From positions 11,257,145-11,321,144 of the forward strand of contig NC_088654.1 in assembly GCF_964019385.1 (NCBI RefSeq): 64,000 nt of DNA, given 5' to 3'. Both the position numbers and the translations under genes were made by a program. The notes beneath the pieces were generated by a model. The model was given only the letters and a program-made list of their open reading frames with translations, searched no databases and was not told the DNA's origin. The stretch comes from Sycon ciliatum. Taxonomy: Eukaryota; Porifera; Calcarea; Leucosolenida; Sycettidae. Positions 1-64,000 of this stretch are shown piece after piece. The number at the start of each line of letters is the position of its first letter. Position 1 is the stretch's first letter.

Positions 1-87
1 TCCCCCCCCCCCCCCCCCCCCCGACACACACACACACGCGCGCGCGCGCACGAACGCACACACACAAACACACCTCAGACCTCAGAC

Positions 88-171
88 ATGCCCATCGCGG
101 AAGCGATGATAGCGAACAGCTATGTTAGACATAGCAACTTGTGCTGGGATTACACCATTCAACAGCTTGCA
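88..171. repeat. Dispersed repeat flanked by (CA)n, copy 1
   Basis: An 84-bp unit (CCCATCGCGGAAG... to ...CATTCAACAGCTTGC) recurs at 18888-18972 in a merlin intron. Both copies are bounded by CA-rich microsatellite DNA. Confidence 0.7.
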
Positions 172-227
172 AGGCTGATGAATTGACTGCCACTATTTTT
201 AGCCTGGTATCCACCACACAGCTTTTT

Positions 228-418
228 GAAGACACACACACACACACACACACACGCATAGAAACACATGCACACAAACACATTTCCACTTACTCTGGGT
301 GACAAACTCTACTTGTGTTTCTAAGTATGTCAGCAACGTAGTGAGAAGCTCAAACCTGGACAGAGATTTCCACAAGCATGCAAGCACACAGGCACATGCA
401 CACACGCACACACGTGGA

Positions 419-451
<33 letters not shown>

Positions 452-452
452 G
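228..452. repeat. CA-rich microsatellite region
   Basis: Interrupted (CA)n and related ACGC repeats, with a unique stretch at about 275-365. Long Cys/Val frames here are repeat translations, not genes. Confidence 0.8.
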
Positions 453-692
453 TGGACGCACGCACGCACATGTCGTGACGAGCGGAGAAATCAATGAGAT
501 TAGGCTCAAAAACCCAAAGACAAACACATCCACGTTGGGCAATGGGCAATAGGTTTATACACCAGCCTCGCTTGACCACATGGCAGGATTACACCAGCCA
601 CTGACCACAGGGTGGTGGAAACACAACAGCCACACACAACCGCTTAATCAGCGCCACACACGCATAAAACAAGTGCCGACATTGAAACTCAC

Positions 693-769
693 AGCAAATC
701 CATGTTGGGCTTCTTGAATATAGTCAGCTGAATTCCATCTTCTCGGATCAAGCCTGGCAAGAACTCATT
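693..769 (-). CDS. HIP1R: HIP1R-type gene, coding exon 6
   Basis: Acceptor CTTCAG, then NEFLPGLIREDGIQLTIF. FLPGL corresponds to the FPGxL motif closing the ANTH region. Donor GTGAGT in phase 2. Without splicing the frame would stop immediately, so continuation to an exon beyond the left edge, or one not recognised here, is expected. Confidence 0.65.
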
Positions 770-3493
770 CTGAAGTGCCACACAGAAAACAGAACACAAA
801 CTCTTCGATCTTCAGAAGATTTCCAACAGAAATCGCTACAGCTACAGCAGCAAAAACAAGTTGAGTACAGTGAAGCCTGTGTAAGATGACCACTCAAGGG
901 ACGTAAAACGTGGTCTCCGTTACCAGGTGGTCTCCTTATCCAGGGTCATTTGACTGGAAATAGCATCCCTTGCTCCTGATTGCAGTGGTCTTCTGGGACA
1001 GGTGGTCGCCTTGACAGGTTTTGCTGTACGTCGAGGAGCTCTATTCAAAGGCTTAAACGCAAAATAACGTAAATATCTACACCCGCACTCGAGCTACGCT
1101 GCTGAGGCCGTCGACTCTCATGACCAAGGCGACCGGACCGGCACTCGTAGATCTACGCTCACCTACCGTATTCCCCCGACTGTAAGTCGCACTCGATTGT
1201 AAATCCCCCCCCCCCCCCCTTTCCAGGTCCATGTCATATCATTTCAATATACTCACTTCAGTAGTGATCATGCTCGATTGTAAGTTGGCCGTGAAGTATA
1301 GTGTGAAAAGGTGTGACTTAGATTCGGGAAAGTAAGGCACCTGTAAAGTCAGTCTCCAAGTAGTACGTAAGTCTACCCAGTCACGGCACCTGGAAAACAA
1401 ATTTCACGAGATTCAAGGGGGATATTTTTTATAAAATACAAAAATCTAAGGGGATTTCAGGGAATTCCCGGCGAAGATTCGTTTCCAGGGTTTTCAAGGG
1501 TGCTACGAACCCCAAACAACAAACCCTTATTGGTCACAGGAAAACATGAGAATAAAGATTGAAAAACAACACAGAAGCAAACAGCGTACATTCAAGTGGA
1601 GGTCGACTTTCTCCAGGAGGAATTTGATGTAGCTGCCAGTCAGTTTGCAGTAACCATGGTCGTCGATAAAGTCCTGTACATACAAACACACACACACAAA
1701 CACCATGTATGTGCATAAGTGTGCACGCGTAGGCTTGCACGCACGCACGGCATTGAACACAGCACATCTTTCACATCATGAACACAATAAGACAATTGAA
1801 CGATGACAAAATTCCGCAGTGATCGACCGTCTCTCTCCCCCGGAGCTAAGCAGAATGCGCGTCATCACTGCGCTGGTCGCTATGGCAACATGGATCACAC
1901 AATAAAATGGCGATTCGGCAAGTTTGACTTATCGTATGCAGCGAGAGATATGCCATTCGAACCCATATCGAATTGTCTTTCATCCGAACCCCAGTTGAAA
2001 AATCGATGCACTTCCCCTTCAAGCTACATATTGTGGAACTCTCTCTGATGAGATGTACTCTCATGGGAGGCAACAGGAAAGTACACTTACTTGTAGCATA
2101 GAAAAGAAAAAAGGACCAAGAAATTACAAGTTACGCTACAATGTCCACTAACACCACCAGCTACTAAACAATCAGCTCATGCGATAACATTGCACGACAC
2201 TGACCGACGGTACTGACGTTCTACAACTAACTGGCGATCAGCTCGGGCACATCTCGGATGCGCACCCCAATGTTATCGCATGAGCTGATTGTTTAGTAAC
2301 TGGTGGTGTTAGTGGACATTTTATAGCATAACTTGTAGTTTCTTGGTTCTTTTTTCTTTTCTATAAATTTATCCGTGGCTCTCCATCCGAGTCCGTACTA
2401 GTAGTATCCAAGATGATTCTCATGCCAACATACTTCAGTGCGGAGTCATACACCCGCTCAGGGCAATGTCCGTCCGTACTAAGCACGAGAGTGTTCTATC
2501 AGAGTACGTACTTATACTACGGCCGACTGTGACCGCGTTTCTACGACTCGGACGTGTTTGATCAGAGATTGTACATTATCCTTTTGAAACACGGCTGCAT
2601 CACCATGGAAATTCAACTTCACCCGTAATTTGCTCCCGTAATCTGAATGCCTACAGTAAAACCGGGTGTAAGCGACCTCTGGGTTTAGCGACCACCTGCT
2701 CTTAACGACCGTTTTTCCACGCACCGACAGTTCTACACAGACACTGTGGGACCTGGTTCTAAAGACCGCCTGGCTTTAAGGACCGCTTTTGCTTGCGCCG
2801 CGGGGTGGTCGCTTAAACCAGGTTTTACTGTATAAGCAACAGTAACGCGGTAAGTACAGCGTACTGCTCAATGAAATCCAGTCGCGTCACTCAAGTACGC
2901 GCCGGGCGTTGCGCAGCCCTAGACCTGCAAACACCGGGCCACGGAACGATGCAAGGCGCAGCCTTGAGTGACACGACTGGATTTCATTGAGCAGTATTGC
3001 ATAACGTTCGGCCAGGGGACACGAATATTGGTACAAGTACTTACAAAGCCTGAGCGCATCTGATGCAGTATCTGTTGGTATCTACCTTTGGACTGCTTCA
3101 TCACCTGCACCGGGAGAAACGACAACAGAACATAAACTATGAACGACTGGAATTCGCACAATCATTAACTGCAGAAATTCTGCGATTGGCCAGTTGAGGT
3201 CCGGACCTAAGTTGTGGGGAAGGCTGTACGCTACATTAAAGAGCTGTACATGTACCGGTACGTGGATTTAAACACTTTGAAATTAGCTAAGAGAATGCCC
3301 GAGAGTCCTAGGCTACCCCCCCCCCCCCCCCCCCCCCCCCCTCTCGAGACATATGTTGTAACGACATCGCTAGGCTGACTTCTGCTCTGAATCGCATTTC
3401 GCGAGCTTTCATCATCGCTCTTACGTAACACTTCCCGCCTCACATTGCACATAACATTACCAACATTCAGATGAGAATTCTGTTCTGGCACAC

Positions 3494-3571
<78 letters not shown>

Positions 3572-6294
3572 TCCTGTCCTGTCCTGTCGACCCACTGCCT
3601 TAAAGGTTACGTGGTCCCATTGCGGGAGGAGGGAGAGGAGCAAACACACCGGTGCCGGGTCAGGTCCCTGGACTGCCGAAATCTCCGAGAGCAGTGCTGA
3701 CACATTAGTGGAAACTTGGCACGTTCATCCGTTGTTGGGCGGTTCTGGCGAGGTCTACAAGGAGCGGAAGCGGGCTGGCTAGCGATTGAGGCAGGCTGAC
3801 ACCTGTGCACAGCGAGTCCACCCCTGCTACGGTACCATCTCCCACAATCTGCGCATTGACATGCACCACGCTGCTGATGGACTGGCTTGCGACGCTCCGC
3901 TGTGCACTTGTGGCGCTTAAGATCACTTGGTCTAGAGCAGACCTTTCCACAGGTGGGGCACTCAACGGGGGCTGCTGCGGCCAGTTCCTTATCCTGGTCT
4001 TGGTATCTACATCGCCATTCCACGCGAGATGTGTTAGCGGTCTGGTACCAGTTCACAATTTGGTTATGTCGAAGATCGACCGACACACAGTCCTTCCACC
4101 GTTTCCTTGGTCCATGGGCAGGTCTGACAGGTGGGAGCTGGCCAAACAGAAGGCACTTCGGCATGCGGGTGTCATCCATGCGCGCCAGGTGACCTAGCCA
4201 CTCTAGCCGACGATGCCGAAGCTTACAGGTGATGGTCTCCGGATCGCCCCACATACGCAATAGTTCAGCATTGCTGATGTGGGCATCCCACATCTGCTGT
4301 CTCGACACACCAAGGATAGAGCGGACGCAACGCATATGGAAGGTGGACAGGCGTTGCAAGTCGCCCTGAAGGGGGACCCAGCACTCAGAACCGTATAGTA
4401 GTAAGGACATGACACACGCGTTGAAAACACACCTCTTCAAGAACACAGGAAGCTGACCATTGGCAAATACAGGGCGCTGTAAAGCACCACAGGCCTTGGA
4501 GGCACTCGCAATGCGGGCGTTGACGTCCACTGCCGAACGGCTGTTGCTGGCGATAATGGAACCCAGATACCTGAATTCAGCCACATTATTGATCTCAACA
4601 TCCGCCAGCGTGAGTGGGACACAGTCTGCATCTTGGATGTTGCTGCCGCACACCATGAATTGGGTCTTGGTAGTGCTGACAGTTAGTCCAAAATCAGCAG
4701 CAGTCGCCTGGAATACAGAGAGTGCGAGCTGAGCACCGTCACGTGTAGTCGCTAACAAGGCTGAATCGTCGGCGAACTGACATTCCCCAAACTTGGTCGA
4801 TATCTTTCGCGTCCTCGGCTTGCCGAACAAATTTCCGTCAATGCAATAGCGAACCTCCATGCCGACACCAGGAACTGCCGACACTCTCCGGGACCAAACA
4901 GTGAAAACGGCCCACATGAATAGATTGAAAAGCACGGGGGCCATAGAGCACCCCTGCCTCAAGCCGTTGTTGATGTTGATGGGCTGAGTGTGTCCCTGGG
5001 ATGTGCGGATTGTGGCAGACATAGATGTGTGAAAGGACTTGATGACAGCGAGGAGGGTGTCCGGTACCCCAGCACAAGCAAGTACACGCCACATACACTC
5101 TCTGGGCACTGAATCGTAGGCCTTGCGCAAGTCGATGAAAACCATGTAGCCTTTCGTGTCATGCTCGAGAGATTTCTCCACAAGTTGGCGTACAGAGAAG
5201 ATCATGTCCGAGCACGAGCGCCCGCGCCTAAAACCACACTGCGAGTCTGGCAGCAGGGTCTCCGCTAGCCGCTGGAGACGTGTCTGTATGATGGCAGCCA
5301 GCACCTTCCCCACAACATCCAACAGAGCAATGCCACGCCAATTGTCACACAGTTGCAGGTCGCCTTTTTTGGGGATGGGTACGAGAGTAGCATCAACCCA
5401 TTCCTGCGGTACCTGTCCGGAGTTCCACACAGCACCAAACAGATCTAGCATCCTGTCCCGTAGAGGAAAACCACCGTACTTAACCAGCTCCGGCAAAATC
5501 CTGGATGCGCCAGCAGCCTTGCCAGGCTTCAGCTTATCGATTGCACGTCGCACTTCAGCCGACGTTGGGGGGTTAGCCAAATCATCAGCAACCGGGCAAT
5601 GTGGGAGAGAGCCCAGTACCGCAGGGACGAACGTAGATGGGATATTCAACACTGTGTCGAAATGACGACTCCACCGACCATCCTGTTCCTCCTGAGACTC
5701 ACACAAGTTACCATTTTCATCCTTGATAGCAGACACCCAGGTGCCCACCCGTCCACGACAGCACGCCTGCAAATCTCCTATACACTTCCAAACTGCCGCG
5801 CCGTCAAATCGGGACTCCGAGGCCTGCTGTGCCTTGTTCTTGATCCAATCCACCTTCGCTTGACGTACTGCAGAACGGGCAGCAGCACGGGCAGCCTTGA
5901 ACTTGGAATAGTGATCGTCACGGAGCCTACCATGTTGAACCCACACATTGTACATTGCATTGCGTTCGTCCAAGAGCGGTTGAATGACATCCTGGCTATC
6001 AGCAAACCAGTCTGACTGGCGTCTCTTTCGTGGACCCAAGTTATCCATAGCTGATGTAACAACAGCATCACGTACCGCAGTCCATTGGCTCTCAACACTG
6101 CCCTCCTCGGGCCACCGATCAGCGAGCTCTTTAGCAACATCCGACTGGTAGTGTTCGGCTGCAGACTGCTTTGACGGAAGATCAGGATTTTCGCCACGCA
6201 TCTTGGCAACATCAAATTGGAAAACCGGAGGGCTATGACGGGCAGCACGGCGGCGCACGGCCGGAGTATCCAGGTCGAAAGACATGGTAAGTAG

Positions 6295-6334
<40 letters not shown>

Positions 6335-6447
6335 AACACACACACACGCACACACATAATCACACACAAACAGACACACGCACACAATCACACACACTCA
6401 CACGCGCACACACACACTCACACGCACATACACAAACACACACACAA

Positions 6448-6479
<32 letters not shown>

Positions 6480-9178
6480 CCACACTCACGTTGGGATGAC
6501 CATCACGCAGTATCCTATGGTACGTGAAGCAGGTCTTATAGCCGACAATGGGCGCAGTGAACGGGAGTCGGCCAAGGCGACTCTCCACGATAGACCAGAA
6601 CACCGTACAACCGTTCTCTTGAAATGTCGATACAACGGTACGTGAGAAAGACGACGGTCAAGGGGGAACAACGAGTGCAGCAAAGCATCTAACTATCTAA
6701 CCAAAGGCACTTAGCCAGGGGAGAGGGAAAGAGGGAGAGCGAGAGAGGGAGAGAGAGGGAGAGAGAGGGAGAGGGAGAGAAAGAGGGAGGGAGAGAGAGA
6801 GATCGACACTGATAGTGTGTGCATGCGTGCAAGCGTGTGTTGTTGCGTGTGTGCGTGTGTGTGCGTGTGAGCGTGTGTGTGCATGCGTGCGTGGTTGCGT
6901 ACGTGTGTGTGTGTGTGTACAAACTAATGTCCAGCAACAAGAATTCCTGTCATGATTAGATTGAGGACGTACGCACGCAAGATGCCAGCAAGATGAAGAA
7001 AAAACGATAACTAAGGTTGAACAAAACCTGTCCTCCATTCCTAACCAACACACAATATGACTAAGTAACTATGGTGACGCAGGCACCATCAGACAAGAGG
7101 ATATTTCGAACATGCTTCTCTTTCGGTGGGGCGTCGTCTTTGCTGAGCGCCTTCGATATAAACTCAGTCTGGGCAACGAAGAGCAAACAGACAGACAGAC
7201 AGACACACACACACACACACACACACGCGCGCGCACACAGGAAAAATCAGGCAACGAAACCAGCCAGCAGATTGACAAGTTGCATTGATTGAAGAGGACC
7301 CAGTACAGTGAACCTGTCAAGGAGACCACCTGTCCTAGGAGACCACCTGTCCTAGGAGACCACCTGTCCTAGGAGACCACCTGTCCTAGGAGACCACCTG
7401 TCCTAGGAGACCACTGCAACGAGGACCAAGGGATGCTATCACCAGTCAATTGATCCTGCATAAGGAGACCAACTGGTATCGGAGACCACAATTCGACTGT
7501 AACAACAAGTTTGGACGGTAACATACAGTATATGTTATACTATACAGTGTACGAGCTGTCAGTGTGCTGCTGTGGGATAACCGACGTGCCCGGGTGACTG
7601 ACTGTCGGATAGGTGACATGCGACCGTACCCAGTACAGGCAGATCTCACTTAACCGCACACATCCGTTTTCCACAAAACATCCGGATAGGCGAGGGAACT
7701 GGATGATCAAACACGCATACTGTATGTGTGCATGGCATATGCTGTAAATCGGTAACCAACGATTTTCTTCCGGACGGCGAGGGATCCGGATAAAACAGGA
7801 CCGGATAAGCGAGGTCTGACTGTGTCCGTAGCAAACGACAGCTCCAGCACACCTACATATAGCCGCCATTCAACTCTCCGGCGCGCCATGCCGACAAAAC
7901 GTACACATGTATCTGCAGCACGCCTGTCACTGGCTGGCTCACGACGGTGGATGCATGCTGCCCGTGGATTGCTGGCAGTTCCGTTTCCGATGTGTGCCAG
8001 TAACTGGGCAGAGTCGTGTGCGTCGATATACGACATGCTACCTTTAAAACGAGCTATCTGCTACACGGGTCTTGTTTTTTTTACTACCGTAAAGTACCGT
8101 TGATCCGCCCCCCACGCCATGTCGCTTCCCAGCTGGGTTTTCGGCAGGGGGGGGGGGGGGGGGGGGGGATTAGATCAAGGCTGCCAAGTGCAGTACGATG
8201 TACAACAATGTGGACGATCAGACTCGATGTGCTGGATTGTGCACATTTGCATCCTGCACTGGCATGTATTGTGTACAGCAGTGCACGAGTCGGTTCAACA
8301 TCGTATTTCGTTGTATACGCCGAAGTCGCTTCACGGGCAGAAAATCGACAGGGGGCGGCAATTAGAGAGGGGGCGGATCAACGGTACTTTACGGTATTTT
8401 TTTATCACTTGTGCATGATAGCTGCCCGGAATCCAGCTGACGACAAACGCCTCCAAAAAATCACTCGGGATTGGTGCCACGGTCAATGTGAAAATGCAGT
8501 CTGGAAGAGCGCTCGCCCGCATCGTCAGGCTGGTCAACCTCGAATGATTTGTCGCAATTTTTTCGTACATGCAGGTGACCATCTCAACTGGGCGAGGATT
8601 GGGTAGTTTACATCATTTAGCCAGCGCTCCACCCACAATCCCATCTGCAGCCTAGCCAGGCACTGATAAATTCTACCACCAAGAACATCCCACTACCAGG
8701 TATACGTTTGATGGGTGCTTCATGAATTCAGTGACTTCAGTCCCTGAGCTGGGTGATGGGGTCTGTCATGGACATCGTGATGCATCTTCATACGCGATTT
8801 GTAAGGTGCGTACGCAAAACAAACAGAGGCAGGCACAAACAATTAGCCGAGCTGCCAAAAAAATTGCTCGGGCAAAGCTGAAAACGGAGGACAGGGATGA
8901 TTTTTATCTACATGCTCCTAACAGCACACGAGGCGGTGAACAAAGCGGCAATTAGCCAGCTAAACACGCTTTGCCAGTCCCCTTGCATGTTGCAGATTCA
9001 AATCGTACGCATACAACAATAATCTGCAATTTGACCCCGACGCTGATTGATTTAGCAGAAATAACAATAAACCAGAAGCTAAAGATCGGCTCACCGCTTC
9101 CTTCATCAAGACATCGAAATCCACCATGGGCACGCCTGAGACCTTACTGATCCCCTTCTTGGCGGACGTGTGCGCCAT
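693..9178 (-). CDS. HIP1R: HIP1/HIP1R/Sla2-type endocytic adaptor, N-terminal (ANTH) exons, partial
   Basis: Six minus-strand exons join in frame: 9178-9095, 7168-7087, 6617-6490, 3104-3045, 1673-1590 and 769-693. The protein reads like the start of HIP1-family adaptors. It has a KEKH motif (residues about 42-45), then a stretch ending in ILRDGHPNV, then GYCKLTGSYIKFLLEK, matching the order of conserved ANTH blocks. In the known family this domain binds phosphoinositides at clathrin-coated membranes; the rest of the protein (coiled coil, talin-like actin-binding module) would lie beyond position 1. All junctions are GT-AG and all phases agree. The start chosen is the first ATG of a short first exon ending at a GTGAG donor. 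HIP1 and HIP1R cannot be told apart from the ANTH part, since invertebrates usually have one copy. Intron 3 (3105-6489) carries a LINE; intron 4 (1674-3044) carries MITEs. Confidence 0.8.
868..1026. mobile_element. MITE with CAGTGAAACC-type TIR and TA target duplication
   Basis: A 159-bp segment begins CAGTGAAGCCTGTGTAAG and ends ...GACAGGTTTTGCTG. The ends are imperfect inverted repeats, and TA dinucleotides flank both sides (866-867, 1027-1028). The interior is GACCACC-rich. The same family recurs at 7306-7505, 17277-17424 and 24198-24354. TA duplication and CAGT ends fit the Tc1/mariner/pogo group. Confidence 0.75.
1590..1673 (-). CDS. HIP1R: HIP1R-type gene, coding exon 5
   Basis: Encodes 28 residues including HGYCKLTGSYIKFLLEKVDL, the YGQL...Y.KLL..K block of the ANTH helical bundle. 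Acceptor TACAG, donor GTACGC, phase 0 at both ends. Confidence 0.75.
2094..2397. repeat. Inverted pair of a dispersed repeat (R1)
   Basis: A minus-orientation copy (2094-2235) and a plus-orientation copy (2266-2397) of the same sequence meet head to head. The shared core is ATCAGCTCATGCGATAACAT. Further copies lie at 21541-21672, 47846-47972 and 48421-48592. No ORF is recognisable. Confidence 0.75.
2653..2832. mobile_element. MITE related to the CAGTAAAACC family
   Basis: The ends CAGTAAAACCGGGTG and ...ACCAGGTTTTACTG are inverted repeats. The interior has repeated GACC blocks, as in the 868-1026 element. Lies in HIP1R intron 4. Confidence 0.65.
2864..2994. mobile_element. MITE-A copy 1 (TIR CTGCTCAATGAAATCCAGTC)
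   Basis: A 131-bp element with inverted ends of about 32 bp, flanked by TA on both sides (2862-2863, 2995-2996). A second near-full copy is at 23860-23992. A decayed relative is at about 45660-45785. Confidence 0.85.
3045..3104 (-). CDS. HIP1R: HIP1R-type gene, coding exon 4
   Basis: Acceptor GGTGCAG, 20 codons beginning VMKQSKGRYQQILHQM, donor GTAAGT. It continues directly from the GHPN of exon 3, as in HIP1R (GHPNV...). Confidence 0.75.
3307..3341. repeat. Poly-C tract
   Basis: About 35 consecutive C. One of many long G/C homopolymers in the window. Confidence 0.9.
3489..3568. repeat. (CA)n microsatellite at the 3' side of a LINE
   Basis: A nearly pure (CA) run of about 80 bp. It directly follows, on the minus strand, the LINE 3' tail built of GACAG repeats. 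Confidence 0.9.
3607..6285 (-). CDS. Non-LTR retrotransposon (LINE) ORF: reverse transcriptase with C-terminal CCHC fingers
   Basis: An open frame of about 893 codons from an ATG at 6285. Reverse-transcriptase motifs appear in order at about residues 245-585: FIDLRKAYD (motif A), GLRQGCSMAPVLF (motif B) and QFADDSALLA (motif C, about residue 504). The aspartates are intact. The C-terminus carries three fingers with identical spacing C-x2-C-x12-H-x-C (first CPTCGKVCSRPSDLKRHKC). No apurinic-type endonuclease is visible upstream, so the element is 5'-truncated or the frame starts beyond a repeat. It lies in HIP1R intron 3 in the same orientation. CA-rich DNA bounds both ends (3489-3568 and 6296-6480). 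The clade is not assigned. The lack of stops over 2.7 kb suggests recent insertion. Confidence 0.85.
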   Translation of the reverse strand: MSFDLDTPAVRRRAARHSPPVFQFDVAKMRGENPDLPSKQSAAEHYQSDVAKELADRWPEEGSVESQWTAVRDAVVTSAMDNLGPRKRRQSDWFADSQDVIQPLLDERNAMYNVWVQHGRLRDDHYSKFKAARAAARSAVRQAKVDWIKNKAQQASESRFDGAAVWKCIGDLQACCRGRVGTWVSAIKDENGNLCESQEEQDGRWSRHFDTVLNIPSTFVPAVLGSLPHCPVADDLANPPTSAEVRRAIDKLKPGKAAGASRILPELVKYGGFPLRDRMLDLFGAVWNSGQVPQEWVDATLVPIPKKGDLQLCDNWRGIALLDVVGKVLAAIIQTRLQRLAETLLPDSQCGFRRGRSCSDMIFSVRQLVEKSLEHDTKGYMVFIDLRKAYDSVPRECMWRVLACAGVPDTLLAVIKSFHTSMSATIRTSQGHTQPININNGLRQGCSMAPVLFNLFMWAVFTVWSRRVSAVPGVGMEVRYCIDGNLFGKPRTRKISTKFGECQFADDSALLATTRDGAQLALSVFQATAADFGLTVSTTKTQFMVCGSNIQDADCVPLTLADVEINNVAEFRYLGSIIASNSRSAVDVNARIASASKACGALQRPVFANGQLPVFLKRCVFNACVMSLLLYGSECWVPLQGDLQRLSTFHMRCVRSILGVSRQQMWDAHISNAELLRMWGDPETITCKLRHRRLEWLGHLARMDDTRMPKCLLFGQLPPVRPAHGPRKRWKDCVSVDLRHNQIVNWYQTANTSRVEWRCRYQDQDKELAAAAPVECPTCGKVCSRPSDLKRHKCTAERRKPVHQQRGACQCADCGRWYRSRGGLAVHRCQPASIASQPASAPCRPRQNRPTTDERAKFPLMCQHCSRRFRQSRDLTRHRCVCSSPSSRNGTT
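6296..6480. repeat. CA-rich microsatellite at the 5' side of the LINE
   Basis: An impure (CA)n tract with ACGC and ATCAC interruptions. It lies between the LINE ORF start and HIP1R exon 3. Confidence 0.85.
6490..6617 (-). CDS. HIP1R: HIP1R-type gene, coding exon 3
   Basis: Begins ENGCTVFWSIVES and ends HRILRDGHPN at a GTGAGT donor. This matches the conserved FW...LRDGHPN block of HIP1-type ANTH domains. Phase 1 in, phase 0 out. Confidence 0.8.
6715..6925. repeat. GA-rich then GT-rich microsatellites
   Basis: GAGAGAGG repeats (about 6718-6800) followed by TGTGCG/GT repeats (about 6815-6918), in HIP1R intron 2. Confidence 0.8.
7087..7168 (-). CDS. HIP1R: HIP1R-type gene, coding exon 2
   Basis: Acceptor ...TTGCCCAG, then TEFISKALSKDDAPPKEKHV. 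The KEKH block is the hallmark ANTH segment. It ends in phase 1 at a GTGCCT donor and splices to exon 3 to make a Glu codon. Confidence 0.75.
7306..7505. mobile_element. MITE of the CAGTGAACC family with internal 17-bp tandem expansion
   Basis: Starts ACAGTGAACCTGTCAAGG and resembles the 868-1026 element. At about 7323-7412 a 17-bp unit (GACCACCTGTCCTAGGA) is repeated about five times. Lies in HIP1R intron 1. Confidence 0.65.
7634..7823. mobile_element. MITE-D copy 1 (ends CAGTCAGACCTCGCTTA-type)
   Basis: About 190 bp with inverted ends (CAGATCTCACTTAACCG and CGGATAAGCGAGGTCTG). It shares the interior GGTAACCAACGATTTTCTTC with copy 2 at 26787-26980. Confidence 0.75.
8085..8397. mobile_element. 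MITE with TIR ACCGTAAAGTACCGTTGATC
   Basis: The left end ACCGTAAAGTACCGTTGATC and right end GATCAACGGTACTTTACGGT are inverted matches about 310 bp apart. The interior includes a G22-type homopolymer (about 8150-8168). Confidence 0.8.
9095..9178 (-). CDS. HIP1R: HIP1R-type gene, coding exon 1
   Basis: Starts at the ATG at 9178-9176 (MAHTSAKKGISKV...) and ends in phase 0 at donor GTGAGC. It encodes 28 residues upstream of the ANTH core. Confidence 0.65.
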
Positions 9179-9731
9179 GGTGCTGGCTGATGAAGAACAG
9201 AGGTGAACACTCTGGACAAATTCTACAAACTACTCGTACCTCGCAACTGACACTTCTGACTTTTCGAATAATGTGCCCAAAACACACTCCGCTTCCAGCC
9301 AAAGCCAGGGACAGGAAGCTTGTCACGACGCTAATAAAACAGCAAACTAGGCTGTGCGATCTGGAATGCGTCGGTGTTCCACGACCAGCCGGCCAATCGC
9401 CGCTTGCAGCAAGATTCTACCCCAAGTACCTCTACTTCCACTCCTAAAAAAACTCTTTTGATCAGCATGCAGATGTATGACACTTGACAGCAAACCCGGG
9501 TCTGTGATTGCTCTCCCGGCAGCGACCTAGATTTCATGTAGAGCGTCCCGATCCCACAAATGCACAAGCGCAGCTCTTCGTACACCGCGTAGCGGTACGT
9601 AATCCGTTTGTGTTGTTGCTGTGACGGTCTTCGACCAGTTTGGGCAACAACGATTGCAACGCAGATACGGTGGGATTTTATATGGGCTAGGGCATGCGTT
9701 TTCGTCCTGAAACCCCCAATTGGCTCCATCC

Positions 9732-10868
9732 AAGTAACTATTAGTAGGGACTTCAGACCATTTTTTCAAATCGGTTTTCTGTGGCTTATGTTTTGCTTTT
9801 TGGATAGGTTAGAGCTTCCTGAGGAGTTTGGTCTTTAGTTTTTCTAAATCGGACAAAGGAAACTAAAGTTACAAGCAAAATAGTCATCGCCTATCACCGG
9901 ATTTGTCCGACAAACGTCCCACACATTTGAGATCAGAGAGATATGTCAAACTGAGAGAACCCACTTTCCTTGGCAACGCATAGCAACCGCACACCAGATC
10001 CAAAAACAATCTTGATTCTCCGCATGAAATAGCTGAATAGTATGGTTCACAATGTAGTGGTTAGTAACAGGAGACATTGATAATACAGTCCTGAGATAGC
10101 TTCGGACTGTTGGCGTGGTTGGTGTCAAGAAAAGAATGATCACGGAAGAGGCACTGACTAAGCTCAACATGTACATGTACAGGACATTGTATTGGCTGGG
10201 GTAATCGTAGCACGCACATCAGCATCAGCAGAGATACAGCAAATAGCAACAAGAGTATACAGCACATCTCCCAGTTCGGCACTCTTTCACCTATTCTTGC
10301 GGAGCTCAACCAGATCGAAACAGCATTGGAGACAAGAATCGAGGCATGGACCGAAACAGCCAAGAGCAATTCAATTTGTACATCAGCATCATTTAGCGCA
10401 GGATACTTCTCGCTGCTTTCCATACTGTGACTATGGCGGCGCTGCACGGCAAAGTACAAAGAGGAACAATGCAAGAAATAGGTCTTCTGGAAAGTGAAAA
10501 CAATAAAGATTACCTTCTATCTAGACTAATTCGAGGTCGTAGAATACGAATATCACATTTTCAAGAAGGGGACCCGGACGGATCATATGGTTTCTCACCT
10601 TTCCCTTCCATCCGCATACGTATCTCCGTCAAAAATGAACGTAACAGCTCCATTCTTGCTGGTCCCAAACGAAGGCAAGCTCCAACAAGACGAACCGAAA
10701 CTTTCTCCAACTGTACAAGACTTCCTTCATTTCGAAAAACGGTTCCACATTTCTTTACACGACTTGACATATGACCATCACACGATTTGTGCAGGCGTCG
10801 ATTTGCACGCTTTTGCCAGTTTTGGGCCATAAAGTCACGTGGTCTGAAGTCCCTACTATTAGTATCTT
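9732..10868. mobile_element. Candidate 1.1-kb TIR-bounded element with short ORFs
   Basis: Left AAGTAACTATTAGTAGGGAC followed by TTCAGACCA, and the right inverted counterpart TGGTCTGAAGTCCCTACTA, share 19 perfect terminal bases and a diverged extension. Inside, a plus frame at about 10215-10428 reads a helix-like segment (LSPILAELNQIETALETRIE). A frame from an ATG at 10434 reads MAALHGKVQRGTMQE. No family is recognised, and whether these are element or host genes is open. Confidence 0.4.
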
Positions 10869-11737
10869 TTTAGAAGTACGGATTCTAGCAAGGCTCCATC
10901 CGGAATTTCCGGATGGATTTTTGTATTTTCAACGGTAAATTTTAATCAGGGTATTTTCACATGTAGCTCTAGGTACATAATTGTATTATCGAGTGCAGGA
11001 AACAATCAGCCAACATTCGCTTGAAGTATGTTGTTGGCTACTAGCCACTGCCACCTGCTTACCGCCTTTCTGAATTTCGATCAACCAATCAAGATTTTCT
11101 TAGGGTTCCCTGTAAGAAGGCGATGACGCCTGTTGGGAATTCTCTTGTAAAATAAGAATAAAAAATAGAATAAAATAGCCTTCCACTGTTTGCTACCTCC
11201 GCGCTACACTAGCCTACACCTGTACACATGCTACAGCCTCCCATTATCATTGAATGGAACTCCTTATTTAGACTACTGCAGTGTGTCTTTGGGAAATCCT
11301 CAAAATAATAATTACATGACATTGTACTTCAGTTGAAGTATCAATACCGGTGATACAGCCGGGCCAAGCTTGCAAGGCACAACAGACGCAGAGTCACCAA
11401 ACTTTCAAGTGACATGTAACTAACTTGAAGTTAGTTCCCTGTTATAATGTACATGATTGTGCTCTTTCAGAAGTACCTGTTTCAGAACGGTGTTTCCCAG
11501 GGAAAAAACTCCTTCGCGGCTCATCAGATGTAGCCTTGTCATTCTTGCTTCTTGTGTTTGTTTGTTTTCCTCTAGTTTTCTTATGTTCGCGGAGAAGGCG
11601 GAGAGCTAGCCGGAACGCAGAACCTTTTTTTTACATTATTTCACGGAGAAGGCGGAGATGTAGTCTTCAACTTGCCTGTATCAAGACTCAACTAATTACT
11701 TGGCACTGTGACCCTTCTACAAAGTCACAGGCCTACC
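10869..11737. other. Non-coding stretch
   Basis: No convincing coding exon seen. It contains a short duplicated CGGAGAAGGCGGAGA motif (about 11590 and 11645) and AT-rich segments. Confidence 0.5.
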
Positions 11738-11915
11738 CGCCGGAACCGGTCCGGTTGGTCAGGTTACCACCGGACCAACTTTGTAGCTACCAACACATGT
11801 GTGTATTGCTGAGGAGGGCATATGAGATGTCCCCGCCATATTATACACAAACTGTATGAAAGACTATGGTAGGACTGGACCACTAAAAACTTCTTCCGGC
11901 GGTGCTGAGTCATAT
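11738..11915. repeat. Dispersed repeat R2 (CCGGAACCGGTCCGG-type), copy 1
   Basis: Begins CGGAACCGGTCCGGTTGGTC and continues through TTGCTGAGGAGGGCAT and CAAACTGTATGAAAGACTA. The same order of blocks recurs at 25405-25580, in diverged form around 12440-12600, 12790-12940 and 13150-13280, and as an end fragment at 62640-62680. Confidence 0.65.
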
Positions 11916-11931
11916 TATTCAAGTTTCGTCT

Positions 11932-12170
11932 TTGTGGACGGTTTGTGGACGGTTTGTGGACGGTTTGTGGACGGTTTGTGGACGGTTTGTGGACGGTTTG
12001 TGGACGGTTTGTGGACGGTTTGTGGACGGTTTGTGGACGGTTTGTGGACGGTTTGTGGACGGTTTGTGGACGGTTTGTGGACGGTTTGTGGACGGTTTGT
12101 GGACGGTTTGTGGACGGTTTGTGGACGGTTTGTGGACGGTTTGTGGACGGTTTGTGGACGGTTTGTGGAC
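11932..12170. repeat. 11-bp minisatellite
   Basis: About 22 nearly identical tandem copies of GGTTTGTGGAC. Because 11 is not a multiple of 3, several frames stay open. These frames (VDGLWTVCGRF repeats) are not taken as genes. Confidence 0.95.
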
Positions 12171-12577
12171 GGGGAAAGGTCAACTTCCGTCGCATCGAGG
12201 TCGTCCAGACAGCAAACAACAACATCATAGCAGAGTCTGGGAACCGTTCATCCGGGCCCGGAGGGGAGGGGGGGGGGGGAGCCGGGTCACTTGAAGCCTG
12301 TTCTATACCGTATAAGCATCAGTAGCCCAAGCCAGCTCCTGAAAGACGGTACGGCCCGGTTATTACCCTATGCCACGATTTGGATCAACTTAAAGTCTTT
12401 CCAAGCATTTCTGGGGGAGATGCAAAGCTGACTAGTCTAAAGTAGCACTGAAGCGTTCTGGAGCCCAAGCCCGGGTATGGTACGGTACGCAGGACCAGCC
12501 GCTGGAAGCAGTTTTTGATTGGTCCGGTAGTGCATGTATTGTGGCCTTTCATACTTTGCGTATCGAAATGGTGGGTA
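12171..12577. other. Non-coding, repeat-rich
   Basis: Contains a poly-G run (about 12264-12280) and diverged R2-type sequence on the minus strand. No gene seen. Confidence 0.5.
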
Positions 12578-12578
12578 C

Positions 12579-12616
12579 CAGGGAGTCGTAAAATACCGGT
12601 ATTTTACTACTCCCTG
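12579..12616. mobile_element. 38-bp palindromic mobile element, copy 1
   Basis: Half-site CAGGGAGTCGTAAAATACC is followed by its inverse with one mismatch. The flanks GTGGGTAC and GTGGATGC are similar at 6 of 8 positions, as expected for an aged 8-bp target duplication. Sister copies are at 47596-47633 and 57099-57135. Confidence 0.75.
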
Positions 12617-13660
12617 GTGGATGCATATGCCCTCCACAGTAGTAAACACATGTCGGTGACCAAAAGGTTGATCCGGTTATAAATTTTTGTTTTTGTTTTC
12701 AGCAAGCTGCCATAAAGCAGTTTTTATTGCTGTAATTACTTTGTTCTTGCCCTTACAAGAGGCAGTATTGTCTGCACCGTATTAAAAGGTCCGGTTATAA
12801 CCTCAGTCCTGACCAACCGGACCGGTTCCTGCGGACAATGCCGGACATGGTATGGTATGGTACCAGCGATGGAGTAGTGAAGCCCGGCAATACTGCACGT
12901 AGTACTGGCCCGGTGGTATCGGTGCGGTTGGTCAGCCTGGCCATGGCCAGACAAACTTGTTGGCCATCAATGATTGTATTAACTTCTTTTTTTTTAACTG
13001 TTCCAAAGCCATTTTTACGGGCGAACAAAACAAGACGTGGATATGTCAAAGAAGAAAGAAGAAAAAAGGCCCAACCCTGCCCTGCCAGTTATGAGGGCTT
13101 ACACGGGGGTCGCCATGGCAAATAATAAAAATAAAAATGCGCGCGTTCGGGCAATGATTGTATTAACTGCTGAGGAGGCCATGTGCGTACAGTACCCTCC
13201 ATACCATACGCAAACTGTACAAAAGGCTAGGTGTGTGGCCGGATCAATCAAAAACCGCTGCCCACCTCCGCTACAGGCTGGCTTTCGCCCTGCTGCGTTC
13301 CAGTGCCATGTGTCTGCGTGGGGCTCGCCGAGTTTGGCAGCCTCCACTGGATGGCTGTGCCTCCCTGGCTGTCGTGGAGGCTAAGGTGTCCCGTTGACCC
13401 TTGGCCCGTGATTGTGCGGACTATGCCATACTTCTCTTGCTCTCTGATCACGTGTGACGTCATCATTATGTGACTTTGTTTTTCAATCCTCCGCCATCAT
13501 GCAAATTGTGTTTTGTTCGCCCATAAAAGAGGCTTTAATAAAATAAAAAATAATAAAAAATAATAATAAAAAATAATAAAAATCCGCTTCCACTGGTCCT
13601 GTAAAAAAAAAGTAAAGTTCGCACGTCCGCGTTACAACCGGCTATACACAATTGCATTGA
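12617..13660. other. Repeat-rich non-coding stretch
   Basis: Diverged R2 copies (about 12790-12940 and 13150-13280) and an AT-rich AATAAAAAATAAT tract (about 13535-13585). No exon recognised. Confidence 0.5.
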
Positions 13661-14270
13661 GTCTGTACTGAGCAGCCTTTGTAGCTTTCATTACTGTACG
13701 GGCAGACAATTTCGTCGGTCAAACATTTCGTCCAACTCCACAAAAAGGGAGTTCGTCCAGTTGCAAATTATTTCGTCCATGCCTCTCATACGAGTGTTTT
13801 CAAAAGCTGGACAAGTCGAAATTCGTCCCGCATATAATTTAGTCCAAAAGCTGCTTGGACGAAAAAGACGAAATTAAATTCCAGCAAAATATTTATGCTT
13901 TGACAGTATCCCATCAAGCCCTCCCAGACGGGCTGTGATTTTCCGAGCTAGGCCACTTCATGAGGGCTTTGATTTACCGAGTCTAGCCTGCTGTTTTTTG
14001 TTTGTTTTGTTTTTTACTGAATAAGCCAGGTCGAGTCATGCTTTCAAGGGTGATCATGAGGAAGATCAAAGTGCGCGTTCATGTCCGAAATGATTCAATC
14101 AAAACAGTCGTGTTCATATTCCATCAGCCAATCACAGCCCTTTGCGCAATAGTGTATCTCACGCTCGTACTCTTGTTTGATTCCATACATCATGGTACAT
14201 GCTTGTCTTGCTGGATAGGTTCGCATGCATGTTGCAGGGGCGTCGGACACGCTAGCGCACTACCGTCACT
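13661..14270. other. Non-coding stretch with repeated TTCGTCC motifs
   Basis: ATTTCGTCC/TTCGTCCA motifs recur between 13708 and 13870 in both orientations. No gene seen. Confidence 0.5.
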
Positions 14271-14285
14271 ACAATCTGCTGCTGG

Positions 14286-14485
14286 AAATGCTTGCAATTG
14301 GCTTCAATTTTTGACATTTTTTCCCAGGGGAGGGTAATGTTTGTCCCGGATCGTAGCGTCGTCAAGGTTTGTTGCAGGATCAAAAAGTCTTTCATTTTAG
14401 TTACACTGAAATGGCACCAAATGCCCGGAAATGCTTGCAATTGGCTTCAATTTTTGAAGTTTTTTTCTCGGGGGAGGACCCCGGA
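14286..14485. repeat. Local direct duplication
   Basis: AATGCTTGCAATTGGCTTCA followed by ATTTTTGA occurs at about 14287 and again at about 14429, each before a GGGGAGG stretch. Confidence 0.7.
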
Positions 14486-16373
14486 CCCCCCCCCCCCCCT
14501 TCCATGGCCGCCCCAACTCCCAAGTCGGTGCGACGGGCCTGCTATGTAATGGTTATGTAATGTGGTGTCATGGAAAGTCATGAGAAAGTCAGTGTCATTT
14601 TTGATTGCAGACACTGCTGTAGAGAGACAGTGTAGACAGTGCAGAGGAGTGTAGTGCATGCAGTGAAGACGGAGGTGACGGGTTTGGGGCAAGCAAGTCG
14701 CCTGTCGATGTCGTACATGTCACATTTTTCAGAACCTTTTTAGCACTGCACCGCGAGAGTGCACGTTGTCGTTGATTCTACGCAGCGGCTGGGGCAACCC
14801 GTCACCAGGTCACCACGGTCACTGAAGTGAGATCATGAGACTTGAGAGTGAGAAAGTCAGCACTACACGGTCGGTGCCAGCATTCACCGCGACAGCACAT
14901 GACTGCAATGACTGTCGACATGCATGTCAAGACAAGACTCAACAGTCAACACTTACAATCTCTCACCTGCAGGCTACACGCGCCATATCCCTGACCAGAG
15001 CGGCAGGCTGAGCGCCCAATATTCTGGCCTCCACTCCAGTCTCCACCAGGCACCCCTGGCCCTGGCCTGCACTGGCACTACACCATGTACACGTACACCA
15101 TGGCATGTGCACCCACCGCGCGCGTACCGCCGACTCGACTACGTAGTCGACTGTCGTCCGCACCGACGTCTCGTCGACGCGTCCCGTAACTTTTACTCCT
15201 GTTCGCCTCCTTCCTCGCAACTTCGGCTATTCTGTATTCACTCTGTGCCGCTGCACTGTTTCAGCCGGACGACCATCGCTACTTCCCTAGCTAATGCTGT
15301 GTAGCGATTGGTTTGCGTATCCGTTGAATTTCTAGCTCAGGGGAGGGCGTGTAGTATTTTCGGTGCTCTCTAGGTCGTTTGGAAAGCATCGCTCTGCTCG
15401 ACGGACGGACTGACAGCCGTGTTGCAGTTGCTTATCACGGAGGTAAGGCGTCGAGCTCTTCCATTGCCCCTCATGTGCTTCCTGTTCTGGTCTGTTGTAC
15501 CCCGCACTTCTCCAGTGTTGCATGCAACACAACATTCTCATGATCATGTCATGTAACTCGCCGTCCGATCTACTCGAATTGCAAGCAGTTACGCACCCAC
15601 GCCCTCAACATAATAATAATAATTGTTTGGGAAGTACTTTCCAGCTCGGAAATGGCTTATCGGCGAAGAAATTTATTTTATAATACCAACATAGTGTGCG
15701 ACAATGACCACGTGTTGTGACACAACAGCGCGGCGAGCGATAGAGTTTGTCAGCACATAATAGACACGACAAATTCTTAGTTCCAAGCAGCAGCTGCTGC
15801 GCTAGCCTACCATTTACTGAACCATCCTGAAACATTGGTTGTTGAATGAATTTCACATTCATTTCCATAAAATTTATAATAATGCGCTCTGTGAAACGAT
15901 CACCAATGCATTAATGACCAAGTGCAACATTTGAGTCTTTTTGACACGATCGAGGTATCGCACATTTTTATGATGCCACTCGCACGGCCGGACGCTACAA
16001 GACGTTCCAGCTAAGTGCCATGTCTGCTACTTGTAGACAGGTGTAACTGGTGCTCTTCACCTTGTATAGTTTCGTGAGTTTGTGTCCATTTTGCTGTGTC
16101 CTGGTTCAACTGATGTTATGCCTCTGGCGATAAAAATTCATGATGGCCCATTCAGGAGGGTGCGATGAAATTAATTGATGACGGCATCGTAACAACGAGA
16201 AGAACATTGCTATGGAGTGATATCCGAGTTTTAGCAACGTTACCTGCAGCTTCACAAAGTGCGTTAGCGCTTGCTAACCTGAGAAACCGGTCGATATTGC
16301 GAAATTACATTTAAAACCCTTGTAAAGTGTTGAATATTGAGTTGAAAAATGGGGAAGGTCTGAAGATAAAATT
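14486..16373. other. Intergenic stretch between the divergent genes
   Basis: No exon with splice support. It includes a poly-C run (14488-14499), a palindromic CGACTACGTAGTCG (about 15136) and otherwise unremarkable sequence. It probably includes distal merlin promoter DNA. Confidence 0.4.
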
Positions 16374-16446
16374 GAATCACCAAAAGGACTCGAACTAAGG
16401 GACCGTCGTTTGTGGCTAGCGATGATCTACCACTAAGCATTGTCCA
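16374..16446 (-). repeat. tRNA-derived SINE-like head
   Basis: On the minus strand the sequence GCTTAGTGGTAGATCATC resembles a pol III A box region. TAGTTCGAGTCC resembles a B box. A body with ATCTTCAGACCTT follows, shared with 30372-30460. No clover-leaf acceptor stem is evident, so this is not called a tRNA gene. Confidence 0.5.
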
Positions 16447-16603
16447 CTGAATTTGGAATTGGAAAGCACCTACTGTTGCATGTTTGAGACCGGGCCCAGA
16501 GCTGTCTGACCATGATGTACTGTGAAGTCCACCAGTGTCATGTGATTACCGTGATGGGAGAAACATTTAAAATACAGTTGAACTAAGCAGATGCCGCCTT
16601 TCT

Positions 16604-16643
16604 CTATCTATCTATCTATCTCTATCTATCTCTCTCTCTCTTT
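16604..16643. repeat. (CTAT)n/(CT)n microsatellite
   Basis: Tandem CTAT units passing into CT units, upstream of the merlin start. Confidence 0.85.
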
Positions 16644-16985
16644 CATATCTAGGCTATCTTTGTTGTTCTTTCCCGGGATCACTCTCCAGCAGCAGCAGCA
16701 ACAGTAGCACAAGCGACATCACAACCACATCAACATCATGTGGAACTAGTTCCGGCCGTCAACTGCTCCTTGCACAGTCACCTGCATGCCATCTGCTACA
16801 CTCACTATCACTCACCTGGTACACTGCCGTCCATCGTCACAGTAAATCCTGAAGACCCACACCGTGGCATTAGCGCTCAACTCCAACTCCACTAGGCATT
16901 TCGGGTGGAGCCATTTTCCTAGCTTGAATATATTTATTTTGATCAAGAGTTGTAGTGGGGAGAGATCCAGGATCCAGCCGCCAAG

Positions 16986-36144
<19,159 letters not shown>

Positions 36145-36988
36145 ACCCCGCTCTGCTGGTGCTGTGTCTCGGCTACCGTGGACAGTGCTGCGCAGGGCTC
36201 GGTCCAGCGCGCGATGGCTACTCGACAGGAATATCTATCCAACACGACTAGCCCGGCGGAAAAAGACTATTAGGGAGTATGCTTCATTGGTGCCTTGAAT
36301 TGGACTGACTGCGATAGAAGCACCAGCATGCATGTACGATCACAGACTCGCTCACATGTGCGGAAGCGCTCCCATGTGCGGAAGTGCTCCCGTGCATTCC
36401 TGTACATGGACATGGGCATGTAGGCTCACGCCTTCGGCTTGCTCTTCTTCCTCCTGTCGACCTTGTTCCAGATGGGTGCTCACGATAGTCGAGCCTCTTT
36501 GTACCCCATAACTTAAGAGCGCCCATGAAGTGTTCTCGTCAAACATCGTGCTCATGTTATGATGAGAACGTCGATTTCGCCGATTTGTACTTGTACAATT
36601 TTGCACTTGCCTTATCTTGATCGATATTTTGTTTACTTGCTGTGTAGTGGGCCGCAAGGCATCTTTCTATATTTATGACGAACCATGACATGATGGTTGT
36701 ACCCAACCCTGTCTGCGTACGCTGTTCTCTGCTATCTAGGCTGGTGTAGAGCATTGCCATGTTGTGCTCATGTTTACGTTTTCGGGACTGCTTCTTGCTT
36801 GAGAGCTCTCGCTGCGGTTTGAATGGCAGCGCGAAGAAAAAAAGAATCCGTTCAGCTGATATGACTGGGAACTCGTGTGAGAGAGCGTGTTCTGGTTAAT
36901 GGCTGTGTACCATGCTGTGTGTATCGGGTTGTTGCACATCTTTCACTTGACCATTGTGTGGGCAGCCATGTTGGTTCCTACTCCAGTC
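36145..36988. other. merlin 3' flank
   Basis: No further exon or clear AATAAA seen. Contains short direct repeats such as CACATGTGCGGAAGCGCTCC at 36354. Confidence 0.5.
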
Positions 36989-37077
36989 TACTACAGCGCT
37001 GGCAACTGAAATCCGACCCCCTTGCCGGCGCGCCTCGCCGCCAAGGGGGTCGGATTTCAGTTGCCAGCACTGTAGTA
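36989..37077. mobile_element. 89-bp near-perfect hairpin of the CTACAG...TCCGACCC family
   Basis: 35-bp arms (TACTACAGCGCTGGCAACTG...) separated by 19 GC-rich bases. The arm contains TGAAATCCGACCC, as do the ends of 20374-20867. It sits inside the first CATGTTGG repeat unit. Confidence 0.85.
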
Positions 37078-37313
37078 GTACATTTGCATCAATGGATCAC
37101 ATGTTGTCATCCATGTTGCTGGCCACTGTCCACATGCCATTATTTACACTTCCTTTTTTTATCGTGAACATTTTTACTAAAAACGCAGTCACATGACAAC
37201 GATGACGTCATGAAACCATGTTTGGCTCCAACTCCCCTGAATCCCTGCATCTATGGGTCACATGATGTCGGCCATGTTGGTTCCACTGTCCGCATGCCAT
37301 GATCACTTTCTAC

Positions 37314-37333
37314 CAGGAGTCTACGACTCCCTG
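37314..37333. mobile_element. Deleted copy (20 bp) of the palindromic element with 8-bp duplication
   Basis: CAGGAGTCTACGACTCCCTG retains only the outer parts of the palindrome. CTTTCTAC flanks it on both sides (37306-37313, 37334-37341). The next tandem unit carries a single CTTTCTAC (37467-37474), that is, an empty site. Confidence 0.8.
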
Positions 37334-38000
37334 CTTTCTACCCCAAATGCAGTCACATGACAAAGATGACATGCAACCATGTTGGTTCCAACTCCACTGA
37401 ACTCCGTGCATCTATGGGTCACATGATGTCGGCCATGTTGCTTCCACTGTCCGCATGCCATGATCACTTTCTACACACTTGGCGGGCACATGACGAAGAT
37501 GACTGTGATGCCGCTATAAAGAGTATTGTACAATGCAGGCTAGGCTGGCTACTATCATGGCTACCGAACACAGCGATACTAGTGCCAGTAGTGGACAGCA
37601 GTCAGACTCACAGATACACTCGTACCTCGCTTATCCGGGCGTCCTGGACCGCCCGAGACTTTGAACAGGCTCGTAGCTCAATAGGAGACACTTGGTCCGA
37701 AGATTGTCCAGTTTTACTTTTTCTTCACCTTCCTACATGTGTACTGAATGAAATGCTCTGCTTCGTCCAGGGATGTCCCTGGAACAAAACTGGAGCATTG
37801 GGGAAGTTCTACTGTACTAGCCTTGAATTCAACTATTCAGTTTCAAAAGCTATTGCGGGTTGCGAAATTTACGTCAAATTTGTTACAAAGAGGATGAAAT
37901 TCCAAAGATGTCCATGTTTTTCTTTTTTTATGATCAAGTAACAGTTTTCCTCTCCACGCTCTGTTACCATGGTTACATCACTACCTGTAGCCTACTACCA

Positions 38001-38310
38001 TGACTACCAAGAGTACATAACCCCCCAGAGTGTGCAACGCCTGATCCAGCTCTGCAAAGAAAGGGTCTTGGTCGAGCGGAATCGGATCTTTGCGTCATAA
38101 TACCGTACAAATCTGAAGTGAAGGGAACCCGGGGAGTCGCGGGTACTCTTGGATCAAAAACAATGGTGCCCTGCCTCGAGACCGGCCTTGCACTGGTGTG
38201 GAGTGTACGCATGACATCAGAAGATCCGATTCCGCTCGACCAAGACCCTATGCACAGTGCAGAGCTGGATCAGGCGTTGCACACTCTGGGGGGTTATGTA
38301 CTCTTGCTAC
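38001..38310. mobile_element. Long-TIR element, about 310 bp
   Basis: Arms 38001-38097 and 38211-38310 are inverse copies (AAGAGTACATAACCCCCCAG...). The end sequence resembles that of the adjacent 38311-38617 element. Confidence 0.8.
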
Positions 38311-38617
38311 TACTACTAGCAAGAGTAGATAAACAAGAGTGTGCAACTCCGGATCTCTCCTGCACAATCTGCCCACGGCGGAATTTTTTGTTGATGTCAC
38401 CTTTTTCCAGAAGAACGCGGATTTTGCCGCAGAGCAGTGTGAGAGCACGTGCTGGGCACCGACCTTGTAGTGTGAAGCCGGCCAAGAGCACGAGGGAAAA
38501 CTTTCCGAAAGACTCGCAGCGCGTGCGTCGTCCAAAAGATTACGTCAACAAAAAATTCCGCCGTGGGCCAACCCATCCGCGAGTTGCACACTCTTGTTTA
38601 TCTACTCTTGCTACTAG
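38311..38617. mobile_element. MITE with TIR CTAGCAAGAGTAGATAAACA
   Basis: Ends CTAGCAAGAGTAGATAAACA + AGAGTGTGCAACT and the exact inverse about 300 bp away. It abuts a relative on its left. A similar GGCAAGAGTAGATAAGCAG is at 53698. Confidence 0.85.
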
Positions 38618-39077
38618 GCTGTGCGTATGCGCCACATCTAACACCTTACTTCTACATACTATTAGATTAGTATTACTAAGTAACAGTTAGCATCATATTC
38701 GTCAACACGCGCTCTTCTTATCTACGTGCAAAGCTTTCACCTCATCCCGCCGCTCTTGCTGATTGGAAGCTGCGTTGCGTTCACCCTATAGCTATAAGGC
38801 TATAGTTCACTGCTCAGTTTAGTTTAGTTGTCTTATTCTGAGATTCAATGAGAACTGCTACCAATGCAACAGTATTCATTGCGTTTGTATTCTATTAATT
38901 TTAATCTTTCTGTTTGCCCATCAGTCTGCGGATGATTAGCATTACTGAACGATAAGGTTGTGCCCTACTGCTCAAATACGTCCCGAAAAAAGCAGAAGTA
39001 AACCGGGGGTCGCGATCACAAAGTATCGTGGAGCTCATGCCATGCAATCTATTATATTCTGCGTTTGTCGCTCATAA
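38618..39077. other. Non-coding stretch
   Basis: AT-rich, no repeat family or exon recognised. Confidence 0.4.
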
Positions 39078-39611
39078 TGCTGTGTGATCAGCTAGTCAGT
39101 CGTGCTGAGCAAAAAAACTTCTCGTGTGCTCTTGACTGTCCCTGCGGGAATTTGCGGAAAAAACTCTCGAAAACTTGCGCAAGAAATTGCGGCAGAAAAC
39201 AACAAAAAATGCGACGGAAAGTGCGGAATGATGCAGAACTTGCCAGGAATTCGCGGAATTATTTGCAGAAAATTGCGGATTTGGGCCAAATCACGAAATT
39301 TGTTGCATAGCATATCTACTCCGGAGTAGTACTGTGCAAATAACCTACAGGATCATGGAAAGCACTGTGTGAAAAGTGCATGAAACATGTGAGATATAGT
39401 GCAGAAAACAACAAAAAACGCGGAAATCGCGGATTTTGCTGAAAATCGCGGGTTTGGGCCAAAATCGCGAAATTTGTTGCATCCGTGGAATCGCGATTTC
39501 CTGGAGGGACAGTCTTGATGGCAGACTTGTGATGTCACTTGACTGACCTACGACTGCCATCAAGAGCACACGGGAAGGTTTTTTTTGCTCAGCACGACTG
39601 ATCACACAGCA
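39078..39611. mobile_element. TIR element, about 530 bp, with internal duplication
   Basis: Ends TGCTGTGTGATCAG...CGTGCTGAGCAAAAAAAC and the inverse GTGCTCAGCACGACTGATCA-type sequence. Two diverged internal copies of AAAATCGCGAAATTTGTTGC type sequence (about 39290 and 39465). Confidence 0.7.
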
Positions 39612-39699
39612 CGGCCACGTAGATCTACGGGTGGGGCAGCGACAAACGCACAGGAGGGAAGCGAGAAATGGCAACTAATCTCGCGAGATGTGGGCTTCC

Positions 39700-39910
39700 G
39701 ACACTGCCAGTGCCAGAGCGTGGGATACCTGACATTAGCAGCAGTTCGATGGAAACAAGCAATGCAAGAACTCAGCAGAGCAAGCGAAATCCTGCACCGA
39801 ATGAAAGCCATGGCATGGCTGTAAGGCTCGGACTGTCGATCGAACCCTCCACTCGGCAAACCTGCAAGGAAGCACCAGTCCCTACTCAATACACAGGTGT
39901 TCGGGGAATT
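39700..39910 (-). pseudogene. Relic of a retroelement protein C-terminal tail
   Basis: The minus frame reads SEPYSHAMAFIRCRISLALL then SSCIACFHRTAA. It aligns with PYSAVMAWIPCRFSFALLRA of the relic at 45129-45476. Such tails (RCRLSFALLRS...CLRGSR) are, to my knowledge, common at the end of invertebrate non-LTR reverse-transcriptase proteins. No reverse-transcriptase domain remains. Confidence 0.45.
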
Positions 39911-39929
39911 CACCCCTCATCAGTTGAGC

Positions 39930-41058
39930 CTGAGTAGGCTGGGGAAGATTGTGCCTGAACCTGACCAGCTTCTACAGCATTCAGTAGCTGCACAATCAGT
40001 AGGTTGAACCGTTCTGAGGTTTGCGTGGCGTTGCCAGCACAATCCCGCCAGCCCAGCCCTCCAGGACAAGTTTCAAAGTGCTCCTGGAAACACCACCCGC
40101 CTTCAGGAGGACAGGGTTTGCGCCTCCCGCTAGCCCGGTCAGCAGCAGGGGCATCCCGTCCATCGCACTGTGGTACCGTCCTCTGGAACACCCTCGATTG
40201 TGCCTGAAGAGCGCCACTCGTAGACCCGGGTGCTCGAATGAGATACAGGGTACCAAAACAGAAACAGCCTGAAATTGTACCTAAACTTATTCCGATTTCG
40301 TTTAGTTTTTACAAATACCATCAACATACGGCCCGCTAACGGTATGCCAAATTTCAGCTCTGCCCGGTAAACGGTTTTTGAAATACTCGCGACCCACTTT
40401 TTGTTGGGTCCTTGATTCGAGGATGTGGGTCCACGGTACGGTGCTGCCAAAGACCTGCTGAATCTGCGGCTCCACTGACCATCTTGCTCTCAAAAACGAA
40501 GTAGTAAGTTACTACTCCCTGCCCTCAACTGCCATACCAAGCGTAGACGATGGTAGACTCGTGTGCTTGAATCGGAGACGATCTGACGAGTTTGCTGTTT
40601 CTGATTCGAGCACCCAATTTTCAAGTAAAAAATCCGAAGGAAATACGACTATTTTACTGCGTGCTGTAGCTTGTGTTGTAGCGCACCCAGGTTCTGAATT
40701 CCTGCTAGGTGGGTCAAGCCAGACTCTCTTCCCTGTTCCATCGCCTCTCCAAAAGTATAATTATTCTGACATTGTTGAGATTTACAGATGAGAAATTGCA
40801 CACCTGTCAAATTGTATTGTATTTATTTAAAAGGATTCTCCAAAAGCAAATGGATGCTTATCACGGAAGTCTCCCACATAAATATCGCAAGAAAAATGGG
40901 GAAATGGGGAGAGGAGAGTGGAAGATGAAGCATGGGAAGAAGGGAAACAAGTACCTAAATATCGAGGTATAAAAGCAGGAAAGAAATCGACGAGGGAAGA
41001 AATCGTTTCTGATTCGAGCACCCGGGTCTACAGTGCTCTCCAGACAAAACCATCACCA
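39930..41058. other. Non-coding, repeat-containing stretch
   Basis: GATTCGAGCACCC occurs at about 40602 and 41015, and its inverse at about 40220, suggesting a further inverted-repeat family. No gene recognised. Confidence 0.45.
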
Positions 41059-41059
41059 G

Positions 41060-42212
41060 GTAGCCCCTTCCCAAAGATGCTCGCCACTTTTTTCGCAACA
41101 TTTCGTTGTTTGGGAAGAAATCGCAACTTTCTTCATTTTCGAGAACTATTTCGCAACTTTTCAGCAACCTTGGCCCCATTGCATGGGGTCAAAAGGTCAA
41201 GTCACAGACTGCATGTCGGACAAATGCCTACTCGATCATTTCTCGCCTTCCTTCACTTAGGGACCATCGCAAAAGTTCGCAGAAGCCCTTGAAACGAAGA
41301 GCATACGTTTGGGGGGGAGGGAGTCGGTGCGAAAATCGCAAACCGGGCTTCAATTCAAAAAAGTATTGACGACATAGGAGCTGTAGGATTAGCATGCCAT
41401 CACAGCCGGCGTAGATCGCTTGAATGTGAAAGCAATATACACCAGTCAACGTTCATTGTAATGCTCAAAGGATACAACTGCATAGCTCTAGCTGTTCTCG
41501 TTCTTAGATCACCCACTGCAAGCTGCAAGGTGATATCATCGTTGCATTTATAAAGTGCTGCACATTGTTACACACTGATACAACAATGCTTGTGTAGTAT
41601 AATTATTATGTGTGAGCATCCAAGTGAAAAAATGAAGCCCATATTGTGACTGTCGTTTCGTTTGAGGGGGGAGGGAGGGGGGTCAGGCCCGAAACTCACG
41701 GTCTTCGTTTCGGGGGCTTCTGCGAACTTTTGCGATGGTCCCTTACATGTAAGCTGCAGAGTCCAGACTCATGCCACTTGTCAGAGTAACCGGGAGTAGA
41801 CCACCACACTCCATTATTCACCCCAGTGTCTGGAGATAGGTGGATTTTGTAGAAAGAAAAAAAAAGAAGAAAAAAAGTAGATCAACGGTATTTACTTCGA
41901 AAATGCGCATTCCCTTTTCCGTCCACTGGAATGATGTAGGATACATGTAACAGGCTACTGGTACTGTGTAAACTTGTGGTTCACAGCAGTAAGGTGTGTA
42001 CGAGTTTGCTGTCGCACCACTTCTGTATTTCCTCTCCTTTTTCTGGTGGTTTTTGTACAAGAACTCTCCATTTTCAAGTAATTAGTTGCGATGTTAGCAA
42101 CTTTTGCTTTTTCTGAAATTATGGATGCGATTTCAGCAACTTGCACTTGTTTTGGCACGGTTGCGAAAAGCATAAGCTGCGAAACATTATGGCATCTTTG
42201 GGAAAGGGCTAG
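41060..42212. mobile_element. Composite TIR element interrupted by another MITE
   Basis: Outer ends AGCCCCTTCCCAAAGATGC and GCATCTTTGGGAAAGGGCT. The same element is uninterrupted at 52647-53135 (489 bp). Here a PIF/Harbinger-like MITE at 41260-41742 splits it, with some extra sequence at 41745-41875. Confidence 0.8.
41260..41742. mobile_element. PIF/Harbinger-like MITE with TTA duplication
   Basis: TIR GGGACCATCGCAAAAGTTCG with CAGAAGCCC, perfectly inverted at the right end, flanked by TTA on both sides (41257-41259, 41743-41745). GGG-type ends and a TWA duplication fit PIF/Harbinger. Confidence 0.8.
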
Positions 42213-43199
42213 TGGGGGGGGGGGGGGGACACTTGTCTTTCCACTCACTCAGTCAGTGCTAACGTCGACGTCAGTACAGAACCTTTTGATCAGTGGAGGG
42301 ACACTTGTCTTTCAACTCAAACACAGTCAGTGTGGACTTCATCGTGAATGAGGAACCTTTTAAAGGTTAAGGGGGTTCGGGACAGTTAGGCCCAAAAATT
42401 TAATTTCAACATCAGCCCAATCTGACATCAGGTTTGAATAGGTACAGCCTTATATTTTCGCTTCGTAACATCAGTTTTTCAATTGCCCGAATAGGTCTTG
42501 CCAAAAACACAATTTTCCTTGATGACACAAAATGACACAAAATCCCAAAATTGATGAGAAATCGTCCATAACATCAGTTAGGACAGAAAATATGACATAA
42601 AATTTTACAGACTGTTTGAGGTATTGACTAAGATGATATCAACACCGAAAAATGTACACTTTGGTTGACGATGGGATCCAGGTCGTCATTTCCTGGAGAA
42701 GAACAAAAAGACGCCAAAAATGAAACTTTGAATATTTTTTGCAGCTTATTTTTGAGTTTGCCCCATATGTGGATACTTCAAACACGTTCTATAAGTGGGT
42801 TGGAACAGGTTTACCGCGGCGAAAATAGGGGTCACCGTGCATATTTAGGAGAAAAATCCAAAAAACTGTCAAAATTTGCCTAAAATTGGTAAATTCACGT
42901 ATCTATATTGCTTGTACTTCTCTGCTGCTGCTTTGGTCATAACTTATTGGATTTTTGGCTGTTAGGTGTTGCATAAACTCACTAGAGCCCTCGGCGTTCA
43001 GAACAATACAAGGATGGAATAGCTGAACTAGTAAATTTGCCGGAAAACCCTGGGTGCACGCATTATCGATAGGTACTTTTCTCCATGATTACTCTCCTGT
43101 TGGCACTTGGTTGTGATACATGTACATGTAGCCATGATAGCGCTTAGCACTGCCCCATATCAAACTACAATGAAAGCTGACATGTTGGAACGAATCAGA
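42213..43199. other. AT-rich non-coding stretch
   Basis: Starts with a duplicated CACTTGTCTTTC...CTCA segment (42231, 42302). No exon or TIR element identified after that. Confidence 0.4.
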
Positions 43200-43745
43200 C
43201 AACATTGAGTCCTCTTGTTCTTCAACTATGTGAGCTAGAACGTGTCCCCACACTGGCAAAAATGATGGTATTTTACGGTGCGCACAAACAAGTGAAGCAC
43301 TGTGCCACAGGGCGTTCCTTACAGTTGGGTTGCTGCTGGTTCTTCGCTAGGTGTTCAGCCACCACTAATATAATATTCCTTGAGACTGTCACCCGCTTCT
43401 TACCTCCGACTTGCTCCTTCATCAGTCAGGAAATGGCTGGCTCACCACTTCGTTTGTAGGACAAGACAAAGTGCTTCATCACCAACCCACTGGCAGCTGC
43501 CCGCACTGCAACTGATTTAGAGAAGCACGTTGCTTGGACCAACGGTTGAAGGGTGGCCAGCCGCTTTTGCTGATGTTCTGCAAACTCCATCGCCGAACAT
43601 GCTGATGCAAAAGTGACAGAGTGCTACTGGATACTGGCATCAGGGCGAGCTTCGACAATTTCAGCTAGGGCCGCAACATCCGCAACAGCATCATGAGCAG
43701 CGAACTCATTCCCAACGATGAACTATAAATCAATCTGAGGCTGTA
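43200..43745 (-). pseudogene. Decayed DEDDh-type exonuclease fragment
   Basis: One minus frame reads VGNEFAAHDAVADVAALAEI, then (after a stop at CAG TAG) AVRAAASGLVMKHFVLSYKR, and after a TGA KKRVTVSRNIILVVAEHL. HDAVAD fits the H-x4-D motif III of DEDDh exonucleases. This C-terminal arrangement is known to me from uncharacterised transposon-linked exonuclease proteins of invertebrates. Two in-frame stops mark it as dead. It may belong with the exon at 44259-44643. Confidence 0.5.
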
Positions 43746-43809
43746 GCTTGGGAGCTCCGGTATCGCGGTTTAGGGATCAGAGTGTTCACCAATCACAAAA
43801 TGCACACCA

Positions 43810-44160
43810 TTGACACACACATCCGTGCACACATACACACACACACGCACACACACGCACACAAACACACACACATGCATGCTCTCACACGCAATAGAAC
43901 ACACGCGCGCGTACACACACACATACATTCACGCACGTGTGCGTACCCACCCACATGCATGTGCACACTCATGTGCATGAGTGGAGATGCCCGCATACAC
44001 ATGTCACACCAACATGCCCTGGGAGCGGTCATGCACGTGTGTATAGATGTGTGCGAGGGCACGTCCACATGAGCGCATATGCATGTGCATGTTCATACAT
44101 GCGTATGGTGCACACATGCACAAACATGCAGGTCTATGCAAACACACAGACGCTCGCGGC
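43810..44160. repeat. CA/CATG-rich microsatellite region
   Basis: Interrupted CACA, ACGC and CATGTGCA repeats lying between the exonuclease relic and the N-terminal exon of the presumed same element. Confidence 0.8.
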
Positions 44161-44258
44161 CGCCGCGCATACAGTGTGCTCATACATTTCCATAGCCATA
44201 GGGCCAATGACTCGCAAATATCATGAATAAATCTTATGAGATTGAAAAACGCACTTAC

Positions 44259-44643
44259 CCAAAGCAGCGTTGGTGTTGCTTGTGGAAGCACGAGGGCCAG
44301 AGTGTTGAGCAGTTACAGGGCTATCTGTATCTATAAAATTCTCCATCCCACACTGCTGACACAGAATGACAAGTACGCTGCCCAGGTCGTACCTCTTCTC
44401 TTCAACGCAATCAATGAGCGCCAGAGGTTTGCTACATCCAGGATTCTGGCACGCAGACAATCCCACAGCCAGATACATGTACCTGAGATGAACGATTCGT
44501 CGACCGTGAAGAGGGGCACTGAACGACCTCTTCGCGGGAGTCGAATCCAGTGGCGTTAGTGATGGAGATCGCCCTTTCCGTTTTTCAGGAACTCGATCGA
44601 TCGTTTGAGTTTGCGAAGCGTCCCCCTCCTCGGCTTCTTGCAT
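44259..44643 (-). CDS. N-terminal exon of a Mutator-like-transposase-type protein (relic or partial)
   Basis: 128 codons plus one base from ATG 44643, with a clean GTAAGT donor at 44258. The second half has Cys pairs and CVEEKRYDLGSVLVILCQQC then NTNAALG. This resembles the zinc-binding start of Mutator-like transposase-domain proteins (CVSEKRYGLGS..., N-T-x-A-L-G). The transposase core expected after the intron is not found in the window. The following DNA is microsatellite and then a dead exonuclease piece. Assignment is from memory of the family pattern and is moderate. Confidence 0.5.
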
Positions 44644-45128
44644 CGTCCAGTACGCAGAATGCGGGCCGCGTCGTGGGTGACGGATTACTCTCCCGCGTCT
44701 TCATCTCCACGACACGTCGGCAGGAGAACCGAGCTATCCAAAAACCGCCAATGTCAAAACAAATCCGCAAGTCCACTAGTGGCGGAGCTTCTTCCTCAAA
44801 TCTTGTCTCGACTCGAGCACGCGCTGCGAAGTCATGGTCAAACCATTTTCTGTGCATGATCGCGTCCCATTTTTCCACTCCGAAAGGCATTATTTTTCAG
44901 AAAAAAATTCGGAAATCCAACATGGCGCTAACCGTCGCGAACCTCCTGTGCAGCACAGCTTAGTCGAATAAGGCGGTGCCTTTGGTCGTTTTCTTCACGC
45001 TCATAAGTTCATAAGTACACGTGTACTTGATTGTATTTCTTCTAGCAAGATAAATGCTCGCTGTGTGCGTGATCAATAATGCTCGATGAAATCCAATCCA
45101 ATCAAGATTCAAGACGGTAGATTACATT
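44644..45128. other. Non-coding stretch
   Basis: No clear exon; a degraded MITE-A-like TGCTCGATGAAATCC lies at 45078. Confidence 0.4.
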
Positions 45129-45476
45129 CGGGTTTTCAACCCCTTTGCTCCCTCAAATCGATCCTCTTCCATCACCGCTTGCTACCTGCGTCATGAACGA
45201 GAAAAGCGGAGGCGATACGAACAGCACGTCAAGGAGGTCGAGCGCGGAACCTTCATCCCTGTGGTTTTCGCAGCAACCGGTGGTGGATCTACTGGTCGAG
45301 CTGCTGCCGCTTTCCTCAAGAGAATAGCCGAAATGGTCTCCTACAAATCTGGTGAGCCATACTCAGCAGTGATGGCATGGATCCCCTGCAGGTTTAGCTT
45401 CGCCCTTCTTCGTGCCAGCGTGGCTTGCCTGCGTGGTGCACGACGGCTGGCTGTATTCGCACCCGGAGGTGGCTGA
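45129..45476 (+). pseudogene. Retroelement protein C-terminal tail
   Basis: The plus frame is open from about 45147: HEREKRRRYEQHVKEVERGT, FIPVVFAATGGGSTGRAAAA, PYSAVMAWIPCRFSFALLRA, SVACLRGARRL, stop TGA. It resembles the conserved tail of invertebrate non-LTR reverse-transcriptase proteins. A second, more decayed copy is at 39700-39910. No reverse-transcriptase part precedes it. Confidence 0.5.
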
Positions 45477-45659
45477 GTCATCCGCTCGACTCGCTGTCTC
45501 GGAAGCTGCCAATTTGCCATACAGCACTAGACAGTAACCATGGTAACTTATGCTCTCTTGTTTATGCCCCGGCATCATTGCTTTTCTGGTATGGTACATA
45601 ATTATTGCTAATGTATCATTGTGCTACTTCTGCCCGTACAAGAGGCCGGTTCCCGTCTT

Positions 45660-45785
45660 TAAAAAAATCCAAGGCAGTGCACAGCCCTAGACCTGCGAAC
45701 ACTGCGCTCAGCAACAGTGCACGGCGAAAAACTATTTACTTGACTCGAGCGACTACTCCGCGAATTCATTCTGCAGCACTGTACA
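45660..45785. mobile_element. Decayed MITE-A copy
   Basis: Shares CACAGCCCTAGACCTGCGAA and a degenerate right end ...GAATTCATTCTGCAGCACTG with 2864-2994. Confidence 0.55.
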
Positions 45786-46227
45786 TTGTACATTGTATAT
45801 AGCAGCCAGGGAGGCATGTAGACAGACCACTTTCTTGTTGGTGCTCGTTCTCTCCGCCGACTTGACGTGCCACTGTTTCAGAGTTTGAATATATTATTGT
45901 ATTGCACCAACTACGTGTAGTTACTTGACGTTGCAGAGAAGATGTACTTCTTCTAGTACGTCCTGTATTTATTATGCGAGCTAATGGCCATACTAGTATT
46001 TAGTCTTCAGGTCTGTTAGCCGAGTTGTATGTCCAAACTAACGTTAATTGGACAAACTGACCTCGAATTACTCGCGTGTAGCACTTTTAGACTTGGTTCA
46101 GCTGCCATAGTTAGTTGTTGATTTGATGAGCAAGACCGTGTACCGTGTGCGCTTGCTTTCAACGTACAGTAGTTAACCATAACGTTCAGATTGTGTGGCT
46201 CGTTCCTTGGATTCGATTGAGAGAACG

Positions 46228-47358
46228 ATGTCTGGCGGAGGAAGTGAAGCATATTCATTCTACAGAACAACTATCGGAGAAGAAACGTTCGACTTACCAC
46301 AGCGATATGAAAAGGCATCACTGATTGCGAAAGGAGGACAAGCTGTTGTGGTGGAGGCCTGGGACAAACGGGAAAAGCAGAAGGTTGCCATCAAGAAGAT
46401 CTGCAAGCCGTTCCAGGATGCCAGCTCGGCTAAGAACACGTTCAGGGAGATAGTTCTCATGCGCAACTTGCAGCATCCCCAGTGCATGGGCGCATTGGAC
46501 ATATTTACTTCAGCCTCAAACCTGCAAGAATTCAGCGATGTTTACCTGGTGATGCAGAAGATGGATTGTGGCTTGAGTTCTAAACTTGGCAAGCACTTGG
46601 ACCACTCTGACATAATATTAATCCTTCGTGGGATTCTTAATGGAGTCCGTTATTTGCATGCCAGAAACATCATTCACGGAGATCTAAAACCTAGCAATAT
46701 TTTGATGAATAGCGACTGCACGTTGAAGATTTCTGACTTCGGAAAGTCGCTAGTAGATGACGGAGAGGGGAATACGGGTGTAACCAGCGGGACCACTATC
46801 TATCTTGCTCCAGAAGTCATCCAGGGTGGTCATTGCGGAAAAGGTGTGGATTCTTGGGCGATCGGATGCATCCTTTCGCGGCTTCTGGGACGGCAGAGAC
46901 TGCACCAAGCTAAAGATTCTACTAACCAGCATATGATAACATCACTGGGTAGTGACGTAATGGAAACACCAGAAGATTGGATTCGCACTAATCAAGCTAA
47001 GGATCTAATATCCAAGATGCTTAAGATCAACCCTGACGAGCGCATCTCCATTGTACACGCACTTCGCCATCCATACGTCCGAAGACCGCGGAGCAGTAGG
47101 GAACCTCATCGTTCCGCCCCGGACCAGTTTACGCACACAATGTTCTCTAAAGACCGAACTGTCGAGGAATGGAAACAGATCACATATGGCGAAATCCAGA
47201 ACGCACAGGATCCCGCTCGACCCCATTTTCTCAGTGGTGAGGTTGCCGACGGTGCTCTGGCTGCTGCTGTTTTTCTTGTTCTCGTTCTTGTTGTTGTGCT
47301 TGTAGTACTTCTACTAAGAGTCGCATCACAAATGGATGTCGTCAACCTTTATAGTTAG
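46228..47358 (+). CDS. p38-MAPK-like kinase ORF, intronless, with C-terminal transmembrane tail
   Basis: 376 codons from ATG 46228. The kinase fold is p38-like: PFQ...AKNTFREI, LDIFTSASNLQEFSDVYLVM and TVEEWKQITYGEI, the last typical of MAPK C-termini. Kept: Lys56 (VAIKK), Glu74, Asp152, DFG 170-172. Changed: glycine loop AKGGQAVV, HRD to HGD (150-152), and the TGY phospho-motif to TGV (183-185). A stretch of about 30 residues around the MAPK insert is missing. Residues about 343-363 ([20 protein letters not shown]) form a hydrophobic segment with 13 residues after it, a tail-anchor layout absent from MAPKs. Vertebrate p38 genes have introns, so this is probably a retrocopy, but the frame is fully open. 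Catalysis is uncertain, and a pseudokinase or scaffold role is possible. Confidence 0.8.
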   Translation: MSGGGSEAYSFYRTTIGEETFDLPQRYEKASLIAKGGQAVVVEAWDKREKQKVAIKKICKPFQDASSAKNTFREIVLMRNLQHPQCMGALDIFTSASNLQEFSDVYLVMQKMDCGLSSKLGKHLDHSDIILILRGILNGVRYLHARNIIHGDLKPSNILMNSDCTLKISDFGKSLVDDGEGNTGVTSGTTIYLAPEVIQGGHCGKGVDSWAIGCILSRLLGRQRLHQAKDSTNQHMITSLGSDVMETPEDWIRTNQAKDLISKMLKINPDERISIVHALRHPYVRRPRSSREPHRSAPDQFTHTMFSKDRTVEEWKQITYGEIQNAQDPARPHFLSGEVADGALAAAVFLVLVLVVVLVVLLLRVASQMDVVNLYS

Positions 47359-47590
47359 GTTCCAGAACTCGCCTGCAAGAAGATAGTGGTGAAGAAAGAC
47401 GACAGGAGCTCGACAAGCCATGGGGCCAACATGTTCTTGCCAGTCACCCTGGATCCACGCTCAGCTATGGGCAAAGTGCATTCTCTGCAGTTGCAGTACT
47501 GTAATAGGGAGAGAGTCTCTGATCGAGCCTGTGGCAAACTGCGCGAGGCGATTGAGATACAATGTACGTGATACTAAGCCCAATGTCAAC
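47359..47590. other. Downstream flank of the kinase ORF
   Basis: A further short frame (47386-47571) has no recognisable product. No nearby AATAAA except within R1 at about 47946. Confidence 0.4.
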
Positions 47591-47595
47591 ATAAG

Positions 47596-47633
47596 CAGGG
47601 AGTCGTAAAATACCGGTATTTTACGACTCCCTG
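47596..47633. mobile_element. 38-bp perfect palindromic element with 8-bp target duplication
   Basis: CAGGGAGTCGTAAAATACC followed by its exact inverse. AACATAAG occurs directly on both sides (47588-47595 and 47634-47641). There is no interior. CAGGG ends plus an 8-bp duplication fit hAT-type termini. Confidence 0.9.
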
Positions 47634-47845
47634 AACATAAGCATATGTGTGGGTTTCTTATGACAGAACCTGTTTTTTCTGAGCTTGTCCTTGCTGCTAC
47701 TTTTTTTGTACATCAATATCACTGATTATAATCATGAGGCGGGTCACACAAATCCATTCTGTTCCTGTCGCATCCCTGGTGATAATGGTTAGGCATGGGA
47801 AGTGTGGGATCTCACAGTTGTCTGCTTTTCTCACACATCGTGTCG

Positions 47846-47972
47846 TGCAATGTTATCGAATGAGCTGATTATTAAGTAACTGGTGGTGATAGTGGACATA
47901 GTCATTATAGCGTAACTTGTAGTTCCTTGGTCCTTTTTCTTTTGTATAAATAAAACCTTGGCTCTCCATCCG
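47846..47972 (+). repeat. Dispersed repeat R1 copy
   Basis: ATGAGCTGATTATTAAGTAA ... CTTGGCTCTCCATCCGAGTC, same order as 2266-2397. Confidence 0.8.
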
Positions 47973-48420
47973 AGTCCAATAATGCACACCTGATGAGCCG
48001 TCCTATTTATCTATACGGCGAAACGATCCTCGTGTGAAACTGCTGCTTGTTACCGCTGCTAAATTGTCCATTTAAATTGTTATAGTCGAAGTACAGTGCT
48101 GTTTTACTTAGGCGTTCGGTTTTTTGATGATTCTCGTTCGCATGGCTTCCCCTTTTATTGATCTTCGCATCTTTTGAGCCACACAAGTTGTGTGGAATGT
48201 TGCTTTGCGTTCTTGAATCGTGGTTTGACCGTATTGTCCAATGGTCTCGCCAGTATCGTCATCGACATGCATGAACATCCGCCAACGTCCTTCACAGCTG
48301 AGACTTTCAGCTCGTGCGTATCTTGGTTGCGCTCACCTTCCCCTCCTTATGTTATTTCTATAACTTAGAACCTACCAAGTTGGAAGGCTGTTGGAGTGCT
48401 CATCCAAGATGTGCTAGAGC

Positions 48421-48592
48421 TGTTAGCCAGTTAGTTGTAGAACGTCAGTACCGTCGGTCAGTGTCGTGCAATGTTATCGCATGAGCTGATTGTTTAGTAA
48501 CTGGTGGTGTCCGTGGACAGTATAGCGTAACTTGCAGTTCCTTGGTCCTTTCTCTTTTGTATAAATTAATCCTTGGCTCTCCATCCGAGTCC
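48421..48592 (+). repeat. Dispersed repeat R1 copy, longest
   Basis: GTTAGTTGTAGAACGTCAGT ... TTGGCTCTCCATCCGAGTCC, about 172 bp. Confidence 0.8.
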
Positions 48593-48654
48593 ATAACTGT
48601 CTTCGTGATTGCCATACTCGTCCAACCGATGTCACCCTCACCCTGCGAATAATG

Positions 48655-50111
48655 ATTGGCTGGTTTATTTTAATTCACACAACAAACGGGAACTAGGCCC
48701 AATGATAAATAGGCGAATGGATAAGCCAAATTTAGAAAAGGGAGGACAGGAATTGGAAACGTACGAAAGAAAAAGTATCTGACAGAGGAGTCAAGCGGGT
48801 ATCAGGGGTGAAAGGGTGGTCGAGGAGAGCTAGGGGGGCGGGCTAGTCTGAGCAACAATATGGTAGGCAACTTATGCTAAACTTTGTCTGTCTTCCTATA
48901 GTCCGAACATCATCCGGCAGCAGGTTGCAGAGTGCAGATCGATCCTGCGACGGACGGCCAAGAAGGCCCAGAGAAATTGGAGGATGGCTGACTGAGCAGA
49001 CCACTGGACCTCTGATGATGGGTTCTCCTGCCAGCAGATCTGACGAACAGTACAGACAACGTGGCACTAGCTTTCCCGTGAAGGCACCTCCAGCTCCAGA
49101 CAAACACTAGTCGGTTGGGCTTGCTGAGTTCGCCTATCCGGTGCAAGCTGTGCTGCACCAGCAGGGGATGCACCGTTGACAACTTGTGTAGGGTGGGTGG
49201 CCGTCGATAGCTCGGATAGCCCTGTTCTGTAGCAGACCCAGGCGATCAAGCTGGCCACCAAGGAGCGCGGAGAAGAAGGCGTTACTGCCATAGACTATGT
49301 CAGGGATGACAACAGCCTGGATGAAGAGACACTGTGCAGATCAGGACAGGGAGCTACGGGTTCGCCACAGCGCGCCAATCTTAGGGGTAGTCTTGTTGAC
49401 AATTGGGTCGACTTGACCGTTCCATGAAAGCTTACTATCAAGTACAACACCGAGGTATGTGGTAGTCGATGCTGTTGGACCGGCTACTCCACGACACTAG
49501 GCAGCCTGCCGGTGAGGAAGAAAGGCCACAGCTCGGTTTTTGGTAGGGTTGAGGACAAGGCTCCTCGCATGTAGCCAAACAGCTAGGTTGGTGACTGCCG
49601 TCGTAAGCTTAGCAGAGACAGCCCCAACAGAACTCTGCGAGGAATACAATGCTATGTCGTCCGAAAACCGGATGCTGGGTGCAGGGTGCAGGACGGAGGG
49701 GACGTCGTGGGTGTAAATAGAACAGGACCTAGCACAGATCCTTGTGGTACTCCACACATGCAGGGGTGGCCCGACTCGTGGTTGGCCCAATGCAGACCAT
49801 CTGCTCTCGTGCAGTTAGGCAGCTGGCAAACCAGGTGAGCGCTGATCCGCACACACGGACGTCAAACAAATCGACAATGAGCTGTGTGTGGCGGACTTCG
49901 TCGAATGCTTTGGACATGTCCGACTTGTATAGTACGGTCACATTTCCCTTGTCCTTGGCAGCGATGAGACTGTCAGTGAGAAGGCAGAGGGCATCCTCAG
50001 TGGAGTGGTACTGACGGTAGGCAAATTGGGTAGTAGGGAGGCACTGGTGGGTTCGAAGGTGGCGGACAAGTTGGCGTTGGACGATCTTCTCAAGAAGTTT
50101 AGAGATAATAT
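48655..50111 (-). pseudogene. LINE A, decayed reverse transcriptase, interrupted at its 5' side
   Basis: On the minus strand: SKLLEKIVQRQLVRHLRTHQ from about 50111, then VLYKSDMSKAFDEVRHTQLI (motif A), HPASGFRTT/FSDDIALYSS (motif C in a shifted frame), TTYLGVVLDSKLSWNGQVD, then LFIQAVVIPDIVYGSNAFFS and a 3' end resembling CR1/Jockey-type ORF2. Several frameshifts and a stop. The 5' boundary meets the 3' end of LINE B. Confidence 0.8.
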
Positions 50112-51740
50112 ATTATATATTTATTACAACATCTCAAGACTCGGTGGAAACACCGGCCAATGTTAAAGAGAGTGGGTGATTGCCAACCACGGCGATAAAT
50201 AAAAGTAAGGGGAGGGAAAAAGAAAGAGTAGCAAAATGAACAGCAACAACTCCGTAAAGAAAGAGAAAGATAATGTCAAATAAAAACAGTGAAAAACACA
50301 GAGACGCAAAGGACATGTGGATAATGAGCTATGCATGTCGTAGTAAATAAGGGGCGGCACGGATCTTAAACAGGCGGAGTGAGGTCAGGTCCTTAACTTC
50401 TCTGGGTAGAGTGAGCCAAACAGAATAAGCAATAAAGAGAGGGGAGCGCAAAAGAGTGGATGAGTTACACTTAGGGAGTAAGAGTGAGTTTCTAGTTCTT
50501 AGAGAAGAGAACCAATTAAAACACATGAGATGAGGTGGGCACAACTCAAGCTTAATAGAATGGACAAGAGAAGCCAGGTGTGCACTGCGTCCATGTGATA
50601 ACGGGGTTGTGTGAGCGATTTTATAAAGGGCGGATGATGAGAGCATGCGGGGTTGACGGAGGAGAATTTTAAGGATTTTCTTGTGATGTATTTCAAGCTT
50701 TGCAGCAGCGGAAGAGGATAACCCAACCCAAGACGTATCTGCATAATGAAATATTGGGCGAAGGTAGGCGAAATAAAAAAGAAGCTTGCAAGAAAGTGGG
50801 AGGTAGGAGCAGTGGGGGGAGAGAATTCCTAAGGATTTACTTGATTTTTTACAGATATATTCGATGTGAGGTACCCAAGAGAGTGCAGAGTCAATCACAA
50901 TGCCAAGGTGTTTGTGAGAAGACACTATGTCAATTGGATTTGGAAAGTTGGCATGGATGAGGGTTGTGAACTCCGGCTGGGGCGGGAAGAGCATGATCTT
51001 TGTTTTTGATAGATTTGGGGACAACCTCCAGGACGACATCCAGGAAAGAACTTCCTGAATGCCAGCACGCAAGTTGTTTTTCAGGCCAGTGAGGGAAGCT
51101 GATGAGGTGAGAAGGGTCGTGTCGTCAGCAAACAGAGACGTTCCAGGGAAGACTGCAGGTAAGTCGTTTACGTAAATTATAAATAGTAGGGGACCAAGAA
51201 TTGATCCTTGAGGAACGCCCGACAATACTGGCTCTGCAGCCGAGGATGTGCCAAGCACAGTTACGTACTGATAACGCCCAGAGAGATAAGATTTCAGCCA
51301 GGAGAGTGGCTGTTTGCGTACCCTGAATGCATGCTCGAGCTTTGCCAAAAGTCCTCGATGCCAGACGGTATCAAAAGCCTTGGCCAAGTCAAAGAAGCAA
51401 ATGCCAGCAAGCGCTCTGTTATCCCTATGCTGGCACACCTGCTGCACGATGCGGGTCAGTTGAAGAGAGGTGGAGTCGCCTTTACGAAACCCAGATTGTG
51501 CGGGATAATGAGGAGTAAAGAAACAGGTCGATAATTATTGGGGAGGGAGGGGTCGCCGGATTTATACAGAGGCACGACTGAAGCCAGTTTGAACGCTGAG
51601 GGCACTACACCAGTCCGGAGAGAAGCACAGAATAAAACGGCAAGTGAATACGCCAGAATATCAGCACATTCCTTCAAAATGGATCCTGGAATTTCCCTCA
51701 CTGCCAGTTGCTTTCGTAGCATCAGCTCATCTCTCCCGTA
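50112..51740 (-). pseudogene. LINE B, reverse transcriptase with internal deletion
   Basis: The N-terminal part (51722-51525) ends NNYRPVSLL. The next residues in another frame are AQSGFRKGDSTSLQLTRIVQ, then a long open frame (51447-50329) with FFDLAKAFDTVWHRGLL, GVPQGSILGPLLFIIYVNDL and FADDTTLL. About 35-40 residues between YRPVSLL and AQSGFRKG are missing, causing the frameshift. The 3' UTR ends in an AT-rich TAATAAATATATAATA tail at about 50112. 5'-truncated at about 51740. Active-site residues are intact. Confidence 0.85.
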
Positions 51741-52195
51741 GCTACACCTCTCCTTCCATCATGACCGAACATTAACTATACCTCTTCAGCGGCAAGCTTC
51801 TTTTAATTATTAGAGCAATCATCCCTAGCCTGCAGTCCACAGTCATGGCTGCTAGAATCCAGAGGTTATGACTTCGTAACTTGCATGCATAATGCACATG
51901 TACGTGGAGTTTTGTGACTACCCGTCACTATCTCGTCTGCCCCAGGATACCTGAAAAAGGCTGATTCACTCGCATTTTCTGCTACATGTACTGTAGCAAC
52001 ATAAGAAAGAACTTTGAAGAAGACGAGTTCGAGCATACAATAAAGTATTGCCATGATTTCTACCCTGCTTTTCATTGAAAACACTATCTGCATGACCTCC
52101 GAGCCCTTTACCATGCAGACCACCATCACTGATCAGGTCACTGGTGCATTGTACACAATTGTGTAGCCCACATACTAGAACGGTGGTACAGTCAT
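51741..52195. other. Non-coding stretch
   Basis: No exon or repeat family recognised. Confidence 0.4.
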
Positions 52196-52292
52196 GTAGT
52201 TATGCTCCTACCTCCGAAAGGATGAAAAATTATGCTCCAAATTTTCAACCGCCAAATTATGCCAATAATTATGCCGGCATAATCCGCCGGCG
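52196..52292. mobile_element. Truncated relative of the TAGGCACCGG MITE
   Basis: Several TTATGCTCC/TTATGCC motifs, then ATAATCCGCCGGCGCCTA, the right end of the 31838-32028 family. Confidence 0.55.
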
Positions 52293-52646
52293 CCTAGTTC
52301 CAAACAATAGAACCATGGCAGAGTGATGGGATCGGATTCCATTGAGCTGCACTGTGGTACTGTACCAGGAGGTTAAGACAAGAGGTCAAAGTTCTTGATT
52401 TTCAGTGTAAGACCATGCTACGGTGGAGCCACCGAGAATTGAAGAAAATGAAGAAACAAAACAAGCCATCATTATTCATTTCCGATGTTGAGCCAATATT
52501 AACATGTAAAGAGAAAAGGACCTAATACTAATAGTTACTAGTTATGACTAACAGTTCACCAAGGTAACGAGATAATTATACAGTCAGATAGTGCGACAAC
52601 GAGGCACAAAACTGACAAGATATTGAGACATTCGACGACCTGACAC

Positions 52647-53135
52647 CAGCCCTTTCCCAAAGATGCTCGCCACTTTTTTCGCAACTTTTCGTTGTTTAGG
52701 AAGAAATCGCAAGTTTCGCAAGTTTCGCAACCTTCTTCATTTTTGGTAGCGTGTTCGCAACTTTTCTGCAACCTTGGACCCATAGCATATGGGGTGAAAA
52801 GATCAAGTCACGGACTACATGTCGGAGAAATGCATGCTCGCTCATTTCTCGCCTGCTATCAGACTCATTTGAGAGAAACAGTAGATCAACGGTAGGTACG
52901 ATCATGTGCATTCCCTTTTTCCGTGCTCTGGAATGATGTAGGATACATGCAACAGGCTACCGGCACTTTTGGTGGTTTCTGCACTAGAACTCTCCAATTT
53001 TGAGTCAGTTGCGATTTTGGCAATATTTGAGCTTTTTATGAAAACATGGATGCGATTTCAGGAACTAGCACTTGTTTTGGCACGGTTGCGAAAAGCATAA
53101 GTTGCGAAAGATTATGGCATCTTTGGGAAAGGGCT
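52647..53135. mobile_element. Uninterrupted copy of the AGCCCTTTCCCAAAG element
   Basis: 489 bp with TIRs AGCCCTTTCCCAAAGATGC and GCATCTTTGGGAAAGGGCT. It reveals the insertion seen in the 41060-42212 copy. Confidence 0.85.
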
Positions 53136-53545
53136 ATCACCAGGGATACAAGCTACTTATAGAGACGCTCCGTTTCCAGCGCGACAAACACCTCGCGAAC
53201 TCCCATGGAGGGAGTACGCGGAAAACACAGCAAAGTACTGAACATCAGAAGCCACAGAACGCAAAACGAGGGCCGAAACGAGTGCCCATTTTGCCTTAAC
53301 GATAACCAATAACACTAACGATCGATTTATGGGTTTTACCGATTTTCCGAACAAGTTTTATACGTGTCATGTTGGAAATCAGTATACAGCGAAAACAATT
53401 AAAATTTGTTCAACTACCTGTATATACAGGTACGTATCGGGTGAAAGATCCACACAGGCCCAAAAAAGACCAAACAAATTTGCAATGTGATATGAGCAGT
53501 GTTCCTCTGCCATTAAACATCAACGATCAGTCCTCTGTCTTCTAG
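53136..53545. other. Non-coding stretch
   Basis: No recognised exon; presumably intron of the gene whose exon starts at 53546. Confidence 0.35.
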
Positions 53546-53671
53546 AATGGAGAAGGGTCGACTGGAATCGACAATCCAGTCGATGATCGACTTCGTCAAC
53601 ATGCCTGAGCGCCTGATGTCGCACGTTCGGAAGTTACCTGTGCCGAAGAACGACGTGACAAAACAGACCCG
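53546..53671 (+). CDS. Exon of an unidentified gene
   Basis: After acceptor GTCTTCTAG the frame reads MEKGRLESTIQSMIDFVNMP, ERLMSHVRKLPVPKNDVTKQ, T, and ends in phase 2 at GTTGGT. It joins in frame to 55998-56076, giving Arg at the junction and a stop there. The preceding A before ATG and a strong acceptor suggest an internal exon, but no upstream exon was found. I do not recognise the protein. Confidence 0.45.
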
Positions 53672-53859
53672 GTTGGTTGGCAGCTAGCTCTTGGAGGTGG
53701 CAAGAGTAGATAAGCAGTGTATCTGCTCTTGGTGGCGGGTATGTGCTGTTGCTTGGCTATCAACCCAGTCACAGTAATCCTCCCTACAGTGTGTACAGTG
53801 TGTACAGTGTGCCGTCACTTGCCAGTGCACTAGTGAAGGCGTGGACGGTCCCGGCGAAC

Positions 53860-55455
53860 ATGGCTGAGAAGAGAAAGCTAAGGCGATATACCATTGCGGA
53901 GAAATGCGCCATCCTTCAGGAGGTCGACGCGGGAGCCAAACGTAAAGACGTTGAAGAGAAGCACGGTATACACAAAAGCACGTTGGCAAGGTTAATCCTG
54001 GATCGCGAGCGTATCGCAAATAGCTCGGCCAAATCAACAGTTCAAGGTTTACAGTCAAAACTCACCGTTCGGCAACCGAGATTCTGCGAGATGGACGCCA
54101 TCATACTGGAATGGCTTCAGCAGGAAATTTGCCAATCTGCGACGACGACAACGAAAGTCCTTTACGGGTCTGACCTGCGGGAAAAAGCTCAGTACATATA
54201 ACGAGCGCTGGCTTCGCGTGGAATCAATCTGTACAAAGACGAGAAGCTTAACATGAAATACTGGGTTAGACGCTTTAGGGAACGGTATGGCATATCCGCC
54301 GGCAGAGTGAGTGTTGATGAGAGTACTGCTGGTAGTGCTACGGCATGTGAATCTCCAGGAAAAAAGGAGACACCCATTGAGCAGATTGAGAAGGAGTTTG
54401 ACGAGAATGACATTTTTAACGCATGCAAAACTGGAATGCAATGGCGAATGACTACTGAAACTGCATTCCTGGATGAAAGGCGGAAGCGGAATGCAGATAT
54501 GATTGGAGAACGATTAATTGTTCTTGGTAGTGCGAGTGCTGCGGGGGAAAAGCTCCCTCTCTTCGTCGTCGGCAGTTGTAACCTGCCAAATTGCTGTGAA
54601 GGAGACGTGAACAACTCGGTCACATATCGAATGCACAAACTGGCTTGGATAACAGGCGAGGTGTTCGAGACTTGGCTGTGGACGCTGGACAATCAGATGA
54701 AAGCTTCTGGCAGGACCATTGCCATAGTACTGGACAAGTATTCAGCTTACCCCGATATCGACGGTTTGAGCAACGTGAAAATATTCTTTCTTCCACCGAA
54801 GGCCTCGCGTACGAATCAACCACTGTGTTCTGGAATCATCACCGACCTCAAGAGGTCCTACCGTTATCTGCTGTTGAAGCAATGCCTTGCGTGTCACGAG
54901 TCTGGTGTACCGTTCAGCTTGGACTTGCTCCAGGCGCTGGAGTGGCTGAGTAGCTCGTGGAATTCCCTCAAGGTGGCCACCATTGTCCGTGGCTTCCGTG
55001 CTGCTGGCTTTTGCCATTCTTCTACCCATAGGCCACAGAAACCTGCAGCAAGTAGTATTGCAGCTAGCAGTAGCGACTCCACGCTTGATGGAGCAGAGGG
55101 GGCATTGTGGAAGCAGGCACAAGACACACATCTGGTAAAGAGTGGAGCAACATTTCAGGACTACGTCAACATCGACAATAAGCTGCTGGCCAATCCATCT
55201 TCGTTTGAAGCCACAGTTGACATGATCCTAGGTCGATCTCCAGGCCATGATGAACTGGAAGGTGGCAACAATGAGGGAGAGGGTGCTGCTATGCATACAC
55301 CTGAAGAGCAGCCTACACCATCATTCAAGGAAGCCCTGAATAGTCTGAGTGCTGCTCTAACCTATATGGAGTCCATACCCGGAACTGTCGAGCATTGCCT
55401 TGCTGTGGCACGTGCGCAGGATACGTGTGTCGATGCTCAACTAAATTTGCAATAG
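53860..55455 (+). pseudogene. Degenerate pogo/Tigger-type DDE transposase
   Basis: One frame from ATG 53860 spans 532 codons, broken only by TAA at 54199-54201. The N-terminus RRYTIAEKCAILQEVDAG...KHGIHKSTLARLI is a CENP-B/psq-type helix-turn-helix. The DDE part is recognisable (ERLIVLGSASAAGEKLPLFV, TYRMHKLAWITGEVFETWL, LSNVKIFFLPPKASRTNQPL) but the catalytic positions are changed. The usual NADETG is NACKTG, the second motif is VLDKYSAYP (Asp kept) and the third reads QPLCSG where PLDQG is expected. So two of three acids are lost. A serine-rich and acidic C-terminus follows. It lies within the presumed intron between 53671 and 55998. A domesticated function cannot be excluded, but the stop argues against it. 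Confidence 0.85.
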
Positions 55456-55607
55456 CAACTGCGGCTATATCACCAGTACTCACTTGCGTCTTTCGAGTCT
55501 TTCAAGCTCAAGTCTCTCTCTTTCACGCATACACACCTTCTGTAGAAGTCTTAATCCTTGTTTTGTTAGACGTACCTGACCTTGCTAATGGAAATCACTC
55601 TCTCACT

Positions 55608-55712
<105 letters not shown>

Positions 55713-55997
55713 TTCACGCATAAAAACCAGGGGTGAAACGATTACACTTTTCAACTATCGGTTAACCTACCCTTGTATTGATTCGATTGTCGATTATGAT
55801 ATCGATTACTGTGTCCTAGAAATTGCCGCGGCAGACCAGCACAAAGCTTAACACAGCCCTACTGTAAAAGTCTCAATCCTCGTCTGTTAGACTTACCTGC
55901 CCTTGTTAATGGTAACTAGTCTGTTTGTCTGTCTGTGTCTCTCTCTCTCTCTTCCTCTGTCTATGCCCCCCCCCCCCCTCCCCCCTCCCCTCTACAG

Positions 55998-56076
55998 CAT
56001 GGTGTGTTTTATGTACGATGATCCCGCAACCTTTGGTCGGTGGGTACCCCGCTCCTCACCAGCACAGCTCATGTAG
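55998..56076 (+). CDS. Last exon of the unidentified gene
   Basis: Acceptor CCCCTCTACAG after a pyrimidine-rich tract, then MVCFMYDDPATFGRWVPRSS then PAQLM and TAG. The single base before ATG completes Arg with the exon at 53546-53671. AATAAA at about 56195 fits a polyadenylation signal 120 bp downstream. Confidence 0.5.
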
Positions 56077-56443
56077 CAGCCGCACGCCCGTTGTCAGTTG
56101 TTGTTGTGAACCCTCTGATTCTCTAAATTGTTGTTGTTGTTTTTTATTGGAATTCGCAAAACCAAACGGGCAATACGCCCGATTACATGGAAGCGAATAA
56201 AAGAACGCTAAGAATGAGGCATTTTGGTGCATATTATTTCAAGTGGAAATACTGATCCCGGGAGGTACTACAAATAGGTACTGTACAATGAAAATCTGAA
56301 AAGGCGATGATAATGTCGTTTACCATGCTGCAAGCAGCTACATGTAGAAGGAAAAACAACAAGAAAGACGTTGTATCTCATGTACTGGACAAACAGAGCT
56401 AACAGGAAAAGACCGTTCGTTAAAATGCCTATACATATTGTCC

Positions 56444-56444
<1 letters not shown>

Positions 56445-56492
<48 letters not shown>

Positions 56493-56535
56493 CGTGTGTG
56501 TGTGTGTGTGCGTGTGCGTGTGTGTGTGTGTGCGT
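56445..56535. repeat. (GT)n microsatellite
   Basis: About 90 bp GT with GCGT interruptions. Confidence 0.95.
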
Positions 56536-57098
56536 ATCACTGTTTCTCTTCTTTAAAAACGTTTATGGCCTGAGAGTGTCAGGACCGAACGACCACACGG
56601 CACGAGGACAACTATTGACACATATACATTTCACTTGATCGAGCAATAAGTCAGTCGAAGACCGCCAATTATTTACAGCATGAAAACGGCGTATATCAAA
56701 AAAAATGACAGCGTATGCAGTAAATCGCACATAGCGCATATTATAGCGTATACAATGCAGTAAACATCAGCGGTACGGAGGAGTCGAGATACAACGTCGA
56801 AACGAAGCCAATGTCATAAGCGAGAAGGCCTTTCACACTTGAGAACTTGTGGTTTTGTAACAGTTGTACATTTGTTCGACTTTTGTTTTGTTGCCCCTCT
56901 TTCCGTCTGTATGTGCACTGCAGTAAAAAACAACAACAAAAAAAGCTGACTACAGAACTTCACAAGGGACAAACCTGTGAAACCGAGAAAAGAGGAAACT
57001 TCTCGCAATTAGGTCAAGTGAAGAAATTAGTTGGGGCTTACCTAGTACCTGTGTGTTGATTTCAACACGGTCATGGTGCGCTGCTGTGTTGTACGAGT
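56536..57098. other. Non-coding stretch
   Basis: No exon recognised. Confidence 0.4.
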
Positions 57099-57135
57099 CA
57101 GGGAGTCGTAAAATACCGGTATTTTACGACTCCTG
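57099..57135. mobile_element. Palindromic mobile element with 8-bp target duplication, copy 3
   Basis: 37 bp, identical to the 47596 copy except one C missing in the right half. GTACGAGT occurs on both sides (57091-57098, 57136-57143). Confidence 0.9.
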
Positions 57136-57508
57136 GTACGAGTTCGAGTTTCGCACTTTTAGATCTGCAGGTCATTCTTTTTAGACGTTCTCGCGTGATT
57201 ATTCTCTCCACATAATGCATAAAAATCACATAGGTGCAGGTATGCAGCTCACAATGTTCTCCTTGAATTGCAATGGACAAAAAGATCCACGAACTATGCC
57301 CAGCCCTCCTCCAATGTCACAGGAACTGTCGACTGTCGTACTATGATCTAGCAGATGTGCCCAGCTGCCCAGGCAAGCTTTGCGTTCTATCTTGACTTGT
57401 TGTCGTATGGGAGCTGTGTCGAGTGCCGCTGAGTGTGTGTATGTGCGTTGTGTTGAAATCGCTGGTCTCCAACAGCATTTGTCCCGAAGGGTCGGATCAC
57501 CATCACAG

Positions 57509-58848
57509 GTCAGCTAGCATCGGACGAAGTGCCGGAGCTAGGAAGAGCTAGGCTGTCGGGATCTGTGGGACCGATTGGCATGTCATCCCGTGTGGGCACT
57601 GAGCCTGTAAACGCTGAACGGAACTCGGAGGACAGCGCAGGGTGCGGATGTGATGGGACTAGCTGTCGCGAACCACGGCTCCGAGACCTTGCCACGGCCA
57701 AGTCGGAGCCGGTAGGCATGCACCCATCGGCTGCATCGCGCTCGCAGTTCATGTGTCGAACCGCATCCGCTCCAACTCTGTCTGAGAGCTCGTCTAGAGC
57801 TGCGGATCTGCGGTGCACTTCACTGGATCGAAGGAACAGTAGTGGAGGACTGAACTACTGGCGAGGTCGCATGTTCTACTCCATGTATACGCATTCGCTC
57901 GACGAAAACGTTTCGCTAGCAATCCCTTTACGACGGCACTCGCTAGAATACAAATCTCTGCCCAGAAAGAGACGCCAGTCTGCGGACAGCGTTTCCAAGC
58001 ACAGCAGCTTTCCTGGGATGCTCGGCAGCCACGAACCATACAATCTATCAACGCGTTCGCCTAGCGTCTCCGACCGTGACGATGACGACGACAAGTCTAA
58101 CTTCGCGAGGCAAGGTTCCGGCCAATCAGTGGACAGTTCGAACGGGTCCTCGTCCTCGTCGAGTGACAGCAACAAAGAGGAGCTTTCACCGTCTAAGCAT
58201 CGCAGGGTGTCCTTCTCATCCAAACAGCCACGACGACGCCATTCTCCAGCAGTCGAACAGAAGAACGCATCCGTCGAGAGATGCCAGCGATCACTCTCTT
58301 TGCATGATAACGGTTGGGAGCGGTTTGCGCACGGGGATTTCCGTGTGTGTGCGGCTTGTTTGACGTTCGGCAGAGTGGCCATTGCGGCCGCTCGGCAAAA
58401 GGATCTCCTGCTGCGATTTCAACACGAGACGCTGTCCAGTGTGCGCGAGGAAAAGTGGGAGCAGCCGCGCCTCACTCGATCGCACAGCGACGGGTTTGAG
58501 CCCGGTGCCATGGCCGAAAATGGCATACAGCTCCCTGGCGAAAGGAGCCCAGACGAGGATGCTGCTGCTCGTCGCGCTTTTGACGAAGAGTTCGAAGCGA
58601 GTATCGATAAGTGTGTGCAGGTGCTTGACGAGGTCGGTCGGAGATGCGAGGAAGAGATGACGTCAAGGTGCAAAGGTCGACGAACCGCGTTTCGTCTGCA
58701 GTGCCAGGAACGGAGGACCTGGAGTTGCGTGGGTTCCGGAGATCGAAAAAGCTCTGGTCACGGCGATCGTGTTGGTGGGTCACTGCGTTCCTTGAGTGAG
58801 GAAGATGTGATCTCGTTCGGCGCAACCATCATCAACAAAGCGCTCTAA
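57509..58848 (+). CDS. Large Ser/Arg-rich exon of an unidentified protein (3' end of gene)
   Basis: After acceptor ATCACAG the frame (entering with one base from a previous exon) is open for 446 codons to TAA at 58846-58848. The first in-frame ATG is 57580. The sequence is rich in Ser, Arg and Asp. It contains several basophilic-kinase-like sites (RRHSLEYK, RTRSHSDG-type), a DRDDDDDK acidic stretch, and a charged helix-prone end (AFDEEFEASIDKCVQVLDEV, GRRCEEEMTSRCKGRRTAF). No known domain recognised. The even codon use and length argue for a real exon. It could also be a single-exon gene starting at 57580. Confidence 0.55.
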
Positions 58849-59116
58849 AGCTAACTGCATAGTTACGTAGACGTACACTGCTTCTTGTACTTGTAGCTTG
58901 TGATGTGCTGTCACGTCATGCCAGGGAAACTCACTTACACAAACAAGGCATTACACACTGTGCTAGTACATGTACCGGTATGACGACTGTGTACTTGTAA
59001 GGAAATTGTTATAATTATTATCACATCACGAGCAACGACTAACATCTTGACTACTGTAACAGAATAGATCGCAAGGGCATTTGAAGAAAATCATTTTCCT
59101 CTTTCTTCAAGAGAGC

Positions 59117-59338
59117 ATGTCTGAGAATACCAAAGTATGTGTGCAAGTGGATCTCTCCGATTTCGCTCAAAATTTGCAGGTAGGTTGCCTTTGGGGTGTG
59201 GATCGACTGTGCAAAGCCCTTGAAAAAGTTTCTGAAGGGAACCTTGAAATTTGCATACCCCTCAAAAATGGCCGAAATATCACATTATTTATGGGTCTAG
59301 AAACGAGTCACGCCACAGCGTATACGAACAAGCTATGA
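59117..59338 (+). CDS. Duplicated small ORF, left arm
   Basis: 73 codons, MSENTKVCVQVDLSDFAQNL ... AYTNKL, unrecognised. A GTAGGT donor-like site after AQNLQ (59179) would make the start a first exon of 21 codons. The right arm has the same ORF at 61968-62189. Confidence 0.3.
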   Translation: MSENTKVCVQVDLSDFAQNLQVGCLWGVDRLCKALEKVSEGNLEICIPLKNGRNITLFMGLETSHATAYTNKL

Positions 59339-59925
59339 ACAAAACTCCATCAAGCCAACATTGCCTCACCTTAGAAGAGTTCCTGGAGCAGTACCGCTTA
59401 GCCACGCCAGCATCCCAGAAGACGAGGTCCATCACCCCCTGACGCCACAAATGATCGTCTTGAAAATAGCCAATTTACAAGCGCTGGCAAAACAGCCAGC
59501 TACGTCCTCAATTGGCCAGAACTATACACCGGCAGATAGTAGAACACCTCTTCTAGCGCTGAGGACATGTCCCCCATCTTCCTTTCGGGGTTTTATTGAA
59601 ATAAACTTTTTTGAATTTTTCCACTCGACCATGCTGAAATACGGCCAAAGTCATACCTGCGCAGGAAAGCTCGCCCCGTCGCGACGTCTCCTCAGCAATT
59701 TCTACTCCAACACTACTCCCAAGGCCGCAGAACAAAGTGTAGTTTTGACTCTGACAAGGAAAAGCAGCGGTGATCACTTGTCACTCCAAACGACAAGCTT
59801 CTCCTTGCGCCACCTTTTTGTGCGACTGTTGATGCAAAAGTGACTGAAGGCCTGAGCGCAGTTTTTGAATTTTATTGCAAGATGCACGGTGAAATCACGT
59901 GCCTTGTGACGCAAGAATGCCAAGT

Positions 59926-61379
59926 CGCGTGGCCCACGGCTCACGAGATTTCAGAGTCATGTCACCTTCGTCAAGTGCGGTTGAGTGGGTTGTTACTCGC
60001 CTTGAACGCCCGTTGGTCTGGAAGTCATCCCACTTGTGTTGTTACTGCGCTCAAGAACACGCTGGGACAGTGGGAGTGTTGTAGGCCTACGAACCGGGAC
60101 TTTCCCTGACCATGTAGGTCGAAGACCAGTGAAATGATGATGAAATCACATTCTTTATGACGTAAGAAATCTCTCATGCAGTTCACGCGACAAGTGCGTG
60201 CAGTCAGTGCTACTCGCGTGCCAGTCAACACAGGGACCGAGCTAGCCGCTTTTGTCGAGCATCGACATGAAAACAAGGGACTTTTACTGTTGGACTATGT
60301 TCGGGATTGCAGGAGGTAAGTGTGAAAGACGAATAACTCTCCATGCTGTATGGGGCATATTTCAACGGCTTGCTGCCATTGCAACACTCCTAGGACAGTT
60401 TGTTGGGGTACTCACAGTGCCTGCTCTAGACATTCAACACAGCCCGGTCAGAGTGTACCTGGCGCATGCAGGCCAGCCGGGTCAAGCCGGGTCAGATCAT
60501 CCGGCAGAAAAACAACCAAAAAGCCTGCTCAAAACGCAGGAAACAGAAAGGCGAATTTATTACCGGAAATCGGAAATTTTAGAGAACAAGGCGAACTATC
60601 AAAGTCCGCAAACGTAAAAGGTAAACGACATTACGTGAAGAATGCAAAGCAGTTCCATTGGATTCTGATTTAACAATTTGAAAAAAAGGAATTCTGTTTT
60701 CTAATTATTGCTAGTAGCAGGACGAACGACCAAATCCATCGCCGCTCATCTTCCTTTGGAAATGCGTCTTGCACAAAGCGCATGACATGGATAGACTAGC
60801 ATGGTCGTAGTCCAGCCAGGGTCGACCTTTCTTCCAAGAGTCTTGGAAAGGTGAGATCTTTTTCTCTTCGCTGCGGGCTCCATCATCCAAATCACCAGTC
60901 GGCTGAAAAATTGCAACTGTGTCAAAGTAACGCTTTTGACTGCCTGCCCCATCGACTTTGTATGTCCTGACTTCCTGCTCGCCGCTAACTGGCCAGATCG
61001 TGCTCGAACCAGTTGACGTGACCGCAGTTGACCCTAGCCGAGTTTCTGTCGCTTGTAGACTGTAGTGTGTACGGTTGCGCTAGACTTGCAAGAGATGGGG
61101 TCCGCTAGTCGTAAAATACCGGAATTTTATGAATCCATTGTCAGTTTGAGACATTTTTCAGCCGGGTCAGACTGGACCCGGTGTTATCTGTTCAGCCAGG
61201 TCGTGCAGTTCCCCAGCCGGGCGCGTGACCCGGCTGACCCGGCTCTCCAGCAGGCCCTGACTCAGCAGTTCAAGCAGGAAATGAAGCTCATCTTACCTCT
61301 GCCATCATGGTCTGTTCCGAGTAGCGTTCCAGGCACTTTCACGATCGTTAGCCGCGTATCGTGATGCAGGAAGCGTCAT
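59926..61379. other. Spacer of the inverted duplication
   Basis: Contains GCCGGGTCA/TGACCCGGC motifs at about 60478 and 61158-61240, and a degenerate piece of the palindromic element (AGTCGTAAAATACCGG, 61102). No recognised gene. Confidence 0.45.
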
Positions 61380-61967
61380 CCTACGTCACAGAGCACGCGA
61401 TCTCACCGTGCATCTTGCAATATAATAAAATTCAAAAACTGCGCTCAGGCCTTCAGTCACTTTTGCATCAACAGTCGCACAAAAAATTATTGGTGGCGCA
61501 AGGAGAAGCTTGTCGTTTGGAGTGACAAGTGATCACCGCTGCTTTTCCTTGTCAGAGTCAACACTACACTTTGTTCTGCAGCCTTGGGAGTAGTGTTGGA
61601 GTAGAAATTGCTGAGGAGACGTCGCGGAGGGGCGAGCTTTCCTGCGCAGGTATGACTTTGGCCGTATTTCAGCATGGTCGAGTGGAAAAATTCAAAAAAG
61701 TTTATTTCAATAAAACCCCAAAAGGAAGATGGGAGACATGTCCTCAGCGCTAGAAGAGGTGTTCTACTATCTGCCGGTGTATAGTTCTGGCCAATTGAGG
61801 ACGTAGCTGGCTGTTTTGCCAGCGCTTGTAAATTGGCTATTTTCAAGACGATCATTTGTGGCGTCAGGGGGTGATGGACCTCGTCTTCTGGGATGCTGGC
61901 GTGGCTAAGCGGTACTGCTCCAGGAACTCTTCTAAGGTGAGGCAATGTTGGCTTGATGGAGTTTTGT

Positions 61968-62189
61968 TCATAGCTTGTTCGTATACGCTGTGACGTGACT
62001 CGTTTCTAGACCCATAAATAATGTGATATTTCGGCCATTTTTGAGGGGTATGCAAATTTCAAGGTTCCCTTCAGAAACTTTTTCAAGGGCTTTGCACAGT
62101 CGATCCACACCCCAAAGGCAACCTACCTGCAAATTTTGAGCGAAATCGGAGAGATCCACTTGCACACATACTTTGGTATTCTCAGACAT
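61968..62189 (-). CDS. Duplicated small ORF, right arm
   Basis: Same 73 codons as 59117-59338 with one residue changed (VTAY for ATAY). Function unknown. Confidence 0.3.
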   Translation of the reverse strand: MSENTKVCVQVDLSDFAQNLQVGCLWGVDRLCKALEKVSEGNLEICIPLKNGRNITLFMGLETSHVTAYTNKL

Positions 62190-62270
62190 GCTCTCTTAAA
62201 AATAATTTGAGTGGCATACTTTGAAGTCCAATTCTCCGTAGATGTTCTGAAACTGCAGCACATGCACTAC

Positions 62271-62448
62271 CGTATTCTCCGGAGTATAGTGCGCACTTTT
62301 AGATGTGCTATTTTAGGCCCTAAAATCGCAGGTGCGCACTATGCTCCGAATATAAAATGTATGTACTTCAATGAAGATTGAAGTGCGCAACCCCAATGAA
62401 GATTGGGGGTGTACAAAGGTGCGCATTATACTCCGGAAATACGGTATG
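62271..62448. mobile_element. MITE with TIR CCGTATTCTCCGGAGTATA
   Basis: Left ACCGTATTCTCCGGAGTATA and right TATACTCCGGAAATACGGTA are inverted. Internal GTGCGCACTATGCTCCG repeats the end motif. Confidence 0.8.
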
Positions 62449-63185
62449 AGCTGTGGCTGTCGCGAATTTGTCTCCATAAGTGAACATACAGGATGGTTTC
62501 TCTCTCAACTGAATCAGACCCCCTCGGGAATCAGACCGCTTTACACACAATTTCACTGTGTAATCGATGTGAGCGAGGGTGGACAAATATATCGTGCAAA
62601 GTGCAAATTGAAGTAGTTGTGTACCGGTATTACTTGCAGGGCCGCCGGAACCGGTCCGGTTGTCGCCGGACCAACTCTGGCTCAGGTCACCACCTAAGAT
62701 TCGTCTAAAAGCGGGGAGAAAAATTCTGGGTACATGTACATGTACATGTATTATTGCATTGATCATGTACTGTATATACATGCACCCATAGTGGGCCATA
62801 TATGATCCATGCAAAATTATTCCCTGTAGTTGACTCTGAAAACTTGTGAAAGGGCCAAATTCTGCGATTTGACCGAATTTTTCAAAAAAATATCTGGGGG
62901 AGATTCCCCGCACCTCCCCCCCCCCCCCCCCCCCCCGTCCCCTCAAACCGGACCAACCTCGCCCGCCTTCTGACGGGCCTGACTTGTCAATTACTCACAA
63001 GTCCAGAGCGGCCTGTGATGTGTAAATTGCAATAACCCACCCAGCGGCACAGAAGAAATTCTAAAAATGTTAACTAAAAGCAGGAGACCCAATGCTGTAG
63101 ACAGCAAGCTGTTTCGGCCAGAGTCAAAAAGCAGCGGGCAATGCAGGATACTGATGAATTAAATTGAATTTACAAAAAGACTGTC
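62449..63185. other. Non-coding stretch
   Basis: An R2 end fragment (62640-62680), TACATG repeats (62730-62750) and a C20 run (62916-62936). No gene. Confidence 0.5.
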
Positions 63186-63188
63186 ACT

Positions 63189-63247
63189 GGCCTATCACTG
63201 GCATACTAATGGCGACGATTTCGGCAGCACTCGGCAGTTCTTGCAAT
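63189..63247 (-). pseudogene. Duplicate of the last codons of the beta-helix gene
   Basis: Reads LQELPSAAEIVAISMPVIGQ then stop, nearly the same as the end of the neighbouring CDS (VQELPSAAEIVATGMSVIGQ). Preceded on its coding side by CTAGAGGCAG, which could be a splice acceptor. Confidence 0.6.
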
Positions 63248-63285
63248 CCTGCCTCTAGCCAAGTCTCACACGAACCGTGAATTTA

Positions 63286-64000
63286 CTACTGGCCAATCAC
63301 TGACATGCCGGTGGCGACGATTTCGGCAGCACTCGGCAGCTCCTGCACCGTGCTGTTGATATCCTGTCCGGCGGCCTGCCACGCCTTGAAGTCGTACGTC
63401 TTCGAGCCGCAGTCCTGGCTGAACGCGGCGCCGGGCGAGAAGTGACTATTCGATCGCGTCTGGTACACGTGGTCGTCGAGGTGTGCCGGATCGCAGCGGC
63501 TGAATGTGTAGAACTTGCCATCGGGCGTGTAGCAGCGGTTGCCATAGTAATACTGGAACGCAAACTCGCCGTTGTCGTCCGTCTGGCAGCGGCGGTTGCC
63601 GCTCGAGCGGCTCGAAATGCCCGGGTAGACGACCACGTTGCCCGGCCCGGACATCTTGTCGTGGCCCAGGTAGTTCTTCAGGCCGCCGAACACCAGCAAG
63701 TTGTTGGTGTCGTTGAAGTACGCCGAGCCGTCGTCGTGGTCCAGCGCCCAAACACCGTTGTAGCCGTTGACGATGAAGTTGCGATCGATGCGGTTCGGCG
63801 CGGCGGGAACGATGCTGGGATCGCCGCTGGTGCACGTTGCCGGGGCTACGTAGGGCTGCCGATCCCAGCTGTTGAAGGGCCCGTGATCACCGGTCTCGCG
63901 CACCATGTTGAACACCAGATTGCCGGTCAGCAGCGCGTTGCCGCCGAAGCCGTCGTTGAAGTTGATGCCGGCGCGCGGGCCGTTGTAGCACACGTTGTCC
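63286..64000 (-). CDS. Parallel beta-helix repeat protein, C-terminal part
   Basis: 235 or more codons, open to the window edge, ending SAAEIVATGMSVIGQ then TAG. Text such as GFGGNALLTGNLVFNMVRET, GDHGPFNSWDRQPYV and short repeated N-x-L/V-x-N-G turns is typical of right-handed parallel beta-helix proteins. In the known family these are often secreted carbohydrate-acting proteins. The coding stretch is clearly GC-richer than its surroundings and has no introns within 700 bp. Gene transfer from another group is possible but not shown. The start lies beyond the window. Confidence 0.7.
   Translation of the reverse strand, partial: DNVCYNGPRAGINFNDGFGGNALLTGNLVFNMVRETGDHGPFNSWDRQPYVAPATCTSGDPSIVPAAPNRIDRNFIVNGYNGVWALDHDDGSAYFNDTNNLLVFGGLKNYLGHDKMSGPGNVVVYPGISSRSSGNRRCQTDDNGEFAFQYYYGNRCYTPDGKFYTFSRCDPAHLDDHVYQTRSNSHFSPGAAFSQDCGSKTYDFKAWQAAGQDINSTVQELPSAAEIVATGMSVIGQ

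What the first reader, a model, noticed from the sequence alone, without database searches (positions are those of the whole stretch)
47588..47641. A mobile palindrome of only 38 bp: two hAT-like ends with no interior
CAGGGAGTCGTAAAATACC is followed immediately by its exact inverse and flanked by a perfect 8-bp direct repeat (AACATAAG). A second copy (57099-57135) has a different perfect 8-bp repeat (GTACGAGT). A third (12579-12616) has a degraded one. Different duplications at each site indicate real transposition, not segmental duplication. An 8-bp duplication and CAGGG termini fit hAT. An element made only of joined termini would be among the smallest mobile units.
Basis: partly seen in the sequence, partly recalled or inferred. 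Interest (0 to 1): 0.9.

Follow-up and report, generated by a model that had tools for sequence, protein, structure and literature searches.

The report
Palindromic scars left by P-type transposons
The 38-base palindrome is most likely not a tiny jumping gene but the repair scar left where a much larger P-element-like transposon was cut out; more than a thousand scar-like sites of this kind in the same genome keep a natural record of how broken DNA ends were rejoined.

Summary
In detail: 47596-47633 is a perfect 38-bp palindrome between perfect 8-bp direct repeats; 57099-57135 has another perfect pair, 12579-12616 a degraded one. I add a 20-bp relative with perfect repeats (37314-37333).

The interpretation changes. 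The same ends (32-bp TIRs, 8-bp duplications) bound elements of 2 kb and more. One (G000:C5:19783693-19790618) encodes an unbroken 1002-codon transposase of the P superfamily, not hAT. Drosophila P transposase leaves 17-nt 3' tails of TIR sequence at the donor site, and end joining yields TSD-TIR piece-TIR piece-TSD junctions. The 38-mer fits that: two 21-nt TIR ends overlapping at self-complementary CCGG.

Genome-wide there are 435 exact 38-mers and 884 shorter relatives (22-34 bp). The 50 listed of these hold 30 different cores, the commonest being microhomology joins; 29 of 50 keep perfect 8-bp repeats. A second TIR family has its own 38-mers. Full TIR ends number 173. A mobile 38-mer does not explain this diversity; excision scars do. 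The mechanism is known from flies; the scale and an apparently longer (~20-21 nt) tail are new here. No locus was found with element in one copy and scar in another.

The parts
47588..47595 (.). left 8-bp target-site duplication AACATAAG
47596..47633 (.). 38-bp palindromic scar: two 21-nt P-type TIR ends overlapping at CCGG
   Evidence: matches the 32-bp TIRs of the long elements
47634..47641 (.). right 8-bp target-site duplication AACATAAG
57091..57098 (.). left TSD GTACGAGT of second scar
57099..57135 (.). 37-bp scar (one base lost from the right arm)
57136..57143 (.). right TSD GTACGAGT of second scar
12571..12578 (.). left flank GTGGGTAC, degraded TSD (6 of 8)
12579..12616 (.). 38-bp scar with one mismatch
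12617..12624 (.). right flank GTGGATGC, degraded TSD (6 of 8)
37306..37313 (.). left TSD CTTTCTAC of a 20-bp scar
37314..37333 (.). 20-bp scar CAGGAGTCTACGACTCCCTG, a different junction of the same TIR ends
37334..37341 (.). right TSD CTTTCTAC of the 20-bp scar
61102..61139 (.). old decayed scar-like copy (8 mismatches to the 38-mer), no recognisable TSD

Best explanation
The palindromes are excision footprints of a P-superfamily DNA transposon. An element of 2 kb or more inserted and made an 8-bp target duplication (shown: elements with the same ends and TSDs). Later transposase cut it out with a long stagger inside the TIR, leaving on each side of the donor break a 3' single strand reading TSD-CAGGGAGTCGTAAAATACCGG (inferred; for Drosophila P, 17-nt tails are established). 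The host joined the two identical tails at whatever short complementarity they offer: CCGG with CCGG gives exactly 38 bp (435 exact copies, the largest class counted), TAC with GTA gives 27 bp, CG with CG gives 28 bp, and other joins carry fillers or trimmed arms (junctions shown; pathway, polymerase-theta-type or other end joining, inferred). The scar is then inert, apart from copies carried along when a surrounding repeat amplifies.
For: Long elements with 32-bp TIRs and perfect TSDs: GTGCTGAG, GTGTTCGC, CTAATCCA, GTTCGAAT, GGTTCAAC, AACACAAT, AGGAGAAT. L091 transposase: PF21787 5.8e-19, PF21788 2.9e-5, PF21789 0.01; PDB 6p5a 1.9e-6 with the D, D and E of the fly core aligned to D, D and E; three unbroken full-length copies at 99-100%. 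884 short products of 22-34 bp with both outer 10 bases exact, reversed control 0; the 50 listed hold 30 distinct cores. Of these 50, 29 have perfect and 6 more 7/8 TSDs (40, 9, one seen in L063 without a TSD). Filler-free family-A joins: 17 of 21 show >=2 bp microhomology; random joins of tails up to 21 nt that would pass the same search pattern give 20.7% (P 6e-9; a looser null gave 16.9%). The 27-mer (TAC/GTA) is the second strongest microhomology join of a 21-nt tail and the commonest listed short product, 8 of 50. Only 219 of 2176 19-mer ends continue to TIR position 22. A second TIR family (B) makes its own 38-mer through the same CCGG: 10 of 16 fetched B sites are exactly that 38-mer and 10 of 16 (partly other ones) have perfect TSDs (sites chosen because both 18-nt arms lay close together). 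The 35 full-TIR pairs found in the 100 rows listed are all 2080 bp or longer. Published Drosophila P junctions have the same layout (passages of PMC2895639).
Against: No locus was seen with a long element in one copy and a scar in a paralogue: for a duplicated site in an array at C1:51.87-52.50 Mb the 40 scored hits (of 149 candidates) include empty and filled sites but none with the flanks 38 bp apart. A second such test (C7 trio) did not complete. The 38-mer is the largest class, which a mobile 38-mer would also predict. Fly P cuts at 17 nt; the 38-mer needs about 19-21 nt of TIR per side, so either this enzyme cuts deeper or bases were copied back before joining. 18 of 50 exact sites and 21 of 50 short sites lack a perfect TSD. 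One 56-bp product with a perfect TSD (L001) keeps about 40 nt of one end, beyond any 21-nt tail. 30 of the 100 full-TIR ends listed have no exact partner and most of these were not measured, so intermediate deletions are not excluded.
Confidence: 0.9

Rival explanations
1. One reading: a mobile hAT-like (or other) element consisting only of two joined ends, amplified as a 38-bp unit from one founder by transposase acting in trans.
For: 435 identical copies, in the 50 read mostly at sites with different perfect TSDs (32 of 50); the 38-mer is the largest class.
Against: 884 shorter matches, 30 cores in the 50 listed, 29 of these 50 with perfect TSDs, would need many separately mobile units. Two diverged TIR families show the same 38-bp layout. 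Fly P transposase binds 10-bp sites lying 9 and 21 bp internal to its 31-bp TIR (passages of PMC7776569), which a 38-mer cannot hold. Fillers lie between TSD and arm in two copies (L044 GTAC, L045 CATGC). The transposase is P-type, no hAT domain.
Confidence: 0.05
2. In-place internal deletion of long copies unconnected with excision (replication slippage or cruciform cutting between the TIRs), leaving joined TIR tips.
For: Products sit in TSDs and are made of TIR tips; palindromic ends can promote deletion (recalled). L001 keeps about 40 nt of one end.
Against: The 35 full-TIR pairs listed are all >=2080 bp (30 listed ends unpaired and mostly unmeasured); retention mostly stops near position 21 rather than at the full 32-bp TIR; seven one-ended 18-bp tip duplications exist, at long elements and at scars, as expected from a staggered cut. 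Hard to separate from aborted gap repair after excision, which belongs to the main explanation.
Confidence: 0.04
3. Passive spread: most 38-mers are copies of few scars carried inside other repeats.
For: 26 of 45 listed matches to a 181-bp repeat have the length expected with the 38-mer; a 33-bp product occurs in 6 of 50 listed short sites with like flanks.
Against: Of 50 distinct exact sites only 2 (L074, L079) are in the 181-bp repeat; the others have different near flanks and TSDs.
Confidence: 0.01

Closest known systems
Drosophila melanogaster P-element excision junctions (P{wa} repair products, PMC2895639; passages and parts of Tables 1-3 seen)
   Same: 8-bp TSD, up to 17 nt of TIR from each end, joined at short or long microhomology or with insertions, TSD again
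P-element superfamily transposons (Drosophila P, PMC7776569 passages; zebrafish Pdre2/THAP9, PMC10983969 passages; Galileo, PMC4168063 listing and abstract start)
   Same: transposase core with RNase H halves and GTP-binding insertion, D-D-E, 8-bp TSD; long TIR as in fly P (31 bp there, 32 here)
   Different: no THAP domain found; C2H2-like fingers instead; an open frame on the other strand; TSD preference nTnnnnAn
hAT MITEs
   Same: 8-bp TSD, CAGGG-type termini
   Different: transposase of the partner element is not hAT; the product is a scar, not an element
Transposon footprints in genome comparisons (e.g. rice, PMC4423477, search listing and abstract start only)
   Same: excision leaves altered bases at the TSD (recalled)
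   Different: to my recollection the TIR is not normally retained there; here both TIR tips remain as a palindrome

Membership tests
P-element transposon superfamily (for the parent element) | transposase with TNP-like RNase H core and GTP-binding insertion domain | tested here: met
   PF21787 E 5.8e-19, PF21788 2.9e-5 (just at its cut-off), PF21789 0.01 (below its cut-off) on L091:1730-4735; 6p5a E 1.9e-6
P-element transposon superfamily (for the parent element) | catalytic D, D, E | tested here: met
   alignment to 6p5a puts D, D and E of the query on the chain's D230, D303, E531 (positions counted by hand on the alignment, their catalytic role recalled)
P-element transposon superfamily (for the parent element) | 8-bp TSD and ~31-bp perfect TIR as in fly P | tested here: met
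   32-bp TIR and 8-bp TSDs (one pair read, L106/L107, has flanks that do not match)
P-element transposon superfamily (for the parent element) | N-terminal THAP domain (in fly P and THAP9; I do not treat it as required) | tested here: inconclusive
   no THAP match in the 1002-codon frame or in four upstream and two reverse-strand frames of L091; short or spliced exons not excluded
P-type excision footprint | TIR tips from both ends between intact TSDs, element interior gone | tested here: met
   32 of 50 exact, 29 of 50 short and 10 of 16 B sites with perfect TSDs
P-type excision footprint | varied junctions with microhomology or filler | tested here: met
   30 cores in 50 listed; 17 of 21 filler-free family-A joins with >=2 bp microhomology
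P-type excision footprint | same site seen with element and with scar | tested here: inconclusive
   0 scars among 40 scored hits at one duplicated site; a second site did not complete, others not tested
P-type excision footprint | donor ends with long 3' TIR tails made by this transposase | not testable with these tools
   needs in vitro cleavage; indirect only: arms mostly stop at 20-21 nt
hAT superfamily / hAT MITE | hAT transposase in the autonomous partner | tested here: not met
   no hAT domain in the L091 frames scanned at E<=1
mobile TIR-only mini-element | one uniform unit with TSDs | tested here: not met
   many different units with TSDs

The most novel reading that the evidence does not exclude
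The transposon's ends may be built to heal their own excision: both TIR families keep a self-complementary CCGG just where the cut tail seems to end (positions 18-21), so the two donor tails anneal to each other and close into one predictable 38-bp scar, limiting damage to the host. If so, this is a cut-and-paste element whose terminal sequence programs the repair product, with a cut 20-21 nt inside the TIR instead of 17. (Conservation of these positions could equally reflect transposase recognition.)
Probability: 0.15. Interest if true: 0.75.

Novelty: new member of a known kind. Interest (0 to 1): 0.5.

Why it matters
It removes a claimed 'smallest mobile element' and replaces it with something useful: a natural archive of probably about a thousand or more end-joining events at defined breaks in one genome. 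Because each scar starts from the same two tails, the junction spectrum can be read as a fossil assay of which joins this lineage prefers, and scar numbers against living copies bear on how often elements left their sites. Annotators should beware: such scars look exactly like ultra-short MITEs with perfect TSDs. I found no genome-wide catalogue of P-type scars in nine searches of the held library, judged by their listings; that is weak evidence, since most subscription papers are not held.

Tried and rejected
hAT origin: rejected on the transposase. Mobile 38-mer: rejected on junction diversity. My first idea of simple internal deletion at CCGG (note) was replaced by the P-type staggered cut after the copy-number ratio was seen; the P idea was noted before the transposase was seen. 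Candidate autonomous element L090 (C3, 4.9 kb) proved to be a 2.1-kb-type copy with an unrelated insert. Peptides of L034 and L090 gave no Pfam family above cut-off. The paralogue test at the C1 array gave no scar. The L074-type palindromes without TSD proved to be passengers of a 181-bp repeat. A search for the family PF12017 did not complete; the protein search served instead. The organism was not identified.

Rows dropped: L077 was merged with L074 in the TSD count. The microhomology test uses the 21 filler-free family-A joins of the 50 listed; the other 29 (fillers, family B and C-like ends, repeat-borne) are left out of it. On recheck I replaced my first random-join null (16.9%) by a stricter one (20.7%) and corrected the count of exact B 38-mers to 10 of 16.

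Full report
What is in the window. The palindrome at 47596-47633 and its flanking AACATAAG repeats are exactly as described. The copy at 57099-57135 is 37 bp because the right arm lost a C, with perfect GTACGAGT repeats; 12579-12616 has one mismatch and flanks matching at 6 of 8. Chance is excluded (7 arm matches against 0.01 expected). Two further members are a decayed copy at 61102-61139 and a 20-bp version at 37314-37333, CAGGAGTCTACGACTCCCTG, between perfect CTTTCTAC repeats. That last one matters: the same ends, the same kind of 8-bp repeat, but a different and shorter core.

The genome. The window lies in a 538-Mb unnamed assembly. The 19-nt arm occurs 1091 + 1085 times, none for the reversed control; 435 sites are exact 38-mers. 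In 50 distinct exact sites (49 on C1 plus the window's, after merging L077 with L074), 32 have perfect 8-bp flanking repeats and 10 have 7 of 8; swapped pairings give 7/8 in 0.16% and 8/8 never. The 32 perfect repeats prefer T at position 2 (27 of 32) and A at position 7 (21 of 32). So insertions made most of the sites sampled, at scattered positions.

The parent element. Arms also occur as pairs kilobases apart: 35 pairs with full 32-bp TIRs could be read from the 100 rows listed and all are 2080-8737 bp; 30 listed ends have no exact partner there and most were not measured. Those read carry the TIR CAGGGAGTCGTAAAATACCGGGAGGCGACACG and mostly 8-bp TSDs (the L106/L107 pair did not match, and L034 and the C1:76197061 copy carry an extra TIR tip on one side). 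The 2.1-2.5 kb copies translated (L031, L032, L034) show no recognisable transposase. The 6.9-kb copy on C5 (L091) has an unbroken 1002-codon frame with P-superfamily domains that aligns to the Drosophila P transposase structure 6p5a with the three catalytic acids matched. Three full-length copies are 99-100% identical in protein, one of them inside a second TIR pair on C5 (ends at 12814525 and 12824075; protein at 12818599-12821604), which suggests recent activity. The other matches of the 48 listed are fragments or more diverged, among them long open frames at 39-54%.

Why the palindrome is read as a scar. From the review PMC7776569 (passages): P transposase cuts the 5' strand 17 nt inside the TIR, leaving 17-nt 3' extensions, and binds 10-bp sites 9 and 21 bp internal to the 31-bp TIR. 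From PMC2895639 (passages with parts of Tables 1-3): the donor site after P excision keeps 17-nt 3' tails, and end joining in flies lacking Rad51 gives TSD, TIR piece, microhomology or insertion, TIR piece, TSD (some joins lose the TIR altogether). The 38-mer is what two tails of about 21 nt would give when their tips CCGG anneal: 21 + 21 - 4 = 38. I noted this hypothesis before seeing the transposase.

The test. If scars are end-joining products, other joins must exist. A pattern requiring both outer 10 bases and a 2-14 bp core found 884 sites, reversed control 0. The 50 listed have 30 different cores. The commonest are a 27-mer (8 of 50; 3-bp TAC/GTA microhomology) and a 28-mer (6 of 50; CG); 32- and 30-mers at TA and AT also occur. 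For a 21-nt tail the 38-mer is the strongest microhomology join (4 bp) and the 27-mer the second. Among the 21 filler-free joins of this TIR family, 17 show at least 2 bp of microhomology; random joins that would pass the same pattern give 20.7% (P 6e-9; sites treated as independent, which their differing flanks support). Many others carry fillers or belong to related TIR families. Forty sites were fetched for and nine; the last lies in L063: 29 of 50 have perfect and 6 more 7/8 TSDs. Six of the 50 appear to be one repeat-borne event (L118, L123, L143, L144, L146, L191); without them the figures are 24 and 5 of 44. So many different cores sit in their own insertion sites, which a single mobile unit cannot do.

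A second family repeats the result. CAGGGAGTCGTCAAATAC ends occur 395 + 418 times. One pair, 2090 bp apart, has TSD GTTTACGC and TIRs that match family A through position 23 except at position 12 and then differ. Of 16 short B sites fetched (chosen because both arms lay close together), 10 are the exact B 38-mer CAGGGAGTCGTCAAATACCGGTATTTGACGACTCCCTG and 6 have other cores (37-60 bp); 10 of 16 have perfect and 1 has 7/8 TSDs.

Size of the cut. Of 2176 19-mer ends only 219 continue to position 22 and 173 to position 32; the longest arm in the listed short products of this family is 20 nt. This points to a tail of about 20-21 nt, but for the 38-mer itself the arms must end at CCGG by construction, so the inference is moderate, and one 56-bp product (L001, perfect TSD ACCATAAT) keeps about 40 nt of one end, as partial copying before joining would give. 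One-sided products fit too: seven ends carry an extra tandem 18-bp TIR tip, at long elements (L034, C1:76199601) as well as scars (L067, L073), as expected if one end was cut and both tails were kept on rejoining.

What does not fit or was not shown. No element/scar pair at one site was found (40 scored hits; the C7 test stayed unanswered). 18 of 50 exact sites lack a perfect repeat; two have fillers between TSD and arm (L044, L045), and one (L022) and one B site (L164) have the flank repeated in inverted orientation over 13 and 11 bp, which I cannot explain beyond fold-back copying. In a 181-bp repeat, 26 of 45 listed matches have the length expected with a 38-mer inside, so copy number is not the number of excisions.

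Verdict. The reading as a 38-bp hAT-like mobile unit is very probably wrong; the palindromes are most likely excision scars of P-type transposons. The mechanism is known from Drosophila experiments; the natural accumulation of more than a thousand scar-like sites, led by one self-complementary join, is the new part. P membership of the parent rests on the transposase core, TIR and TSD; a THAP domain was not found.

Noticed in passing
L074, L077, L079, L172-L181 (C1:25996264-25996444 and others): A ~181-bp interspersed repeat ending ...AATCCGGAAAGGCCTA carries the 38-mer (26 of 45 listed matches have exactly the length with it) without TSD; one old scar copied by another repeat family.
   Followed up: partly
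L022:1488-1551; L164: Scar flanked by inverted instead of direct repeats of the flank (13 and 11 bp), as if the join copied back into the left flank.
   Followed up: no
L034, L067, L073, C1:76199601-76199636 and three more: Tandem 18-bp duplication of the TIR tip on one end, at long elements and at scars; possibly a one-ended cut and rejoin.
   Followed up: partly
L091:4645-5904:- and homologous parts of L031, L032, L034, L090: A second, apparently intron-bearing open frame on the opposite strand of the P-type element (420 codons in L091) with no Pfam match above cut-off; the transposase-less copies read keep parts of it.
   Followed up: partly
window 37181-37474: The 20-bp scar sits at the boundary of a ~134-bp tandem duplication whose other copy also ends at CTTTCTAC, suggesting that repair of this excision also duplicated neighbouring DNA.
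   Followed up: no
C1:51871308-52497231: A segmentally duplicated array in which the same insertion site occurs empty, with ~2.15 kb and with 8-9 kb between the flanks.
   Followed up: partly
L001 (C1:57067-57122 region): A 56-bp product with perfect TSD ACCATAAT that keeps about 40 nt of one end and a doubled outer tip of the other.
   Followed up: no
window 3607-6387 (-), 50329-51534 (-), 53710-55455 (+), 34366-36081: Frames that by eye look like non-LTR reverse transcriptases (first two) and a pogo/Tigger-like transposase (third, holds a stop), none tested, and a 52-bp satellite of 33 copies.
   Followed up: no
C5:3313812-3316709, C8:24816176-24818923, C3:27708035-27710839 and others: Several long open P-type transposase frames only 39-54% identical to L091, i.e. 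further P lineages whose own TIRs and scars were not examined.
   Followed up: no
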